The notes beneath the pieces are model-generated. The model ran no database searches. It was given only the letters and a program-made list of their open reading frames with translations, and had not been told where the DNA came from. The position numbers were made by a program, and so were the translations under genes. 64,000 nt of DNA from Halobacterium sp. CBA1132 (GTDB taxonomy: Archaea > Halobacteriota > Halobacteria > Halobacteriales > Halobacteriaceae): contig NZ_BCMZ01000001.1 in assembly GCF_001485535.1 (NCBI RefSeq), positions 496,001 to 560,000 on the forward strand, read 5' to 3'. Shown one piece after another: positions 1 through 64,000 of the stretch. Each line of letters starts with the position of its first letter. Position 1 is the first letter of the stretch.

Positions 1-318
1 CGGATTGACGGCCGTGTAGTGAATCTCGTCGGGCTCGTAGCCGGCGTCGAGCGCGCGGTACACCTCGCCGGCGGACGCGCACTCCGCGCCGGCGCCCGCG
101 TCCCGGAGCGCTTCGAGGACCGCGCGGCCGGCGTTGGCCTTCACGGCGTAGTGGACATCGGCGTCCGGGAACGCGGCCGCGAGCCGGTCGTAGCTCTCTC
201 TGACGCGGTCGAGGTCCTGCACGTACAGCGGCGTCTCGTACTCGGCTGCGAGGTCGCGAAGGTCGGCCGCCGACCAGTCCGCGAGCCGCCGCACGGCGCG
301 GGCCTCGACGCGCGTCAC
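1..318 (-). CDS. lysA: Diaminopimelate decarboxylase, N-terminal part (cut by window edge)
   Basis: Decarboxylates meso-diaminopimelate to lysine, the last step of the DAP pathway. Only the first 106 codons lie in the window and they stay open to position 1. Reading from GTG at 318 gives a PLP-barrel N-terminus with the hallmark YAVKAN (the lysine binds PLP), followed by a conserved ECASAGE-type stretch. The GTG overlaps the dapD stop (GTGA), so the two genes are translationally coupled and lysA closes the dapA-dapB-dapD-lysA order. The alternative, another fold-III decarboxylase, is unlikely in this operon. Confidence 0.92.
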   Translation of the reverse strand, partial: MTRVEARAVRRLADWSAADLRDLAAEYETPLYVQDLDRVRESYDRLAAAFPDADVHYAVKANAGRAVLEALRDAGAGAECASAGEVYRALDAGYEPDEIHYTAVNP

Positions 319-1193
319 GACCGCAGAACCTCCTCGCGTTGGGTCGCGTCGAGCGTCTCCGCTTCGAGGTCCATCGCGACGACGGCGGGCTTGAACGCGC
401 CGCCGTCGAAGAGGTCGTGGTCGCCGACGCTGGACTCCACGTAGCGTGTGAACGCGCGGCGCTCCGGGGGCAGTTCGCCGTACAGAATCTCCTCCTCGAC
501 GAGGTCGTAGACGGGGATACGCGGCGTCAGCAGCGTGTTCTCGCCGACCACGGAGTCCTCGCCGACGACGAACCCGGAGGTGACCCGGCAGCCAGCGCCC
601 AGCGACACGCCGTCCTCGACGACGACGGGCGCGCTCTCGACGGGTTCGAGCACGCCGCCGATGAGCGTGTTCGCGCCGAGCTTCACGTCCTCGCCGATCT
701 GCGCGCAGGAGCCGACGGTGTCACAGGAGTCGACGAGCGTGCCGTCCCCGACGTGCGCGCCGATGTTCACGAACGCGGGGGACATCACGATGCAGTCCGA
801 GCCGAGGTGCGCGCCGCGGCGGAGTACGGTGCCGTCGGGCGTGTTCCGCGTGCCGCGCTCGTAGAGGTCGTCGGTGTCGCGCAGCGGGAGCACGTCGTGG
901 TAGGTGACGTCGCCGTACTCGCGGGGTTCGGTCTCGCGGAGCGCGAAGTTCAGGAGGACGCCGCGCTTGACCCACTCGACGGCCTCCCACTCGCCGTTGG
1001 TCTTCTCGGCGGCGCGCACGTCCCCGGCCTCCAGCGCGTCGAGGAACCCTTCGAGCGTGTCGGCGTCGTCGGCGCTCGCGGTTTCGGCTGTCAGGTCGCC
1101 GTCGACGGCTTCGCCGTCTGCCTGAGGCGTCTTCGACGCCTCTCCGGTTTCGTGTCGGTGCCACAGGTCTCGTACGTCAGATTCCAGACTCAT
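315..1193 (-). CDS. dapD: Tetrahydrodipicolinate N-acyl(succinyl)transferase
   Basis: Acylates tetrahydrodipicolinate in the acyl branch of lysine synthesis. The protein is 292 aa. The C-terminal half shows left-handed beta-helix hexapeptide repeats (GAHVGDG, GANTLIGG, GEDSVVGENT) and the family stretch SDCIVMSPAFVNIGAHVGDG. I chose the ATG at 1193 (MSLESDVRDLW) because it interlocks with the dapB stop as ATGA; a longer reading to 1250 would run into dapB. Residues about 15-50 are an acidic, low-complexity linker. Succinyl versus acetyl specificity cannot be read from sequence. Confidence 0.93.
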   Translation of the reverse strand: MSLESDVRDLWHRHETGEASKTPQADGEAVDGDLTAETASADDADTLEGFLDALEAGDVRAAEKTNGEWEAVEWVKRGVLLNFALRETEPREYGDVTYHDVLPLRDTDDLYERGTRNTPDGTVLRRGAHLGSDCIVMSPAFVNIGAHVGDGTLVDSCDTVGSCAQIGEDVKLGANTLIGGVLEPVESAPVVVEDGVSLGAGCRVTSGFVVGEDSVVGENTLLTPRIPVYDLVEEEILYGELPPERRAFTRYVESSVGDHDLFDGGAFKPAVVAMDLEAETLDATQREEVLRS

Positions 1194-1933
1194 AGTTCGG
1201 AAGCAACCTCCTCGAATCGGTAGAACTGGGCGGGCTGGTCGGCGAGCCACGCGGCGGCGTCGAGCGCGCCCGCCGCGAACACCGACCGATCGCCCGCGCG
1301 GTGTGTGAGTTCCAGCACTTCGCCGTTCCCCGCGAGCAGCGCCTCGTGTTCGCCGGTGACGTCACCGGCTCGGCGCGCGTGTACGCCGATTTCGCCCTCT
1401 TCGCGGGGCTGGTCGCCCACGCGACCGTGGACGCGCTCGGATTCGCCCCGTTCGTCTTCGATGCGGTCGAGTAAGACGTTCGCGGTGCCGCTGGGCGCGT
1501 CGCGCTTCCCGTTGTGGTGGGTCTCGGTGACCTCGACGTCATACTCGGGGAGTGCGCCGACCGCTTCCTCGACGGCGTCCAGCAGCGCCTGCACGCCCCG
1601 CGAGAAGTTCGCGCCGAGCAGGACGGGCGCGTCGCTGCCCGCGTCACGAAGTGTGTCCAACTGCTCGTCGTCGAAGCCCGTGGTGCCGACGACGACGGGG
1701 ACGCCGGCGTCCGCGCAAGCGGTCACGTACTCCACGCTCACCTCCGGCACGGTAAAGTCCACGACCGCGTCAGGATTCTCGGCCTCCACCAGCGACCCGA
1801 ACTCGCTGGCGGGGTCGAGGCCGTCGCCGCCGTCACGAGACGTCGCGAACGCCACGTCGACGCCGCGCTCGCTGGCGGCCTCCCGGACCTCGCGGCCCAT
1901 CCGTCCGGTCGCGCCAGTGACCCCGATTCTCAT
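1190..1933 (-). CDS. dapB: 4-hydroxy-tetrahydrodipicolinate reductase
   Basis: NAD(P)H-dependent reduction of hydroxytetrahydrodipicolinate, second dedicated step of the DAP pathway. It is 247 aa, normal length. The N-terminus MRIGVTGATGRMGREV is the Rossmann nucleotide-binding loop. VVDFTVPE and VVGTTGF follow, and the central SRGVQALL and HHNGKRDAPSGTA segments match the DapB substrate and catalytic region. It overlaps dapA by ATGA upstream and dapD by ATGA downstream, so the three are one transcription unit. Confidence 0.95.
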   Translation of the reverse strand: MRIGVTGATGRMGREVREAASERGVDVAFATSRDGGDGLDPASEFGSLVEAENPDAVVDFTVPEVSVEYVTACADAGVPVVVGTTGFDDEQLDTLRDAGSDAPVLLGANFSRGVQALLDAVEEAVGALPEYDVEVTETHHNGKRDAPSGTANVLLDRIEDERGESERVHGRVGDQPREEGEIGVHARRAGDVTGEHEALLAGNGEVLELTHRAGDRSVFAAGALDAAAWLADQPAQFYRFEEVASEL

Positions 1934-2835
1934 GCGGGTACCTCCGCCTCGTCGAGCGCGGCGAGCGCCTCGCGGAGTCGTTCGCGCGTCTCCTCGGACG
2001 CGTCGGTGAGCGGCGACCGGTAGTTCGCGTCGCCGTGGCCGCGAATCTCTCGGGCGGCCTTCACGGGAATCGGGTTCGTCTCCGCGAACAGCGCGCGGTT
2101 CAGCGGTTCGAGTTCCTGGTGGCGCTGGCGCGCAGTGTCGTAGTCGCCGTCGTGGGCCGACCAGACGAGGTCGCTGACGCGCTCGGGTTCGACGTTCGCG
2201 GTGACGCTGATGGTCCCGGTGCCGCCGACCGAGAGGACGGGTAGCGTCAGGCCGTCGTCGCCGGAGAGCACGCCGAAGTCCTCCCCGCGTGTGCGCTCGA
2301 CGACCTCGCTGATGCGGCCGACATCGCCGCTGGCGGCCTTGTAGCCGACGATGTTCTCGTGGCTCGCGAGCGCTTCGGCGGTCTCCACGGCGATGTTGCG
2401 CCCGGTCCGCGAGGGCACGTTGTAGATAATCTGGGGGGCGTCCACGCGGTCCGCGATTTCCCGGTAGTGGGCCTCCATTCCCTCGGGTTCGGGCTTGTTG
2501 TAGTACGGGGAGATGAGCAGCAGGGCGTCCGCGCCCGCGTCGACGGAGCGCTGGGAGAGCCCCAGCGCCTCGTGCGTGGAGTTACTGCCGGCGCCCGCGA
2601 TAATCGGGACTTCGTCGCCGACCTCGTCGACGACGACTTCCACGACTTCGACGTGCTCGTCGTGGGTGAGCGTCGCGCTCTCGCCGGTCGAACCCACGGG
2701 CACGACGCCGTCGACGCCGCGGTCGACGAGGCGTCGAGCGTGCGCTCGCAGTCGGTCGAAATCGATGCTGCCGTCGGCCGCGAACGGCGTCGTCATCGCG
2801 GGGAAGACGCCGTTCACGAATGTTGTGTGGTCCAT
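1930..2835 (-). CDS. dapA: 4-hydroxy-tetrahydrodipicolinate synthase
   Basis: Condenses pyruvate with aspartate semialdehyde, the entry step to lysine. It is 301 aa with a TIM-barrel aldolase pattern: GVFPAMTTPF at the N-terminus, GVVPVGSTGESATLTHDEH, a YNVPSRTGRN segment, and GYKAASGD carrying the Schiff-base lysine. It is first in the lysine operon. About 70 nt upstream lies the stop of a possible 35-codon leader ORF, so translation here is probably not leaderless if transcription starts near 3012. DHDPS-family aldolases of other specificity exist, but the operon fixes the call. Confidence 0.94.
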   Translation of the reverse strand: MDHTTFVNGVFPAMTTPFAADGSIDFDRLRAHARRLVDRGVDGVVPVGSTGESATLTHDEHVEVVEVVVDEVGDEVPIIAGAGSNSTHEALGLSQRSVDAGADALLLISPYYNKPEPEGMEAHYREIADRVDAPQIIYNVPSRTGRNIAVETAEALASHENIVGYKAASGDVGRISEVVERTRGEDFGVLSGDDGLTLPVLSVGGTGTISVTANVEPERVSDLVWSAHDGDYDTARQRHQELEPLNRALFAETNPIPVKAAREIRGHGDANYRSPLTDASEETRERLREALAALDEAEVPA

Positions 2836-2904
2836 CTGGGTTTGGGTGTCGCGTCGGAGTCGGTGTGCGGGCCGTGCGTCCGTCGGCGGCCCGGCACGGG
2901 AGTG

Positions 2905-3012
2905 CTACGCCCGCAGCGAGCCGTGCGTGTCGGCTGTGCTGCGTTTGCGTTTACCCGAGAAGGAGACGGCACTCTCGTCGCCGACGAACCGCGTCCCGAG
3001 AGCGCCACTCAT
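2905..3012 (-). CDS. Possible short leader ORF upstream of dapA
   Basis: A 35-codon ORF from ATG at 3012 to TAG at 2905, on the same strand as the lysine operon. A TATA-like TTTACT sits about 22-28 nt upstream of its ATG (3034-3040), the spacing of a leaderless haloarchaeal start. The peptide contains a GKRKR cluster, notable in a lysine-poor proteome and in front of lysine genes. About 80 percent of third positions are G or C, somewhat lower than the flanking genes appear. Whether it is translated is inference, and it may simply be 5' leader. Confidence 0.3.
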   Translation of the reverse strand: MSGALGTRFVGDESAVSFSGKRKRSTADTHGSLRA

Positions 3013-3123
3013 ACGCGTACCTGTGGGTGTCGGAGAGTAAAGAGTTGTCGCCGCGCGCAAGCACTGCCGTTCGGGGCGACGCATCGAGAGCTTTTTGCCG
3101 CGTCTGTCCGCAGGTCCGTGTAG

Positions 3124-3765
3124 ATGCTAGTCCTCGGGGACGCCCACGCGACCACGCCCGACCGACGGCAATCGCTGTTTGCCGCGTACCGCGCGGCCGA
3201 CGCCGATGTCGCGCTCCAAGCGGGCGACCTCATGTACTACGACCTCCCGATTCCGACGTACTTCATCGGCGGCAACAACGAGGACTTCGACGTCGTCGAG
3301 GCGCTGCGCCACGGGCGCGTCGAGAGCGACGATGTCTCGAACGCCTACCTCCTCCACAGCACCGCCGAGACCGTCGCCGGCCTGCGCGTCGCCGGGCTCT
3401 CCGGGAACTACGCGCCCACGCAGTTCGAGAAGTCCCGCGAGCAGCTCTACGACGACCGCCGCCGCCACTTCGTCCGTGAGGACGTCGAGCGAGCCAAGCA
3501 GCTCGACGACGTGGATGTCTTCCTCGCGCACGAAGCCCCACACGGACTCCCCGTCACCGAAGAGTACGAGGTCGGCTGCGACCACATCGACACCATTCTC
3601 GAAGCCCTCGAACCCGACCTCTGTCTGGTCGGCCACCACCACGAACACGCCGAGAGCGAGTTCGGGTCGACGCGCGTGGTCGGGCTGGCGCCCGCGTGGG
3701 ACTCCTACTACGAACTCGACCCGGACTCGCTGTCGCTGACGCGCCACGAGACGCCGCCGGCGTAG
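3124..3765 (+). CDS. Metallophosphoesterase
   Basis: Calcineurin-like phosphoesterase of 213 aa. Metal-binding motifs are in family order: LGDAHAT at the N-terminus (D-x-H), ALQAGDLMYYD (GD), FIGGNNED (GNxE in place of GNHE), AHEAPHG, and LVGHHHEHAE (GHxH) near the C-terminus. The substrate is unknown; archaeal homologues include phosphodiesterases of the YfcE/MJ0936 type. The start is the ATG straight after a TAG, with a T-rich AGCTTTTTGCC stretch about 25-35 nt upstream. It stands alone on the plus strand, divergent from the lysine operon. Confidence 0.85.
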   Translation: MLVLGDAHATTPDRRQSLFAAYRAADADVALQAGDLMYYDLPIPTYFIGGNNEDFDVVEALRHGRVESDDVSNAYLLHSTAETVAGLRVAGLSGNYAPTQFEKSREQLYDDRRRHFVREDVERAKQLDDVDVFLAHEAPHGLPVTEEYEVGCDHIDTILEALEPDLCLVGHHHEHAESEFGSTRVVGLAPAWDSYYELDPDSLSLTRHETPPA

Positions 3766-3814
3766 CCCGTCCGGGTCGCGCACCTTCTTTACGGCGCCGG
3801 CGCCTACGGCTCGT

Positions 3815-4312
3815 ATGGCTCCAATCCAATCGGGGCAGCGGGTCGCCGTGCTGGTCGACTCGCAGAACCTCTACCACTCCGCGCACAGCGTCTACTCTCG
3901 GAACATCGACTACTCCTCGCTCCTCGAGAAGGCCGTTCAGGACCGCGAACTGACGCGCGCCATCGCGTACGTCATCCGCGCCCAGTCCGAAGACGAGGAC
4001 AGTTTCTTCGACGCGCTCCGCGACATCGGCTTCGAGACGAAAATCAAGGACATCAAGACGTTCGGTGACGGCTCGAAGAAAGCCGACTGGGACGTCGGCA
4101 TGAGCCTCGACGCGGTGACGCTCGCCGACCACGTCGACACCGTCGTGCTCTGCACGGGGGACGGCGACTTCTCCCGGCTCTGCAACCACCTCCGCCACGA
4201 GGGCGTCCGCGTGGAAGTGATGGCGTTCGAGGAATCCACCGCCGAGGAACTGGTGGACGTCGCGGACTCGTTCGTCGACCTCAGCGAGCGAGAAGAGACG
4301 TTCCTGCTCTAA
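3815..4312 (+). CDS. NYN (LabA/DUF88-type) domain protein
   Basis: A 165-aa single-domain NYN protein, a PIN-like fold predicted to be an endoribonuclease. Acidic catalytic residues appear where expected: VLVDSQNLY (residues 12-20), KKADWDVGMSLDAV in the middle and VVLCTGDGDFSRLCNHL (about 109-125). TTTA at 3788-3791 lies about 25 nt before the ATG and fits a leaderless promoter. The stop overlaps the stop of the convergent small membrane protein within CTAA. The RNA target is unknown. Confidence 0.85.
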   Translation: MAPIQSGQRVAVLVDSQNLYHSAHSVYSRNIDYSSLLEKAVQDRELTRAIAYVIRAQSEDEDSFFDALRDIGFETKIKDIKTFGDGSKKADWDVGMSLDAVTLADHVDTVVLCTGDGDFSRLCNHLRHEGVRVEVMAFEESTAEELVDVADSFVDLSEREETFLL

Positions 4313-4497
4313 ACCATCCGGCCGTCGGTGCCCGTCGACCCCATCAGTAGCGACCCGGCCGCCAGCAGCGTCGTCGCGACGGCCGCGACGACCAACAGCA
4401 GCGTCGTCGCCGACGGGTCGAGACTCGCCCACACCAACATCGCGGCGCCGACAGCGAGCAGCACCGCCGCAATCCCGATTTTCGCGGTGTCGTTCAT
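4309..4497 (-). CDS. Small two-helix membrane protein, hypothetical
   Basis: A 62-aa protein with two hydrophobic segments (about residues 7-25 and 31-52), joined by SLDPSATT, and a short hydrophilic tail ending TDGRMV. I chose the ATG at 4497 because both helices follow immediately; longer upstream readings are arginine-rich and look non-coding. Its TAG interlocks with the TAA of the convergent NYN gene. No function is recognisable. The composition looks like a haloarchaeal membrane peptide rather than a random frame. Confidence 0.65.
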   Translation of the reverse strand: MNDTAKIGIAAVLLAVGAAMLVWASLDPSATTLLLVVAAVATTLLAAGSLLMGSTGTDGRMV

Positions 4498-4570
4498 GCC
4501 TCCGGGTTGCGGCCCACACCACATAAACGCATCCACTTTCCGGACGCCCGCGCCGGCGACCCGAAGTGGC

Positions 4571-4576
4571 TTTACG
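4571..4576 (+). promoter_or_regulatory. TATA-like box for the PUA protein
   Basis: TTTACG about 23-28 nt upstream of the ATG at 4599, the spacing expected of a leaderless haloarchaeal promoter. Confidence 0.5.
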
Positions 4577-4598
4577 CCCGCCAGCCGACCCTCGACGC

Positions 4599-5069
4599 AT
4601 GCAGGACGCGGACGTGCACTCGCTGCGCACCGTCGCCGACTACCAGTTCGGGGCCGGCGCGGGGTCGGCGCTGTTCCCGCCGGAGGAACGCTTCGAGGTG
4701 CAGCGCTCGACCACCGGCCGCCCACAGCAGGTCGCTCGCGACGACGGCGCGCGCCTCGTTTCCGTCGGGATGGACGGCCGCTTTACGCTCGGCACCGCGG
4801 GCGGCCGCCGTCTCGTCGACGACCTTCCACACCCTGCGGTGCGCGTGGTCGTCGGCGACGACAGCGAGCCGTTCGTCCGCGAGGGGAAGAACGTCTTCGC
4901 GAAGTTCGTCCAGACGGTCGACCCGGACGTCCGCGCCGGCGACGAGGTCGCGGTCGTCCACGAGCGCGGCGCGCTGCTCGCGGTCGGTCGCGCGGAACTG
5001 GACGCTGGCTCGATGCTCGACTTCGACACCGGGATGGCAGTGATGGTGCGGGATAGCGTCCAGAAGTAA
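4599..5069 (+). CDS. PUA domain protein
   Basis: A 156-aa protein whose C-terminal half is a PUA RNA-binding fold: GKNVFAKFVQTVDPDVRAGDEVAVVHERG, then ALLAVGRAELDAGSMLDFDTGMAV, the usual PUA ending. The N-terminal part (LRTVADYQFGAGAGSALFP) resembles the linker found next to PUA in archaeosine tRNA-guanine transglycosylase relatives. It probably binds or modifies RNA; no catalytic residues are visible. I chose the ATG at 4599 over an upstream start because of the TATA-like box spacing and because homology-like sequence begins there. Confidence 0.75.
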   Translation: MQDADVHSLRTVADYQFGAGAGSALFPPEERFEVQRSTTGRPQQVARDDGARLVSVGMDGRFTLGTAGGRRLVDDLPHPAVRVVVGDDSEPFVREGKNVFAKFVQTVDPDVRAGDEVAVVHERGALLAVGRAELDAGSMLDFDTGMAVMVRDSVQK

Positions 5070-5287
5070 TCACCGGACGAGCGAAGCGAGTCCGGGCCGA
5101 GGAGCGACCGTAGAGAGTGGTTCGAAAGGCGCTGCGCGCCTTTCGTCATCACGAAAGACGGCGGAGCCGTCTTTCGAACGATGACGCTGGCTTTTGGCCG
5201 AGATTTTGCAAGCGAGGAAGCGAAGCGACCGAGTGCAGCAAAAGGTCGTTCGTCATCCTTTTCACGCCGCGACGCGACGCTTCGGGC
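5070..5287. repeat. Intergenic region with two perfect triloop hairpins
   Basis: The 218-bp gap before NAC has no gene. It holds two perfect inverted repeats: 5124-5146 (10-bp stem, loop TGC) and 5153-5177 (11-bp stem, loop GGA). They are flanked by GTTCGAAA and TTTCGAAC, so the pair can also fold as one larger structure. Downstream, two A/T-rich tracts (GGCTTTTGGCC and GCAAAAGG) surround GCGAGGAAGCGAAGCGACCGA. The role is unknown; it could include the 3' end of the PUA transcript and the NAC promoter. Confidence 0.7.
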
Positions 5288-5674
5288 ATGTTTGGCGGAG
5301 GCGGCATGAACCCCCAGAAGATGCAGCAGATGATGAAACAGATGGGCATCGACGTCGACGAGATCGATGCCACCGAGGTCGTCATCAAACAGGCCGACGG
5401 CGACCAGCTCGTCTTCGACAACCCGGACGTCACGAAGATGGACGCGCGCGGGCAGGAGACCTACCAGATTATCGGTGAACCCGAGACCGTCGAGAGCGCG
5501 GGCGAGATCGAAGCCGAGGCCGATGTCGAGGCACCGGGCGAGAGCGGCGGCGGGATTCCCGAGGACGACATCGAGCTGGTCGTCCAGCGGACCGGCGCCA
5601 CCGAGGCCGACGCGCGCGCTGCGCTGGAGGCGACCGACGGCGACCTCGCCGCGGCCATCTCCCGGCTGGAGTGA
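5288..5674 (+). CDS. nac: Nascent polypeptide-associated complex protein (aNAC)
   Basis: Ribosome-associated chaperone that contacts emerging chains. It is 128 aa with three parts: a Gly/Met-rich N-terminus (GGGGMNPQKMQQMMKQMGID), the NAC beta-barrel (about 30-65, VIKQADGDQLVFDNPDVTKM and TYQIIGEP), an acidic linker, and a C-terminal UBA domain (GATEADARAALEATDGDLAAAISRLE). The ATG at 5288 gives the canonical N-terminus; longer readings into the hairpin region are rejected. It is coupled to trmI by a GTGA overlap. Confidence 0.95.
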   Translation: MFGGGGMNPQKMQQMMKQMGIDVDEIDATEVVIKQADGDQLVFDNPDVTKMDARGQETYQIIGEPETVESAGEIEAEADVEAPGESGGGIPEDDIELVVQRTGATEADARAALEATDGDLAAAISRLE

Positions 5675-6390
5675 TTCTGCTCGTTCGGGAGGACCGGGAG
5701 TTCCTCGCTGCACCGGGCGACGAGGTCCACACCGACCTCGGCGTCATCGACGTCCCCGAGAACGTCGAAGCCGGTGAGACGGTGGAGACGCATCTCGGTG
5801 AGCCGTTCACGGTCCGAGAGCTACGCGGCCCGGACCTGTTCAACCACCTCGACCGGACGGGCGCGCCGATGATGCCCAAGGACATCGGGTTGATTGTCGG
5901 ACACACGGGCGCCTCGCGCGGCGACCGCGTGCTCGACGCCGGCACGGGGACGGGCGTGCTCTCGGCGTACCTCGGGCGCCTCGGCGCGGACGTCGTGACG
6001 TACGAGCGCGACGCGGAGTTCGCCGAGGTCGCACGCGAGAACATGGAACTCGCGGAAGTCGCGGACCGCGTGGACGTTTGCACGGGCGACGTGACCGACC
6101 ACCTCGACGACCTCGCGGAGTTCGACCTGCTGACCTTGGACACGGAGAACGCACCGGTAGTCGTCGGGCAGGCGACCGACCTCCTGATTTCGGGCGGCTA
6201 CGCCGCCGTCTACTCCCCGTTCGTGGAGGACGCCCGCGAGGTCAATCTCGCGGCCGAGGAAGCGGGTCTCGTGAACGTGGAGACTGTCGAGACGATTCAG
6301 CGGGAGATGGATGTCGACGAACGCGGCTCGCGGCCGTCCACTGCGGGCGTCGGCCACACCGGCTACTTGACGTTCGCGCGGAACCCGTAG
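5671..6390 (+). CDS. trmI: tRNA (adenine-N1)-methyltransferase TrmI family
   Basis: SAM-dependent tRNA m1A methyltransferase (position 57/58 in archaeal relatives). It is 239 aa with a small N-terminal beta domain (1-60), MPKDIGLIVGHTGASRGDRV, then motif I VLDAGTGTGVLS (87-98), YERD, and FDLLTLDTENA as motif IV. GTG start overlapping the NAC stop. The nac-trmI pairing places it in a translation operon. The start is firm because the N-terminal beta domain begins at once. Confidence 0.92.
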   Translation: MILLVREDREFLAAPGDEVHTDLGVIDVPENVEAGETVETHLGEPFTVRELRGPDLFNHLDRTGAPMMPKDIGLIVGHTGASRGDRVLDAGTGTGVLSAYLGRLGADVVTYERDAEFAEVARENMELAEVADRVDVCTGDVTDHLDDLAEFDLLTLDTENAPVVVGQATDLLISGGYAAVYSPFVEDAREVNLAAEEAGLVNVETVETIQREMDVDERGSRPSTAGVGHTGYLTFARNP

Positions 6391-6575
6391 CTGTCCGGCG
6401 GCTCGTTCTCGGGGACGGCTCGCCGCCTCGCCGCATCCACCGTCCCGCTCTCGATTACTGCATAGCCCGGGCTGGTCGCGTTCCCGTATGTAAACTTTGG
6501 GCGTAGTGGTGGCTGTAGGGTCGAAAGCGAGCATACGCGCGAGCGTAGCGAGCGCACCCGAAGCGGAAAAAGGTA
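6391..6575. other. Intergenic gap, trmI to ftsZ1 tails
   Basis: 185 bp between convergent genes. No coding frame looks real. The ftsZ1-proximal end carries the 38-bp shared element described separately; the rest shows an AT-richer patch (CCGTATGTAAACTTTGG, about 6484-6500) of unknown role. Confidence 0.5.
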
Positions 6576-6576
6576 C
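6539..6576 (-). terminator. Probable ftsZ1 terminator, 38-bp element shared with 18332-18369
   Basis: On the minus strand the ftsZ1 stop is followed directly by GTACCTTTTTCCGC and then a GC-rich GAGCG-type stretch. The plus strand reads GCGAGCGTAGCGAGCGCACC then CGAAGCGGAAAAAGGTAC. A copy with 37 of 38 identical bases sits directly after a ferritin-like gene at 18371. A U-tract right after the stop is the usual archaeal termination signal; terminator function is inferred. Confidence 0.6.
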
Positions 6577-7742
6577 TACTCGACGTAGTCGATGTCGTCC
6601 ATGTCGCTGCCGGCGTCGTCGGGTTCAGGCTCGGGTTCGGGTTCGGGGTCGTCGCCGCGGCCGTAAATCTGCGGGGAATCGACGCCGGTGACGACAACCA
6701 TGGTGCGCATCTCGCCTTCGATGTCTTCGTCGACGCTGGTCCCCCAGATGATGCGGGCGTCGGGGTCGATGCGGTCGTAGAGCTGTTCGACGACGCCTTC
6801 GGCCTCCTCGATGCTCATGTCCGGGCCGCCAGTGACGTTGACGAGCGCGGAGTTCGCCGAGGAGATGTCGACGTCGAGCAGCGGGGAGCGTAGCGCGCTC
6901 TTGACGGAGTCGGCGGCTTTGGCGTCGGAGTCGGCTTCGCCGAGGCCGATCATGGCGACGCCGCCTTTCTCCATGACGGTGCGAACGTCGGCGAAGTCGA
7001 GGTTGACGAGGCCGGGCTTGGTGATGAGTTCCGTGATGCCCTTCACCGAGCGCATGAGGACTTCGTCGGAGACCTTGAACGCTTCGCGGACGGGGAGCTT
7101 GCCGACCGAGTCGAGGAGACGGTCGTTGGGAACGACGATGACGGTGTCGGCGACGTCGCGGAGGCGTTCGAGGCCGGCTTCGGCGTTCGTGCGGCGGACC
7201 TCGCCCTCGGCCGTGAACGGCGTCGTGACGATGGCGATGGTGAGCGCGCCGGCGTCACGGGCGGCCTTCGCGACGACAGGCGCGGAGCCAGTACCAGTGC
7301 CGCCGCCGAGACCGGCGGTGACGAACACCATGTCCGAGCCCTCGATGGAGTCCCGAATCTCGTCCTGGGATTCGAGGGCGGCTTCCTCGCCGACCTGCGG
7401 GAGCGACCCCGCACCGCGGCCTTGGGTCTTCTGCTGGCCCATGAGAATCTTGGTGTCGGCCTCGATGTCGACGAGGTGCTGGACGTCCGTGTTGGCGGCG
7501 ACGAGGGAGGCGCCGTGGATGCCCTCGTCGAACATTCGGTTGATGGTGTTCGACCCCGCGCCGCCGCAGCCGACGACGGTGATACTCGTCTGGAGTTCCT
7601 TGAGAACGTCCTCGAGTTCGTCGTCAGTCATCTCCCCGGTGGGGACGCTGGCGGACGACCCCTCTGACGGGACGTCACCTGCTTCCGAGGCCGAGTCCTC
7701 GTCCTCGGCCTCGTCGATGGCGTCCTGCACAATCGAGTCCAT
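6576..7742 (-). CDS. ftsZ1: Cell division protein FtsZ1
   Basis: Tubulin-family GTPase that assembles the midcell ring. It is 388 aa. The tubulin signature GLGGGTGTG lies at 144-152, GCGGAGSNT at 58-66 and the T7 loop NLDFADV (catalytic Asp) at 247-253. The N-terminus [14 protein letters not shown] is the haloarchaeal FtsZ1 type, as I recall it; FtsZ2 begins differently. The C-terminal tail is low complexity (PEPEPEPEP) and ends DDIDYVE, a likely partner-binding tail. A TATA-like box inside the end of dtdA suggests its own promoter. Confidence 0.95.
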
Positions 7743-7765
7743 TGTTGCGTAACGGGTAGCGTGTG

Positions 7766-7779
7766 AAGCTTAATTACCT
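7766..7779 (-). promoter_or_regulatory. TATA-like box for ftsZ1, overlapping the dtdA stop
   Basis: The minus strand reads GGTAATTAAGCTTC, with AATTAAGC about 25-33 nt before the ftsZ1 ATG (7742). It includes the dtdA TAA (7770-7772), so the promoter and the end of the upstream gene share bases. Confidence 0.55.
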
Positions 7780-9125
7780 TTCCCCTCGGTGTCGGACGCG
7801 CGTCGTACGCGCTCACGCGTCCGTTCGCGGAGCCCCACCGAAACGGATGTCGTCTCGGTCCGGGTGACCTCGCTGGGTCGAATCTCCGCGCCGTCGACGT
7901 CGACTGGTTCGCCGGCGGCGAGGCGGCCGAACTTCGGGCCTTCGGGGACGCCGAGGTCGCTTGCGGCCGCGGGGTCGAACGTGTCTCGGGTCGCGCTCAG
8001 CGTGTCGTCCTCGCGGGCCACGTTGTAGTCCCGTTCCAGAATTTCGGCAGCCCGTTCGAGGAACGCGTCGTAGGCTTCGGCGTCCTCGAACGCGACGGGG
8101 CCGGCGAGCCGGTTGCCGTTCTCCTCGGTGGCGTACGCGAGCGCGGTTTCAGCGGCCGCGTCGACGGTCGCCTCGGAGTCGGTCGCGTGGACTGCGTCGA
8201 GCAGGTCGGCTGGGAGGTCTACGACTGTGTAGTCGCCGTCGTAATCCGTAGCGCGCTCGCCGAACCGGAGGCCGTCGTCCACGGGGCGGACGTGGTCTTC
8301 GACACTCTGCACGAGGGCCAGCGGGACGCCGTCGGTCTCTCTGACCCACGTTTCGCTGACGACGCGGTGGCCCGCCGCCGAGACGACACGCTCGACGACG
8401 GGCTTGTCGCCATCGACCACCGCGTGTTCGGCGCCGCTCGCTTCGAACATTCGGTCGACGACCTCGCGGTGGGCTTCTGGGTCGCCGAGGCCGTCGAGAC
8501 ACCAGTCGGCGGCGACATGGCCGACGCCCCAGTCGGTCTCCCTGACGATGCGTGTGGGGCGGGGCGCGTAGTGGCCGCCCCCGAACGCGACGAGCGCGCG
8601 GTCGGAGCGCGCGTCGACGCCGCGGAGGTCGATAACGGCCTGCGCGACCGCTCGGGCGCCCTCGGGGTCGTCCCACTGTTCCTCGTCGCTGCCGAGTTCC
8701 ACGAACATCGACGGCGCGCTCACCTCGGTCGGACCGTGGTGCGTGCACTCCATACCGACCTCGTAGCCGTCGGGAGCATGCTCGCGGAGCGCGTCAACGA
8801 CCTCGCGGTGAGCGTTCGGGCAGGCGTCCGCGAGCGCGCGGTCCTCGCCGCCGTACTCCGCGTCGCCGAAGTTCCCGGTGTGGTGAGCAGTCAACAGCGC
8901 GCCGGTGTCGCCGGCGTGCCGAGAGACCACCACCACGTAGTCGGGGTCGTCGAACGCCGCCGCCGGGTCCTCGATGTCGATGTGGAGGTCGTCGAACTCC
9001 CGCAACTCGAAGCCGTCCGCGCGGTAGACGCCCGCGTCGGTCTGCTCGAAGTCGCCGAGGTCCAGCAGGTGTTCGCCGATGTGTTCGGACGCGCTGTCGG
9101 CGCGGCTCACGACGATTCCAATCAC
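7770..9125 (-). CDS. dtdA: D-aminoacyl-tRNA deacylase (DTD2/GEK1 type)
   Basis: Hydrolyses D-amino acids mischarged to tRNA. It is 451 aa, longer than thermophilic archaeal DtdA (about 270 aa), with an extra C-terminal region as in other haloarchaea. Conserved blocks are SRHAGDTGALLTAHHTGNFG (about 69-88), GMECTHHGPTEVSAPSMFVE (about 124-143) and FGGGHYAPR further on. Metal-binding histidines lie in the CTHHGP and GGGHY blocks. The gene ends 27 nt before ftsZ1. Confidence 0.92.
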   Translation of the reverse strand: MIGIVVSRADSASEHIGEHLLDLGDFEQTDAGVYRADGFELREFDDLHIDIEDPAAAFDDPDYVVVVSRHAGDTGALLTAHHTGNFGDAEYGGEDRALADACPNAHREVVDALREHAPDGYEVGMECTHHGPTEVSAPSMFVELGSDEEQWDDPEGARAVAQAVIDLRGVDARSDRALVAFGGGHYAPRPTRIVRETDWGVGHVAADWCLDGLGDPEAHREVVDRMFEASGAEHAVVDGDKPVVERVVSAAGHRVVSETWVRETDGVPLALVQSVEDHVRPVDDGLRFGERATDYDGDYTVVDLPADLLDAVHATDSEATVDAAAETALAYATEENGNRLAGPVAFEDAEAYDAFLERAAEILERDYNVAREDDTLSATRDTFDPAAASDLGVPEGPKFGRLAAGEPVDVDGAEIRPSEVTRTETTSVSVGLRERTRERVRRASDTEGKGN

Positions 9126-9184
9126 GGTCCCGTCTACTCGCCGGTTCGTAAAACGACTGCCGTTCCCCGCCGAACCCGCCGGCG

Positions 9185-10516
9185 TCAGTCGGCGCTCGCG
9201 CCGAACGCCGAGCGCGCGCCCCGGATGGTGACCTTGACGAGTCGAGCGACGGACTCGCGGCGCTGCACGAGCAACACGGCGGCGAGCGCGAGGTAGACGG
9301 CGGTGTACACGTACAGCATGAGGATACTGATTTCGGTGGCGCGCGGTTCAGCGACCAATCGGATAACCGCGAACTCGGCGAACACCTGCGTGAGGAACAA
9401 CACGAGCAGCGTGATGCCCTCCCAGACGGCGATGTTGAGGTTCGCGAGGATGGCGATGGCGAAGAGGCTCTGCGCGGCGGTGATCCAGATTTCGGCCGCC
9501 TGCTTCTCGTCGAACGGGAGCGTCGCGACACTCCCGTACGCGATGCTGTAGACGACGGCGAGCGTGCCGACGAGCAGCGTCCACTGGTTGAGCTTCGAGG
9601 AGATGAGCGCGTTGAACCCGGCCGTCGAGCGCGCCTTGTTAACGAGGTAGATGACGACGATGAGTTCGGGGGCTTCGGAGGCCAGTGGCGCAATCCACTG
9701 AATCATGAAGAACGCCGGGATGCCGGCGCTCTCGCCGAGCACTTCGAGGCCGTGCGCGAACGGGTGGACGGCGGTGTAGATGACCGCGCCGGAGAACGCG
9801 AACAGGCCGAGTACAGTGGCGACGCGGATTGGTCGCCGGAATCCTTGGAGGTACGCGGGAACGCCGACGTGTTCGGTGTCGTGGGAGACATCGCCGCGGA
9901 TGATGATGGCGATGTACGTCGCGAACAGCCCCACGAGAACGACGGTGTCGAGGATGTCGATGCCGCCGCGGAGCGGGACGAGGAACGCGTAGAGGGTCGC
10001 CGCGAGCAGGAACGTGATTTCTGTGGCGATGGCGGGGTCGAGGTTCACGACGCTGCGGAGGCCGCCGCGCTGTTCGACCGCGGGGTCCTTCGAGGAGCGG
10101 GCCTTGTAGACGGTGAACAGCGCGACGCCGGACCACCCGAGGCCGATGAGGATGCGGTTCGCGCCGGTCATGTTCGCGACCGCGAGGTTCGCCGCTTCGA
10201 TGCCGCGCGCGGTGCCGGCGTTCGCGCCGGCGGTCCACGCGTACAGCGCGTCGACGGCGTACTCGGGGGCGACCGCGAGCACCGCGAGCACGGCGATGGC
10301 GAACGCCGGCGGGACGTCCTTCTCGGCGGTCTCGGCGCCCCACGCCAGCAGGAACGCCGCGCCGAGGACCGCGATGCCGCTGATTGCGACGGTCACGGGT
10401 TCACCCAGGCCGTACGCGTCGGGGCCGCCGGTGAGGAAGATACCCACCCACGGCGCGGTCAGCAGCGCCGCCACCGCTAGCGCCGCCAGCGGATGCCGCA
10501 CCTTCTCTCGGAGCAT
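9185..10516 (-). CDS. Cation/Ca2+ exchanger (CaCA) family membrane protein
   Basis: A 443-aa integral membrane protein with about 11-12 hydrophobic segments. Two inverted alpha-repeat-like motifs are visible: APEYAVDALYAW with NMTGANRILIG in the first half, and SEAPELIVVIYLV with NALISSKLNQWTLL in the second. Acidic residues (APEY, APEL) sit where the family binds Na+/Ca2+. This supports a sodium/calcium or proton exchanger; the ion is unknown. It is followed 54 nt downstream on the same strand side by a shorter, clearer CaCA paralogue. Confidence 0.8.
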   Translation of the reverse strand: MLREKVRHPLAALAVAALLTAPWVGIFLTGGPDAYGLGEPVTVAISGIAVLGAAFLLAWGAETAEKDVPPAFAIAVLAVLAVAPEYAVDALYAWTAGANAGTARGIEAANLAVANMTGANRILIGLGWSGVALFTVYKARSSKDPAVEQRGGLRSVVNLDPAIATEITFLLAATLYAFLVPLRGGIDILDTVVLVGLFATYIAIIIRGDVSHDTEHVGVPAYLQGFRRPIRVATVLGLFAFSGAVIYTAVHPFAHGLEVLGESAGIPAFFMIQWIAPLASEAPELIVVIYLVNKARSTAGFNALISSKLNQWTLLVGTLAVVYSIAYGSVATLPFDEKQAAEIWITAAQSLFAIAILANLNIAVWEGITLLVLFLTQVFAEFAVIRLVAEPRATEISILMLYVYTAVYLALAAVLLVQRRESVARLVKVTIRGARSAFGASAD

Positions 10517-10570
10517 ACCGAGACTGTCCGGGAAGCGCTCCCTAACACTTGTGGTTAGCGAACCCCGGGA

Positions 10571-11527
10571 CTACGGCAGCAGGAAGTAGACGAAGCCGAC
10601 GTAGCCGGCAATCAGGCCGGCGCCTTCGACGCGCGTGATGCGCTCGCCGAGCGCCATGATGGCGAGCGCGGCGACGGTGAACCCCAGCATCACGGGGAAC
10701 TCGTAGCTGACCGTCGACCCGGTCACCGTGATGGGGACGAGGACGGCGACGATACCGATGACCGCGAGCACGTTGTAGATGTTCGACCCGACGACGTTCC
10801 CGATGGAGAACTCGGCTTCGCCGCGAATCGCGCTCACGAGCGATGTCGCCAGTTCGGGGACGGAGGTGCCGAACGCGATGATGGTGAGGCCGATGAAGAG
10901 GTCGCCGAAACCCCACGCCATCAGGACGCCGCGACCGCCGGTGATGAGCGCCCGAGAGCCGGCGAGCAGCAACACGATGGCGCCGACGAGCGTGACGTAC
11001 TCGCGGGCGCCGGCGGTCGCGGATTCGTCGTCCATCTCGACGTCTTCGGGGAGCGCGACGTCGTCCTCCTGCTGGGACTTGTAGTAGAGGTAGCCGGTGA
11101 AGCCGGCCAGCAACGCGAGCAGGACCACGCCGTCGAACGCCCCGAGGCTGCCGTCCGTGCCGAGCGCGACGAGCGCGACGGCGGCCGTGAACATGAACGG
11201 GCCGTGCTGGTAGAGCGTCTTGTCGTCGACTTCCATCGGACGCACTACCGCGGACGCGCCGAGCACGAGGCCGATGTTGGCGATGTTCGACCCGACGATG
11301 TTGCCGAGCGCGATGCTGTCGGAGGCGGTCAGCGCGCCGGTGGCGCTGACGAACAGTTCGGGCGCGGTGGTGGCGAACGCGACGATGGTGACGCCGACCG
11401 TCGCCGCCTTCACGCCGTGGGAGAGCGCGAGCGCGGACGCCGCGGCGACGAGCAACTCGGCGCCGACGTAGAGCAGCAGGATGCCGACGACTAGTATCGC
11501 GCCGTCGACGAGGAGTGTGCCGGCCAT
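10571..11527 (-). CDS. Calcium/sodium antiporter, YrbG-like (CaCA family)
   Basis: A 318-aa antiporter of standard length with about 10 transmembrane helices. Both alpha repeats are canonical: ATTAPELFVS with GNIVGSNIANIGLVLG in the first half and GTSVPELATS with GNVVGSNIYNVLAVIG in the second; a cytoplasmic acidic loop (EDDVALPEDVEMDDES) separates them. It exchanges Na+ or H+ for Ca2+ or similar. It is upstream of a longer divergent relative, so the two may have arisen by duplication or been co-selected for ion balance. Confidence 0.9.
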   Translation of the reverse strand: MAGTLLVDGAILVVGILLLYVGAELLVAAASALALSHGVKAATVGVTIVAFATTAPELFVSATGALTASDSIALGNIVGSNIANIGLVLGASAVVRPMEVDDKTLYQHGPFMFTAAVALVALGTDGSLGAFDGVVLLALLAGFTGYLYYKSQQEDDVALPEDVEMDDESATAGAREYVTLVGAIVLLLAGSRALITGGRGVLMAWGFGDLFIGLTIIAFGTSVPELATSLVSAIRGEAEFSIGNVVGSNIYNVLAVIGIVAVLVPITVTGSTVSYEFPVMLGFTVAALAIMALGERITRVEGAGLIAGYVGFVYFLLP

Positions 11528-11573
11528 ACGCCGGGAAACTGGCTCGCGGGCAAAAACGGTTCGGAGTGAGCAT

Positions 11574-11582
11574 CAGTTATAA
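11574..11582 (+). promoter_or_regulatory. TATA box for aroE
   Basis: GTTATAAAC about 24-32 nt upstream of the GTG at 11606; one of the clearest TATA boxes in the window, supporting the GTG start. Confidence 0.65.
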
Positions 11583-11605
11583 ACGACGGGCGAGTTCGTC
11601 GACGC

Positions 11606-12409
11606 GTGCAGGTATTCGGACTCGTCGGGAACCCGGTCGAGCACTCGCTGTCGCCGCCGATGCACGAGGCCGCGTACAGCGAACTCGGCGTGGACGCCCG
11701 GTACGTCACGTTCGAGCCGGCGCGCGAGGACATCGAGACGGCAATCGAGGGCGCCGACGCGCTCGGCGTCGCCGGCCTGAACGTCACCATCCCGTTCAAG
11801 CAGGCGGTCCTCGACGTCGTCGGCCCGGACGACCTCGCGGCGCGCATCGGCGCTGTCAACACGGTGGACTTCTCCGGGGACACCGTCACCGGCCACAACA
11901 CGGACGCCGAAGGCGTGCGGCGCTCGTTCGCCCACCACGGCGTCGAACTCGACGGCCGTGACGCGGTCGTCGTGGGTGCGGGCGGCGCGGGTCGCGCGGC
12001 GGCGTTCGCGCTCGCCGACGCGGGCGCGACCGTCAGCATCGCCAACCGAACTGTCGAAACCGCGGAGCTACTGGCCGACGACGTCGGAAGCGCCGCGTCC
12101 GCCCACGGCCTCGACGTGCTCCCGGAACTGCTCGCGGACGCCGACGCCCTCGTGAACGCGACGAGCGTCGGGATGGAGGAAGACGAGTCGCCCGTGCCAG
12201 CGGCCGCGCTCCACGGGGACCTCGCAGTGTTGGACGCGGTGTACGCGCCGCTGGAGACGCGGCTGTTACGCGACGCCGCCGACGTGGGCGCCACCACGAT
12301 AGACGGCGCGTGGATGCTGCTGTTCCAGGGCGTCGCGGCGTTCGAACTGTGGACGGGACGAGACGCGCCGATAGCCGCGATGAACGACGCGCTGCGTGCG
12401 AAACTCTGA
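11606..12409 (+). CDS. aroE: Shikimate dehydrogenase
   Basis: NADPH-dependent reduction of dehydroshikimate in aromatic amino acid synthesis. It is 267 aa. Shikimate-binding SLSP lies at 14-17, NVTIPFK with catalytic Lys65, GAVNTV, NTDAEG with Asp100, and the Rossmann motif GAGGAGRAA at 124 on. The GTG start is supported by a TATA box at about -28. It lies upstream of the pab operon, another chorismate-related locus, though not contiguous with it. Confidence 0.95.
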
Positions 12410-12423
12410 CCGTCGGGCACGGC

Positions 12424-12429
12424 TTTAAG
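12424..12429 (+). promoter_or_regulatory. TATA-like box for the helix-hairpin-helix gene
   Basis: TTTAAG about 26-31 nt before the ATG at 12455, just after the aroE stop, so the gene can be transcribed independently. Confidence 0.5.
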
Positions 12430-12454
12430 TGGAGTCGGAGGGTATGGCCAGCTA

Positions 12455-13093
12455 ATGGGACTGCTCTCGACACTCAAATCGCTGCTCGGAATGGAGGAGG
12501 AGAGCCGCTCCGCCGGGAGCGGCGTCGACGTAACCGTCGAACACGAACCGTCGACGGAATCCGAGCGAGCGGTCAAGGAATCGGACGCTGAAACCGGAGA
12601 CGAGGACGACGTCGACGAAACGGTCGCGACCGAAACCGACGCGGCCGCCTCGACGGAGTCGCTGGTCGACGAGGAACACACCGACGACTCGACGCGCGCC
12701 GCCGAACCGGCCGAAGCCGCCGGTACGGGCGACGAAGAAGTGCCCGAGACGGCCGAGGACGGCGTCGACGAAGCGGTCGCGTCCGAGACCGACGCGGCTG
12801 CTTCCACGGAGTCGCTGGTCGACGAGGACCACACCGACGACCCGACGCGGGCCGCCGAACCCGCGGAAGCCGCCAGCACGGGCGACGACGAGGACGCGAC
12901 CGAGTCGGTCGACGGCGAATCGGTCACCGTGCTGAAGGGCATCGGACCGGCGTACGCCGACCGCCTCGAAGAGGCGGGCGTCCACACCGTCGCGGACCTC
13001 GCGGCCGCCGACCCCGAGGAAATCGCCGAGCGTATTGACCTCTCCGCGAAGCGGGTCGGCCGCTGGGTGGACGCCGCACAGAACCACGACTGA
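12455..13093 (+). CDS. Acidic helix-hairpin-helix protein with internal duplication
   Basis: A 212-aa protein. Residues 1-12 form a short amphipathic start, 13-156 an Asp/Glu/Ala/Thr-rich disordered region, and 157-210 a helix-hairpin-helix domain (TVLKGIGPAYADRLEEAGVHTVADLAAADPEE), a non-specific DNA-binding fold. Residues 53-95 are repeated at 104-146 with 37 of 43 identical, a 153-bp direct repeat. The ATG at 12455 follows a TTTAAG box. Function unknown; haloarchaeal proteins of this plan are common, and partners cannot be inferred. Confidence 0.75.
   Translation: MGLLSTLKSLLGMEEESRSAGSGVDVTVEHEPSTESERAVKESDAETGDEDDVDETVATETDAAASTESLVDEEHTDDSTRAAEPAEAAGTGDEEVPETAEDGVDEAVASETDAAASTESLVDEDHTDDPTRAAEPAEAASTGDDEDATESVDGESVTVLKGIGPAYADRLEEAGVHTVADLAAADPEEIAERIDLSAKRVGRWVDAAQNHD
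12611..12892 (+). repeat. In-frame duplication, two 129-bp units 153 bp apart
   Basis: Units at 12611-12739 and 12764-12892 encode residues 53-95 and 104-146, which share TDAAASTESLVDE, HTDD and TRAAEPAEAA. Because it lies within a disordered acidic linker, copy number could vary between strains. Confidence 0.85.
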
Positions 13094-13138
13094 TGGTCTC
13101 GCTGCGACCGCTGTCGGGCGTCTGCGGCCGGCCGACGC

Positions 13139-14617
13139 ATGGGTGAGTCGGCGGCAGTCGTCACCGAGCGTGCGGACGTTCGCACCGCTGCGGCGACTGC
13201 ACCGACCGACGCCCGCGTCGTCGTCGAAGCCCGCGTTCCGGTCGACGACCCCTTCGACGCGTACCGGCGCGCTCGGGGCGACGACCCCGCGTTCTACTAC
13301 GAGACGACGGGCGGCAGCGACGGCTGGGGGTACTTCGGCGTCGCGCCGGACGAACTGTTGACCGTCGGCGCCGGGGAATCGGGCGCGCTGGACGTGCTCG
13401 CGGACCGCGTCGGTGCGACGGTCCTGCACGGCGACTGCGAAGTCCCCCACCCCGGTGGTCTGTTCGGCTGGCTCTCCTACGATGTCGCCCGTGACCTCGA
13501 AGCGTTACCCAGTAGCGCCGCCGCCGACCGCGAACTCCCGCGACTCCAACTCGGCGTCTACCCGGTCGTCGCGGCGTGGCGAGAACCGTTCACCGCTGGT
13601 GACACGCTTCGCTTCGTCGCCAACGTCCCCCACGAGGACGACGCGGACGCCGCCTTCGACGCCGGCGTCGAGCGCGTGCAGGCGCTGGCGGCTCGCGTCC
13701 GGGACGGTGACCCGGCCGTCGGGCCGCCACCGACCGACGAGCGCGCGCCGTTCGAGAGCGCGTGCGGCCGCACCGCCTACGAGGACCGCGTCCGCCGCAT
13801 CAAAGAACACATCCGAGACGGCGACACGTTCCAAGCGAACGTCAGCCAGCGCCTCGAAGCCCCCGCGAGCGTCCACCCCGTCGAGGTGTACGCGGCGCTC
13901 CGTGACGCCAACCCGGCGCCGTACTCCGGACTCGTGGAGTTCCCGGGCGTCGACCTCGTGTCCGCTAGCCCCGAACTCCTGCTGGCGAAACGGGGCCGCG
14001 ACCTCGTCACCGAACCCATCGCTGGTACCCGGCCGCGCGGGGACACGCCCGAAGCGGACGCCGACCTCGAAGCCGACCTGCGGCGCGACGAAAAGGAGCG
14101 CGCTGAACACGCCATGCTTGTCGACCTCGAACGCAACGACCTCGGGAAAGTCGCCGAGTACGGCAGCGTCGAGGTCGGCGAGTACCGCCGCGTCGACCGG
14201 TACAGCGAAGTGATGCACCTCGTCAGCGAAGTCCGCGGCCGACTTCGCGAGGGGTGTACGCTCGCGGACGCTATCGCCGCCGTCTTTCCCGGTGGAACTA
14301 TCACCGGTGCGCCCAAGCCACGGACGATGGAGTTGCTCGACGCGGTGGAGGCCACTCGCCGCGGCCCCTACACCGGCAGCATGGCGGCCGTCGGCTTCGA
14401 CGGCGACGCCACGCTCAACATCGTCATTCGGACGCTCGTTCGGTTCTCCGACGAGTACCACTTGCGCGTCGGCGCGGGCGTCGTCCACGACTCGGACCCG
14501 AGCGCGGAGTACGACGAGACCCTCGACAAGGCTCGCGCGCTCGTGACCGCCATCGACGACGCCTTCGACCGCACCGGCGACGCGTTCGCGCTCCGCGAGG
14601 AGGCGGTCGAACAGTGA
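13139..14617 (+). CDS. pabB: Aminodeoxychorismate synthase component I (chorismate-binding)
   Basis: Converts chorismate plus ammonia to 4-amino-4-deoxychorismate for folate/pterin synthesis. It is 492 aa. The chorismate-binding domain fills about 210-475: [28 protein letters not shown] (293-301), [25 protein letters not shown] (383-393) and [10 protein letters not shown]. The pentapeptide PIAGT is the anthranilate-synthase-like form, whereas E. coli PabB has PIKGT, so anthranilate synthase (TrpE) remains possible. The following pabA and pabC-like genes, overlapping in one operon, favour PabB. Confidence 0.82.
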
Positions 14618-15198
14618 CCGTCCTCGTCGTGGACAACTACGACTCGTTCGCGTACAATCTCGTCCAGTACATCGGCGACAATGCCGACGACGTGGTCGTC
14701 CGCCGCAACGACGAAATCGACATCGACGGAATTCGCGGCCTCGACCCGGACGGCATTGTCGTCTCGCCCGGCCCCGGAACGCCCGACGACGCCGGCGTCT
14801 CGATTCCCGTCTTCCGCCGCCTCGACTACCCGACACTGGGCGTCTGCCTCGGCCATCAGGCGCTCTGCGCGGCCAACGGCGCGCCGGTCGAACACGCGCC
14901 CTCGGTCGTCCACGGCAAGGCCTCGATGGTCCGCCACGACGGCCGCGGCATCTTCGCGACCCTCCCGGACCGCGTCGAGACCGGCCGCTATCACTCGCTG
15001 TCCGTCCCGGAATCGGGGCTCCCCGACGACCTCGTGCCGACCGCGTGGACCGTCGACGAGCACGCCGACAGCGTGGTGATGGCGGTCCGCCACCGCGACC
15101 GGCCCCACGCCGGCGTCCAGTTCCACCCCGAGAGCATCCTCACACCGACCGGCGAGCAACTGATTCGCGGCTTCCTAGAGACGTGCACTACCACGTAG
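14614..15198 (+). CDS. pabA: Glutamine amidotransferase component of aminodeoxychorismate synthase
   Basis: Class I glutaminase that feeds ammonia to PabB. It is 194 aa. It starts [15 protein letters not shown]; the oxyanion loop is [11 protein letters not shown], the nucleophile Cys78 sits in GVCLGHQAL, and His171/Glu173 lie in VQFHPES. It starts at GTG 14614, overlapping the pabB stop as GTGA; the frame stays open upstream but that region codes pabB in another frame. TrpG is the alternative name if pabB is really trpE. Confidence 0.88.
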
Positions 15199-16037
15199 AC
15201 GGCGAACTCGTGGCCGCCGAGGACGCCACCGTGAGCGTCCGCGACCGCGGGTTCCAGTACGGCGACGCCGCCTTCGAGACGCTGCGCGCGTACGGCGGGC
15301 AGGTGTTCGCGTGGGCCGCCCACGCCAAGCGCCTCCAAGCGACGTGTGACGCGCTCGGCATCGACCACGGGCTCTCGGACCGCGACCTCCGCGGGCGCAT
15401 CCACGCGACGCTCGCGGCCAACGACCTCACGGACGCCTACGTCCGACTCACCGTCTCCCGGGGCGTCCAGCCCGGGAAGCTCGCGCCCGCCGACGACACC
15501 GACCCGACGGTCGTCGTCGTCGCCGAGGAACTCCCGCGCGGCGGCGTCGACGGCGAGCGCGTCTGGAACGAGCCCGCGACTGTCGCGACCGCCGCGGTCG
15601 AACGCGTCGCCGACGACGCGCTCCCCGCGGTCGCGAAGACGCACAACTACCTCAACGGCATCCTCGCGCGCATCGACGCCGGCGACGCCGACGAAGCCAT
15701 CCTCCTCGACGCCGACGGGCGCGTCACCGAGGGCGCGACGAGTAACGTCTTCTTCGTCGACGACGGCACCCTGTACACGCCGAGTCTGGACCTCCCGGTT
15801 CTCCCCGGCGTCACGCGCTGGGCGGTCGTCGAACTCGCGGCCGAACTCGGCATCCCCGTCGAGGAAGGCCACTACACGCCCCGCGATTTACGCGCCGCCG
15901 ACGAACTGTTCCTCACGAACACCACGTGGGAGGTCCGCCCCGTCGCAACTTACGACGACACCACCTACACCACGTGTAAGGTCGGCGCCCGCCTCGCTCG
16001 CGCGTTCGCCGAGGAAATCGAGCAGCGTCACTACTAA
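15183..16037 (+). CDS. pabC: Class IV aminotransferase, probable aminodeoxychorismate lyase
   Basis: PLP enzyme that would release pyruvate from aminodeoxychorismate to give p-aminobenzoate. It is 284 aa. PLP-binding Lys152 sits in AKTHNYLN, Glu183 in VTEGATSNVF, and the C-terminus has ELFLTNTTWEVRPV. GTG at 15183 overlaps the pabA end by 16 nt. Class IV folds also include branched-chain and D-amino acid aminotransferases, so the activity is assigned mainly from the pabB-pabA-pabC context. Confidence 0.78.
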   Translation: MHYHVDGELVAAEDATVSVRDRGFQYGDAAFETLRAYGGQVFAWAAHAKRLQATCDALGIDHGLSDRDLRGRIHATLAANDLTDAYVRLTVSRGVQPGKLAPADDTDPTVVVVAEELPRGGVDGERVWNEPATVATAAVERVADDALPAVAKTHNYLNGILARIDAGDADEAILLDADGRVTEGATSNVFFVDDGTLYTPSLDLPVLPGVTRWAVVELAAELGIPVEEGHYTPRDLRAADELFLTNTTWEVRPVATYDDTTYTTCKVGARLARAFAEEIEQRHY

Positions 16038-16398
16038 CGCACGTTTTGCGCTGCGCTCGGCGGCTTCGCCGCCTCGCTCGGCAAAACCTGCACTAAAAGC
16101 ACTCCTCCCTCCCGCCGCTCACTTCGTTCGCGTTAGTCGGTCGTCGGCCCGAGCGCTCACTGCTCACGGCTCGCTTCGCTCGCCGCTCGCACGTTCCGAG
16201 GCGTCCTCAGAACCGCGTTGCGGTTCTGACGGGCTGCGAAAATCGCTCTGCGATTTTCGAACGCTACGCGCCTCGCGCCGTTCGCGCTCGGTGAACCGCG
16301 TCGCTCGGGCTTTTCAAGCCGCTCGCTCGCGGATGCTCGTGCGTGAACGTCCGCAGATTCCGGCACGCTCAAATCCGCGCACCGAATACGCGGTGGCG
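16038..16398. repeat. 361-bp intergenic region with hairpins
   Basis: No convincing gene lies between pabC and the Rieske protein. The gap holds three perfect three-nucleotide-loop hairpins: 16059-16073 (6-bp stem, loop TTC), 16208-16228 (9-bp, loop GTT) and 16237-16259 (10-bp, loop TCT). It also has runs of GCTCGC-type low complexity. A GTTTTGCGC tract shortly after the pabC stop (about 16044-16052) could end that operon. No TATA box stands out for the Rieske gene. Confidence 0.65.
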
Positions 16399-16818
16399 AT
16401 GGGAGACGAGCGCATCGCTGCGGTCGAGGAGGTGCCGGCCGAGGGAACGCTGCTGTACACGCTCGCCGACGACGGCGACGAGCGCGAGGCCATCCTGCTG
16501 AAACTCTCGGACGGCACTGTCACGTCGTTTCTGAACTACTGCATGCACTGGACGGACGTGAAACTCGACACCGGGAACGGCGCGCCCGTGCGGAACGGCG
16601 ACGTGGTCTGCCGCAAGCACGCCGCGACCTTCGAGAAGGATTCGGGCGTCTGCACGCACGGCCCCTGCGAGGGCGCGCAACTCGACCCGGTCGCGGTCGA
16701 AACCCGCGACGGCGAGGTCTTCCTCGCGGACGGCGATTACGAGTTCGTGCGGGCGGGCGTCGACGAGGGCGACCCCGCCGACCTCTCGACGTCGCCGGGC
16801 GCGCGCCTCGGTTTCTAG
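16399..16818 (+). CDS. Rieske [2Fe-2S] protein
   Basis: A 139-aa single-domain, soluble Rieske protein. The cluster ligands are C48-M-H50 and C71-x2-H74 (YCMHWTDVKL and VVCRKHAATF), with C85 and C90 in the second loop (SGVCTHGPCEG) as in disulfide-bearing Rieske folds. It probably acts as a small electron carrier or dioxygenase ferredoxin. I chose ATG 16399; an in-frame GTG two codons upstream is possible. The stop interlocks with the convergent regulator within CTAG. Confidence 0.88.
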   Translation: MGDERIAAVEEVPAEGTLLYTLADDGDEREAILLKLSDGTVTSFLNYCMHWTDVKLDTGNGAPVRNGDVVCRKHAATFEKDSGVCTHGPCEGAQLDPVAVETRDGEVFLADGDYEFVRAGVDEGDPADLSTSPGARLGF

Positions 16819-17105
16819 CTTTCCTCGACGACGAACGCGGGCTCCTCGATGCTCTCGTGCTTGCACTCGGGGCACCGCGACGGCACGTTCACGGGGTCGT
16901 CGAAGTCGTTGAACCCGCAGTCCCGGCACTCCGGCGGCTTCACGAGCAGTTCCTCGTCGGTCCCTTCCAGCGTCTTCGAGAGGTGGCGGACGTGGGTCAG
17001 CACCGTGCCGCGCGAGACGCTGAACTCCTCGGCGAGGCCGCTGGGCGTGTCGGGGCGCTCGCGGAGCGTGTCGAGGACGCGCTCGCGCGTGGTCTGGTCG
17101 TCCAT
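16815..17105 (-). CDS. HTH plus zinc-ribbon transcriptional regulator
   Basis: A 96-aa protein. Residues about 5-50 form a winged-helix-like HTH (TRERVLDTLRERPDTPSGLAEEFSVSRGTVLTHVRHL). Residues about 55-85 form a zinc ribbon with two CxxC knuckles (ECRDCGFNDF and SRCPECKHES). This domain pair matches the archaeal predicted-regulator family COG3357, from memory. The start is ATG 17105. It is divergent from the sugar nucleotidyltransferase and convergent with the Rieske gene; the target is unknown. Confidence 0.8.
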   Translation of the reverse strand: MDDQTTRERVLDTLRERPDTPSGLAEEFSVSRGTVLTHVRHLSKTLEGTDEELLVKPPECRDCGFNDFDDPVNVPSRCPECKHESIEEPAFVVEES

Positions 17106-17163
17106 GCTCGAACAGGGAGACTGGATGAAAAAGGCCTTATCGGACGCGGAGTACCGTCGGGGT

Positions 17164-18132
17164 ATGAAAGCCGTCGTCCTCGCCGGCGGGTACGCGACCC
17201 GGTTGTGGCCAATCACGAAACATCGGCCGAAGATGTTCCTCCCGGTCGGCGACTCGACAGTCATCGACGAGATCTTCGCGGACCTCGAAGCCGACGACCG
17301 CATCGACGAAGTGTTCGTCTCCACGAACGAGCGCTTCGCGGAGGACTTCCGCGAGTACCTCGCGGACAGCGACTTCGAGAAGCCGACGCTCACCGTCGAG
17401 GACACGTCCGAGGAGGACGAGAAGTTCGGTGTCGTCGGCGCGCTCGCCCAGCTCGTCGACCGCGAGAACGTCGACGACGACCTCGTCGTGGTCGCCGGCG
17501 ACAACCTCATCAGCTTCGACATCGCGGAGTTCGTGGACTTCTTCGAGGCGAAGGGAACGCCCGCGCTGGCGGCCTACGACGTCGGTAGCCTCGAACGCGC
17601 GAAGTCCTACGGGCTCGTCGACCTCGACGGCGACGAGGTCGTGGACTTCCAGGAGAAACCCGAACACCCCAAGAGCACGCTCGTCTCCATCGCCTGCTAC
17701 GCGTTCCCCCGGGAGACGCTGCCGGACCTCGACACGTACCTCGAAGAGGGCGAGAACCCCGACGAGCCCGGCTGGTTCCTGCAGTGGCTGCAGGCGCGTC
17801 AGGCCGTCCACGCGTTCACGTTCGAGGGCGCGTGGTTCGACATCGGCACGCCCGAATCCTACCTCGACGCGGTGCGCTGGAAGCTCGACGGCGAGAACCT
17901 CGTCAGCGACGACGCAACCGTCGAGAACACCACCGTCGGCGAGAACGTCCACGTGATGCCCGGCGCCGAACTCCGCAACTCCAGCGTCGACAACTCCGTC
18001 ATCTTCCCGGACGCGACCCTGCACGACTGCGACGTCCGCGACTCCATCATCGACGAGCAGACGCGCCTCGAAGACATCGACTTCGCGGGCGCGCTCATCG
18101 GCGCGCACACCACGATATCCAACGGCGAGTGA
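17164..18132 (+). CDS. Sugar-1-phosphate nucleotidylyltransferase
   Basis: A 322-aa enzyme making an NDP-sugar. The N-terminal nucleotidyltransferase domain has LAGGYATRLWPITKHRPKMF (the G-x-GTRL-type loop reads GGYATRL, with the catalytic Lys in RPKMFLPVG), DNLISFD and FQEKPEHP. The C-terminal 80 residues form a left-handed beta-helix (DDATVENTTVGENVHVMPGA, SVDNSVIFPDATLHDC). Substrate (glucose or mannose phosphate) is not determinable. It may serve S-layer glycosylation or polysaccharide synthesis, but no glycosyltransferases are nearby. Confidence 0.88.
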   Translation: MKAVVLAGGYATRLWPITKHRPKMFLPVGDSTVIDEIFADLEADDRIDEVFVSTNERFAEDFREYLADSDFEKPTLTVEDTSEEDEKFGVVGALAQLVDRENVDDDLVVVAGDNLISFDIAEFVDFFEAKGTPALAAYDVGSLERAKSYGLVDLDGDEVVDFQEKPEHPKSTLVSIACYAFPRETLPDLDTYLEEGENPDEPGWFLQWLQARQAVHAFTFEGAWFDIGTPESYLDAVRWKLDGENLVSDDATVENTTVGENVHVMPGAELRNSSVDNSVIFPDATLHDCDVRDSIIDEQTRLEDIDFAGALIGAHTTISNGE

Positions 18133-18196
18133 GTCGCCGTGCGGTTCCCACCAACGATTCACCGTCGGAGTGGGGCGGAGCCCCACGGAGACGGGT

Positions 18197-18202
18197 CTTT
18201 TT
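18197..18202 (+). terminator. Candidate U-tract terminator of the nucleotidyltransferase gene
   Basis: CTTTTT lies 65 nt after the stop and directly downstream of the 18170-18186 hairpin. Confidence 0.45.
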
Positions 18203-18331
18203 AGCGTCCGTCCGAGCGGAGCGAGGAAGGGCTCGGGAGAGCTTCGCTCTCCCGGCGTAGATTTTTGCGCTGAGCGGGTTGCCGGCGGAGCCGGCAACGG
18301 AAAACGTGGCGGCTTTGCCGCCACGCGGTGG

Positions 18332-18369
18332 GCGAGCGTAGCGAGCGCACCCGAGGCGGAAAAAGGTAC
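18332..18369 (-). terminator. Probable terminator, second copy of the 38-bp element
   Basis: 37 of 38 bases match 6539-6576 (one G for A change). It lies directly after the stop of the ferritin-like gene on the minus strand, giving CCTTTTTCCGCC followed by a GC-rich stretch. Confidence 0.6.
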
Positions 18370-18370
18370 A

Positions 18371-18994
18371 TTAGCAGACGGACTTGGCGTTCACACCCAT
18401 CGATTCGAGCGCCTCGACGTACTCCTCGTAGGCGACGGCCACGACCTCGGTAGCCGCGGTTCTCGCGCGTTCCGCGTCCCCGTCGTCGTCCACCGCAGCC
18501 GCGAGCAGCGTTATCGCGGCCTCGGTGTCCTCCTCGGTGTCCGTGCGTAGCTCTCGGAACAGGTCCGCACGTGCTTCGTCGGCGCTGTTCACGAAGTAGC
18601 TCACGAACTGCGCGAGCGTGCGCTCGGCGACCAGTCCGCGGCCGACGACGGCGCCCGCGCGCTCGACGGTGTCGTCGAGGCCGCGGAGGTAGTCGTGGAC
18701 AGCGCCGGGGTCGGCGGTCACGTCCTCGCCGAGTTCCGCGGCGACGCGCTCGTAGTGGTCGCGCTCGCGCTCCGCGAACGCGGTGAACGTCTCGGCGGCG
18801 TCACCAGTTTCGTCCGACGCCCACGCCGCGAACACGTCGGCCGCGGCGGCCTCGCTGGCGGCGGCCGCTCGTAGTACCGTGCCGTCGTCGAGGCTCGCGT
18901 CCGTGAGCGCGACGAGGCGCTTCGAGGAGCCGAGGCGGTCGAGTTCGGTCTCCACGGCGGCCGCCACGTCGTCGCGGAAGTCGTCGACGTTCAT
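18371..18994 (-). CDS. Ferritin-like/rubrerythrin-type helical protein
   Basis: A 207-aa, all-helical acidic protein. Residues 40-100 read like the ferritin-superfamily bundle, with a run of AAASEAAAADVFAAWAS and an E-x-x-H stretch in AFAERERDHYERVAAEL. The second half (RTLAQFVSYFVNSADEARADLF) could form the other helix pair. It ends VNAKSVC with a terminal cysteine. Binding of a di-iron centre is plausible but not proven by the residues seen. The start ATG is clear and the 3' end abuts the shared 38-bp element. Confidence 0.6.
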   Translation of the reverse strand: MNVDDFRDDVAAAVETELDRLGSSKRLVALTDASLDDGTVLRAAAASEAAAADVFAAWASDETGDAAETFTAFAERERDHYERVAAELGEDVTADPGAVHDYLRGLDDTVERAGAVVGRGLVAERTLAQFVSYFVNSADEARADLFRELRTDTEEDTEAAITLLAAAVDDDGDAERARTAATEVVAVAYEEYVEALESMGVNAKSVC

Positions 18995-19054
18995 GGTTCC
19001 GAATTCGCGCGCTGCCCACGTGAGCTTTTGCCACTCCCGGCCCTACGTCCGGGT

Positions 19055-20176
19055 GTGACTTCGACAGCCATCACGCCGCGTGAGCTCTACGACCGCATCC
19101 GGAGCGGGTCGGTCTCCGTATTGGACGTCCGTGACCGCGACGAGTTCGAGGCGTGGCACGTCGACGGGCCCGACGTAACTGCTGCTCACGTCCCCTACAT
19201 GCAGTTCGTCTCGGCGCAGGTCTCGGGCGACGCGGCCGACCTCGTCCCGGACGGACTCGACGAGCCAATCGTCGTCGTGTGTGCGGTCGGCGAGGCCAGC
19301 GACGAGGTCGCGGCGGCCCTCCGTGAGGAGGGCGTCGATGCCGTGAACCTCGACGGCGGAATGGAAGCGTGGGCGGACCTCGTGGTCGCGCACGACCTTG
19401 GGGAGGGGGTCGTACAGTACGAGCGACCGTCGTCGGGCTGTCTCTCCTACCTCCTCCACGACGGCGACGAAGCTGCCGTCGTCGACCCGCTAGCGGCCGC
19501 GAGCGAGCGGTACGCCGAGGACGCAGCCGAGCGCGGCCTCGACGCCCGGTACGCCGTGGACACGCACGTCCACGCCGACCACTTCTCGGGAGTTCGCGCG
19601 CTCGCCGACGAGACTGGCGCCGAGCGCGTGCTCCCCGCGGGGGCGACAGACCGCGGCCTCGATTACGACGCGACGCTGCTCGCGGACGGGGATTCGCTCC
19701 AAGTCGGCGACCGCGAACTCGTGGCGCGGCACGCGCCCGGCCACACCACCGAACTCGTCGTGCTGGAGTACGGCGACAGCCTGCTGACCGGGGACTGCCT
19801 GTTCCTCGACGGCGTTGGTCGCCCCGACCTGGAGGACGCCGACCGCGCCCGCGAACTCGCCGGCCAGCAGTACGACACGCTCCACGACCTGATTTTCGCG
19901 TACCCGGACGACACGCGCGTGCTCCCGGGTCACGTCGAAGCGTCGACGCCGCTCGCGGGCGACGGATTCGTTCGCGACCTCGGCTCCGTCGAGGAATCAA
20001 TCGACGTCGCTGGCCTCGACCGCGAGGCCTTCGTAGACGCACTCACGACGGACCTGCCGCCGCGGCCGGCGAACTACGAGGCCATCGTCGCGACGAACCT
20101 CGGCCAGCGAGAACTCGACGCGGAGACGCTAGAACTGGAGCGCGGGCCGAACAACTGCGCGGTGTCCTCGACGTGA
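19055..20176 (+). CDS. Rhodanese / metallo-beta-lactamase (ETHE1-like) fusion
   Basis: A 373-aa sulfur-metabolism protein. The N-terminal rhodanese domain (about 5-115) keeps the catalytic Cys76 in VVVCAVGEAS. The C-terminal metallo-beta-lactamase domain (about 120-370) has HVHADH (171-176), APGHT (His230), TGDCLF (Asp247) and PGHVE (His293), the pattern of persulfide dioxygenases (ETHE1/Blh). A likely role is handling persulfide or glutathione-like persulfide, giving sulfite. GTG start at 19055 because the rhodanese fold begins there. Its stop lies one nt from that of the convergent ferredoxin. Confidence 0.85.
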   Translation: MTSTAITPRELYDRIRSGSVSVLDVRDRDEFEAWHVDGPDVTAAHVPYMQFVSAQVSGDAADLVPDGLDEPIVVVCAVGEASDEVAAALREEGVDAVNLDGGMEAWADLVVAHDLGEGVVQYERPSSGCLSYLLHDGDEAAVVDPLAAASERYAEDAAERGLDARYAVDTHVHADHFSGVRALADETGAERVLPAGATDRGLDYDATLLADGDSLQVGDRELVARHAPGHTTELVVLEYGDSLLTGDCLFLDGVGRPDLEDADRARELAGQQYDTLHDLIFAYPDDTRVLPGHVEASTPLAGDGFVRDLGSVEESIDVAGLDREAFVDALTTDLPPRPANYEAIVATNLGQRELDAETLELERGPNNCAVSST

Positions 20177-20177
20177 C

Positions 20178-20504
20178 TCAGTCGTCGTCCGCGGCGGCCG
20201 CTCCCGCGGCGGCGTCCTCCTCGATGCTCGGCGGGTACTTCCCGCGGTCGAGTTTCAGGTCCGACTGCGGGCGCGCCATGCACGTCAGCGCGTAGTTCTC
20301 GGCCTCCTCCTCGGTGAGTCCGCGGGCCGCAGGCTGAGTGACTTCGCCCGCCTCGATTTTCGCGGAGCACGCCAGACACATCCCGACGCGGCAGGAGTAC
20401 TCCTGGGCGATGCCCGCTTCCAGGCAGGCCGACAGCACGGTCTCCTTGTCGGAGACCTGAATCTCCTCGCCCGTCCCGACGAACTCCACGGTGTACTCGG
20501 TCAT
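20178..20504 (-). CDS. [2Fe-2S] ferredoxin
   Basis: Plant/haloarchaeal-type ferredoxin of 108 aa. The four ligands are Cys38, Cys43, Cys46 (C-x4-C-x2-C in YSCRVGMCLACS) and Cys75. It ends in an Ala/Asp tail. A TTTTAC box on its strand (20529-20536) lies about 25-32 nt upstream of the ATG. It is divergent from geranylgeranyl reductase, and ferredoxin-driven reductases of that family exist, so it may supply electrons for lipid saturation. That is inference from neighbourhood. Confidence 0.9.
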   Translation of the reverse strand: MTEYTVEFVGTGEEIQVSDKETVLSACLEAGIAQEYSCRVGMCLACSAKIEAGEVTQPAARGLTEEEAENYALTCMARPQSDLKLDRGKYPPSIEEDAAAGAAAADDD

Positions 20505-20528
20505 AGCTGGCGGTTGCAGGAGAACGGG

Positions 20529-20536
20529 TAAAACTC
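20529..20536 (-). promoter_or_regulatory. TATA-like box for ferredoxin
   Basis: The minus strand reads GTTTTACC about 25-32 nt before the ATG at 20504. Confidence 0.5.
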
Positions 20537-20573
20537 TTCCTTCGCCCGTGTCCGCGCCGGGAGGACAGATTCG

Positions 20574-20582
20574 TGCATAAAG
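20574..20582 (+). promoter_or_regulatory. TATA-like box for geranylgeranyl reductase
   Basis: GCATAAAGA about 32-40 nt before the ATG at 20614. Together with the ferredoxin box it makes a compact divergent promoter region. Confidence 0.45.
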
Positions 20583-20613
20583 AGTTTTCCTCGCGGGCGC
20601 GAACCCGAAGCGT

Positions 20614-21984
20614 ATGACCACCCACGAGTACGACATAGCCGTCGTCGGGTCCGGCACCGCGGGCTGTTACACGGCCGCGACCGTGGCCGACGCCGGCTAC
20701 GACGTCGCCGTCGTCGAGCGAAAGTCCGCGGAGGAAGCCGGACACATCGCCTGCGGCGACGCCCTGAAGGGCGCGGACGCGTTCCCCGAAGCCATCCCCA
20801 AGGAGCGCCTGGAGCCCGCGTTCACGAACACGGGCGTCGACCACGGCCGCTTCGAGATTCCCCAGGAGGACACCGTCCTCGAAATCCCGGTCCCCGGCGA
20901 ACTCGCGGTCATCGACCGCTGGGAGTACGGCCGTCGCATCATCGAAGCCACCGAGGACGCGGGCGCGGACTTCTACTACGACGTCGTCGTGCAGGACGTG
21001 CTCCAGGACGACGACGGCACCGTCACCGGCGTGAAGGGCACGCGGAAGGGAACCAGCCACGAGTTCGACGCCGACGTCGTCGTCGACGCGGCTGGCGCGC
21101 TCTCCATCCTCCAGGACAAGACCGACTTCTCCGAGGCTACCTTCGACACGAACGTCTCCTACTCGCAGTTCTGCTCGGCGTACCGGGAAATCGTCGAGGT
21201 CCCCGAGGAGGTCGAGTGGGACGACGCGCTCGTGTTCAAGCCCACGGAGCGCGCCGCGGGCTACCTCTGGTACTTCCCGCGGACGAGCACCGAAATCAAC
21301 GCGGGGCTGGGCTTCCAGATGAACGAGGAACCCATGGAGCTCGTCGACGACCTGAAGAACGACCTCCGCGAGCGCGAGGAGTTCGAGGGCGGCGAGGTCA
21401 CGGACAAGCTCGGCGCGGCGCTGCCGACGCGGCGCCCCTACGACTCCGCGACCGCACCCGGCTACATGGCGGTCGGCGACGCCGCGGCGCACGTCAACCC
21501 GACCACGGGCGGCGGCATCGCGGGCGCGGCGTACGCCGGCAAGTACGCCGCCGAGGCAGCCATCGACGCCATCGAGGCCGGCGACGTCTCCGAGTCGATG
21601 CTCTGGGAGTACAACGAGCGCGTGATGGATCACTACGGCGCGCGCTACGCCGCGCTCGATGTCTACAACATCCTCTCGACGGCCGTCGACGTCGACGACC
21701 TGATGGGGCTGCTCGCGTCGCTCCCCGGCGAGAAGCTCGCGGAAGCGCTCTACGGCGGGAGCACGGAGTTCAGCCTCCAGTTGAAGGTCGTCACCGCGCT
21801 GAAGTCCTTCGGCTACTGGTCGAACATCTGGGAGTTCTACAAGACCAAGCAGCAGGCCGACCGCCTGCTGGAGCACTACGAGGACTACCCCTCCAGTCCG
21901 GACGCGCTCGCCGACTGGCAGGCCCAGCGGGACGACATCATGGACGACGTCTACGAGGTCACCGGCGCGGACCCGAAGTACTGA
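20614..21984 (+). CDS. Geranylgeranyl reductase family flavoprotein
   Basis: FAD-dependent saturase of isoprenoid chains in archaeal lipids or menaquinone. It is 456 aa. The N-terminal dinucleotide fold is YDIAVVGSGTAGCYTA (about 7-22) with VVERK, the family marker is IACGDALKG, and the FAD motif GYMAVGDAAAHVNPTTGGGI ends the FAD domain. A helical C-terminus follows (ALKSFGYWSNIWEFYKTKQ). The substrate (digeranylgeranylglycerophospholipid or menaquinone) cannot be separated. It is divergent from a ferredoxin, and its stop abuts the convergent M20 hydrolase. Confidence 0.9.
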   Translation: MTTHEYDIAVVGSGTAGCYTAATVADAGYDVAVVERKSAEEAGHIACGDALKGADAFPEAIPKERLEPAFTNTGVDHGRFEIPQEDTVLEIPVPGELAVIDRWEYGRRIIEATEDAGADFYYDVVVQDVLQDDDGTVTGVKGTRKGTSHEFDADVVVDAAGALSILQDKTDFSEATFDTNVSYSQFCSAYREIVEVPEEVEWDDALVFKPTERAAGYLWYFPRTSTEINAGLGFQMNEEPMELVDDLKNDLREREEFEGGEVTDKLGAALPTRRPYDSATAPGYMAVGDAAAHVNPTTGGGIAGAAYAGKYAAEAAIDAIEAGDVSESMLWEYNERVMDHYGARYAALDVYNILSTAVDVDDLMGLLASLPGEKLAEALYGGSTEFSLQLKVVTALKSFGYWSNIWEFYKTKQQADRLLEHYEDYPSSPDALADWQAQRDDIMDDVYEVTGADPKY

Positions 21985-23265
21985 CTACGGCTGCTCGCGG
22001 GCGACACGCAGAACCGCGTTTGTCAGGCTCTCCACGCCGATGTCGATGGAGCGCTCGTCGACATCGAACGTCGAGGTGTGGTGGCCGCCGGGGTGGTCGG
22101 TGCCGACGCAGACGTAACACGCCAGTCCGCCGTGGTCTTGGACGCGCTGCATGAGGAACGTGGCGTCCTCGCTGCCGCCGAGGTCGTCGCGCTCGGTCAC
22201 GGTGTCGACGCCCGCGACGCCCGCGGCTTCCGCGCCGAAGACGTCCCGGAGTTCGTCGTCGCTGGTGGCGCTCGGTGCTTCGCCCTCCGTGGAGAGTTCG
22301 ACCTCGCAGTCGTGCATCTCCGCGGCGGAGTGCAGCACGCGGTCGGCCTTCTCTTTCATGTAGTGCATCAACTCGGTGGTCTCGCCGCGGACCTCGCCTT
22401 CGACGAACGCGTCCTCCGGGATGATGTTTGTCGCGGTGCCGCCGCCCGCGCGCCCGGCGTTCACGCGCGTGGCGCCGCCGTCGTGGCGCGGAATCGCGTA
22501 GAGGTTCTGGATGGCGGTCGCCATCGCCTGCACCGCGTTCCGGCCCTGCTCGGGGTGAGCCCCGGCGTGCGCGGGTTCGCCCTCGAACTCCGCGAGCAGG
22601 TGGCTGACCGCGAGGAAGCCGTCGATGCCCGCGACCACTTCGCCCGTGGGGTGGTCGAGGCCGAGGTGGACCGCGTAGAGGTAGTCGACGTCGTCGAGGT
22701 GGCCGCTCTCCGCGACCGCTTTCCCGCCACCGACGCGCTCCTCTGCGGGCTGGAAGACGACCTTGAACGTCCCTTGAAAGTCGCTGTTTGCGACCGCTTC
22801 GAGGACGCCGACGCCGATGGCGGCGTGGCCGTCGTGCCCGCAGGCGTGCATCTGCCCCTCGTGCTCGGAGCGGAACCCCTCGCTGGCGGGGTGGTGGTCG
22901 CCGTTCTCGGACTCCGTGATGTGGAGCGCGTCGATGTCAACACGCAGCGCGACCGTCGGCCCCTCGCCCCGTTCGAGTACGGCGACGGCGCCCGTGTGTC
23001 CGTCCTCCAGTTGTTCGAGAATCGCCTCGTCCGCGCCCTCGCTGCGTGCGCGCTCGAAGCACTCCGCGAGAACGTCTCCGTCGGGCACCGCCATCCGCTC
23101 GTCCGGGTCAATAGCGTCACGGCCGACGTGCAGTTCGTCAACCCCGATTCGGCGACACGCTTCGACGACGCGAGCGGTCGTGTAGAACTCACACCACGCC
23201 GGTTCCGGGTGGCGGTGGAGGTCCCGGCGCAACGCCACGAGGTCTTCGGAGACCGTTCCTGACAT
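21985..23265 (-). CDS. M20 family amidohydrolase (aminoacylase type)
   Basis: A 426-aa metallopeptidase-fold amidohydrolase, like N-acyl-amino-acid or p-aminobenzoyl-glutamate hydrolases. Metal and catalytic residues are in MHACGHDGHAA (142-147 region), PAEERVGGG (Glu175/176), His200 in VHLGLDHPTG, and the C-terminal GTDHPGGHHTS. The dimerisation domain starts near 215 (EFEGEPAHAGAHPEQGRNAV). ATG 23265 gives the standard N-terminus (DLVALRRDLHRHPEP); the frame stays open much further upstream, but only as antisense of the next gene. Substrate unknown. Confidence 0.88.
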   Translation of the reverse strand: MSGTVSEDLVALRRDLHRHPEPAWCEFYTTARVVEACRRIGVDELHVGRDAIDPDERMAVPDGDVLAECFERARSEGADEAILEQLEDGHTGAVAVLERGEGPTVALRVDIDALHITESENGDHHPASEGFRSEHEGQMHACGHDGHAAIGVGVLEAVANSDFQGTFKVVFQPAEERVGGGKAVAESGHLDDVDYLYAVHLGLDHPTGEVVAGIDGFLAVSHLLAEFEGEPAHAGAHPEQGRNAVQAMATAIQNLYAIPRHDGGATRVNAGRAGGGTATNIIPEDAFVEGEVRGETTELMHYMKEKADRVLHSAAEMHDCEVELSTEGEAPSATSDDELRDVFGAEAAGVAGVDTVTERDDLGGSEDATFLMQRVQDHGGLACYVCVGTDHPGGHHTSTFDVDERSIDIGVESLTNAVLRVAREQP

Positions 23266-23403
23266 ACGTTGAATGGGGCCGCTGAGCGGCATATAACTGT
23301 CCCCGGCGCTGACGCCGCGGCTCGCATCAAACGTCGGCGCAGTGAGTGTTTTCCCGGCGTGGAGGGCGCTGCGGGCGCCATACCGCTGACTCGCCCTACT
23401 AAC

Positions 23404-23413
23404 ATTTTTATAC
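23404..23413 (+). promoter_or_regulatory. TATA box for the NhaC antiporter
   Basis: TTTTTATACG in an otherwise GC-rich gap, about 30-39 nt before the ATG at 23443; a strong TATA candidate. Confidence 0.6.
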
Positions 23414-23442
23414 GAGTGCCGCCAGGGCCTGAATGTGCTACC

Positions 23443-24996
23443 ATGAGCAGCGGAGACAACCAAAACGAGGGTCTCGCCGACGACTTCGACGACGACGGCG
23501 ACGGCCCCGCAATCGAGTTCTACGGCGGCCCCATCGCGAGCGCACTCCCGCTCGCGCTGTTCGTCGTGTGGGCAGTGTTCCAGAGTGGCGTCCTCCAGAT
23601 AAGTCAGACGTCGGGACTGGTCATCGGCATGCTCGTCGCGCTCGTCGTCGGCATGTTCTTCACGAAGGGCGACTGGGCAGCGTACGCCAACACCATCTTC
23701 GAGGGAATGACTCAACGCGTCGCCGCCACAGCCATCGTCGCGTGGCTGTGGGCGGGCATGTTCGCGCAACTCCTCCAAGACGGCGGCTTCGTCGACGGCC
23801 TCGTGTGGGCCGCCGACGTCGCCAGCGTCTCCGGCGCGCTGTTCCCCGCCGTCACCTTCCTGCTGGCGGCGCTGTTCACCACCGGCATCGGCACGGGGTA
23901 CGGCTCCGCCATCGCGTTCACGTCCCTGTTCTACCCCGCGGGCGTGCTGCTCGGCGCGAACCCCGTGTTGCTGTTCGGGGCCATCCTCTCCGGGTCCGTC
24001 TTCGGGGACAACCTCGCGCCCGTCAGCGACACCACCATCGTCTCCGCGGTCACGCAGGACGCCGACATCGGCGGCGTCGTCGCGTCCCGGTTCAAGTACG
24101 CGGTCATCGCGGCGGTGCTCGCGTTCGTCGGCTACATTGTCGCCGGCCAACTCATGCCCACGTCGGGTGTCAGCGGTAGCGCCGCCCTCGACGGCCAACC
24201 GCTCGGCCTCGTGCACGTCATCTCGATGCTGCTGGTCATCTGGCTCGCGGTCGCCGGTCGCCACATCGTCGAGGCAATCTCGTGGGGCATCATCGCCGCG
24301 CTCTCGTTCAACGTCGGGTCGACCCTGCTCGCGTCGTGGGGCGTCATCGACAGCAGCCTCCAGAGCGAGCCCGCGCTGCTGTTCCGCGCGCCCGAGAGCG
24401 CCGGACTCGCGACCACGTTCGACTGGCTGCCGTTCGTCACAATCGTCGACGAAGGCGCCGGCATCACGGGCAGCCTCTTCTCGGGCGCGTCCGGGTTCTT
24501 CCCGCTCATCGTGCTCACGCTGCTCATCGTCGCGGGCGCCCGCATCATGATTCAGGGCGGCGGCTTCCAAGCTATCCAGTCGTTCCTCCTGAACCGCGTC
24601 GCCACCACCGTCCGGCGCGCGGAGACCACGATGGTGCTCGGCACCGCGTTCGTCAACTCCATGATCACCATCAACACCGCCGCGGAAATCGCCATCGCGC
24701 CGTACATCGCGCGCATCGGCGAGCGGTTCAACATCAACGGCTACCGCCGCGCGAACATCCTCGACGCGAACACGTCCGCGCTCGGGTACATCTTCCCGTG
24801 GGGGGGTGGCGTGCTCGCCGGCTACGGCGCGATGCAGAGCCTCGACCCGAGCATCACCACCGTCAACCCCATCGACGTCTGGCCGTTCGTCTTCCACGGC
24901 TGGCTGCTGTTCTTCGTCTTCCTCGCGGCCGCCGTCTCGGGGTACGGCCTGGAGTACGTTAGCGACCGCGAGTCCGAGGAGGTGAGTCGCGCATGA
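23443..24996 (+). CDS. nhaC: Na+/H+ antiporter NhaC family
   Basis: A 517-aa transporter with about 12 hydrophobic segments after an acidic 27-residue N-terminus. Family blocks are TTGIGTGYGSAIAF, GSVFGDNLAPVSDTTIVSA (the NhaC signature), FVNSMITINTAAEIAIAP and YIFPWGGG. It exchanges Na+ for H+ (or small amines) across the membrane, fitting salt homeostasis. A strong TATA box precedes it. It is coupled to the next 87-aa gene by ATGA, so the small protein may be co-produced. Confidence 0.9.
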   Translation: MSSGDNQNEGLADDFDDDGDGPAIEFYGGPIASALPLALFVVWAVFQSGVLQISQTSGLVIGMLVALVVGMFFTKGDWAAYANTIFEGMTQRVAATAIVAWLWAGMFAQLLQDGGFVDGLVWAADVASVSGALFPAVTFLLAALFTTGIGTGYGSAIAFTSLFYPAGVLLGANPVLLFGAILSGSVFGDNLAPVSDTTIVSAVTQDADIGGVVASRFKYAVIAAVLAFVGYIVAGQLMPTSGVSGSAALDGQPLGLVHVISMLLVIWLAVAGRHIVEAISWGIIAALSFNVGSTLLASWGVIDSSLQSEPALLFRAPESAGLATTFDWLPFVTIVDEGAGITGSLFSGASGFFPLIVLTLLIVAGARIMIQGGGFQAIQSFLLNRVATTVRRAETTMVLGTAFVNSMITINTAAEIAIAPYIARIGERFNINGYRRANILDANTSALGYIFPWGGGVLAGYGAMQSLDPSITTVNPIDVWPFVFHGWLLFFVFLAAAVSGYGLEYVSDRESEEVSRA

Positions 24997-25256
24997 GCCT
25001 CGAATCGTTCTTCGCGGGCGTCGGCTTCCGCACGAACACGCCCTCGTTCGAGGCAGACACGGAGATTACCGCGTTCGTCACCGGCGTCGAGAACGGCACG
25101 CCAATCGCGCGCGTCGGCGACTCGAAACTCCGCATCTCGGATGCGCCCACGGGCGCCGTCGACACGCTCGTTCGCCTGCGCGTGGAGTCCTTCGACGAGG
25201 ACACGCACGTCGGGCAGGCCGCGTACCTCGAAACCGTCGGCAAGAGCTCGTTCTAG
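24993..25256 (+). CDS. Small TRAM/OB-like protein
   Basis: An 87-aa protein with an all-beta TRAM-like pattern: DTEITAFVTGVENGTPIARVGDSKLRIS then TGAVDTLVRLRVESFDEDTHVGQAAYLE. TRAM domains bind RNA, and free-standing TRAM proteins are numerous in haloarchaea. The start overlaps the nhaC stop (ATGA), giving a two-gene unit with a transporter, which is not an obvious partnership. The fold call rests on pattern only. Confidence 0.55.
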   Translation: MSLESFFAGVGFRTNTPSFEADTEITAFVTGVENGTPIARVGDSKLRISDAPTGAVDTLVRLRVESFDEDTHVGQAAYLETVGKSSF

Positions 25257-25310
25257 CTCGCCGGCGCCGCCGCTGTCCGTTCTCGCGAGAATCGCAGAGA
25301 AGAACCCCAG

Positions 25311-25643
25311 CTACGAGGAGCCCAGCGGCTTCACTTGCTCCAGTTCGGCTTCGACGTGGACGCTGCTCGGGAAGTCCCACTCCATGATGTCGCGAGCGAG
25401 TTCGTCGTGGCCGTACAGTTCGATGCGGCGTCGGTAGACCGTGTAGTTCCACGTGCCGGTCTTCCCGCTGTCTCGGCCGTCGAGGGCGCTGTACAGGGGG
25501 ACAGACTGTTCGGCCGGCGTGTCGGAGTGCGGGCCTTTCATTTTCGCGCCCTTTCGACGGCACGTCTCCTTGATGTCGGAGACGATACCGTCGAGGGCGG
25601 CTCGGTCGCCGCTCTTCAGAGAGAGTTTTGTCACGAAGGTCAT
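25311..25643 (-). CDS. uS10-like ribosomal protein paralogue
   Basis: A 110-aa protein with the S10 ferredoxin-like fold pattern: TFVTKLSLKSGDRAALDGIVSDIKETCRRKGAKMKGPHSDTP, then VYRRRIELYGHDELARDIMEW, which mirrors the S10 core. The canonical rpsJ normally lies beside tuf, so this is likely the second haloarchaeal S10-family copy. The role is unknown: a specialised ribosome component or extraribosomal. ATG at 25643 begins the fold; longer readings look non-coding. Confidence 0.75.
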   Translation of the reverse strand: MTFVTKLSLKSGDRAALDGIVSDIKETCRRKGAKMKGPHSDTPAEQSVPLYSALDGRDSGKTGTWNYTVYRRRIELYGHDELARDIMEWDFPSSVHVEAELEQVKPLGSS

Positions 25644-25741
25644 GGCTGGGGAGTGCTGTACGACCCCACGTACTCCACCGTGAAAAAGCGTGTGTTTGGC
25701 CGGCTGGCGCGTGTCAGTCACCCACCCACTCCGACATTCTC

Positions 25742-25747
25742 TTAACT
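25742..25747 (+). promoter_or_regulatory. TATA-like box for the NUDIX gene
   Basis: TTAACT about 23-28 nt before the ATG at 25770; favours that start over an upstream GTG at 25764. Confidence 0.4.
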
Positions 25748-25769
25748 GGCCGTCCACTACTCCGTGTTA

Positions 25770-26201
25770 ATGACGGTCGAAGCGACCAGCGCCGGAGCCA
25801 TCTTGTTCCGCGACACGCGGGACCGGCGCGAATACCTCCTCCTGAAGAGCCGGCCCGGGGACTGGGAGTTCCCGAAGGGCGGCGTGGAGGGGGACGAAGA
25901 GCTCCAGCAGACGGCTATCAGAGAGGTACAGGAGGAAGCCGGCATCGAGGACTTCCGGCTCTTGGACGGCTTCCGAGACGACTACGACTACGTGTTCGAG
26001 GCCAACGGCACCCGCATCCACAAGACGGTCCACCTGTTCGTCGCGAAGTCATTCGAGGCCAGCGCCGAACTGTCCAGCGAGCACTCGGACCTGCAGTGGC
26101 GCGACTACGACCAAGCCATCAACACGATAACGCAGGACGGCCCGCGGGACATCCTGCGGGACGCCCACGAGTTCATCGACCAGCAGCTCGAAGAAGCCTG
26201 A
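25770..26201 (+). CDS. NUDIX hydrolase, diadenosine-polyphosphate type
   Basis: A 143-aa hydrolase with a complete Nudix box GGVEGDEELQQTAIREVQEE-AG (G-x5-E-x7-RE-x2-EE). WEFPKGGVE before it and the overall length match archaeal bis(5'-nucleosyl)-tetraphosphatase relatives. It probably cleaves ApnA or a related nucleoside diphosphate derivative. A GTG six nt upstream is an alternative start, but the TATA spacing fits ATG. Confidence 0.88.
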   Translation: MTVEATSAGAILFRDTRDRREYLLLKSRPGDWEFPKGGVEGDEELQQTAIREVQEEAGIEDFRLLDGFRDDYDYVFEANGTRIHKTVHLFVAKSFEASAELSSEHSDLQWRDYDQAINTITQDGPRDILRDAHEFIDQQLEEA

Positions 26202-26261
26202 CCGGCCTCCCACCGGTCGCGTACTTTTCACCCCGTAGCGACGCCGCCGGCGACGCCCGCG

Positions 26262-27278
26262 CTACTCGACGGTGACGACGACTTTCCCCTGATGGCTCCC
26301 GCTCTCGACGTAGCGGTACGCCTCGCGCGCTTCGTCGAAGTCGAACACGCGGTCGATCTCCGGTTCGAGTTCCTCGGCGGCCATCGCGGCGAGCATCCGG
26401 TCGAACATCGCGCGACTCCCGACGCCCATCGACCCCTCGACGCGCAGCGCCTTCCCGAGAACCGGCCCGGGATGGACCACGGCCTCCTGGTCGGCGAGCA
26501 CGCCGATGACGTGGACGTGGCCGCCGAACCCGGCGGCCTGCAGGGACTGTTCGAGCGTTCCCGCGCCGCCGACCTCGACGACGTGGTCGACGCCGCCCGT
26601 CTGCTCCGCGACGACGTCGCCCCACTCCGGCGTCTCCTCGTAGTTGACGGTGACGTCCGCGCCGAGTTCGCGGGCGCGGTCGAGCTTCTCGTCGCTGGAG
26701 GACGTGACGACGACGTCCGAGCCGCGCGCGGACGCGAACTGCGTCGCGAACGTCGAGACGCCGCCCGTGCCGAGCGCCAGCACCGTCTCGTCGGCGGACA
26801 GGTCCCCCTTCTCGACGAGTTCGCGCCACGCCGTCAGGCCCGCACACGACAGCGCCGCGCCCTGCTCGTAGGAGAGGTAGTCCGGAAGTACGGGGAGGCT
26901 GTCCGCGGGGAACGTGGCGTACTGCGTGAGTGCGCCCTCGACGTTCCCGCCCGTGGTCCGCCGCGTCTTCTCTGGGGTGACCGGGCCGTCAACCCAGTCG
27001 GGCGCGAACGGCGTCGCCACGCGGTCGCCCTCCGAGAGCCGACTGACGCCGTCACCGACAGCGACGACGTCGCCCGCGCCGTCGGACAGCGGCACGACCG
27101 GAAGCTCCGACCCTGGGTACGTGAGGTCGCTGTTCGCGATGGCGAGGTCGCGGTAGTTCAGCGACGCCGCCCGCACGCGGACGAGCGCCTCGTCGCCGGC
27201 CGGTTCGGGGCGCTCCCGCTCGACTTCCACGACGCCCTCGTAGTTCGGGTCGCCCTCCTGAACCTCGTAGGCTCGCAT
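26262..27278 (-). CDS. Zinc-independent alcohol dehydrogenase / quinone oxidoreductase (MDR family)
   Basis: A 338-aa medium-chain dehydrogenase/reductase. GroES-like N-domain (ALVRVRAASLNYRDLAI, SDGAGDVVAVGDGV), Rossmann NAD(P) site (LALGTGGVSTFATQFA), and EVGGAG-type C-domain. No structural zinc cysteines are seen, which points to a quinone or enoyl reductase rather than a zinc alcohol dehydrogenase. Substrate is unknown. It stands alone on the minus strand. Confidence 0.85.
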   Translation of the reverse strand: MRAYEVQEGDPNYEGVVEVERERPEPAGDEALVRVRAASLNYRDLAIANSDLTYPGSELPVVPLSDGAGDVVAVGDGVSRLSEGDRVATPFAPDWVDGPVTPEKTRRTTGGNVEGALTQYATFPADSLPVLPDYLSYEQGAALSCAGLTAWRELVEKGDLSADETVLALGTGGVSTFATQFASARGSDVVVTSSSDEKLDRARELGADVTVNYEETPEWGDVVAEQTGGVDHVVEVGGAGTLEQSLQAAGFGGHVHVIGVLADQEAVVHPGPVLGKALRVEGSMGVGSRAMFDRMLAAMAAEELEPEIDRVFDFDEAREAYRYVESGSHQGKVVVTVE

Positions 27279-27388
27279 ACCAGACGGTACTCCCGTGCGG
27301 TACTTCCGAGCGCCGCTCGTCGCGGGTTCCGCCGCTTCTCCGGAGCCCCAGCGAAAGACGTAGGTGGGTCGGCGGCCCCACGTTCGGC

Positions 27389-28408
27389 GTGGTCGACTCC
27401 GAGTTCGCGTTCGAACTCCGCGTCTGCGCGTGGGCCGAACACCACTGGTACCCCGACGGCGAGCGCCCCTGCATCGTCGCGCGCCAACTGGGCACGAAGC
27501 GGCGGCGCTGGGACACCGTCGTCGTGGAGGTCGACCCCGACGCGCTCGCGGCGCGCGCGAACTTCGGGACGGAGCGACTTGACTCAGACCTCCTGCACGT
27601 CGTCCGGAACGCGCCCGAAGACTGGGCGTACTACCGGGACGCGCTCCCGCACCCCGGCTACCCGTGGCGCTACGTCCGCGAGGCGATTCACGAGGCCGCC
27701 GACCGCGGCGTCGTCGAGACGCGGCGGGACGGGAACAAGATACAACTGCGCCGGAAGTGGCCGTACCCCGACTGGGTACAGCGTATCGTCGCCATCGAGA
27801 ACAAGCCCGACCTCGACGCGTCGGCGGCGGACGCGCTCGCCGACCAACTCCAGCGGGACGTGGCGCTCGGCCTCGCCGACGAGGTGTGGCTGGCGACCGA
27901 GTCCAGCGACGAGCGCGGCACCGAGCGCGCGCTGTTCGCGGAGATGCCCGTCGAAGCCGGCGTCCTCACGTTCGCGGACGGCGACGCGTCGGTGGCGTGG
28001 CACCCCCGGTCGCTCGACCCCGAATCGGCCGGCACCAGAATCACCGAGCGGCCGTCCGGTAGCGAGTTCGACCAGTCGCCCGCGAGCTTCGAGTACGTCG
28101 ACGCTGACTGGAAGGCACAGAAACGCCTCGCCATCGCCGAGCGCGCGTACGAACGGGGCTGGCGCTCGTACCTCGACACGATGCGGCCGGACTGCCGGCA
28201 CTTCTCGGTCCGCCGGGAGGCCCACGGCTACGTCCCGTACTGCGAAGCGAAAGCCCGCGAACAGACCGCCGCGGAGTGTTCGGGGTCGTGTCCCGAGTAC
28301 GAACCCGAACCGCCCGCGTGGCGACGGGGCGGCTGGCCAATCGAGGGCGGCCCCGGCGCGGCGATTCGGCGCGTCCTCGACGAGCGAAGGCAGCGAGAGC
28401 GCGAGTAA
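27389..28408 (+). CDS. Uncharacterised haloarchaeal protein, candidate PD-(D/E)xK-fold nuclease
   Basis: A 339-aa protein I take to be the DUF5787 family (name from memory). In order: helix with E5/E9 (EFAFELRVCAWAEHHW), a strand with D42 (RRRWDTVVVEVD), a wHTH-like block (95-123, REAIHEAADRGVVETRRDGN), a strand with E137-x-K139 (IVAIENKPDL), and Q153 in the next helix (DQLQRDVALG). This E-D-ExK-Q layout resembles restriction-like nucleases. The C-terminus holds four cysteines: C269, C285, C297 and C301, a likely metal or Fe-S site. GTG start. Nuclease activity is inference. Confidence 0.6.
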   Translation: MVDSEFAFELRVCAWAEHHWYPDGERPCIVARQLGTKRRRWDTVVVEVDPDALAARANFGTERLDSDLLHVVRNAPEDWAYYRDALPHPGYPWRYVREAIHEAADRGVVETRRDGNKIQLRRKWPYPDWVQRIVAIENKPDLDASAADALADQLQRDVALGLADEVWLATESSDERGTERALFAEMPVEAGVLTFADGDASVAWHPRSLDPESAGTRITERPSGSEFDQSPASFEYVDADWKAQKRLAIAERAYERGWRSYLDTMRPDCRHFSVRREAHGYVPYCEAKAREQTAAECSGSCPEYEPEPPAWRRGGWPIEGGPGAAIRRVLDERRQRERE

Positions 28409-28426
28409 GAGCGCAGCGGCGACGCG

Positions 28427-28933
28427 TCAGGCTTCGGCAGTTTCCTCGTCGTCCGGCTCGGCGACGTTCACCTCGTCGCGGGCGACCGCGAGCTTGTACG
28501 TCGGGACGGTGCGGTGTTCGACGGTGACGATGCCCTTGCGCTTGAGCGTCTGGAGCGCGCGCCGAACGTCGGCGGATTCGAGGTCCGGCACGTCGAACTC
28601 GTCGCGGACCGCGTGCAGCACCGAGACGACGCTCTCGGCGCGCTCGTCCGGGCCGGCGATGACCGCGAACACGCGGCGCTCGTTCTCGGACATGTGGACG
28701 GCAGGCGCCTCGCCGCTCTCGGGCGCCTTCCCGACGAGCTCGGCGGCTTCGGCGGTCGCGCGAACCAGGCTGTTCTCGTCGCGGTAGTAGTAGTCCCGCA
28801 GCTCCGATTCGAGGTACTGGTGGACGTCGCTGCCGCTTTCCATGTCCCAGCGGTCCTGGAGCACGCCGTTTTTCGTCGGCTGGAGTTCCACGATGTCCGC
28901 CAGCCGCTCGCGGTCCTCCTCGGAGAGGGTCAT
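28427..28933 (-). CDS. Winged-helix haloarchaeal protein (DUF5797-like)
   Basis: A 168-aa protein. The N-terminus (RERLADIVELQPTKNGVLQDRWDMESGSDVHQYLESELRDYYYRD) is a first HTH-like module. The second half (LESADVRRALQTLKRKGIVTVEHRTVPTYKL) looks like a winged helix. I believe it belongs to DUF5797, a haloarchaeal family without function. Likely a DNA- or RNA-binding regulator. It is convergent with the candidate nuclease. Confidence 0.6.
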   Translation of the reverse strand: MTLSEEDRERLADIVELQPTKNGVLQDRWDMESGSDVHQYLESELRDYYYRDENSLVRATAEAAELVGKAPESGEAPAVHMSENERRVFAVIAGPDERAESVVSVLHAVRDEFDVPDLESADVRRALQTLKRKGIVTVEHRTVPTYKLAVARDEVNVAEPDDEETAEA

Positions 28934-29012
28934 GCCAGTCGGTACTCAGCGCCGGTATTTCGGGCTTGCGAAGACCCCGGGCATTATTGGCGCCGTTCGC
29001 GTCTACCCGGGC

Positions 29013-29783
29013 ATGGCAGACACAGTCCGCTTCGAGTTCGAGGACGGCGTCGCGACCGTCACCATCGACCGCCCCGATAGCCTGAACGCGCTCAACGTCG
29101 AGACGCTGCACGCGCTCCACGACGCGGTCGAGGAGGCCGAACAGCGGGACGCTCGCGTGCTCGTGCTGACTGGCGCCGGCGACGACGCGTTCGTCGCGGG
29201 CGCGGACATCTCCCACATGGCCGAGATGAGCACGCAGGAAGCCGGCGAGTACGCCGAACTCGGCCACGACCTCGCAGACGCCATCGAGTCGTTCCCCGCG
29301 CCCGCGATCGCCGCCATCAACGGCTACGCGTTCGGCGGCGGGATGGAACTCGCGCTCGCCTGCGACCTTCGTGTCGCCAGCGACACCGCCGTGATGGGGC
29401 AGACCGAAATCGACCTCGGCATCATCCCGGGGTGGGGTGCGACCCAGCGCCTCCCCGAACTCGTCGGCGACGAGACGGCGCGCCGCCTCGTCTACTTCGG
29501 CGACCGCCTCGACGCCACCGACGCCTACGAGGAAGGCCTCGTCGGTGAGGTCGTCGCGCACGACGAACTCGACGACCACGTCGCGGAACTGGCGGCCGAC
29601 CTCGCGGGCCAGTCGCGGACCGCGCTCGCCGCCGCGAAGGACGCCATCAACCAGAGCCACGAGACCCCCCTCGACGCCGGACTGGAGTACGAGCGCCGCA
29701 CGTGGGCGAGCCTGTTCGGCAGCCACGACCAGCGCGAGGGGATGCGGGCGTTCCTCGACGACCGCGACCCGGACTTCGAGTAG
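29013..29783 (+). CDS. Enoyl-CoA hydratase/isomerase family protein
   Basis: A 256-aa crotonase. The oxyanion-hole blocks are AFVAGADISHMAEM and INGYAFGGGMELALACDLRVAS; TEIDLGIIPGWGATQRL carries the conserved catalytic-type Glu. It hydrates enoyl-CoA in beta-oxidation or related routes. No beta-oxidation genes are adjacent; the window's acyl-CoA dehydrogenase is 3.5 kb away on the opposite strand. ATG 29013 is chosen because the fold starts there; a further upstream start would overlap the opposite-strand regulator. Confidence 0.9.
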   Translation: MADTVRFEFEDGVATVTIDRPDSLNALNVETLHALHDAVEEAEQRDARVLVLTGAGDDAFVAGADISHMAEMSTQEAGEYAELGHDLADAIESFPAPAIAAINGYAFGGGMELALACDLRVASDTAVMGQTEIDLGIIPGWGATQRLPELVGDETARRLVYFGDRLDATDAYEEGLVGEVVAHDELDDHVAELAADLAGQSRTALAAAKDAINQSHETPLDAGLEYERRTWASLFGSHDQREGMRAFLDDRDPDFE

Positions 29784-29828
29784 GACGCGAGGGTAACAGT
29801 TAGGGACGTACGCCTGGTACGTTCGAGC

Positions 29829-30086
29829 ATGGCACCCGACGTGAAACTCAACGAACTCCGGGCCGAACTCGACTCGCTCACCTACCCCGCGACCCGCGAG
29901 GACGTCCTCGCGGAGTTCGACGACGTCGTGTTGCGGTACGCGGACGGCGAAGAACGCCTCGGCGACGTCGTCGGCCGCGTCACCGAGGACGTGTTCGTCA
30001 GCCCCGACGACCTCGAAGCCGCCCTCTACAACAACCTCCCGACGGAAGCCGTCGGCGAACCCGGCCAATCGGAGGGCGACGGGTGA
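29829..30086 (+). CDS. Small haloarchaeal protein (DUF5789-like)
   Basis: An 85-aa acidic protein, ELRAELDSLTYPATREDVLAEF then LYNNLPTEAVGEPGQSEGDG. I recognise this as the haloarchaeal family I recall as DUF5789, of unknown function. The SLxYPATREDVLAE pattern resembles DUF2795, a helix-turn-helix-like fold. It lies in line with enoyl-CoA hydratase upstream and TFS downstream, each with its own short promoter gap. Confidence 0.6.
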   Translation: MAPDVKLNELRAELDSLTYPATREDVLAEFDDVVLRYADGEERLGDVVGRVTEDVFVSPDDLEAALYNNLPTEAVGEPGQSEGDG

Positions 30087-30095
30087 AACAGGGGG

Positions 30096-30103
30096 CTTAA
30101 CTT
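30096..30103 (+). promoter_or_regulatory. TATA-like box for transcription factor S
   Basis: GCTTAACT about 22-29 nt before the ATG at 30125; fits a leaderless start. Confidence 0.5.
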
Positions 30104-30124
30104 ACACGACGGCCTTCACGTTGT

Positions 30125-30439
30125 ATGGAGTTCTGCGACGAGTGCGGCTCGATGATGAAAGCGGAGGACGGCCTCTGGGTGTGTGGCGGCTGCGGGAACA
30201 AACAGCCCAAAGACCCCGACGCGTCCTACGTCGTCACCGAAGGGCAAGAGGAGACCGAAATCGTCGACGTCAGCGACGCCCAAGACCGCGGGCTGCCGAC
30301 GACGGAAGTGGTCTGCCCGAACTGCGAGAACGACACCGCGCACTGGTACATGCAACAGATTCGGTCCGCCGACGAATCCGAGACGCGCTTTTTCATCTGC
30401 ACGGAGTGCGAGCAGCGCTGGCGCGAAGACGACAACTAG
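30125..30439 (+). CDS. tfs: Transcription elongation factor S (TFS)
   Basis: Archaeal TFIIS/RPB9-like cleavage factor that rescues backtracked RNA polymerase. It is 104 aa. The N-terminal zinc ribbon has CDECG and CGGCG; the C-terminal ribbon has CPNCEND and CTECEQRW. The tip loop QIRSADESET carries the DE pair that stimulates polymerase cleavage. It precedes a T-tract (30447-30452) and hairpin that probably end its mRNA, and lies 540 bp from secE-spt5. Confidence 0.95.
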   Translation: MEFCDECGSMMKAEDGLWVCGGCGNKQPKDPDASYVVTEGQEETEIVDVSDAQDRGLPTTEVVCPNCENDTAHWYMQQIRSADESETRFFICTECEQRWREDDN

Positions 30440-30595
30440 AACGGACCTTTTTACTGCGGAGGGTGCGCCGCAGGCGCACCCCCGCTTGCAAAAAGCTACG
30501 CTAAAAACGTCCTGCGCTCACTCGCTCCGCTCGCTCGCGCAGTGAAACGCGCGGCTCCGCCGCGCGTATGCTCGACCACTCCGCTCCGCACCACC
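30440..30595. repeat. Intergenic hairpin region after TFS
   Basis: Contains a T-tract and two perfect triloop hairpins at 30461-30481 (9-bp stem, loop GCA) and 30547-30567 (9-bp stem, loop TCC). It is the shared 3' region of the convergent TFS and amphi-Trp genes. Confidence 0.7.
30447..30481 (+). terminator. Candidate TFS terminator (U-tract plus hairpin)
   Basis: CTTTTT 8 nt after the TFS stop, followed by GGGTGCGCC-GCA-GGCGCACCC. The U-tract precedes the stem, as in other archaeal terminators where the tract alone does the work. Confidence 0.5.
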
Positions 30596-30880
30596 TCACT
30601 CGATTTCGAGTTCGCCGCTCGCTGCCTCTGTCTCGCCGTCCTCGGGCCACTCCAACTCGAACTCGACACTCAGTTCTTTCGCGCCGTCGGCCGGCCCCTC
30701 GCGTTCGGCTTTGACTTCGAACGTCGGGCGCTCGGGCGGGTCGAGCGTGACCTCGTCGCCGCCCGCTTTCAGCGTGATTGCCCCGCCGGATTCGAGGTTG
30801 TCCGCGACGGTGCGGAGGTACGTGGCGATTTCCTCGCGGCTGCGGTCGCTCTCGGACTCGAACAGGACTTCTTCGGGCAT
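30596..30880 (-). CDS. Amphi-Trp domain protein
   Basis: A 94-aa acidic protein. It begins EEVLFESESDRSREEIATYLRTVADNLESGG and ends KELSVEFELEWPEDGE, the pattern of the amphi-Trp fold seen across haloarchaea and some bacteria, often single-copy and small. Function is unknown. It is convergent with TFS and divergent from secE. Confidence 0.7.
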   Translation of the reverse strand: MPEEVLFESESDRSREEIATYLRTVADNLESGGAITLKAGGDEVTLDPPERPTFEVKAEREGPADGAKELSVEFELEWPEDGETEAASGELEIE

Positions 30881-30944
30881 ACGAACCGGGGTACGTCTCC
30901 CGAGGCGATAAACGAGCGGGGTGTTTCGCCTCGCTCGGCATCAA

Positions 30945-30953
30945 TAGATAAAA
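30945..30953 (+). promoter_or_regulatory. TATA box for secE-spt5
   Basis: TAGATAAAA about 27-35 nt before the secE ATG at 30980. Confidence 0.55.
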
Positions 30954-30979
30954 GAGCGCTCGCCGACTCAACTACGCGT

Positions 30980-31153
30980 ATGGACGTTCCCCTAGAGCTT
31001 TCCGCGTATACGCGCGTGCTCCGGCTGGCGAGCACGCCGTCGTGGGAGGAGTTCTCCCAGATTTCGAAAATCGCTGGCGCCGGCATCCTGCTCGTCGGCC
31101 TGATGGGCTTCGTCATCTTCCTGGTGATGGAAGTCGTCAAGGCGGTGATTTAA
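30980..31153 (+). CDS. secE: Protein translocase subunit SecE
   Basis: Essential clamp subunit of the SecYE channel (Sec61-gamma in eukaryotes). It is 57 aa with one amphipathic segment, [21 protein letters not shown], and one transmembrane helix (about 32-55, [21 protein letters not shown]). It is followed one nt later by spt5, a pairing conserved in archaea. ATG 30980 is the only start giving the compact protein with a TATA box at the right distance. Confidence 0.93.
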
Positions 31154-31154
31154 G

Positions 31155-31592
31155 ATGGGCGTGTACGCCGTCAAGACCACCGCGAGCCAGGAGCAGACGG
31201 TCGCCAGCATGATCGCCAACCGCGAAGCCGACGAGATTCACGCGGTGCTGGCGCCCGACGCGCTCACCAGCTACGTGATGGTCGAGGCCGACGACCACAA
31301 CATCATCGAGCGCGTGATGGAGGAGATTCCCCACGCGCGCAGCCTCGTCCCCGGCGAGTCCGGCATCAGCGAGGTCGAGCACTTCCTCTCCCCGAAGCCC
31401 GACGTCGAGGGCATCGCGGAGGGCGACATCGTCGAACTCATCGCCGGCCCGTTCAAGGGCGAGAAAGCGCAGGTCCAGCGCATCGACGAGAGCAAAGACC
31501 AAGTCACGGTCGAACTGTACGAGGCCACCGTCCCGATTCCGGTGACGGTGCGCGGCGACCAGATTCGCGTGCTGGACAGTGAGGAGCGCTGA
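31155..31592 (+). CDS. spt5: Transcription elongation factor Spt5 (NusG homologue)
   Basis: 145 aa. The NGN domain (about 1-85: [28 protein letters not shown]) binds RNA polymerase; the KOW domain (about 90-145: [18 protein letters not shown]) links transcription to the ribosome. It is translated as a unit with SecE. Its stop codon lies inside a perfect 10-bp hairpin (31581-31603). Confidence 0.95.
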
Positions 31593-31603
31593 AAGCGCTC
31601 CTC
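31581..31603 (+). terminator. Perfect hairpin overlapping the spt5 stop
   Basis: GAGGAGCGCT-GAA-AGCGCTCCTC, a 10-bp stem whose loop includes the GA of the TGA stop. It could form the 3' end of the secE-spt5 mRNA or regulate termination of translation. No U-tract follows immediately. Confidence 0.5.
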
Positions 31604-31661
31604 AAGCAGCGCGAGCGGCGTAGCCGCGAGCGTATTCCGAAGAACGCTAGCGACTTCCGAC

Positions 31662-32390
31662 TCAGTTCTGGGCGGCTGGTTCGACAATCGTATTTTCGAG
31701 CGTGCCGACGCCCTCGTAGGTGATTTCGACGGTGTCGCCGGGTTCGACGAGCCCCGGGTTCGCGGGGCTGCCGAACGCGATGACGTCGCCGGGGTGGAAC
31801 GTGAACCGCTCGGAGAGGAACGACACGACCTCGTAGGGGTCGAACAGCATCAGTTCGGTGTTGGCTTCCTGCCGGCGTTCGCCCGCGACGTCGGTGTGCA
31901 TGTCGATGCCGCGCGGGTCGAGGTCCGTCTCGACCCACGGGCCGAGCGGCCCGGAGCGGTCGAAGGCCTTGCGCGCGGTGCGACCAGGTTGGTCGAGCGC
32001 GTCGAGGTCGTTCATGATGGTGAACCCGCGGAGCACGTCCTCGACCTCGCTCTCGTCGACGCGGTGGCACGTCTCGCCGACGACGGCCGCGAGTTCGCCC
32101 GCGTACGTCAGTTCGTCCGTGAACGTCGGGTACGGGACGTCGGCGCCGTGGCCGACCACCGACACGGGCGGCTTGATGAAGAAGTCCGGCTGGTCGGGGC
32201 GCTCGTAGTCCATCTGGTCGAGCGTCTCGGCGTAGTTGCGGCCGACGCAGTATAGGGCCGACGGGTCGCAGGGCGCCACGAGCGCGCCGTCCTCGCCGAC
32301 GACGTACTCGGCGTCGTCGGTGGTGACGACGCCGTCGCGGTACTCGCCCGCCACGATGCCGTCGTCGGTCTGGAGTCGTGCGAGTCGCAT
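31662..32390 (-). CDS. Fumarylacetoacetate hydrolase (FAH) family protein
   Basis: A 242-aa FAH-fold hydrolase/isomerase. It has ALYCVGRNYAETLDQ, DFFIKPPVSVVGHG, ELAAVVGETCHRV (metal-binding Glu), GFTIMNDLDALD and FGSPANPGLVEPGDTVEI. These families cleave or decarboxylate 2-oxo acid substrates. Substrate is unknown, and no aromatic degradation genes are adjacent. Confidence 0.85.
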   Translation of the reverse strand: MRLARLQTDDGIVAGEYRDGVVTTDDAEYVVGEDGALVAPCDPSALYCVGRNYAETLDQMDYERPDQPDFFIKPPVSVVGHGADVPYPTFTDELTYAGELAAVVGETCHRVDESEVEDVLRGFTIMNDLDALDQPGRTARKAFDRSGPLGPWVETDLDPRGIDMHTDVAGERRQEANTELMLFDPYEVVSFLSERFTFHPGDVIAFGSPANPGLVEPGDTVEITYEGVGTLENTIVEPAAQN

Positions 32391-32438
32391 GGCTGGACGT
32401 CACGGAGCCGCGACAAATCGCTTACGAACGCGGGAGAA

Positions 32439-32780
32439 CTAGCTCGTGGTGGCGTGGGCGGCCTCGGTCGCCTCCGCGGCGTCGACGGGTTCGTCGCTGA
32501 GGAGGTCTTCGAGCACCGCCGGGTCGAGCGCGTCGGCGACGTCGTCGAGGACGCGCTCGCGCTCCCGGATGGCTTCGGCGTCGCCGTCGTAGAAGCGGAC
32601 GTACTCGGCGCGCGTGTGTTCGCGGAGCCCGTGCTTGATGGCGAAGAACCCCTCGGGGACCGTCTCATCGCAGATTTCGCACTCGTGGGCGTCGTGGTCC
32701 GCGACCTGATGGGCCAACAGCGCTTCGACGCTTCCGAACGTCGACCCACAGCCGACAATCGCACACTCCCACGCAGACAT
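32439..32780 (-). CDS. Small two-zinc-finger protein
   Basis: A 113-aa acidic protein with two C2H2-like fingers: CAIVGCGSTFGSVEALLAHQ (C-x4-C-x12-H, next His four residues later) and CEICDETVPEGFFAIKHGLREH. A helical acidic tail follows (DDVADALDPAVLEDLLSDEP). I believe this matches a haloarchaeal family numbered DUF7565, from memory. Likely nucleic-acid or protein binding. Confidence 0.7.
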   Translation of the reverse strand: MSAWECAIVGCGSTFGSVEALLAHQVADHDAHECEICDETVPEGFFAIKHGLREHTRAEYVRFYDGDAEAIRERERVLDDVADALDPAVLEDLLSDEPVDAAEATEAAHATTS

Positions 32781-33007
32781 GGGTATCCGTAGCCTGAGCG
32801 CGCAAATAAACCTTGTGTCGGATTCTCGACCACTGAACCCGCTCCGTCAGTCGATTGTATGCTTTCTGTCTGACGAATTATCGCGCCGAGAGCACTTAGA
32901 GGGGGACGTTACCGCATAACAATCGAGCCCTGATGCGGGCGGTAGGGACTTCCTGAAGTGGTTCTTGGGAAAACCGCCCGCAAAGTAATCCGCTACTGCC
33001 CGCCACG
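32781..33007. other. AT-richer gene-poor stretch with possible gene-tail remnant
   Basis: No gene stands out. A short open end reads FLKWFLGKPPAK-stop in plus frame (TTCCTGAAGTGG to TAA, 32950-32988), with an in-frame stop about 23 codons further up, so any coding sequence is broken. The sequence GATTGTATGCTTTC at about 32853-32866 is unusually AT-rich for this genome. It could be a decayed mobile-element end, unproven. Confidence 0.35.
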
Positions 33008-33250
33008 CTTCCGGAAATCAGAGATTCTCGACGTCAGGCTCGTTTCACTCACCAGACTTCCGGGAGACTCCGTCTCCCGACGAGTGGCTCACTGCTGTTC
33101 GCTCTTCCGGAAATCGAAGATTTCCGGCGTCTGCCTCGCTACTGCTCGCCAGACTTCCGAAAATCACCGATTTTCGGCGACTGGTTCGTGTTACTCACCA
33201 GACTTCCGGGAGACTCCGTCTCCCGACGAGTGGCTCACTGCTGTTCGCCA
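33008..33250. repeat. Five-unit array of about 49-bp hairpin repeats
   Basis: Units begin with CTTCCG at 33008, 33057, 33104, 33154 and 33203 (spacings 49, 47, 50 and 49). After CTTC, units 2 and 5 carry CGGGAGAC-TCC-GTCTCCCG, unit 3 CCGGAAATC-GAA-GATTTCCGG and unit 4 CCGAAAATC-ACC-GATTTTCGG, all perfect stems; unit 1 is imperfect. Bases differ between units while pairing is kept. Positions 33047-33102 and 33193-33248 are identical over 56 bp. The last copy contains the acyl-CoA dehydrogenase stop. Confidence 0.85.
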
Positions 33251-34398
33251 CTCTGCCTATAGATGAGGTTCCGCTGAATCTCGTTGGCGCCCTCGTAGAT
33301 GACCGGGATGCGGGCGTCGCGATAGACGCGGGCGATGCGGCGGTCGGTGAGAATCGAGCGCCCGCCGTGGAACTGCATCCCCTGTTCGGCGTTGTCGACG
33401 GCGACCTCCGTGGACTTCGTCTTCGCCATCGCCGCCCACAGGCCGGGTTCGTCGTAGTTTTTGACCTTGTTGGCGGCGCGGTAGTTCAGCGCGCGCGCGG
33501 CCTCGAATTCGAGGCGCATGTCCGCGAGGCCGTGCTGGACGGCCTGGAAGTCCGCGACGTGGCGGCCGAACTCCTCGCGCTCGTGGACGAAGTCCCACGC
33601 TTCTTCGAGCGCGGCGGCGGCGAGACCGAGGCCGTGCCCGCCGACGACGACGCGGCCGTGGTTGAAGAAGTCCGCGAGCATCATGAACCCGGCTCCCTCG
33701 CTGCCGATGAGGTTCTCCTCGGGAATCCGGCAGTCGTCGAAGACGATGTGGGCTTGCTTGGACGCCCGCATCCCCATCTTCTCGGGGATGTGCTCGGCCA
33801 CGTACCCGTCGGCGTCCGTGGGCACGATGAAAAGCGAGTAGTCCATGTAGCGGTCGCCGGTGTCGCCGGTCTTGGCGTACACCGTCACCCAGTCGGCTTC
33901 GACGCCGTTCCCGATCCAGTACTTCTCGCCGTTCAGGACGTACTCGTCGCCGTCCGCGTCGGCGGTCGTGTGCATCCCCGCGAGGTCGGACCCGACGTCG
34001 GGCTCGGAGACCGCAAGCCCCGTAATCTGGTCGTTCGCCGCGACCGGGCGGAGGTACTCGTCTTTCTGGTCTTCGGTGCCGTACTCTTCGAGCATCTCCG
34101 CGCCGAAGCTCGCGAGCTGGAGGGTCAGCGCGATGCCGGCGTCCGCGCGGTAGAACTCCTCGGCGATTGCCAGCATCTGTTCGAGGTCGAGGCCGCGGCC
34201 GCCGTACTCCTCGCCGATGTCTTGGGCGACGAGTCCGGCGTCCATGCCGGCCTCCAGAATCTCCCACGGGTAGTCGCCGGTCCGGTAGAACTCTTCGGCG
34301 TTCGGCGCGATGTGCTCCTCGGAGAACTCGCGGGCGTCGCGTTTGACGTCCAGCGCGTGCTCGGGGACGATGTCCTCGGAGAGCAGGTTCAGACTCAT
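33235..34398 (-). CDS. Acyl-CoA dehydrogenase
   Basis: A 387-aa FAD flavoprotein that oxidises acyl-CoA to enoyl-CoA. It has the N-terminal helical domain, the beta-domain GLAVSEPDVGSDLAGMHTTADADGDEYVLNGEKYWIGNG and MGMRASKQAHIVFDDCRIPEENLIG, and the C-terminal bundle with QFHGGRSILTDRRIARVYRDARIPVIYEGANEIQR, where the Glu in YEG is at the catalytic-base position. Chain length is unknown. Its 3' end lies inside the repeat array. A neighbour crotonase is at 29.0 kb. Confidence 0.92.
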   Translation of the reverse strand: MSLNLLSEDIVPEHALDVKRDAREFSEEHIAPNAEEFYRTGDYPWEILEAGMDAGLVAQDIGEEYGGRGLDLEQMLAIAEEFYRADAGIALTLQLASFGAEMLEEYGTEDQKDEYLRPVAANDQITGLAVSEPDVGSDLAGMHTTADADGDEYVLNGEKYWIGNGVEADWVTVYAKTGDTGDRYMDYSLFIVPTDADGYVAEHIPEKMGMRASKQAHIVFDDCRIPEENLIGSEGAGFMMLADFFNHGRVVVGGHGLGLAAAALEEAWDFVHEREEFGRHVADFQAVQHGLADMRLEFEAARALNYRAANKVKNYDEPGLWAAMAKTKSTEVAVDNAEQGMQFHGGRSILTDRRIARVYRDARIPVIYEGANEIQRNLIYRQSGEQQ

Positions 34399-34510
34399 AC
34401 CGGGGCTTGGGGCGCCACGGGCATAAACGGCCGCGAACGTTCGGCAGCGGGCGCGAAGTTTATCCGCCGGAACCGTAAACCGCTAAACCTCGGCACGCAA
34501 ATCCACGCTC

Positions 34511-35266
34511 GTGCCGACGACACGGGTCGACCTCCACGTGAAGGTACTCGACGACGAGGCCGTGCGCCGCGCGAAGGCGGCCGGCGTCGACGTGCTGGTG
34601 TACGCCCCGCACTTCACGCGGCTGCCGGAGGTCCGCGAGCGCGCCGCCGAGTTCTCCGACGACGAGCTGCTGGTGGTCCCCGGCCGCGAGGTGTTCACCG
34701 GGTCGTGGCGGGACCGCAAGCACGTCCTCGCCGTCGGTCTCGACGACCCGGTACCGGACTTCGTGACGCTGGACGGTGCGTTCGCGGCGTTCCGCGAGCA
34801 GGGCGCTGCGGTGCTGGCGCCCCACCCCGAGTTCTTGACGGTGAGTCTCACGGCCGACGAAATCGAGCGGTTCCGCGAGGACGTCGACGCCGTGGAGACG
34901 TACAATCCGAAGCACTTCGCGTGGGACGACGACCGAGCGCGAGCGCTCTCGAACGGCTACGACATCCCCGGGTTCGCGTCCTCGTACGCCCACCGCTCGC
35001 CGACCGTGGGCGGCGTCTGGACGGAGTTCGACGCCGACATCCAGTCGGAAGCGGACCTCGTGGACGCTCTCACGGGCGGCGTCCCGCGGCGGACCTACCA
35101 CCAGCGCAGCCCCCGATTCCGGGCGCGCGAACTGGTGGAGAAAGCCCACCTCGCGTACGAGAACACGTGGGAGAAAGTCGACCGCATCCTCCTCTCGGGG
35201 ATGGAACCCACCCACCCCCGCCACATCGCGTACGGCGGGAAGTTCGACGACGTCGCCGTCTACTAG
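34511..35266 (+). CDS. PHP-domain protein, partly degenerate
   Basis: A 251-aa protein of the PHP superfamily. The first motif reads VDLHVKVLDD, so the usual second metal ligand of DLHxH is lost. Later motifs remain recognisable (YAPHFTRL, GREVFT, LAPHPEFLT, ETYNPKH, ASSYAHR), ending HLAYENTWEKVDRI. It may bind fewer metals or have lost hydrolase activity. It starts with GTG at 34511. Its stop interlocks with the convergent membrane hydrolase in CTAG. Confidence 0.7.
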   Translation: MPTTRVDLHVKVLDDEAVRRAKAAGVDVLVYAPHFTRLPEVRERAAEFSDDELLVVPGREVFTGSWRDRKHVLAVGLDDPVPDFVTLDGAFAAFREQGAAVLAPHPEFLTVSLTADEIERFREDVDAVETYNPKHFAWDDDRARALSNGYDIPGFASSYAHRSPTVGGVWTEFDADIQSEADLVDALTGGVPRRTYHQRSPRFRARELVEKAHLAYENTWEKVDRILLSGMEPTHPRHIAYGGKFDDVAVY

Positions 35267-35751
35267 AACAGGCTGCTGACGGCGTCCGTCGGGACGTACT
35301 GCGGGGCGACGTGGACGACCACTGCGATTACGGCGAGTTCGACGAGCGTGATGACGACGGTGACGGTGCTTGCGTACTTCGAGACGGTCGTGACGCCGAT
35401 GGGAAGTCCGTACTCTTGGTCCGACAGCGGGTAGAACAGCGCGATGCCGCGCTTGCTGCCGACGACGTCGAGGACGTAGTGGGTGGCGATGCCGATCCAG
35501 ACGTACTGAAGGTTCCCGCCGAAGTACATCGGGAAGACGTACAGCAGCGCCAGCACCGGGATGTTGTGCAGCGTCTTGCGGTGCTTCCCGAAGTCCGTGT
35601 CGACGTCCGGGAAGAGCGCGCCGAGCACGACGGGGATGAGTACCGCTGCTATCGTGTGCAGCGTCTCGACGCCGCCCGACGGGTAGAGCACGTACCCGAG
35701 GCCGATGGCGAGCAGGATGCCGTTGAGGATGTGGTCGCCCTTGTTCATCAT
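35263..35751 (-). CDS. Membrane-bound metal-dependent hydrolase (YdjM/DUF457 family)
   Basis: A 162-aa protein with about 4-5 transmembrane helices. Metal-binding motifs are KGDHIL near the start, FPDVDTDFGKHRKTLHN in the first third and ATHYVLDVVGSKRGI in the middle. It is an integral membrane hydrolase-like family without known substrate. I chose the ATG at 35751 (MMNKGDH), with 35748 equally possible. Confidence 0.8.
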   Translation of the reverse strand: MMNKGDHILNGILLAIGLGYVLYPSGGVETLHTIAAVLIPVVLGALFPDVDTDFGKHRKTLHNIPVLALLYVFPMYFGGNLQYVWIGIATHYVLDVVGSKRGIALFYPLSDQEYGLPIGVTTVSKYASTVTVVITLVELAVIAVVVHVAPQYVPTDAVSSLF

Positions 35752-35797
35752 CGAGGCCGAGAGCACGCGGCCACGTCACCGTTTCGGCACGCGCTCG

Positions 35798-36316
35798 CTA
35801 GCCGCGGACGCTCTCGACTTCCTCGCGGAGTTTGCGGAGCGCGCGCCGCGCAATCTGTTCTTTGACTTCCGTGCGACTGCCGTCGAACTCGCGTCGCTCC
35901 ACGTCGGTGTAGGACGCCTGCGTCCCCCAGTCGCCGGCGTACGCGACGCCGATGTAGACGGTACCCACGGGTTTCTCCTCGCTCCCACCGGTGGGGCCGG
36001 CGATGCCCGTGGTGGAGACACCCCACGTCGTCCCTGCGGCGTCCCGGGTGGCCTGCGCCATCTGCCGGGCGACCGGCTCGCTGACCGCGCCGTGTTCGTC
36101 GAGCGCCTCGCGGGAGACGCCGGAGTCGAGTTTGGCGTCGTACGTGTACGTCACGAGCGAGCGGTCGAAGTAGTCGCTGGACCCGGAGACGTCGGTCAGC
36201 AGCGACCCGACGAGCCCGCCAGTACAGGACTCGGCGGTCGCGACGGTGTGGCCGGCGTCCGGCAGCACGTCGTTGAGTTCCTCCTCTATCGGCGGGTCGG
36301 CGGCGTACTCGCGCAT
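35798..36316 (-). CDS. CinA-type nicotinamide-nucleotide amidohydrolase
   Basis: A 172-aa stand-alone CinA C-terminal domain (PncC-like), which deamidates nicotinamide mononucleotide. The signature AESCTGGLVGSLLTDVSGSSDYF and GVSTTGIAGPTGGSEEKPVGTVYIG are intact. ATG 36316 (MREYAADPP) is chosen over a start nine codons upstream because it gives the usual N-terminal helix. It does not carry the MoCF-like CinA N-terminal domain. Confidence 0.88.
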   Translation of the reverse strand: MREYAADPPIEEELNDVLPDAGHTVATAESCTGGLVGSLLTDVSGSSDYFDRSLVTYTYDAKLDSGVSREALDEHGAVSEPVARQMAQATRDAAGTTWGVSTTGIAGPTGGSEEKPVGTVYIGVAYAGDWGTQASYTDVERREFDGSRTEVKEQIARRALRKLREEVESVRG

Positions 36317-36356
36317 GCTCGGGGGTACCGCGCCGGCGAGCAAGAAGGTGGTGGCG

Positions 36357-36707
36357 TCAGACGGTGTCGCGGTCCGTGTACGTGTACCGCTTCGCGATGA
36401 CGCCGTCCTCGAAGACGTGAACGTCAGCGAACCCGAACTCCACGTCGTCGCCGTCCTGCACGCCCGAGAACGTGCCGCGGACGGCCGCGCGGTCGCCGTC
36501 CACGAGCACGTCGTGGACGGTGTGGCTGCCGTCTTCGAGCGGGCGGCCCTCGCGGTAGAACGCTTCGAGGTCGACCTTGCCCTCGATTGGTGGCTGGCCG
36601 GGACGGTCGTAGACGACGTCGTCGGCGAAGAGGGCCAGCAGGTCGTCGATGCGCTCGTCGTCCACGGCGTCGTAGTACTCGGCGACGTGCTCGGCGTGGT
36701 CGGTCAC
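36357..36707 (-). CDS. SnoaL/NTF2-like small protein
   Basis: A 116-aa NTF2-fold protein: HAEHVAEYYDAVDDERIDDLLALFADDVVYDRPGQPPIEG then VHDVLVDGDRAAVRGTFSG and VHVFEDGVIAKRYTYTD. Such proteins act as cone-shaped hydrolases, isomerases or ligand binders. I chose GTG 36707 (VTDHAEHV), as residues upstream look non-conserved. No active-site assignment is possible. Confidence 0.75.
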   Translation of the reverse strand: MTDHAEHVAEYYDAVDDERIDDLLALFADDVVYDRPGQPPIEGKVDLEAFYREGRPLEDGSHTVHDVLVDGDRAAVRGTFSGVQDGDDVEFGFADVHVFEDGVIAKRYTYTDRDTV

Positions 36708-36811
36708 GGTGGAACTGTCGGGGGTCCGTCCAATCAACCGCACAGTTCCGGCAATCGGTGCCGCGTTTCCGCGGGCGAAAGAGCCACGTGGCGGGACGGA
36801 GACGCTCGCGT

Positions 36812-37918
36812 ATGGAGTACGAGGAGCCGCTGTTCTTCCGCGTGATGGAGTACGCGGCGAAGTCAGACAGCGACGTGGTGAACATGGTCTCGGGGAACCC
36901 CGACTGGGGGTCGCCGCCCGCGCTCGCGGAGGGCCTCCGCGAGTACGCCGACACGGGCGGCGACCAGTTCCAGTACCCGCCCAGCGAGGGCCTGCGGGAA
37001 CTCCGCGAGGAAATCGCGGCGCGCCGGCAGGTCCCCGTCGGGCGGGTTATCGTCACGAACGGCGCGGGCGAGGCGAACTACCTCGGGATGGCGCGCGCGC
37101 TCGAACGCGGCGCCGGCGACGAGGTCGTGATGACCGACCCGGTCTACCCCTACTACCCGGGGAAGACGGACATGCTCGGCGGCGAGCAGGTGTTCGTCGA
37201 GACGGCCGAGGACGGCAGCCTCGACCCCGCGGACGTGCGCGCTGCCGCCAGCGAGGATACCGCGTGCATCGTGGCGACGACGCCGAACAACCCCACGGGC
37301 GCGGTGTACGGCAAGGAGACGATGCGCGAACTCGTCGCCGTCGCCGAGGAACACGACGCCGTCCTCGTCAGCGACGAGGTGTACGACCACTTCGACTTCT
37401 CCGGGCGGTTCACGTCCGCGCTCGAGTTCGACTCCGAGCACCGCATCGTCGTGAACGCGTTCTCGAAGTCGCTGGCCATCACTGGGTTCCGAGTGGGCTA
37501 CTGCATCGCGCCCGAGCGCCACGTCCAACCGATGAAGTCCCGACACATGTTGACGAACGTGGCGACGTCGCGGCCCGCGCAGGCCGCCGTCCTGCACGCG
37601 CTCCGCGAGACCGACCCCGACTACTACGAGCAGACTCGGCAGATGCTCGCCGAGCGCGTGGACACGTTCACGGCCGCACTTGACGACGCAGGCGCCGAGT
37701 ACACCGAGCCGGACGGTTCGTTCTACGTGCTCGCTCGCTTCCCGGAGTTCCCGGGCACGCTGGAGAACACGTTCGAACTCATCGACGAGGCGGGCGTCGC
37801 GGGGATGCCGGGGTCCGGGTTCGGGACCGCCCGCGAGGACTGGCTTCGGTTCGCGCTCGTCACGCCGCGCGTCGAGGAAGCCGCCGACCGGCTCGCGGAC
37901 TACTTCGCGAGCCGGTAG
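36812..37918 (+). CDS. Class I/II pyridoxal-phosphate aminotransferase
   Basis: A 368-aa fold-I aminotransferase. PLP-region motifs are TPNNPTGAVYGKETM, SDEVYDHFDFSG, and VNAFSKSLAITGFRVGYCIA with the Schiff-base lysine in SKSLA. Substrate amino acid is unknown; it resembles aspartate/alanine-type aminotransferases. ATG 36812 starts MEYEEPLFFRVMEYAAK; frames above it are not coding. The stop directly abuts the convergent 64-aa gene. Confidence 0.9.
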   Translation: MEYEEPLFFRVMEYAAKSDSDVVNMVSGNPDWGSPPALAEGLREYADTGGDQFQYPPSEGLRELREEIAARRQVPVGRVIVTNGAGEANYLGMARALERGAGDEVVMTDPVYPYYPGKTDMLGGEQVFVETAEDGSLDPADVRAAASEDTACIVATTPNNPTGAVYGKETMRELVAVAEEHDAVLVSDEVYDHFDFSGRFTSALEFDSEHRIVVNAFSKSLAITGFRVGYCIAPERHVQPMKSRHMLTNVATSRPAQAAVLHALRETDPDYYEQTRQMLAERVDTFTAALDDAGAEYTEPDGSFYVLARFPEFPGTLENTFELIDEAGVAGMPGSGFGTAREDWLRFALVTPRVEEAADRLADYFASR

Positions 37919-38113
37919 TCAGTACCCGCCCGCGTCCGAGAAACACCGCCCGCAGCGGCAGGCGCCGAAGTCGTCGAGCGCGCGTTCGACGGGGAGCGTC
38001 TGGATGTCGTCGTGGCTGACGTCGTTGGTGGCGCCGCACTTCGTTCGGCTGTACGGGTTCTCCACCCCCTTCTTGTGTACGGTCGCCGTGCGCTCGTTCA
38101 GCACGCCCTCCAT
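37919..38113 (-). CDS. Small cysteine-containing protein, hypothetical
   Basis: A 64-aa protein beginning MEGVLNERTATVHKKGVENP. It has four cysteines: one in RTKCGATNDVS and three in FGACRCGRCFSD, likely a zinc knuckle. The C-terminus ends SDAGGY. It sits between the aminotransferase and ArsA with its own start. No family recognised; its basic residues are high for this genome, which argues for a real nucleic-acid or protein ligand. Confidence 0.6.
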   Translation of the reverse strand: MEGVLNERTATVHKKGVENPYSRTKCGATNDVSHDDIQTLPVERALDDFGACRCGRCFSDAGGY

Positions 38114-38225
38114 GCTAAACCGTAACACTCGTGAGGGGGAAAACTACTGGGGCCGAGACGTTCGGTGCGCCGGCCGCGAGGACAGCGACCGACGGATTGA
38201 CCCCGCTGGGCCGCCGACTGTGCGC

Positions 38226-39257
38226 ATGGACGAAATCGAGGTCGAGGCGGTCGACTCCCTCGACCCCGGCGTGGTCAGCGACACCGCCGAGTACGTGCTG
38301 TACGGCGGGAAGGGCGGCGTCGGGAAGACGACGATGGCCGCGGCGACGGCGCTCGCGAGCGCCAACGACGGCACCGCCACGCTCGTGGTGTCGACGGACC
38401 CCGCGCACTCGCTGTCGGACACGCTGGAGTTCGACGTGCCGAGCCGGCCCGCGAAGGTGCGCGAGGCCAGCCCGCTGTGGGCGGTCGAAATCGACCCGGA
38501 CGACGCGCTCTCACAGGCGGGCATGTTCGGGCAAGACGGCGGGTTCGCGGGCGGCCTCGACGAACTGCTCGGCGGCGCGGGTGGCGCTGGCGACGACGGC
38601 GCGATGATGCCGGGAGCGGACGAAGCCGCTGCGGTCCAGCTCCTCCTCGAATACATGGATGACGAGCGCTTCGACCGCGTCGTCGTCGACACCGCGCCCA
38701 CGGGCCACACGCTCCGCCTGCTGGAACTCCCCGAGGTGCTGGACTCGATGGTCGGGCGCATGATGCAGATGCGCGAGCGCTTCGGCGGGATGATGGACGG
38801 CCTCACCGGGATGTTCGGGCAGGACGACGACGAGGAGCAGGCGGGCCTCGGCGACCTCGACGCCGTCGAGGAGCGCGTCGAGCGCCTCCGGGACGTGCTC
38901 ACGGACCCGACGCGAACGGACTTCCGCGTCGTGCTCGTACCCGAGGAAATGAGCGTGCTGGAAGCCCAGCGGCTCACCGACCGCCTCGACGAGTTCGGCG
39001 TCCCCGTCGGAACCGTCGTCGTCAACCGCGTGATGGAACCGCTGGCGGACGCCGCCGACGTTCCCGGCGACGCGTTCGTCGCGCCGAACCACGAGGACTG
39101 CGAGTTCTGCGCGCGCCGCTGGGACGTCCAGCAGGCGGCGCTGGCGGAGGCACAGGACCTGTTCAGAAACTACGGCGTCAAGCGCGTGCCGCTGCTCGCC
39201 GACGAAGTGCGGGGCGAGCGCCCGCTGCGCGTCGTCGCCGCCTGCCTCGACGCGTAG
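38226..39257 (+). CDS. ArsA/Get3-family ATPase
   Basis: A 343-aa P-loop ATPase. The deviant Walker A is LYGGKGGVGKTTMA, switch I STDPAHSLSD, switch II VVDTAPTGHTLRLLELP. A Gly/Met-rich helical segment (about 173-200) could form a hydrophobic groove as in Get3, and CEFCARRW offers a CxxC zinc site for dimerisation. Get3-like tail-anchored protein targeting or arsenite/anion export are both possible; no arsenic genes are nearby, so Get3 is preferred. Confidence 0.85.
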   Translation: MDEIEVEAVDSLDPGVVSDTAEYVLYGGKGGVGKTTMAAATALASANDGTATLVVSTDPAHSLSDTLEFDVPSRPAKVREASPLWAVEIDPDDALSQAGMFGQDGGFAGGLDELLGGAGGAGDDGAMMPGADEAAAVQLLLEYMDDERFDRVVVDTAPTGHTLRLLELPEVLDSMVGRMMQMRERFGGMMDGLTGMFGQDDDEEQAGLGDLDAVEERVERLRDVLTDPTRTDFRVVLVPEEMSVLEAQRLTDRLDEFGVPVGTVVVNRVMEPLADAADVPGDAFVAPNHEDCEFCARRWDVQQAALAEAQDLFRNYGVKRVPLLADEVRGERPLRVVAACLDA

Positions 39258-40073
39258 TCAGGAGAACCGCTGGACGAGCCGGTAGCCGGCGTCCAGCCAG
39301 CGGTCCGGGAGGAAGCGCGCGAGCACGCCGACGCGGCCCGCCGTCCCCACGGGGTAGCGGGACTTCGGGTCGGGGCTGACCGCGGCTTCCGTGATGACTT
39401 CAGCGACCTTCTCGGGCGCGACCGCGCCGACGCCGTTGACCGCGCTGGCGTCCTCGAAGAACGAGTACAGCGTCTCGTAGGCGCCGCTGCGGTCGAGCCC
39501 CTGAATCTCGCTCTCGGCGCGGTCGGTGAACGAGGTGTCGACCGGCCCGGGTTCGACGACGGCGACATCGACGTCGTAGGGCGCGACCTCCGCGCGGAGC
39601 GCGTCGCTCATCCCTTCGAGCGCGAACTTCGAGCCGTTGTACGCGCCCATCCCCGGCGTCGGCACGCGCCCGGAGACACTGGAGACGTTCACGATGGTGC
39701 CGTCCTCGGCCTCGCGCATGTGCGGGAGCGCCGCCCGAATCAGGCGGTGCGGGCCGTAGACGTTCACGTCGAACTGCCGGTGGAGCTCTCTGGTGGGCAC
39801 GTCCTCCAGCGGCCCGAGTTGCGCGTACCCCGCGTTGTTCACGAGGCAGTCCAGCCGGCCGTGCTCCTCGACCGTCTCGTCGACGACGTTCCGGCACTGG
39901 GCCGGCTTGGTGACGTCGAGTTCGGCGGTGTCACAGCCGGCCTCCGCGAGCGCCGCGAGGTCGTCGGTGTCCCGCGCGGTGGCGACGACCGTCCACTCCT
40001 CGTCGAGCAGCGACCGAGCGGTCGCCGCGCCGATGCCCGACGAACATCCGGTGATGAGCGCGACCTTCTCCAT
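39258..40073 (-). CDS. Short-chain dehydrogenase/reductase
   Basis: A 271-aa classical SDR. Nucleotide motif TGCSSGIGAATARSLL, NNAGYAQ, catalytic Ser in VNVSSVSG and YNGSKFALEG (Tyr-x3-Lys). It is NAD(P)-dependent; substrate unknown. C-terminal extension of about 30 residues, with basic RWLDAGYRLV. Its stop abuts that of arsA. Confidence 0.9.
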   Translation of the reverse strand: MEKVALITGCSSGIGAATARSLLDEEWTVVATARDTDDLAALAEAGCDTAELDVTKPAQCRNVVDETVEEHGRLDCLVNNAGYAQLGPLEDVPTRELHRQFDVNVYGPHRLIRAALPHMREAEDGTIVNVSSVSGRVPTPGMGAYNGSKFALEGMSDALRAEVAPYDVDVAVVEPGPVDTSFTDRAESEIQGLDRSGAYETLYSFFEDASAVNGVGAVAPEKVAEVITEAAVSPDPKSRYPVGTAGRVGVLARFLPDRWLDAGYRLVQRFS

Positions 40074-40126
40074 ACCGGGGCGTCGTGGCCCCCGCAGTTA
40101 ACAGTTGCATAGTCGGCCCGCTGGCG

Positions 40127-41002
40127 TCACCCGAGGTCGGCCATCGTCGCGGTGAACGTCACGAACCGCCCGTCTTCGCTGCGGTCGGTGACCTCGTCCG
40201 TGAACGCGCTCGCGGCGAGGCCGTCCGCCAGTTCGTCGACCGTCTCGTCGCTCGTGTCCGGTTCGAGCGCGTACACCCACGTCGCGGTGTCGGCGTCCAG
40301 CGACGCCATCGAGTTCCCCCACGCCTCGATTGCCTCGACGTCGATTTCGCCGCCCGCCGGCGGCCCCCGCTGACCGGCGACGATGCCCCGCTCGGGGAGC
40401 TTCTCGAAGATGCGCGTGAACACTGTGTCGGACTCCTCCAGACGGTCGCGCTCTCCGCGGTGGGTGTCTATCCACACCGCGAGGTCCGAGCCCGCGAGCA
40501 CGGCGTCCTCGCCGAGCGCGAACTCGGTCTCGCGCTCGGTGGCTTCCGCGGTGGTGAAGCCGGCGTGCTCGCCGGTCACCTCGTATCCGTCGGACACTTC
40601 GACGGCGTTCGCGAGCGCGCTTGCGTTGAAGGACCCGAGGACGATGGTGTTCCCCGACTGTACCAGCGTGCCGTCGACGTTCTCCACGGAGAGGTTGAGG
40701 AACGACGTGCGCCCGTTCTCGACGATTTGCGCGACGCTGACCGACTGGTAGTCGAAGCGCGCGTTGCTCGACGGGAGCGTGCTGTACGCCGTGAGCCACG
40801 TCCGGAAGTCGGCGACCTCGCTCCAGTCGACGGACGCCGCGCTCTCGGTGGTCGGGGCCGCGTCGGTTCCAGTCGCGGTGTCGGCGTCGGTCGTCGCTGC
40901 GGTCGTGCTGTCGGAGTCGCCGCTCGTACAGCCCGCGAGGCCCGCGAGCGCGAGCGTCCCTGCGCTGGCGAGCACGGAGCGGCGGGAGGGGCGTCGCTGC
41001 AT
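40127..41002 (-). CDS. Tat-exported lipoprotein, unknown function
   Basis: A 291-aa exported protein. The signal RRPSRRSVLASAGTLALAGL then AGC gives a twin-arginine motif followed by a lipobox with Cys at about 25, the usual haloarchaeal Tat lipoprotein. A Thr/Ala/Asp linker (26-55) leads to a soluble domain with RFDYQSVSVAQIVENGRTSF and alternating strands. It resembles the many haloarchaeal surface lipoproteins of unknown function; no ligand predicted. Confidence 0.75.
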   Translation of the reverse strand: MQRRPSRRSVLASAGTLALAGLAGCTSGDSDSTTAATTDADTATGTDAAPTTESAASVDWSEVADFRTWLTAYSTLPSSNARFDYQSVSVAQIVENGRTSFLNLSVENVDGTLVQSGNTIVLGSFNASALANAVEVSDGYEVTGEHAGFTTAEATERETEFALGEDAVLAGSDLAVWIDTHRGERDRLEESDTVFTRIFEKLPERGIVAGQRGPPAGGEIDVEAIEAWGNSMASLDADTATWVYALEPDTSDETVDELADGLAASAFTDEVTDRSEDGRFVTFTATMADLG

Positions 41003-41069
41003 ACTCGCTCCTGTCGGCGGGCACGCAAATCACTGTCGCGGTGTCGCAGTCGGCGAGAACGAGCGGCCG

Positions 41070-41882
41070 TCAGTCCTTCAGGTCGTCCGCGTACTGGTCG
41101 GCGAGCCGCGTCGGCGCGGGGAGCTTGTACCCCGTGCAGGTCGCTTCGACGATGTCGACGGTCGTTTCGGCGTCGACGCGGTGACCGGGACTCACGACGA
41201 GAGGGTTGACGTGTCGCGTCTCGGGGTTCGGGTACTGCCGGGACTGGTAGGCGTACCCGACGACGGTCCCGTCGGGCGCGTCCATCGAGTCGCCGGCTTC
41301 GATGGCAACCCGGGCGCCCTCCGGCAGCGGGTCGTCGAGTGACTCACGGGGCGTCCCGCAGAGCAGGTTCTTCGCGACGCCGACGGCCGGCGCGTCGAAG
41401 AGAACGCCGACGTGGGTCGCCAGCCCCGCCTGTCGGAAGTGGATGCGGCCGCTGCCGTCGAGGATGAGCACGTCCGGCGCCACGGACAGCGATTCGAGCG
41501 CGTCCACGATGGCGTCGCCCTCGCGGAACGCCAGCAGGCCGGGGATGTAGGGGATTTCCAGTTCCGCGCGGCCGGCGGCGCGCTCGACGACGCGGCCGTC
41601 GCGAATCGCCACCGCGGCGCTCACGGAGTAGTCGTCCCCGACGAACGCTTGGTCGACGCCGACGACCACGGGCGCGTCGCTGTCGGTGAGCGTGACCTGT
41701 TCGCCGACGCTCTCGGCGGCCGTCGGCGCGTCCGTCGGCGACTCGTCCAGTTCGAGGGCCGCCACCTCGAAGTCGAAGTCGTCCTCGAAGGCCGCCGCGG
41801 CCGCTATCTCGCGCTGGAGGTCCTCCATCTCCTCGTGGGAGCGGTCGGGGTCCGGGAGGAACTCGGGGCGAACGACGTCCAT
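41070..41882 (-). CDS. nfi: Endonuclease V
   Basis: Cleaves DNA (or RNA) 3' to deoxyinosine in base-deamination repair. It is 270 aa. Catalytic residues are in VGVDQAF (Asp77), YIPGLLAFREG (Glu121) and LDGSGRIHFRQAG (Asp142), with RLADQYAD at the C-terminus. The N-terminal extension (1-70) is acidic. It ends next to the rhomboid gene on the same strand. Confidence 0.93.
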   Translation of the reverse strand: MDVVRPEFLPDPDRSHEEMEDLQREIAAAAAFEDDFDFEVAALELDESPTDAPTAAESVGEQVTLTDSDAPVVVGVDQAFVGDDYSVSAAVAIRDGRVVERAAGRAELEIPYIPGLLAFREGDAIVDALESLSVAPDVLILDGSGRIHFRQAGLATHVGVLFDAPAVGVAKNLLCGTPRESLDDPLPEGARVAIEAGDSMDAPDGTVVGYAYQSRQYPNPETRHVNPLVVSPGHRVDAETTVDIVEATCTGYKLPAPTRLADQYADDLKD

Positions 41883-41883
41883 G

Positions 41884-42837
41884 TCAGGGCCGCCGGCGAC
41901 CGGGGCCGCCCGGCCCGCCGGGGCCGCCGCCGCCGAACTGGAGTTGCTTGGGCGCGCGCTCGCCCTCGCGCTTGAGCTTCACGCCGTACAGTACGCCGAG
42001 CGCGAGGCCCGCGAGGTGCGCGAACTGCGCGACGCCGCCCCCACCGATGCCGCCGCCGACCGTCGACACGAAGATGGAGTACCCCGCGAACAGCAGCGTC
42101 GCGAGCCACAGCGGCATCGGGATGACGAAGTAGAGGTAGATGCGGAGGTTCGGGTTCAGAACCGTGAGCACGCCCATCAGCGCCGCGATGGCGCCGCTCG
42201 CACCCAGCACTGCCGAGCCCGTGAACCGGGTCAGCGTCTCGCCGTACCACCCGGGGTTCATCACGAGCGCCGCGCCGACCTGCGCGAGGCCGGCGAGCGC
42301 GCCCGCCACCACGAACAGGCCGACGAACTTCGCGGAGCCGATGCGCTTCTCGACCACGGGGCCGAAGAAGTACAGCACGATGCTGTTCAACACGATGTGG
42401 CCGAAGCCGCCGTGGGAGAACACCGACGTCACCCACGTCCAGACGGCCAGCGGCTGGGTCGTGTTGATGGTGAAGAGGTTGAGCCACTGCGCGGAGTTCG
42501 GCGCGATTCCCAGCGCGGGCGCGACGGCGTACTGCACGACGAACGTCAGCCACATCGCCGCCAGCAGCGCGAACGAGACGTTCCCGCGGAAGTAGCCGAG
42601 CACGCCGCCCGGCCCCGTGTCGAAGGGGACTTTCGCGGCGAGGCCGCCGCTCTCGCTGGACTGGGTCACGCTGTCGTCGAACCCGCTGTCGAAGACGCCG
42701 CCGGGGTCGTTCCACTCGTCGAGGCCCGGACAGTCGTGGTTCTCCGGGAGCCTGTGTTTCGAGCAGAACGTGCCGCCGCAGAGCCGACACTGGTACGGCA
42801 TCGACTCCTTGTCGCCACACCGGTCACACGTCGCCAT
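41884..42837 (-). CDS. AN1 zinc-finger plus rhomboid intramembrane protease
   Basis: A 317-aa protein. The N-terminal AN1-type zinc finger fits C4-x2-C7-x9-C17-x2-C20-x4-C25-x2-H28-x5-H34-x-C36. Residues about 75-285 form the rhomboid domain with about six helices: HIVLNSIVLYFFGPVVE, GASGAIAALMGVLTVL (catalytic Ser in GxSG) and FAHLAGLALG (catalytic His). A Gly/Pro tail follows. It cleaves transmembrane substrates; none known here. ATG 42837 includes the complete finger. Confidence 0.9.
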   Translation of the reverse strand: MATCDRCGDKESMPYQCRLCGGTFCSKHRLPENHDCPGLDEWNDPGGVFDSGFDDSVTQSSESGGLAAKVPFDTGPGGVLGYFRGNVSFALLAAMWLTFVVQYAVAPALGIAPNSAQWLNLFTINTTQPLAVWTWVTSVFSHGGFGHIVLNSIVLYFFGPVVEKRIGSAKFVGLFVVAGALAGLAQVGAALVMNPGWYGETLTRFTGSAVLGASGAIAALMGVLTVLNPNLRIYLYFVIPMPLWLATLLFAGYSIFVSTVGGGIGGGGVAQFAHLAGLALGVLYGVKLKREGERAPKQLQFGGGGPGGPGGPGRRRP

Positions 42838-42986
42838 TACCGGCGGTTGGGTGGGCGCGTGGTTATCGTTTTGGGTCTCGCACGCGCACTGACCTCGCCG
42901 GGCGTCGCCGCGTCCGCCACTTTCCGCGGACCGCACGCGCCCGCCATCGACAGCTACTTGCTCGGGAATCGGGAACAGACGCCAGC

Positions 42987-43367
42987 ATGGATGGCGACGC
43001 CGACGACGAACAGGTGTGGCGCTGCAGGGCCTGCGGGACGCGCCAACCGGACCCCGAACCGCCCTGTGAGCGCTGCTGGAACACGACGTTCGTCGCCGGC
43101 GACGGCGCGGAGGCCGTCCTCGACTCGGCCGACTCGGGAGCCGACGCCGCCGTGCTCCGCGTCGCGCAAGCGAAGTCGATTGCCACGCGCACCGCCGCGA
43201 TGACGGGCGCCGTTGCGGTCGGACTCGGCGGCGTACAGGTGGCGCTGGCGGGCGTGTTCGCGGAACTCGTGTTCACCGTGTTCGTCGGCGTCGCCGCGGT
43301 CGCAGCCGTCTTCTGTCTGGTCGCTGGCGTCGCCGCTGTCGCCGACACAGTCGCCTTCGAGGAGTAG
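42987..43367 (+). CDS. Zinc-ribbon plus two-helix membrane protein
   Basis: A 126-aa protein. N-terminal zinc ribbon with two CxxC pairs (RCRACGTRQPDPEPPCERCW), a short linker, then two transmembrane segments (about 65-90 and 93-122). Function unknown. It is convergent with an ABC permease, three nt apart. Similar zinc-ribbon-TM proteins are frequent in haloarchaea. Confidence 0.65.
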   Translation: MDGDADDEQVWRCRACGTRQPDPEPPCERCWNTTFVAGDGAEAVLDSADSGADAAVLRVAQAKSIATRTAAMTGAVAVGLGGVQVALAGVFAELVFTVFVGVAAVAAVFCLVAGVAAVADTVAFEE

Positions 43368-43370
43368 GCG

Positions 43371-44114
43371 CTACTCGGTCCACGGAATCGCGAGCGTCCC
43401 CACGGCGAACGCGACGACGGCCAGTACCACGACGACCGCCGCGTTCGTCGTCACGTCGCCCCCGGTGTACGTCGCCGCGCGGACGCCGCGAGCGAAGTAC
43501 GCCAGCGGCGAGAGGTCCACTATCGGTCGGAACCACGCGGGGAACAGTTCGGGTTGGACGAACGTCTCCGAGAGGAAGAGCACCGGCAACGCGATGCCGT
43601 TGCTCGCGGCGATGGCGCCGTCCTGTCCGTCCGCGAGACTCCCGATGACCGCGCCGACGCCGCAGAACGCCACCGACGTGGCGGGCACGAGCACGGCCAG
43701 CCACGGGGAGAGCGTGAACGACGCGCCCGTCGCGAGCAGCGCCACCAACAGCACCGCGCACGCCGCCGCGATGAGCGCGACGTTCACGAGCGTGTGCGCG
43801 GCCAGCCACTCCGCGCGCGTCAGCGGCGTCGTCGAGAGCTTCTCGAAGCGGTTGCCCTCGCGGTGTCGCGCGACGGTGCTCCCGACCCGCGACAGCGGCG
43901 TGAACAGCACGACCGTCGCGAGATACGCAGGGACGTAGTACGCGGTCGGCTCCGTGAACAGGCCGCCGCTGCCCGACGTGGTGCGGACGAGTCCGGCGAA
44001 GATGACGATGAGCAACACCGGGAAGAAGAACGTGAAAAACACCGCCGTCCGCCGGCGCAGGAACGTCCGGTAGGTCGCAGCGGCTTCCGCGCGGATGCGA
44101 GCCAGCCGGCTCAT
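43371..44114 (-). CDS. ABC-2 type transporter permease
   Basis: A 247-aa permease with about six hydrophobic segments after a basic N-terminus (RIRAEAAATYRTFLRRRTAVFFTFFFPVLLIVIFAGL). Paired with the ATPase upstream (ATGA overlap). The region immediately downstream on the other side is the heme synthase cluster, but an export role in cytochrome biogenesis is only guesswork. Substrate unknown. Confidence 0.85.
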   Translation of the reverse strand: MSRLARIRAEAAATYRTFLRRRTAVFFTFFFPVLLIVIFAGLVRTTSGSGGLFTEPTAYYVPAYLATVVLFTPLSRVGSTVARHREGNRFEKLSTTPLTRAEWLAAHTLVNVALIAAACAVLLVALLATGASFTLSPWLAVLVPATSVAFCGVGAVIGSLADGQDGAIAASNGIALPVLFLSETFVQPELFPAWFRPIVDLSPLAYFARGVRAATYTGGDVTTNAAVVVVLAVVAFAVGTLAIPWTE

Positions 44115-45016
44115 CGCTGCACCTCCACGCCCTCGGCGTCGCCGGCGAGCGCGAGGTACGCGTCTTCGAGGGTCGGTTCACGCCACGACAGCGCGTCGAA
44201 GTCGACGCCCGCGTCGTCGAGCGCGGCCACGACGCCGCCGATGTCAGCGGGCGCCACGCCGCCGAAGACCAGTCCCTCACGGGTCGCGTCCGGCTCGAAC
44301 CCGGGCACGTCGGGGGCCGCCTCGGGGTCGTCCAGTTCGACGACGAGGCGCGGCGGGCCGCCGTGTTCGGCGACGAGTTCGCGGGGCGTTCCGGTCGCGG
44401 CGACCGACCCGTCCGCGAGCAGCGCGACGCGGTCCGCGAGCCGCTCGGCTTCCGCCATGTCGTGAGTGGTGAGGAAGATGGTCGTCCCGGAGTCTGCGAG
44501 GTCCTCGAACACGCGCCAGAGCGCGCGCCGGCCAGCGGGGTCGACGGCGGTCGTCGGCTCGTCGAGGAACAGCACGTCCGGTTCGTTCACGAGCGCCGCG
44601 GCGACGCACGCGCGGCGCTTTTCGCCACCCGAGAGGTCGGCGTACCACGTGTCGTTGTCGGCGTCGAGGCCGACCTCCGAGAGGACCACTTCGGGGTCGC
44701 GGGCGTCGTCGTAGAGGCCCGCGTAGTAGCCGACGAGTTCGCCCGCGGTGAGGCGGTCCGGCGGCTCGAAGTTCTGCGGGAGCAAGCCGACGCGCTGGTC
44801 GTTGGCGTCCTCGGGGTCCTCGCCGAGCAGTTCGACGCTGCCGCCGTCCGGCTCGGTCGTGCCGGTCAGACAGCGCACGAGCGTCGTCTTGCCCGCGCCG
44901 TTCGGGCCGACGAGCGCGAACACCTCGCCCTCGTCGACGGACAGCGAGACGCCGTCGACAGCGGCGGTGTCGCCGTAGGACTTCCGTACGTCCTCGGCGA
45001 CGACTGCTGGAGTCAT
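44111..45016 (-). CDS. ABC transporter ATP-binding protein
   Basis: 301 aa. Walker A GPNGAGKTT, signature LSGGEKRR, Walker B VLFLDEPTTAVD, H-loop TTHDMAEAE. The C-terminal about 70 residues form a DUF4162-like extension (LVVELDDPEAAPDVPGFEPD), as in drug or lipid exporters of the CcmA type. ATG 45016 chosen (MTPAVVAEDV). Operon with the permease at 43371. Confidence 0.9.
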   Translation of the reverse strand: MTPAVVAEDVRKSYGDTAAVDGVSLSVDEGEVFALVGPNGAGKTTLVRCLTGTTEPDGGSVELLGEDPEDANDQRVGLLPQNFEPPDRLTAGELVGYYAGLYDDARDPEVVLSEVGLDADNDTWYADLSGGEKRRACVAAALVNEPDVLFLDEPTTAVDPAGRRALWRVFEDLADSGTTIFLTTHDMAEAERLADRVALLADGSVAATGTPRELVAEHGGPPRLVVELDDPEAAPDVPGFEPDATREGLVFGGVAPADIGGVVAALDDAGVDFDALSWREPTLEDAYLALAGDAEGVEVQR

Positions 45017-45061
45017 ACTCTGGAGTCGACGGGCGCGAACGTAAAGCACTGCGGAACGCGG

Positions 45062-45718
45062 CTACTGGGTCGGCCGCCACACGAGCAACAGCACGGAGGA
45101 GACGAACACGACCGTCGAGAGCGCGTACGGCTGGCTCTGCGCGGCGGCGGCCAGCGCCGACGCGCTCCCGAACGCGCCCGTGAGCACCGTCGCGGCGACC
45201 GGCCACGTGCAACTCACGCACGCAAACAGGCCGAGAAGGCCCGCAGCGCCCGTTCTCGCAGCGTCCAGCACCGTCGCGGCGACGAGGTACGCCAGCGTCG
45301 CGTAGCCGATTACCTTGAACGGGAGGAGGCTGACGGTGAGGCTCGCGCCGCTGTAGACGAACGCCGGCCCCCAGCCCGGGGACAGCCACGAGATGCGCGC
45401 GCCGAGGCCGGCGCCGTGGAACATGTAGAGGCCGCCGACGCCCCCCAACAGGAGGAAGTACGCGAGGGCGACGCCGAGCGCGAGCATGCGTTGTTTTTGG
45501 GACGCGTCGGGGAGGCTGACGCGCGAGACGGCCCAAATCGAGGCGTTGATCCAGACGAACGGGTACGCCAGCACCACTGGGTCGGTGGGAACTGACGACG
45601 ACACCGCGAAGTAGAACAGCACCAGCGCGAGTTCGCCGTTCAACAGGAGCGCGGCGTACAGCAGCGCCTTCCGCGTCGGCGCGAATCGGCCCGGGGACAG
45701 CGACACTGACGCCCCCAC
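45062..45718 (-). CDS. Multi-pass membrane protein next to ctaB
   Basis: A 218-aa protein with about 6-7 hydrophobic segments (LLYAALLLNGELALVLFYFAV, LGVALAYFLLLGGVGGLYMF, VIGYATLAYLVAATVL, LLLVWRP). A CxxC lies at FACVSCTWP, suggesting metal or redox binding. It starts directly at the ctaB end (45719), so the two are co-transcribed. I recall this as a haloarchaeal family without function (DUF7546, unverified). It might assist oxidase assembly. Confidence 0.65.
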   Translation of the reverse strand: MGASVSLSPGRFAPTRKALLYAALLLNGELALVLFYFAVSSSVPTDPVVLAYPFVWINASIWAVSRVSLPDASQKQRMLALGVALAYFLLLGGVGGLYMFHGAGLGARISWLSPGWGPAFVYSGASLTVSLLPFKVIGYATLAYLVAATVLDAARTGAAGLLGLFACVSCTWPVAATVLTGAFGSASALAAAAQSQPYALSTVVFVSSVLLLVWRPTQ

Positions 45719-47131
45719 TCAGACCACCATCGCGTCCACGACGACTGCCACCAGCAGGCAGCCGAGGTAGGCGTTCGACGCGTGGAACGCGCGCATCGCG
45801 GCGGCCCGGTCGCGCTCGCGGTGGAGTCGCATCGCGGCGTACAGGAACACGCCGCCGAGCGTGACCGTCGTCGCCGCGTACAGGACGCCGAGGCCCGCGA
45901 GCGCGGACAGCGCCACCGCCGCGACGAGCGTCGCGCCGAGGTAGTAGATGATGTGCTTGCGGGTCGTGGCTTCGCCGCTGACGACCGGCATCAGCGGGAA
46001 GCCGCCGCGCTCGTAGTCGTCCTTGTACGCCAGCGCGAGGTTGTAGAAGTGCGCGGGCGTCCACAGGAAGATGACCGTCGCGAGCGCGAGGCCCGCGACA
46101 CCCACGTCGCCCGTGACGGCCGCCCATCCGATGAGCGCGGGGAGCGCGCCCGCAGCGCCGCCGATGACCGTGCTCTGTCGAGTGTTCGGTTTCAGCACGA
46201 GCGTGTAGACGACCGAGTAGAAGACGATGGCGGTGAACCCGAGCGCAGCGGTCAGCAGGTTCACGCTGTAAAACGCCGCCAGCGACGCCGCCGCCAGCGT
46301 CACGCCGAACGCGATGGCGTTACGCTTCGGGATGCGGTCGTTCGCCAGCGGGCGGTCGTCGGTGCGGGACATCTTCCGGTCCTTCTCGCGTTCGAGAACG
46401 TGGTTGAACGTCCCGGACGCGCCGATGGCGAGTACGCCACCGCCGAGCGTTGCGACGACCGTCTCCGCGCGCAGGCTCGGTCCCGCCGCCAGCGCCATGC
46501 CGGCCGCGGCGACCAGACAGAGCAGCCACATCAGCCGCGGCTTCGTCAGTCGGAAGTACGCGTACGCAGTCGCCAGCGGTCCCGACGCCGGCGCGCTCTC
46601 GTCGTCGTCGTCGCCCTTCGGCGCACCCTCCCACTCCGTAGAGGGGAGGTGGCCGGTTTGGGCTTCCAGCGTCCACGCGAGCGCGGCGACCAAGCCGGCG
46701 AAGATGAGTACGCCGAGCGCGAGGTGAGCGCCACTGACCGCGGCCGATGTCGCCGTCGTCGCGGCGACCGCGCCGACCGCGGTCTGAACGGGGTAGGCGA
46801 CCAGCGCCACCGTCACCGCGGCACGGACGCGCCGAGTGGTGTCGCGGCGCCACGCCATCACCGCGGCGACGAGCACGAGCACGCCGGTGACGGCGGCCGC
46901 CGTCCGGTGTCCCCACACGACCGCCAGCGACAGCGAGTCGAGGGCGTACCAGCGTCCGCCGCAGGCCGGCCACGAGCGACACGCCGCCGCCGCGTTCGTC
47001 AGCGCCGAGGTCGCGCCGACGACGAGCAGCACGTACACGCCCATCGCGGCTGCCGCGAGCACCGCCGTGAACCGGTCGGAGATATTTCGAATCACGAACG
47101 TCTCTCGTCGGCTGATTACACCGCGGTCCAC
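45719..47131 (-). CDS. ctaB: Heme A synthase (half)-heme O synthase fusion
   Basis: A 470-aa fusion. Residues 1-160 show about four helices with AACRSWPACGGRW and GHRTAAAV, one half of the CtaA/COX15 fold. Residues about 185-470 are a complete protoheme IX farnesyltransferase: LTKPRLMWLLCLVAAAG, TFNHVLEREKDRKMSRTDDR, SVVYTLVLKPNTRQSTVIGG and TPAHFYNLAL with DDYERGGFPLMPV. GTG start at 47131. It makes heme O for the oxidase encoded nearby, and whether the half-CtaA alone makes heme A is open. Confidence 0.88.
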   Translation of the reverse strand: MDRGVISRRETFVIRNISDRFTAVLAAAAMGVYVLLVVGATSALTNAAAACRSWPACGGRWYALDSLSLAVVWGHRTAAAVTGVLVLVAAVMAWRRDTTRRVRAAVTVALVAYPVQTAVGAVAATTATSAAVSGAHLALGVLIFAGLVAALAWTLEAQTGHLPSTEWEGAPKGDDDDESAPASGPLATAYAYFRLTKPRLMWLLCLVAAAGMALAAGPSLRAETVVATLGGGVLAIGASGTFNHVLEREKDRKMSRTDDRPLANDRIPKRNAIAFGVTLAAASLAAFYSVNLLTAALGFTAIVFYSVVYTLVLKPNTRQSTVIGGAAGALPALIGWAAVTGDVGVAGLALATVIFLWTPAHFYNLALAYKDDYERGGFPLMPVVSGEATTRKHIIYYLGATLVAAVALSALAGLGVLYAATTVTLGGVFLYAAMRLHRERDRAAAMRAFHASNAYLGCLLVAVVVDAMVV

Positions 47132-47167
47132 TTAGCCTACCCGACTCGCCGACGCACCGATTCAGCA

Positions 47168-47178
47168 CCTATTTATGG
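47168..47178 (+). promoter_or_regulatory. TATA box for coxB (also faces ctaB)
   Basis: CCTATTTATGG about 26-36 nt before the coxB ATG at 47204. It is also about 37-47 nt from the divergent ctaB start, so it may serve both. Confidence 0.55.
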
Positions 47179-47203
47179 ACTCAATCCGAACGACCACGAT
47201 AGT

Positions 47204-47971
47204 ATGAGAGGCAAGCGGCTCGTACCCGTTCTCGTCGCCGCCGTCGGCTTCCTCGCCGCGTTCGTGGACCCGGTCGCTGCCCAGCAGTACCAGTCGGTGA
47301 CCGAGGGGCTCATCCGCGACCTGAACACGATGCTGCTCGCGGCAGCGCTCCCGGTCACGCTGCTGGTCGAGGGCATCCTCGTCTACACGGTGTGGAAGTT
47401 CCGGAACAGCGACGAGGCGAAACCGACCAAGGAGAACCGCCGGCTCGAAATCACGTGGACCGTCGCCACCGCCGTCGTCCTCCTGTTCGTCGGCGTCGCT
47501 GCCTACGGCGTGATGGGCGCCAACACGGTCACCGCGACGCAGGCCGACGCGCAGGCCGCGATGGCAGAAGACGACACCGTCGTCGTCGACACCGTCGGTG
47601 TCCAGTGGTACTGGAACTACGAGTACCCCGAGGAGAACCTCTCGGTCAGTTCCGGCGCCGCCACCGGTGACGTCGATGTCGGCAATCAACCGATGGTGGT
47701 CCCGGAAGACACCAAACTAGTGATACGCACGCAGTCTCAGGACGTGATTCACGCGTTCCACGCGCCCGAAATCGGCCTGAAGGCCGACGCCGTCCCCGGG
47801 CAGAAGAACTACCTCATCACGAACGTCACCCAGAAAGGCACCTACCAGCTCTACTGCGCGGAGTTCTGCGGACAGGGTCACTCGGAGATGCTCGGCACCA
47901 TCGCAGTCGTCGAGGAAGACACCTACGAGGAGTGGGTCGAGGACCCCGAGAACACGACCATCGACGTTTAA
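47204..47971 (+). CDS. coxB: Cytochrome c oxidase subunit II
   Basis: 255 aa. Signal-like N-terminus (MRGKRLVPVLVAAVGFLAAF), two transmembrane helices (about 40-62, 84-105), aromatic QWYWNYEYP (134-142) for electron entry, and a complete CuA site: His183, Cys218, Glu220, Cys222, His226 and Met229 (CAEFCGQGHSEM). It accepts electrons from a carrier (halocyanin or cytochrome). It is far from coxA in this cluster, with birA and coxC between on the opposite strand. Confidence 0.95.
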   Translation: MRGKRLVPVLVAAVGFLAAFVDPVAAQQYQSVTEGLIRDLNTMLLAAALPVTLLVEGILVYTVWKFRNSDEAKPTKENRRLEITWTVATAVVLLFVGVAAYGVMGANTVTATQADAQAAMAEDDTVVVDTVGVQWYWNYEYPEENLSVSSGAATGDVDVGNQPMVVPEDTKLVIRTQSQDVIHAFHAPEIGLKADAVPGQKNYLITNVTQKGTYQLYCAEFCGQGHSEMLGTIAVVEEDTYEEWVEDPENTTIDV

Positions 47972-48020
47972 CGACGCGGCGTTTCTCCGCTCTCCTTCTC
48001 TTCGGACGCTGACGACGTAG

Positions 48021-48851
48021 CTACGCGCGGCGGAGCCGACTGCACTCGCCTTCCGTCACCTCTACCGGGCCGTCCTCGGTCTCGACGACGAGCGCGCCAC
48101 GCGACGTGACTCCGGTGGCGTCCCCGACGACTGTCTCGCCACTGCGCGTCTCCACGCGAACGCGCTCGCCGAGCGTCGCGCTGCGCTCGCGCCACGCGTC
48201 CAGTACCGCGGCGAACCCGTTGTCGGTCGCGACGTCGTCGACGCGCGCGAGCAGTCGCTCGTGCAGCGTCGACGCCACTTCGGTCGCGTCGACGCCTCCG
48301 ACTTCCGCCCGCAAGGTTGTCACGTCCCTGTCCACGTCGAGGTCACTCGGGTCGAGGGCCGCGTTCACGCCGATGCCAAGCACCGCGAACGACAGTTCGG
48401 CGTCCGCGGGGTCCGTGCCCGGCAGCACCTCGTCGACGGGCTTGCCCGCGACCGGCACCTCGTCGACGACTGCCTCGGTGAGTACGCCACAGAGTTTGCG
48501 CGCGTCGTCGCCGACGACCACGTCGTTGGGCCACTTCAGCGCCGCGTCCACGCCGAACGACTCGACGGTCTCGGCGGCCGCCACGCCGCCCGCGAACGTC
48601 AGCCGTCCCACGTGGCTCGCGTCGAAGTCGGGGTAGACGAGCGTGCTCGACCAGACGCCGCCCGGCGGCGACGCCCACGCGTTCCCCGTGCGGCCGCGGC
48701 CCGCGCTCTGCTCGTCGGCGACGACGAACGCGCCGTGGGCTGCGCCGTCGCGGCCCTCGGCGCGCGCGACATCGTTCGTACTCGGGACGGACTCGCGGTG
48801 GACGACCGGCGCGTCGACGAGCGAGCGCAGCCGGTCCGCGTCGACTGTCAT
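48021..48851 (-). CDS. birA: Biotin-[acetyl-CoA carboxylase] ligase
   Basis: Transfers biotin to carboxylase carrier proteins. It is 276 aa. It has VPSTNDVARAE, EQSAGRGRTGNAWASPPGGVW (the biotinyl-AMP loop), LKWPNDVVVGDDARKLCG, GIGVNA, and the C-terminal SH3-like TGVTSRGALVVET. No N-terminal HTH is present, so it lacks repressor function. It is an odd guest inside the oxidase cluster. Confidence 0.9.
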   Translation of the reverse strand: MTVDADRLRSLVDAPVVHRESVPSTNDVARAEGRDGAAHGAFVVADEQSAGRGRTGNAWASPPGGVWSSTLVYPDFDASHVGRLTFAGGVAAAETVESFGVDAALKWPNDVVVGDDARKLCGVLTEAVVDEVPVAGKPVDEVLPGTDPADAELSFAVLGIGVNAALDPSDLDVDRDVTTLRAEVGGVDATEVASTLHERLLARVDDVATDNGFAAVLDAWRERSATLGERVRVETRSGETVVGDATGVTSRGALVVETEDGPVEVTEGECSRLRRA

Positions 48852-48893
48852 GACTACCGGTTCGCGGCAGGCGCGAAAAAAGACGGCGGTCGC

Positions 48894-49760
48894 CTAGAAG
48901 CTGAGTTCGGCGCCGACGTACAGCACGACGACGAGGAAGATCCAGACGGCGTCGACGAAGTGCCAGTACATCGAGACGGTGCTGACGGAGACGTCGCGCC
49001 CGTGGGAGTACTGGCCCTTGAACGCGCGCACCGTGACGATGCCCAGAAGCACCGCGCCGAGCGTGACGTGCAGGCCGTGCAGGCCGGTCAGCCCGAAGAA
49101 CGCGCTCTCGAAGAGGCCGCCCGACAGCGACAGCCCCTCGTGGACGATGAACTCGTAGTACTCGTAAATCTGGCCGGCGATGAACACCACGCCGAGCACG
49201 AGCGTCGAGACGAGCAGGCCGAGGAACCGCGAGCGGTTCCCCTTACGCAGCGCGACGTGCGCGAAGTGCAGCGTGACACTGGAGACCACGAGGATGGCGG
49301 TGTTCGCGAGGACGAGCGCGCCGAGGAACCCCTCGGGGACGTGACTGACTGCCTGGGACCACTGCGAGCCCGCGCGGATGAAGAAGTAGTACGCGAACCC
49401 GGCACCGAACGTCGCGATTTCCGTGCCGAGGAACAGTATCATCCCCCAGCGCAGCGCCTTGCCGCCGGTGGTCTCCCGGCTCCAGAAGTGCTTCACGAAG
49501 GCGTGGTACACCCAGCCGTACAGGCCCGCGAGGAAGACGAACGCGCTCCCCACGAAGACGGCCGGACCGACCATCGGGGTGACGAACCCGAACGTCTCGT
49601 TCTGTCCGAGTACGTACAGCGCGGCGCCGATGTAGAACCCGGCGGCGCCGAGCGCGGTGACGAACGGCCACCAGCTGGCCTCCCCGAAGCCCTTCGGCCA
49701 GTCCTCCACGGCCGGCAGGTGGTGGCCGTGGTCGTCGGTCGAGTCGTCCGTGACGGTCAT
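48894..49760 (-). CDS. coxC: Cytochrome c oxidase subunit III
   Basis: 288 aa, seven hydrophobic segments. It has WPFVTALGAAGFYIG, WGMILFLGTEIATFGAGFAYYFFIRAG (with acidic Glu in TEIATF), HFAHVALRKGNRSRF, GLHGLHVTLGAVLLG and MYWHFVDAVWIFLVVVLY at the end, matching CoxC. It stabilises the subunit I core. It is transcribed away from coxA and coxB. Confidence 0.93.
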   Translation of the reverse strand: MTVTDDSTDDHGHHLPAVEDWPKGFGEASWWPFVTALGAAGFYIGAALYVLGQNETFGFVTPMVGPAVFVGSAFVFLAGLYGWVYHAFVKHFWSRETTGGKALRWGMILFLGTEIATFGAGFAYYFFIRAGSQWSQAVSHVPEGFLGALVLANTAILVVSSVTLHFAHVALRKGNRSRFLGLLVSTLVLGVVFIAGQIYEYYEFIVHEGLSLSGGLFESAFFGLTGLHGLHVTLGAVLLGIVTVRAFKGQYSHGRDVSVSTVSMYWHFVDAVWIFLVVVLYVGAELSF

Positions 49761-49859
49761 ACCAGCGACTTACGGGGCGAATACTAAAAACCCATCCAAC
49801 TCCGTCCGCGCCGGTGCCGTACCGCAATCCTCACGGTGAGTCGCGCCGAAGCTCCGGCC

Positions 49860-51233
49860 ATGTCTCGTCCCGGCGCACGCGCGCTCGGTGCCGCCGCCGG
49901 CCTGCTCGCGGTCTGTGGCGTCGCCGTCGCGCACGGCGGCAGCCTCAGGGACGCCAGCGCGCAGGAACTGGCGGTGCCGACGTGGCTGTTCCTCTCGACG
50001 GGGGGCGCCGTCGTCGGCGCGTCGTTCCTGCTGGCGAGTTTCGTCACCGACCGCGAGCTCGTCGCCGCAGTCGACGAGTGGCACCGCCGAATCCCTGCGC
50101 CCCGCCGCGTCCTCGCGTGGGCCGGCCGCGCCGTCGGCGTCACGGGGTTCGCGTTCGTCCTGCTCACGGGGTTCGACGGGCCGATGGAGCCGCTGCGGAA
50201 CGGCGCCATCGTCCTCGTCTGGGTCGGCTGGTGGGCGATGTTCGCAATGTCGACGTACCTCGTCGGGAACTCGTGGCCCGCCGTCGACCCGTTCCGAACG
50301 CTGACGCGCCCCGTCGCGTGGGTGTTCGGTGACCGCGACACGTCGCTCTCGCCCGGAGCGGCCGCGTGGGCGTCGACGGCGTTCCTGCTTGCGCTCGTCT
50401 GGTTCGAAGTGGTCAGCCCGCTCGCCGACGAACCCCGCTTGCTCGCCGCGGCTTCCGTCGGCTACCTCGCGGTCGCCGCGCTCGGCGCCACCGTCGCCGG
50501 CCACGACCAGTGGTTCGCGGAGGTCGACCCGCTCTCGCGGCTGTTCGCGATGTACGGCGCGGTCGCGCCCGTGCAGCGCACCGACGACGGTCTCGAACTC
50601 CGACTCCCCGCGATGCGGCTGACCGACGACGTGGTCACCACGAACGGCGGTGTCGCGTTCGTCGTCGCGCTCGTCTGGGGCACGACCTACGACGGGTTCG
50701 TCGGCACGCCCGCGTGGGCGTCGTTCGCGCGGACGGTTGTCGACGCCGGCGTTCCCGCGCCCGTGCTCTACCCGGCCGCGCTCCTCGTCGGCTTCCTCGG
50801 CTTCCACCGGCTCTACTGGTGGGCCGCCCGGAAAGCCCGCGACCTCGCGCCGACGTACACAGACGCCGGCGTGCTCGCGCGCCGGTTCGCGCCGTCGCTG
50901 CTGGCCATCGCCGCCGGCTATCACCTCGCGCACTACCTCGTGTACGCGCTGTCGCTGTCTCCGTCGCTGTTCGGCGCGCTGCTCGCGCCGCTGGATCCGC
51001 CGGTTGCGCGCACGCTCGTCCTCCCGAGTTGGGTGTCGGGCGTCGGCATCGCCGCGGTACTGCTGGGCCACCTGCTCGCCATCTGGGTCGCCCACGCCAC
51101 CGCCTACGACGAACTCCCCGGCCGCATGCAGGCGGTCCGCAGCCAGTACGCGCTCACGTTCGTGATGGTGTTCTACACGATGACCAGCCTCTGGATTATC
51201 GGCCAGCCGGCCGCCGAACCACCGTTCCTATGA
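49860..51233 (+). CDS. Large multi-pass membrane protein of the cox cluster
   Basis: A 457-aa protein with about 11 hydrophobic segments (AAAGLLAVCGVAVAHGG, VPTWLFLSTGGAVVGASFLL, WWAMFAMSTYLVGNSWP, LTFVMVFYTMTSLWIIGQP at the end). It has no motif I recognise. A downstream ATGA-linked zinc-finger peptide and the surrounding oxidase genes suggest a role in copper or oxidase assembly. ATG 49860 chosen over an upstream GTG 24 nt earlier because helix one follows. Function unknown. Confidence 0.75.
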   Translation: MSRPGARALGAAAGLLAVCGVAVAHGGSLRDASAQELAVPTWLFLSTGGAVVGASFLLASFVTDRELVAAVDEWHRRIPAPRRVLAWAGRAVGVTGFAFVLLTGFDGPMEPLRNGAIVLVWVGWWAMFAMSTYLVGNSWPAVDPFRTLTRPVAWVFGDRDTSLSPGAAAWASTAFLLALVWFEVVSPLADEPRLLAAASVGYLAVAALGATVAGHDQWFAEVDPLSRLFAMYGAVAPVQRTDDGLELRLPAMRLTDDVVTTNGGVAFVVALVWGTTYDGFVGTPAWASFARTVVDAGVPAPVLYPAALLVGFLGFHRLYWWAARKARDLAPTYTDAGVLARRFAPSLLAIAAGYHLAHYLVYALSLSPSLFGALLAPLDPPVARTLVLPSWVSGVGIAAVLLGHLLAIWVAHATAYDELPGRMQAVRSQYALTFVMVFYTMTSLWIIGQPAAEPPFL

Positions 51234-51484
51234 CACACACAGACGCCCCCGAGGACGCGCCGCGGTGCTCGTACTGCGGCGAACCGTTCCCCAGCGAGCG
51301 CTTGCGCGCGCTCCATCGCGGCCTCGAACACTACGGCAGCCTCGACGACGACGAGCGCGCCGCCTACGAGGACGCCTACCACAGCGAGGCCGACGACCTC
51401 CGGTCGTTCCGGCTTCGAGCGCTCGCCGCGCTCGTCGCGCTGTACTTCGGCTTCCTGATGGTGTACGCCGTCGTCGCCGTCTGA
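51230..51484 (+). CDS. C2H2 zinc finger plus transmembrane helix peptide
   Basis: An 84-aa protein. It has a classical C2H2-like finger CSYCGEPFPSERLRALHRGL (C-x2-C-x12-H, second His four residues later), an acidic linker, and one C-terminal helix (about 62-84, LAALVALYFGFLMVYAVVAV). ATGA overlap with the upstream membrane protein. Found in the oxidase cluster; a haloarchaeal family (I think DUF7410). It may anchor the finger to the membrane, function unknown. Confidence 0.7.
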   Translation: MTHTDAPEDAPRCSYCGEPFPSERLRALHRGLEHYGSLDDDERAAYEDAYHSEADDLRSFRLRALAALVALYFGFLMVYAVVAV

Positions 51485-51528
51485 GCGGAAGCGATGGCTT
51501 TCTAACCCAGCACGCCGAACGTCGTCGT

Positions 51529-51891
51529 ATGGTCGAGCAAACGGAGCAGGGACTGAGCGACCAGTATCCGCGCGCCAGCCCGTGGCCGATTCCGCTCGTG
51601 TTGGGGCTCGTCATCTCCGAAATCGGCATCCTCTTCGACGGGTTGCTCCCCGTCGCCGTCGGCGGCCTCGTGCTGCTCGCGGGCAGCGTCGTCGGCATCC
51701 TCCGCGAGTCCGGGTTCGCGTCCACGCTGTACCGGCCGGCGCTGGCAGTCGGCGCGCTGTTCGCCGCGCTCGGCGGCCTGCTCTACGTCGCCACGTCCGC
51801 GACCGCACGCGGCCTCGCGCTCGGCGGCACCGGCATCGTCGTCCTCGCCGCCTCGGTCGCGCTGTTCCTCCTCGAAACCGGGCGCCTGTAG
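51529..51891 (+). CDS. Four-helix membrane protein of the cox cluster
   Basis: A 120-aa protein with about four hydrophobic segments, YPRASPWPIPLVLGLVISEI at the start and GLALGGTGIVVLAASVALFL at the end. I recall a haloarchaeal family (DUF7541) next to cox genes. No metal ligands stand out. Its function is probably tied to oxidase assembly or membrane organisation, not shown by sequence. Confidence 0.65.
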   Translation: MVEQTEQGLSDQYPRASPWPIPLVLGLVISEIGILFDGLLPVAVGGLVLLAGSVVGILRESGFASTLYRPALAVGALFAALGGLLYVATSATARGLALGGTGIVVLAASVALFLLETGRL

Positions 51892-51915
51892 CCCCGGGCG
51901 GCGCTGAATCCTCAA

Positions 51916-51924
51916 GCTATATTT
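51916..51924 (+). promoter_or_regulatory. TATA box for the 80-aa membrane gene
   Basis: GCTATATTT about 25-33 nt before the ATG at 51949; a strong TATA box. Confidence 0.6.
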
Positions 51925-51948
51925 GTCCGCCGCTCCGAACTCCCGCTA

Positions 51949-52191
51949 ATGAGTTCCAGCATCTTCGACACGGACACCCTTCTCGACCTCACGGTCAACA
52001 TCGTCCCGCTCGCCATCCTCGCGTTCTTCTTCGTCGGGTTCGTGGCCGTGAATCCGTGGGGGTCGGGCTTCACCCTCGAACGCGTCATCCAGTTCATCCT
52101 CGTGGGTTGGATGCTGGTCGCGCTCACCATCCTCACGTACGTCGCCGCCAAGCGCATCGAGACCGGCGACGAGGAAGTCGGCCCGCACTGA
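51949..52191 (+). CDS. Two-helix small membrane protein of the cox cluster
   Basis: An 80-aa protein with two hydrophobic segments (LDLTVNIVPLAILAFFFVGF and IQFILVGWMLVALTILTYVA). I believe it is the haloarchaeal family DUF6684. Placed directly before coxA with its own TATA box. It could be a supernumerary oxidase subunit; evidence is location only. Confidence 0.7.
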   Translation: MSSSIFDTDTLLDLTVNIVPLAILAFFFVGFVAVNPWGSGFTLERVIQFILVGWMLVALTILTYVAAKRIETGDEEVGPH

Positions 52192-52281
52192 CTCGTCGGT
52201 CGACCCCGCCGTCACCGCCCGCGAAATCCGCGTATCGTCTCCCGATTCTCCGCGCGTACGCTGGCGCGCCCAATCCTAAGC

Positions 52282-52292
52282 TTTCTTTACGG
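52282..52292 (+). promoter_or_regulatory. TATA-like box for coxA
   Basis: TTTCTTTACGG about 21-31 nt before the ATG at 52313. Confidence 0.5.
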
Positions 52293-52312
52293 TCCGGTAC
52301 TGACTGTGCTGC

Positions 52313-54046
52313 ATGGCCTCGTCATCACTGGTGCTAACCGTGCTGATGGGCGTGCTTCTCGTCGCGGTGGCTGCCTCCCTCGCTCGTCTCGAGGACTGGC
52401 GGTCGTACACGCCTCTCAGTGACGTCGGCGGTGCGCTCGGCGACCGCACCGACCACGGACACGAAGAGAAACCGGGCGGCATCGTCCGGTGGTTCACGAC
52501 GGTCGACCACAAGGACATCGGGATTCTGTACGGCATGTACGGCGCTATCGCGTTCGTCTGGGGCGGCCTCGCCGTGCTCCTGATGCGCATCGAACTCGCC
52601 GCGCCGGCGACCAACATCATCGACCCCGCGCTGTACAACGGCCTCCTGACCAGTCACGGCATCACGATGCTGTTCCTGTTCGGGACGCCGATGATCGCGG
52701 CGTTCGGGAACTACTTCATCCCGCTGCTCATCGACGCCGACGACATGGCGTTCCCGCGCATCAACGCCATCGCGTTCTGGCTGCTCCCGCCGGGTGCGCT
52801 CCTCGTCTGGAGCGGCTTCCTGCTACCGGGCGTCGCCACCGCCCAGACGAGCTGGACGATGTACACGCCGCTGTCCATCCAGATGTCCAGCCCCGCCATC
52901 GACATGATGCTGCTCGGCCTCCACCTCACGGGGGTTTCGGCGACGATGGGCGCCATCAACTTCATCGCGACCATCTTCACCGAGCGCGGGGACGACGTCG
53001 GCTGGCCGAGCCTCGACATCTTCTCGTGGACGATGCTCACGCAGTCCGGCCTGATTCTGTTCGCGTTCCCGCTGCTGGGCAGCGCGCTCGTCATGCTGCT
53101 GCTCGACCGGAACTTCGGCACGACGTTCTTCACCGTCGCCGGCGGTGACCCGATTCTCTGGCAACACCTGTTCTGGTTCTTCGGCCACCCCGAAGTCTAC
53201 ATTCTGGTGTTGCCCCCAATGGGCATCGTCAGTCTCGTCCTGCCGAAGTTTTCGGGGCGGAAACTGTTCGGGTTCAAGTTCGTCGTCTACTCGACGCTCG
53301 CCATCGGCGTGCTCTCCTTCGGTGTGTGGGCCCACCACATGTTCACGACGGGCATCGATCCACGCCTCCGCGCTAGCTTCATGGCGGTGTCACTAGCAAT
53401 CGCGATACCATCCGCGGTGAAGGTGTTCAACTGGATTACGACGATGTGGAACGGGAAGCTACGGCTCACCGCGCCGATGCTGTTCTGCATCGGCTTCGTC
53501 CAGAACTTCATCATCGGCGGCGTCACCGGCATCTTCCTCGCCGCCATCCCCGTGGACCTCATCCTCCACGACACCTACTACGTCGTCGGCCACTTCCACT
53601 TCATCGTCTACGGCGCCATCGGGTTCGCGCTGTTCGCCGGTTCGTACTACTGGTTCCCGATGGTCACCGGCCGTATGTACCAGAAGAAGCTGGCGCACGC
53701 ACACTTCTGGCTCGGCCTCATCGGGTCGAATCTGACGTTCCTCGCGATGCTGTGGCTCGGCTACGGCGGCATGCCGCGCCGGTACGCGACGTACCTCCCG
53801 CAGTTCGCTACCGCCCACCAGATTGCGACCGCGGGCGCGTTCCTCATCGGCATCAGCACCCTGCTGTGGGTGTGGAACATGGTCGTCTCCTGGAAGGAGG
53901 GACCGAAAGTCGACAGCGGCGACCCGTGGGACCTCGAAGAGACCGGACAGCTCACCAACGACTGGGCGTGGTACGAGCAACAGCGTGACTCGCCGGTCCC
54001 GGCGACGGACGGCGGCGAACCTGACGACGGCCAGTCCGCGGACTGA
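52313..54046 (+). CDS. coxA: Cytochrome c oxidase subunit I
   Basis: A 577-aa heme-copper oxidase. It has about 12-13 transmembrane helices, with heme-a ligand His115 in LTSHGITM, Cu-B His292 with Glu294 and Tyr296 in WFFGHPEVYI (the Glu is typical of A1-type D-channel oxidases), Cu-B His341/342, and heme ligands His427 and His429 in GHFHF. It is the O2-reducing, proton-pumping core. An extra N-terminal helix precedes the standard start. The C-terminal tail is acidic. Confidence 0.96.
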   Translation: MASSSLVLTVLMGVLLVAVAASLARLEDWRSYTPLSDVGGALGDRTDHGHEEKPGGIVRWFTTVDHKDIGILYGMYGAIAFVWGGLAVLLMRIELAAPATNIIDPALYNGLLTSHGITMLFLFGTPMIAAFGNYFIPLLIDADDMAFPRINAIAFWLLPPGALLVWSGFLLPGVATAQTSWTMYTPLSIQMSSPAIDMMLLGLHLTGVSATMGAINFIATIFTERGDDVGWPSLDIFSWTMLTQSGLILFAFPLLGSALVMLLLDRNFGTTFFTVAGGDPILWQHLFWFFGHPEVYILVLPPMGIVSLVLPKFSGRKLFGFKFVVYSTLAIGVLSFGVWAHHMFTTGIDPRLRASFMAVSLAIAIPSAVKVFNWITTMWNGKLRLTAPMLFCIGFVQNFIIGGVTGIFLAAIPVDLILHDTYYVVGHFHFIVYGAIGFALFAGSYYWFPMVTGRMYQKKLAHAHFWLGLIGSNLTFLAMLWLGYGGMPRRYATYLPQFATAHQIATAGAFLIGISTLLWVWNMVVSWKEGPKVDSGDPWDLEETGQLTNDWAWYEQQRDSPVPATDGGEPDDGQSAD

Positions 54047-54060
54047 GACCCGCCGCTTTT

Positions 54061-54147
54061 CTACGCGAGAACGAGCACGAAGCCGGTCAGGAACATCAGG
54101 AGTCCGATACCTGCCAGCACCACGAACATGAGCTCCTTGTCGTCCAT
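54061..54147 (-). CDS. 28-residue single-helix membrane peptide
   Basis: A tiny convergent gene downstream of coxA. ATG at 54147 reads MDDKELMFVVLAGIGLLMFL then a few hydrophobic residues ending LVLA and TAG at 54061. It has a charged start (DDKE) and one helix of about 22 residues, like small supernumerary oxidase or transport subunits. Third positions favour G/C. Conservation is untested. Confidence 0.55.
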   Translation of the reverse strand: MDDKELMFVVLAGIGLLMFLTGFVLVLA

Positions 54148-54207
54148 ACGCGATTCGTTGGCGGTGACACCGCAAAAGGCTACCCACTCCGCTGCCTACC
54201 GGTACGC

Positions 54208-54498
54208 GTGAGCGAACCCGACACGCGCGGCCGACGAGTGGTGCTGTGGATGTACGTCTCCGCGGTCGCCGTCGCTGGCCTGTTCGGCTACGTGCTCGGC
54301 ATCATCGTCTACGGAGACGGCGGCGGCCCCGCCGGCCCGCTCGTGGAGGGGTCGGGTGCCGCCTACGGCGCCGTCGGTCCGATTACGTTCCAGTTGAATC
54401 CCCTGAATCTCGCGGCGTTCGGCGTCGTCTCCGTGGGTGTCCTGCTCGGCGTCGGTCTCGCGGCTATCATGTACGTCTCCGAGCGCGCCGACGCCTGA
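54208..54498 (+). CDS. Two-helix membrane protein of the cox cluster
   Basis: A 96-aa protein with two hydrophobic segments (RRVVLWMYVSAVAVAGLFGY then ILGIIV, and NLAAFGVVSVGVLLGVGLAA). The helices are joined by a Gly/Pro-rich loop. I recall it as haloarchaeal family DUF7520 in oxidase neighbourhoods. GTG start at 54208. No ligand residues. Accessory role inferred from location. Confidence 0.7.
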   Translation: MSEPDTRGRRVVLWMYVSAVAVAGLFGYVLGIIVYGDGGGPAGPLVEGSGAAYGAVGPITFQLNPLNLAAFGVVSVGVLLGVGLAAIMYVSERADA

Positions 54499-54550
54499 GG
54501 GCCCCAGCGCCGCGAGTAGGTATTAGTGGGTGGAAGAACATGCAAACAGC

Positions 54551-55326
54551 ATGAAGGTTCGGGAAGCCACTCACGACGACGCAGACGGTATTCGGCGCGT
54601 GGCGGACGCGTCACTGGAGGCGACGTACGCCGGCCAACTCGGCGAGGACATCGTCGCGGCCGCCGCCGACGAGTGGTACGGCACCGACCGACTCGCCGAC
54701 CGCCTCGACGTCGCGGACGTCGTCTTCCTCGTGGTCGTCGTCGACGACCGCGTGGTCGCGTTCTCGGAGAGCGAACTCGACGTCCGCCAGCCCACCGGCG
54801 AGGACTCCCTCGAATCCGCGTCCGGCGTCGCGGCCATCCAGTGGCTGCACGTCCACCCCGACCACCGGGACGAGGGACTGGGCGGCCGCCTGCTCGAACG
54901 CACCGAGAGCGACCTCTTCGAGCGCGGCGCGAACCGCGTGGAGGGCCGCGTGCTCGCGGCGAACCGCGCGGGCAACGAGTTCTACCGAGCCAGCGGCTAC
55001 GGCCGCACCGGCAAGCGGACGCTCGACATCGCCGGCGAGACGTACACCGAACACCTCTACGTGAACCTCTCGGAGGGCGAGGCCGCGGAACTCACGGAGG
55101 AACACGAGGTCGACGGCGACACCGTCTTCGTCGCGTACGACGAGCGCGAGCGCGGTTCGGCGGGGCCGTTCCACGCGGCCTACAACACGGCCGACCGCGA
55201 GGACCGCTACGGGTTCTACTGTGCGAACTGCGGGTCGCTTGACACGACAATGGACGCGATGGGGCGCGTCGAGTGCGGTGACTGCGGGAACGAGCGGAAG
55301 GCGACGCGGTGGGACTCGGCGTACCT

Positions 55327-55330
<4 letters not shown>
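54551..55330 (+). CDS. GNAT acetyltransferase with C-terminal zinc ribbon
   Basis: A 259-aa protein. The N-terminal GNAT domain has WLHVHPDHRDEGLGGRLLER (motif A, acetyl-CoA pyrophosphate loop) and NRAGNEFYRASGYGRTGK (motif B). The C-terminus carries a zinc ribbon, YCANCGSLDTTMDAMGRVECGDCGN, which may recruit a protein or nucleic-acid partner. ATG 54551 begins MKVREATHDDADGIRR. Substrate unknown. Its stop interlocks in CTAA with the convergent mutase gene. Confidence 0.85.
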
Positions 55331-57018
<1,688 letters not shown>

Positions 57019-57208
57019 GCCTTCAAATCTTGCCGGGAGAATAATGAAGGAACCGGTCGGGTGCGTCGACGAGCGCAGCGAGTCGACGGAACTAGCGAAC
57101 GGGGAGGTACGACCCGTGAGCCGCGTAGCGAGCGAAGCGAGCCACGTTGACGCGAGCAGCGGTCGCAGAGCGACCGCCGAACGAGCGAACGCGCAGTGAG
57201 AACGCCGT
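57019..57208. repeat. Intergenic region with hairpins
   Basis: 190 bp between the mutase start and an ABC permease end. It contains an AT-rich patch (GGGAGAATAATGAAGGAACC, 57031-57050) that probably holds the mutase promoter. Hairpins are at 57064-57088 (7-bp stem, long loop) and 57159-57177 (8-bp stem, loop AGA). Confidence 0.5.
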
Positions 57209-58039
57209 TCAGTAGTGCCCCATCACGCCCTCGCGGCGTGCCCACTGCTGGCAGTAGTGGAACGCAGCGTAGCCGATGACGAGGTAGCCCACACCGGTCG
57301 CGACGAGGATACCCAGTTCGGCCGGCGGGAGGTTCCAGAGCGCGACGCCGTCCTGCATCGCGGTCCGCAGGAGACTGCTGCCCTGCGCCAGCGGCAGCCA
57401 CTTCAACAGCGGGTACTGGTCGACGGGCGCGGCGATGAGACCGATGAACGCGAACTGCACGAGCTGAAAGGCGTTCTCGATGCGCTTGAACCGAATCGCG
57501 AGCCCGCCGAAGACGAAGCCGACGCCGATTGCGGGCGCGAGCGCGAGCACGCCCAACGGCAGCACCGTCAGCGGGTCGAGCGTGAGCCAGCGTCCCGTCA
57601 CGACCATCATCACGAGCAGCGTCGCGGCGCCCCAGAGGAACGACTCAACGACGTTCACGGCGGTCTTGACGGCCATCACCGGCCCGAAGCCGAACGGCGA
57701 CATGAACAACTGTTCGAGGGTCCCCCACTGGGCCTCGCGCGTGACGCCCCACGACAGCCCCGAGTACGCCGTGAGGGACATGCTCCACAGCAGGTAGCCG
57801 ACGATGATGCCCTCGATGCTCTCGGAGATGGCGGCGGGTGCGACGGCGCGACCGCCGTAGAACAGGACGAAGAACACCAGCAGGAACGTCCCGAACTGGG
57901 AGAGCGTGTTCACGGGGTAGCGAACGAGCAACAGCAGTTTCTTCCGGAACGCGGCGAGGAAGAATCGGAGGTACCCCCTCGCGCCCGTGTCGACGGCGGC
58001 GGCTTCGCCCGCGCCGGCGTCGTCGGTCGGCGCGCTCAC
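57209..58039 (-). CDS. ABC-2 type transporter permease
   Basis: A 276-aa permease with about six hydrophobic segments: YPVNTLSQFGTFLLVFFVLF, IIVGYLLWSMSLTAYSGLSW, LTVLPLGVLALAPAIGVGFV and others. The block QWGTLEQLFMSPFGFGPVMA is the usual ABC-2 cytosolic helix. GTG start at 58039 overlaps the ATPase stop by one nt. Exported substrate unknown. Confidence 0.85.
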   Translation of the reverse strand: MSAPTDDAGAGEAAAVDTGARGYLRFFLAAFRKKLLLLVRYPVNTLSQFGTFLLVFFVLFYGGRAVAPAAISESIEGIIVGYLLWSMSLTAYSGLSWGVTREAQWGTLEQLFMSPFGFGPVMAVKTAVNVVESFLWGAATLLVMMVVTGRWLTLDPLTVLPLGVLALAPAIGVGFVFGGLAIRFKRIENAFQLVQFAFIGLIAAPVDQYPLLKWLPLAQGSSLLRTAMQDGVALWNLPPAELGILVATGVGYLVIGYAAFHYCQQWARREGVMGHY

Positions 58040-59064
58040 TACGACCCCTCCGCATTGCCGGCCGCGCGCCCGGTGACTTCGAGGAAGACGTCTTCGAGGT
58101 CCGGGTCGAGGCCGTCCACGTCAACGAGCGCGAGGTCCGCGTTCCGGAGCACGTCGAGGACGTCGTAGAGCGCGTCGCCGTCGGTCAGCGTCACGTCGAA
58201 GCGCGTACGGTCGCCCGCACGCTCCCAGTCGGCGGCGTCGAACCCGCTCGCGAGTCGCTCGCGGACGCTCTCGGACACGGCTCCGTCGACGGTGACGCGG
58301 TACGCCTGCGTCTCGAAGACGCGCACGAGGTCCTCGATGGCGTCGTCGGCGATGACTTCACCGTCCGAGAGGATGACCACGCGGTCGCAGACGTCCTCGA
58401 CGACGTCCATGTCGTGGCTGGAGAGCACCACCGTAATCGACTCCTCGTCGGCGAGTCGTCGGAGTTCGCGGCGCAGTTCCAGCGACGCCTCGACGTCGAG
58501 GCCCAGTGTCGGTTCGTCGAGGAAGACCACGTCGGTGCCGCGCGCCAGCGTACACGCCAGCGACACCTTCTGCCTCTGTCCCCGCGAGAGGTCGTTGACC
58601 GCCTCGTCGCCCTTCCCGGCGAGGCCGAACTGCGAGAGCAACCGGTCGTGGCGGTCGCGGGCGGCCGCTGGGTTCTGTCCGCCCAGCGCCGCGAAGAACT
58701 CCAGGTTCTCGCGGACGGTGAGCCGCCAGTAGACGTTGCGCGCGCCCTCCAGCATCGCGCCGACGTGCCGGTAGACGCGTCGCGGGTCGTCGTGGGCGTC
58801 CTCGCCGGCGATTTCGACGGTGCCGCCGGTCGGAAGCACGAGTCCGAGAATCGACTTGATGGTGGTCGTCTTGCCGGCGCCGTTCGGTCCGAGCACGCCG
58901 ACGACTTCGCCGCGCTGCACCGAGAACGACACGCCGTCGACGGCGTGGACGGCGTTGTCGCCCTCGCCGTACGTCTTCTGGAGGTCGTCCACGACGAGCA
59001 CCTCCTCGCCGTCGGGGTCGGCGGAACGCTCGGTCCGCCGTTCAGGGTGGCTCTGCTGTTGCAT
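58039..59064 (-). CDS. ABC transporter ATP-binding protein
   Basis: 341 aa. Walker A LGPNGAGKTTTIK, signature LSRGQRQK, Walker B VVFLDEPTLGLD, H-loop LSSHDMDVVED. Residues 250-330 form a DUF4162-like C-terminal domain (VRVFETQAYRVTVDGAVSES). ATG 59064 chosen (MQQQSHPERR). Pairs with the permease downstream. The presence of a second unrelated exporter in the window suggests lineage-level expansion of this transporter class. Confidence 0.88.
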   Translation of the reverse strand: MQQQSHPERRTERSADPDGEEVLVVDDLQKTYGEGDNAVHAVDGVSFSVQRGEVVGVLGPNGAGKTTTIKSILGLVLPTGGTVEIAGEDAHDDPRRVYRHVGAMLEGARNVYWRLTVRENLEFFAALGGQNPAAARDRHDRLLSQFGLAGKGDEAVNDLSRGQRQKVSLACTLARGTDVVFLDEPTLGLDVEASLELRRELRRLADEESITVVLSSHDMDVVEDVCDRVVILSDGEVIADDAIEDLVRVFETQAYRVTVDGAVSESVRERLASGFDAADWERAGDRTRFDVTLTDGDALYDVLDVLRNADLALVDVDGLDPDLEDVFLEVTGRAAGNAEGS

Positions 59065-59152
59065 GCACACGGGTGGACAGCCGACCCGGTTAATTGTTTC
59101 CAGACCGACGCGTTCGTCGCGCCTCGTTCGATTTGAACCGCACGAGGCTGGC

Positions 59153-59956
59153 TTACTGCAGGCGCTCGATGGTCTCCACGAGCGGGTGGTGGGCGTAGTC
59201 GACCACGTCGATGTCCGAAATCGACTCCAGGCCTTCCTTGTCCGCCGTGCGGGCCATTCCGAGGTCGACGCGGCGTTCGAGCGCGATGACGTACGCATCC
59301 ATCTCCTCGATACCCGCGCGCTCGGCGGCCATCACGCGGTGGTGGCCGTCCGCCAGCAGGAGTTCGACGCCGCCGTTGTCGATGACCACCAGCGGCTCCG
59401 CGAGGCCGTGTTCGAGTTCGTACTGGCGGCCCTCCAACTCGTCGGCGTACACCTTCCCCTGGGTCGGCACCAGCTCGTCCAGCTCGACGGTGCGGCGCTC
59501 CTCGACGGCCTCGATGCCGTGAATCGTCTCCAGCGTGCGCTTGAGCTTCCCGACTTTCTCCGGGGTGGCGCGCTCGATCTGCGAGCGGATGACGTCGGAG
59601 TTCGAGATGATGCCCACGAGGTTGCCCGCGTCGTCCACCACGGGGAGCTTCTGGATGCCCGACCGCAGGATGACGCGCGCGGCGTCGGTGACTTTCATCT
59701 CCGGGTGGGCGACGATGAGTTCGTCGCTCATCACCTTGAACACGAGTTCGTCGGGGTCCGAGAGGAGGAGGTCGCGCGCGGACACGAACCCCTCGACGCG
59801 TCGCCCCTCGGTCACCGGGAAGCCGTTGTGCTCGCTCTCCGCGATGCGCGTCGCGACGTCCCGCACCGTGTCGTCCGGGGAGACGGTCGCGACGTCCCGG
59901 GTCATGTAGTCGTCGACCGTGGGTTTCGCGCCGTCGTGGTCGAGGGCCGAATCCAT
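59153..59956 (-). CDS. CBS-pair and ParB-like domain protein
   Basis: 267 aa. Two CBS motifs (VDDYMTRDVATVSPDDTVRDVATRI; IVAHPEMKVTDAARVILRSG then IQKLPVVDD) bind adenosyl nucleotides such as AMP or c-di-AMP. The C-terminal ParB/sulfiredoxin-like domain has LLLADGHHRVMAAERAG. The protein may be a nucleotide-sensing, ParB-like NTPase or kinase. ATG 59956 chosen. It is the downstream neighbour of the DHH phosphoesterase, 32 nt apart. Confidence 0.85.
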   Translation of the reverse strand: MDSALDHDGAKPTVDDYMTRDVATVSPDDTVRDVATRIAESEHNGFPVTEGRRVEGFVSARDLLLSDPDELVFKVMSDELIVAHPEMKVTDAARVILRSGIQKLPVVDDAGNLVGIISNSDVIRSQIERATPEKVGKLKRTLETIHGIEAVEERRTVELDELVPTQGKVYADELEGRQYELEHGLAEPLVVIDNGGVELLLADGHHRVMAAERAGIEEMDAYVIALERRVDLGMARTADKEGLESISDIDVVDYAHHPLVETIERLQ

Positions 59957-59988
59957 CACGTGTCCGTTACGCGTCGACGGGCAAAAAC

Positions 59989-61398
59989 TCACCCCCCGCG
60001 AATCTCCTCGAAGAACCGCGTCGCCACCACGTCCTCGACCATCTCCGTGAGCGTCTGCTCGGCGTCCTCTCCGACTTGGTCGAACAGCCCTAGCGGGAGC
60101 TGTGCGCCCGCCATGTCCGCGTGGCCGCCCGCGCTCCCCATGTCGCCGAACGCCGACCGCAACACGGCGCCGAGGTCGACGTCGTTGCCGCGGGCGCGTG
60201 CCGACACGTAGATGGTGCCCTCGGTGTACCCGTAGACGAACGTCACCGTCACGCCCCGCATCGCGAGCAAGCGGTCGGCGGCCTGCGCGAGCGTGTCGCG
60301 GTCGGCGATGGCGCCCACGCACGACGACAGCACGGAACCGTCGAGTTCGCGGTCGCGGATGGCGCGCGCGATGGTGTCGAGGGTGTCCGCGCTCACCGAC
60401 GGGCTCTCGATGCGCTCTAAGACGTCGGTGTCCGCGCGGTCCAGCAGCCACGCGCCCGCCTCGAAGTCGTCGGTCGTAATCTCGCGCGCGAAGTCGTCGG
60501 TGTCCACGCGGATGCCGTACAGCAGCGCCGTCGCGACCGCGGTCTCGATGTCGAGGTCGAACCCGCGCACGTACTCCACGAGGATGGTGCTGGCCGCGCC
60601 CAGTCCCGGGCGGATATCCACGAAATCGGCGTCGACGTCGTCGCCGGGCGGGTGGTGGTCGACGACGATGTCGACGTTCGTGTCCGGGTCGAGTTGGTCG
60701 TTGACGCCGGGCGCGGAGTGGTCGACGAGCGCGACGGCGTCGAAGTCCAGTTCCTCCTCGACCGTGACGTTCCGCACTTCGAGGTCGAGGAGGTTGACGA
60801 ACGCGCGGTTCTCCTGGTGGGAGATCTCCCCGAAGTAACACGGCTCCGTCTCCACGCCGAACTCGTTGGCGATGCGCGAGAGCCCGATTGCGGTCGCGAT
60901 GGCGTCCGGATCGGGGTTGTCGTGCATGAACACGCCCAGCGTCCCGTCGATGCCTTCCAGCGTCGAGCGCAGCGCCTGCAGTTTCTCCGCGTCGTCGGCT
61001 GTCGCGGCCTCCTCCACGCGGTCGAGCACCGCTGCGCCGGGGTCGACCACGCGGTCGGCGACCGCAGCCAGCGCCTCGCGGTCCGCGCTGGTCGCCTCGA
61101 ATCCGAGGTACGCCACCAGTTCCGCGTCCGGATAGACCTCTCGGGCGGCCTCTGCCGCCAGCCGATTGGCGGCGGCGCCGTCGGACGCCACCACGACGAC
61201 GTCGACATCGCGCTCCAGCCCACTGATCTCGACGGGGTCGGTGATGTCCCGGACCTCGGCGGCGACCTTCTCGTTGCGTAGTGACTCAACGCGGCTCGCG
61301 TCGCCGTCGAGCACGAACAGCTCGCCGCGGCGCTGGGAGAGGTCTTCGACGAGGGCGTGGCCGGTCGTGCCACAACCGAGCACGAGCCGAGAAACCAT
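59989..61398 (-). CDS. TrkA-N/DHH-DHHA1 phosphoesterase
   Basis: 469 aa. N-terminal RCK/TrkA-N domain (about 1-140: LVLGCGTTGHALVEDLSQR, NAD-binding glycines at 8-13). Then a DHH phosphoesterase domain with FMHDNPDPDAIATAIGL and VDHHPPGDD (Asp247-His249) and C-terminal DHHA1 with GSAGGHADMAGAQL. DHH relatives cut cyclic dinucleotides, pAp or short RNA. Substrate is unknown, but with the adjacent CBS-ParB gene a nucleotide-signalling role is plausible. Confidence 0.88.
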   Translation of the reverse strand: MVSRLVLGCGTTGHALVEDLSQRRGELFVLDGDASRVESLRNEKVAAEVRDITDPVEISGLERDVDVVVVASDGAAANRLAAEAAREVYPDAELVAYLGFEATSADREALAAVADRVVDPGAAVLDRVEEAATADDAEKLQALRSTLEGIDGTLGVFMHDNPDPDAIATAIGLSRIANEFGVETEPCYFGEISHQENRAFVNLLDLEVRNVTVEEELDFDAVALVDHSAPGVNDQLDPDTNVDIVVDHHPPGDDVDADFVDIRPGLGAASTILVEYVRGFDLDIETAVATALLYGIRVDTDDFAREITTDDFEAGAWLLDRADTDVLERIESPSVSADTLDTIARAIRDRELDGSVLSSCVGAIADRDTLAQAADRLLAMRGVTVTFVYGYTEGTIYVSARARGNDVDLGAVLRSAFGDMGSAGGHADMAGAQLPLGLFDQVGEDAEQTLTEMVEDVVATRFFEEIRGG

Positions 61399-61455
61399 TC
61401 GTTGCCCCGTGCTAGCTACCGAATCCGCTAAAAGGTACCGTTGTGCCCCGTTCGC

Positions 61456-62940
61456 TTACAGCGCGAACAGGACGTCGGCGGCGTGGACGGCGGTCTGCGC
61501 GACCGGGTCGAACGCCACCAGCAGGACGACCGTTGCGACGGCGGCGGCGACGACGGCGGCGTAGAGGCCGGTCGGCGTCCCCTCCAGCGAGAGGTCGTCG
61601 CTCGGGTCCTCGATCCAGATCGCCTTCACGACTCGCGAGTAGTAGTACAGCGACAGCGCGCTGTTGATGGCCGCGATGGCCGCGAGCCACGCGAAGCCAG
61701 CCTGAACGGTCCCCGCGAACAGCAGGTACTTCGAGACGAAGCCACCGCCGACCGGGAGGCCGGCGAGGCTAAACATGAACACGGTCATCGCGACACAGGC
61801 GACGGGCGCGCGGGTCGCGAGGCCGTTGTAGTCCTCGAACTTGCGGCCGACGCCCCAGTACTCCACGAGCGCGACGAACAGGAACGCGCCCGTGTTCATG
61901 AACCCGTAGACGAGCAGGTGCGTCATCGACGCCCCGAGCACGAACGCGTTCGCCTCCGCGGCGCCGCTCTGGAGCGCGGCAAGCCCCATCAGCACGTAGC
62001 CCGCGTGCCCGATAGAGGAGTACGCGAGCATCCGTTTGACTTCGTCTTGGGTGGCCGCCGCGAAGTTCCCGAGGGTCATCGTGACTACCGCGAGCACGGC
62101 GAACAGCAGCGACCAGTCGATGGCCACCGCGGACACCACGTCCAGCGGGAACGCGGTCGTGAACACGCGGAACGCGACCGCGAACCCGGCGGCCTTCGAC
62201 GCCGACGAGAGGAACGCGCTAATCGGTGCGGGCGCGCCCTCGTAGGCTTCCGGCGCCCAGAAGTGGAACGGCACGGACGCCGTCTTGAACGCGAACCCGC
62301 CGGCGAGCATCAGGATACCGAGGCCGAGCACGCCGCTGAACTGGTTGCCAGCGACTTCGGCCGCGATGTTGTCCAGCAGGAGCGTGCCCGTCGTGGCGTA
62401 CACGAGACTGATGCCGTACGCCATCACCGCGGAGGACAGCGCGCCGATGAGGAAGTACTTCAGCCCCGCTTCGACGCTACTGCGGTCGGTCTTCAGGAAC
62501 GCGACGAGCGCGTACGACGGCAGGCTCGCCAGTTCCAGCGCGACGAACACGGTCACGAGGCTGTTGGCGGCCGCCATCAGCGACATGCCGGTCGCCGCCA
62601 GCAGCACCAGCGCGTAGTACTCGGAGACGTGCTTCTCGCCCTCGACGTAGTCGTAGCTCGCGACGACGACGAGCGTGGCGACGCTCGCGACGACGAACGC
62701 GAAGAACAGGCTCAACGCGTCCACGACGAGCGCGCCGTCGAACTGCACGAAGCGGTAGTCGCCCGAGCCGGCCGCGAGGAACCACACTGCGACGGCGGCG
62801 GCCGACGCCGCGCCGACGGCGCTCACCGACGCGAGCACGCCGTTCTTCTTGGATTCGGGCGCGATGATGTCGACGCCGAACAGCACGAGCGCCGTCGCCC
62901 CGAGCAGAAGCTGGGGCGTCAACGAGGGGAGCTCTACCAT
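61456..62940 (-). CDS. nuoN: NADH-quinone oxidoreductase subunit N
   Basis: Antiporter-like membrane subunit of complex I. It is 494 aa with about 13-14 hydrophobic segments. It has VALELASLPSYALVAFLKTD, GLKYFLIGALSSAVMAYG (proton-channel lysine region), VPFHFWAPEAYEGAPAPISAFLSSASKAAG and DEVKRMLAYSSIGHAGYVLMG (channel lysine). Overlaps the nuoM stop by one nt (TGATG). It forms part of the proton-pumping arm. Confidence 0.94.
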   Translation of the reverse strand: MVELPSLTPQLLLGATALVLFGVDIIAPESKKNGVLASVSAVGAASAAAVAVWFLAAGSGDYRFVQFDGALVVDALSLFFAFVVASVATLVVVASYDYVEGEKHVSEYYALVLLAATGMSLMAAANSLVTVFVALELASLPSYALVAFLKTDRSSVEAGLKYFLIGALSSAVMAYGISLVYATTGTLLLDNIAAEVAGNQFSGVLGLGILMLAGGFAFKTASVPFHFWAPEAYEGAPAPISAFLSSASKAAGFAVAFRVFTTAFPLDVVSAVAIDWSLLFAVLAVVTMTLGNFAAATQDEVKRMLAYSSIGHAGYVLMGLAALQSGAAEANAFVLGASMTHLLVYGFMNTGAFLFVALVEYWGVGRKFEDYNGLATRAPVACVAMTVFMFSLAGLPVGGGFVSKYLLFAGTVQAGFAWLAAIAAINSALSLYYYSRVVKAIWIEDPSDDLSLEGTPTGLYAAVVAAAVATVVLLVAFDPVAQTAVHAADVLFAL

Positions 62941-64000
62941 CAGAGCTCACCCCCGAGGAGGAAGGTGGTTGCCTCCGGCAGCGAGTCCACCATCGGGTTG
63001 ACCGCGTCCTGAATCATGCCATAGAACACCTCGGGAACCGTCCCGAGCACGACGACCAGCAACACCAACACGACGATGGCGACCGCGTCGTGGGGCGCCG
63101 CGGGCACGATGTCGTAGTCCGTGTCCGCGCTGAACGGCCCGAAGAGGACGCGCTGCATCGCGAACAGCAGGTAGCCCGCGACGACGACGATGCCGAACAT
63201 CGCCAGCGCCGTGAACAGCTGCGCGTACGGGAAGGTGGCGCTGAAGCCGCCGAGGAAGATGAACAGTTCGCCGGCGAAGCCAGCCATCAGCGGCAGGCCC
63301 ATGTAGCCGAACGCCGCGGCGACGAACACCGCGGCGGTCACCGGCATCTTGTCCGCGATGCCGGAGAGGTCGCCGACCATGCGCGTGTGAGCGACGTTGT
63401 AGATGACGCCGACGCACATGAACATCAGCCCCGAGATGAGGCCGTGGGCGACCATCTGGAACGTCGCGCCGCCGAGCCCGTAGACGTTGTACGCCACGAG
63501 CCCGAGAATCACGTACCCCATCGACGACACCGAGGAGTACGCGACGATGCGCTTGAGGTCCTGCTGGGCGAGCGCGAGCATCGCGCCGTAGATGACGGAG
63601 ACGACGGCGATGGCGGCGATGAGCACCGCGTAGTCGCGCGCGACGCCCGGCAGCAGCGTGAAGTTGAACCGGAGCAGGGCGTACGTACCCATCTTCAGGA
63701 GGACCCCCGCCAGCATCACCGAGGCCGGCGTCGGGGCCTGCACGTGGGCGTCCGGCAGCCACGTGTGCAGCGGGACCAGCGGCACCTTCACCGCGAACCC
63801 GATGAACATCGCGAAGAACGCGACAACCTTCAGCGTCTCCGCGCCGAGGCCGTACGTCGTCTGGAAGTTCCCGGCGTCGAGCGCGGCCGCGATGGCCGGC
63901 AGGTCCATCGTCTGGACCGGGAGCGCGAACACGAGCGCCACGAACCCGATGAACATCAGGAGGCTGGCGACGTTCGTGTAGACGAAGAACTTGATGGCGG
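62940..64000 (-). CDS. nuoM: NADH-quinone oxidoreductase subunit M, truncated at window edge
   Basis: The visible part is about 353 codons, and the 5' portion lies beyond position 64000. It has AIKFFVYTNVASLLMFIGFV at the window end, AVKVPLVPLHTWLPDAHVQAP, AYSSVSSMGYVILG and HGLISGLMFMCVGVIY, matching the antiporter-like subunit M. Partner of nuoN in complex I; the start is outside the window. Confidence 0.93.
   Translation of the reverse strand, partial: AIKFFVYTNVASLLMFIGFVALVFALPVQTMDLPAIAAALDAGNFQTTYGLGAETLKVVAFFAMFIGFAVKVPLVPLHTWLPDAHVQAPTPASVMLAGVLLKMGTYALLRFNFTLLPGVARDYAVLIAAIAVVSVIYGAMLALAQQDLKRIVAYSSVSSMGYVILGLVAYNVYGLGGATFQMVAHGLISGLMFMCVGVIYNVAHTRMVGDLSGIADKMPVTAAVFVAAAFGYMGLPLMAGFAGELFIFLGGFSATFPYAQLFTALAMFGIVVVAGYLLFAMQRVLFGPFSADTDYDIVPAAPHDAVAIVVLVLLVVVLGTVPEVFYGMIQDAVNPMVDSLPEATTFLLGGEL

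What the first reader, a model, noticed from the sequence alone, without database searches (positions are those of the whole stretch)
33008..33250. Five-unit hairpin array with a period of about 49 bp and stem changes that keep pairing
Units starting CTTCCG at 33008, 33057, 33104, 33154 and 33203 each carry an inverted repeat at the same place. Stems differ (GGGAGAC, GGAAATC and GAAAATC types), but units 2 to 5 keep perfect pairing with 3-nt loops. That pattern suggests selection for structure rather than sequence, or repeated insertion of an element family. It differs from CRISPR because no repeat is conserved across all units. The last unit includes the stop of acyl-CoA dehydrogenase.
Basis: seen in the sequence. 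Interest (0 to 1): 0.72.

Follow-up and report, generated by a model that had tools for sequence, protein, structure and literature searches.

The report
Mobile paired-hairpin array at gene end
At the end of a fat-burning enzyme gene in a salt-loving archaeon, a 49-letter module made of two DNA hairpins is repeated five times; related two-hairpin modules insert elsewhere in these genomes, even inside genes, and their stems change sequence while keeping both sides matched, which is unusual for such small mobile DNA.

Summary
The array is real. Five units start where stated, 47-50 nt apart. The B next to the gene supplies the stop codon and last residues of the acyl-CoA dehydrogenase. Across Halobacteriaceae the same locus carries one to five B-A units with different stems that still pair (12 of 17 pairs change on both sides, versus 7.2 in shuffles), but several species have decayed copies. 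Triloop hairpins are about 30-fold enriched in intergenic DNA of this genome, and the same stem words recur across Halobacteriales. Two clean in-frame insertions inside genes, a 48-nt B-A module in a sister species and a 60-nt A-A module in a TnpB gene of this genome, show that two-hairpin modules move as units. Strand tests, missing T-runs and divergent-promoter sites argue against a general RNA or terminator role. Best reading: a head-to-tail array of a small mobile two-hairpin element, with pairing kept by arm-templated copying or structure-based recognition. The agent that moves it is unknown. I found no published description in the literature I could search.

The parts
33235..34398 (-). 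Acyl-CoA dehydrogenase gene whose last codons (Q-S-G-E-Q-Q-stop) lie in the array's first B hairpin
   Evidence: ORF; Pfam PF00441/PF02770/PF02771; orthologues outside Halobacteriaceae end at or near YRQS without GEQ
33228..33253 (-). Unit 5 B hairpin spanning the stop codon: GAGTGGC-GA-AC-AGCA-GT-GA-GCCACTC
   Evidence: pairs with its own partner better than with other species' partners in 15 orthologues, p<5e-5
33207..33225 (.). Unit 5 A hairpin CGGGAGAC-3 nt-GTCTCCCG
   Evidence: covariation
33181..33201 (-). Unit 4 B hairpin CTGGT-GA-GTAACAC-GA-ACCAG
33157..33177 (.). Unit 4 A hairpin CCGAAAATC-3 nt-GATTTTCGG
33129..33154 (-). Unit 3 B hairpin (GTCTG...CAGAC, GAGCAGTAGCGA loop, one mismatch)
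   Evidence: sequence; DNA fold
33107..33127 (.). Unit 3 A hairpin CCGGAAATC-3 nt-GATTTCCGG
33080..33103 (-). Unit 2 B region (same loop as unit 5, arm partly deleted)
   Evidence: sequence; 56-nt identity with unit 5 block
33061..33079 (.). Unit 2 A hairpin CGGGAGAC-3 nt-GTCTCCCG
33031..33057 (-). Unit 1 B hairpin (GTCTGGT-GAGTGAAACGA-GCCTGAC, imperfect)
   Evidence: sequence; CM match 33012-33061, 62 bits (a model training sequence)
33012..33030 (.). Unit 1 A hairpin, imperfect (decayed)
   Evidence: sequence
33008..33253 (-). Head-to-tail B-A array (five modules) downstream of and overlapping the gene end

Best explanation
The array is a head-to-tail series of a mobile module of about 49 nt made of two hairpins. 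In transcript sense these are B (AGTC-type arm, tandem GA/GA mismatch, two pairs, 3-4-nt loop) and A (8-9 bp, 3-nt loop, closed by C-G). It belongs to a population of 48-60-nt two-hairpin modules in Halobacterium and other haloarchaea that insert cleanly into intergenic DNA and occasionally in frame into genes (shown for one B-A and one A-A module). At this locus a module seated on the last codons of an acyl-CoA dehydrogenase in an ancestor of the Halobacteriaceae supplied the stop codon and the last residues (inferred from family-wide presence and from shorter orthologues outside the family). Further copies then accumulated behind it. Each module ends in CCGG and modules are preceded by GG, so a resident copy offers the next target; block duplication also contributed (duplication shown, target model inferred). 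Stems change while staying paired because arms are copied from each other at the DNA level (fold-back or template switching) and/or because an unknown enzyme recognises the folded hairpins rather than their sequence (inferred). A 3'-end RNA role at this gene would be secondary.
For: 48-nt B-A module cleanly inserted in frame in an acyl-CoA ligase gene of G008; the same site is empty in the orthologues of all 12 other Halobacterium genomes and in the tandem paralogue of G008 itself. No second copy of its B hairpin within 3 mismatches in that genome. 60-nt A-A module in frame in a TnpB of the window's own genome, absent from an 89%-identical TnpB. Module-sized indels (54, 59, 60, 60 nt) holding hairpin pairs between own genome and G002 at orthologous intergenic sites. 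Array present at the same gene in most Halobacteriaceae with different but paired stems. Within a species, array B loops repeat the gene-end loop (G018, G010, G003). Constant linkers with variable, fully paired stems in the A-A family when found by flanks only: 27/27 interior pairs versus 63% across members. Loop GTT versus AAC between two copies with the same arms and linker type and TTC versus GAA at an orthologous site fit arm-templated copying (spacer inversion). DNA-stable C-GNA-G loops without strand preference: 38/64, sense GNA:TNC 11:11; B sense:antisense 9:9.
Against: No mobilising enzyme identified. The three Y1 transposases in the genome lie next to TnpB genes, and TnpB flanks do not systematically carry these hairpins. 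Only two in-gene insertions seen, each from a different module type. Target preference (GG) rests on few cases. At the acyl-CoA dehydrogenase locus all modules are in sense orientation and B hairpins touching stop codons are 5 sense to 0 antisense, which a purely DNA-level account does not predict. A at gene 3' ends (1.4/kb convergent, 0.19/kb divergent) also fits a 3'-end role.
Confidence: 0.6

Rival explanations
1. An mRNA 3'-end element: B and A hairpins fold in the acyl-CoA dehydrogenase transcript, stabilise it against exonucleases or help termination, and selection for that RNA keeps the stems paired.
For: Array lies directly downstream of the gene in sense orientation in all species with it; stop-spanning B hairpin covaries; B at stop codons 5 sense, 0 antisense; A hairpins concentrate at gene 3' ends; a hairpin terminated 59% of transcripts in a Haloferax volcanii reporter test (PMC7237163).
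Against: No T-run after A hairpins (8/128 sides, control 6.7%) although T-stretches are the haloarchaeal intergenic signal (PMC7237163); genome-wide B has no strand preference and is commonest between divergent genes; stems decayed in G002, G004, G009 and H. salinarum; modules also insert inside genes.
Confidence: 0.2
2. Neutral mutational product: replication slippage at hairpins made the tandem copies of the gene end, and template switching (quasipalindrome correction) keeps arms matched; nothing is mobile or selected.
For: Block duplication inside the array; copies of the gene end in the array of G003 and at the DUF5815 gene (30-nt exact copy of the gene end); template switching can create and maintain perfect hairpins (PMC8794818); loops seen as reverse complements.
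Against: The 48-nt insertion in G008 cannot be built from the GAGGGGAAGAAG target and carries the family's B-A anatomy; the 60-nt TnpB insertion has the family's constant linkers; same stem words across 94 of 117 genomes.
Confidence: 0.15
3. Remnants of IS605/IS1341-type transposon ends (PATE-like), the hairpins being near-terminal palindromes moved by TnpA.
For: Haloquadratum has 52-bp terminal-only PATEs without target duplications (PMC3119063); our modules are 48-60 nt without clear duplications; genome has 25 TnpB and 3 TnpA matches.
Against: TnpB/TnpA flanks in this genome do not systematically carry A or B hairpins; arms vary freely, unlike sequence-specific IS ends.
Confidence: 0.05

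Closest known systems
REP / BIME / REPIN elements of bacteria
   Same: Short extragenic palindromes, mosaics of alternating hairpin units, tandem arrays, preference for gene 3' ends and avoidance of divergent regions (anatomy measured here; BIME description from general knowledge and PMC2817692 abstract).
   Different: Stem sequence is not conserved but pairing is; modules combine two unlike hairpins; every Y1 transposase in the genome is linked to a TnpB, none is an orphan RAYT; modules found in frame inside genes.
PATEs and SMRs of Haloquadratum (PMC3119063)
   Same: Very short haloarchaeal mobile repeats (down to 52 bp), palindromic, no target duplication.
   Different: No systematic match to IS605-type ends in this genome; tandem arrays of two unlike hairpins with variable stems.
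Haloarchaeal transcription terminators (PMC7237163)
   Same: Location behind genes; hairpins can terminate.
   Different: No T-stretch or strand bias; not confined to 3' ends (B).
Template-switch-maintained hairpins (PMC8794818)
   Same: Perfect stems kept through paired changes; spacer inversion.
   Different: Here the hairpins travel as defined two-hairpin modules with constant linkers.

Membership tests
REP/BIME/REPIN | Orphan single-copy RAYT (Y1) transposase in the genome | tested here: not met
   Three Y1 matches with identical scores (5.9e-39), each about 1.2 kb from a TnpB
REP/BIME/REPIN | Conserved palindrome sequence with GTAG/CGTC tag | tested here: not met
   Stems vary between units and species; constant parts are linkers, GA pairs and loops
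REP/BIME/REPIN | Extragenic, tandem/mosaic, avoids divergent regions | tested here: met
   A hairpins 1.4/kb convergent, 0.87 co-directional, 0.19 divergent; B does not avoid them
PATE / IS605 ends | Near-terminal palindromes shared with IS605-type transposons of the genome | tested here: not met
   No systematic A/B hairpins at 25 TnpB and 3 TnpA loci
PATE / IS605 ends | No target-site duplication | tested here: met
   G008 insertion has 0-1 nt; TnpB insertion at most an imperfect 4 nt
MITE | Terminal inverted repeats plus target-site duplication | tested here: not met
   Modules have two internal hairpins, no terminal inverted repeat of the whole and no clear duplication
CRISPR array | Near-identical repeats separated by unique spacers | tested here: not met
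   Both halves of the unit vary and pair internally; Cas genes were not searched for
Haloarchaeal terminator | T-stretch at the termination point | tested here: not met
   T-run >=4 within 25 nt: 8 of 128 sides, control 6.7%
Known structured RNA (Rfam 15) | Match above gathering score | tested here: not met
   Only tRNAs in 124 kb including the window; best array hit E = 0.92
Template-switch hairpin | Loop (spacer) inversion between copies with the same arms | tested here: inconclusive
   Two cases seen (GTT/AAC, TTC/GAA); not tested statistically

The most novel reading that the evidence does not exclude
Haloarchaea carry a class of very small mobile DNA modules recognised by folded shape rather than sequence: constant linkers and GNA/GA loop motifs, with stems that are rewritten on both arms together, inserting without target duplication and building tandem arrays that can supply genes with new C-termini and stop codons.
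Probability: 0.4. Interest if true: 0.85.

Novelty: new variant of a known kind. Interest (0 to 1): 0.7.

Why it matters
Perfectly paired but sequence-variable stems are normally read as proof of a selected RNA. Here the same signal sits on short insertable DNA modules with no transcript-strand preference, so it bears directly on how compensatory change arises (selection versus arm-templated copying). It also gives a concrete route by which tiny elements rewrite gene ends (stop codon and last residues) or add 16-20 residues inside proteins, and it supplies a marker (C-GNA-G triloops, GA/GA motif, constant linkers) with which the moving enzyme could be sought in laboratory haloarchaea.

Tried and rejected
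Rfam: nothing. Plasmid and phage collections by distant blastn: no match. Viral contigs: B-A pattern 0 hits; a 15-mer of the A-A linker gave 88 hits, and a flank check on most of them left five loose matches that by eye lack a second hairpin. IS605/TnpB ends as source: not supported. Terminator reading: no T-run. Literature searches gave PATEs, REPs, Haloferax 3' ends and template switching, but no description of these modules; subscription journals are not held. A first regular expression for the A-A family missed members because of greedy matching and was redone.

Full report
WHERE IT IS. The window is G000 contig 1, 496001-560000, from a Halobacterium (Halobacteriaceae): close relatives of the gene are named Halobacterium in the genome collection. 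On the minus strand the array follows an acyl-CoA dehydrogenase gene (33235-34398) and precedes a DUF7565 gene (32439-32780).

The five CTTCCG units and the triloop stems are as described; unit 1 is imperfect. The rest of each unit is a second hairpin. In transcript sense the array reads B-A-B-A-B-A-B-A-B-A. B has an outer stem, two GA/GA steps (classically a sheared tandem G-A motif; general knowledge), two inner pairs and a 3-4-nt loop. RNA and DNA folding both return this layout. The B nearest the gene holds its stop codon. Units 1-2 and 4-5 are a block duplication, with 56 identical nt.

A GENOME-WIDE CLASS. In 464 kb of this genome, perfect >=8-bp hairpins with 3-nt loops number 43 in intergenic DNA against 1.4 expected; other loop lengths are near expectation except 11 nt, which is the B loop. 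B motifs number 39 against 1.0 expected. In 804 kb, A hairpins are 1.4/kb between convergent genes, 0.87 co-directional and 0.19 divergent; B shows no such bias. A loops are GNA or its complement in 38/64 cases, equally on both strands (11:11), and B is 9 sense to 9 antisense in co-directional regions. The stem words recur in 94 of 117 Halobacteriales genomes with almost none for the reversed control pattern; the B core is in excess over its control in most haloarchaeal genomes and rare in other lineages of the phylum, one genus excepted.

THE LOCUS IN RELATIVES. In 15 Halobacteriaceae orthologues the B arm in the last codons pairs with its own downstream arm better than with those of other species (235 versus 197 +/- 9.8, p<5e-5); 75 orthologues outside the family show nothing. 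Units aligned across species and copies give 91.9% paired cells, 12 of 17 pairs with changes on both sides and 43 such cells against 12.5 +/- 2.8 shuffled; the A hairpin alone gives 93.8% and 19 against 6.2. These alignments were chosen from mostly intact units and ignore the tree, so they show that pairing survives where the hairpin survives, not that it always does. G002, G004, G009 and H. salinarum have decayed or lost it. Within a species the array's B loops often repeat the gene-end loop (G018 GAAGAATGA twice, G003 a copy of about 25 nt of the gene end), so the gene end is part of the repeating unit. A covariance model of the unit found the locus in most Halobacterium and other B-A units elsewhere.

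A SECOND GENE END. At a DUF5815 gene (own C1:1890744, also G002, G011, G012) a B-A unit is flanked by the gene end and an exact 30-nt copy of it reaching into the stop codon; both copies go on to a stop, TAA and TGA.

MODULES MOVE. In G008 a 48-nt B-A unit sits in frame in an acyl-CoA ligase gene (GAGGGG|AGTCCC...TTCCGGA|AAGAAG), adding 16 residues; orthologues in the 12 other Halobacterium genomes and the tandem paralogue in G008 itself lack it. Its B hairpin has no other copy within 3 mismatches in that genome. In the window's own genome a TnpB gene has a 60-nt, 20-residue insertion of another module type (two A hairpins joined by CAGCCCA/TGGGCTG), missing from an 89%-identical TnpB. Between own and G002 (about 90% identical) orthologous intergenic regions differ by clean 54-60-nt segments holding hairpin pairs, and by whole arrays. 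Members of the A-A family found by flanks alone keep 27/27 interior pairs although the stems differ.

WHAT IT LIKELY IS. Shown: modules of 48-60 nt with two hairpins, inserted as units; constant linkers and variable but paired stems; an array conserved in place across a family and including the stop codon. Inferred: insertion behind GG with the module's CCGG end offering the next site, which would explain head-to-tail growth; arms rewritten together by fold-back or template switching (loops occur as reverse complements of each other; the mechanism is established elsewhere, PMC8794818) or tolerated because recognition is by shape. Not shown: the enzyme, activity today, or any function for the host gene.

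ALTERNATIVES. An RNA 3'-end element fits the position and the 5:0 sense bias of B at stop codons but not the missing T-runs, the lack of strand bias, the divergent sites, the in-gene insertions and the decay in relatives. Pure slippage plus template switching fits the duplications but not new insertions at empty sites. IS605 ends do not systematically carry these hairpins here.

NOVELTY. The nearest named kinds are REP/BIME elements and Haloquadratum PATEs; both fail a tested defining feature. No description was found in the open literature searched, which does not cover subscription journals.

Noticed in passing
L138:3296-3795 (G000 C1:3296-3795): Divergent intergenic region of about 580 bp with ten B hairpins, first half on one strand and second half on the other, near the start of contig 1; could be an origin-type region, not tested.
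   Followed up: no
G000 C1:697283, 1402902, 1482752, 14336, 417210 (L004, L003, L002, L005, L008): Dispersed elements bounded by GAAAGCCC(T)CG... and ...CCTCGCCCTTTCAATCC with mosaic hairpins inside; the one at C1:697137 (about 430 nt) is missing from the orthologous site in G002.
   Followed up: partly
L192/L193 (G000 C1:1854836, C2:102946): Two near-identical TnpB genes carry a 20-residue in-frame insertion made of a 60-nt two-hairpin module.
   Followed up: yes
L265, L266 (G009, G011): B-A units next to what look like partial copies of a tRNA 3' end (T-arm sequence repeated).
   Followed up: no
L285, L286, L287 (G000 C1:1973653, 2208565, 2075479): Three near-identical B-A units followed by a conserved stretch with TTTTTGC...GCAAAAA around a hairpin, resembling a two-way terminator cassette.
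   Followed up: no
window 32936-32982: Long inverted repeat GCGGGCGGT...ACCGCCCGC just beyond the array, partly inside a 45-nt segment absent in G002.
   Followed up: no
window 12601-12888: 153-bp tandem repeat, 1.9 copies, 89% matches.
   Followed up: no
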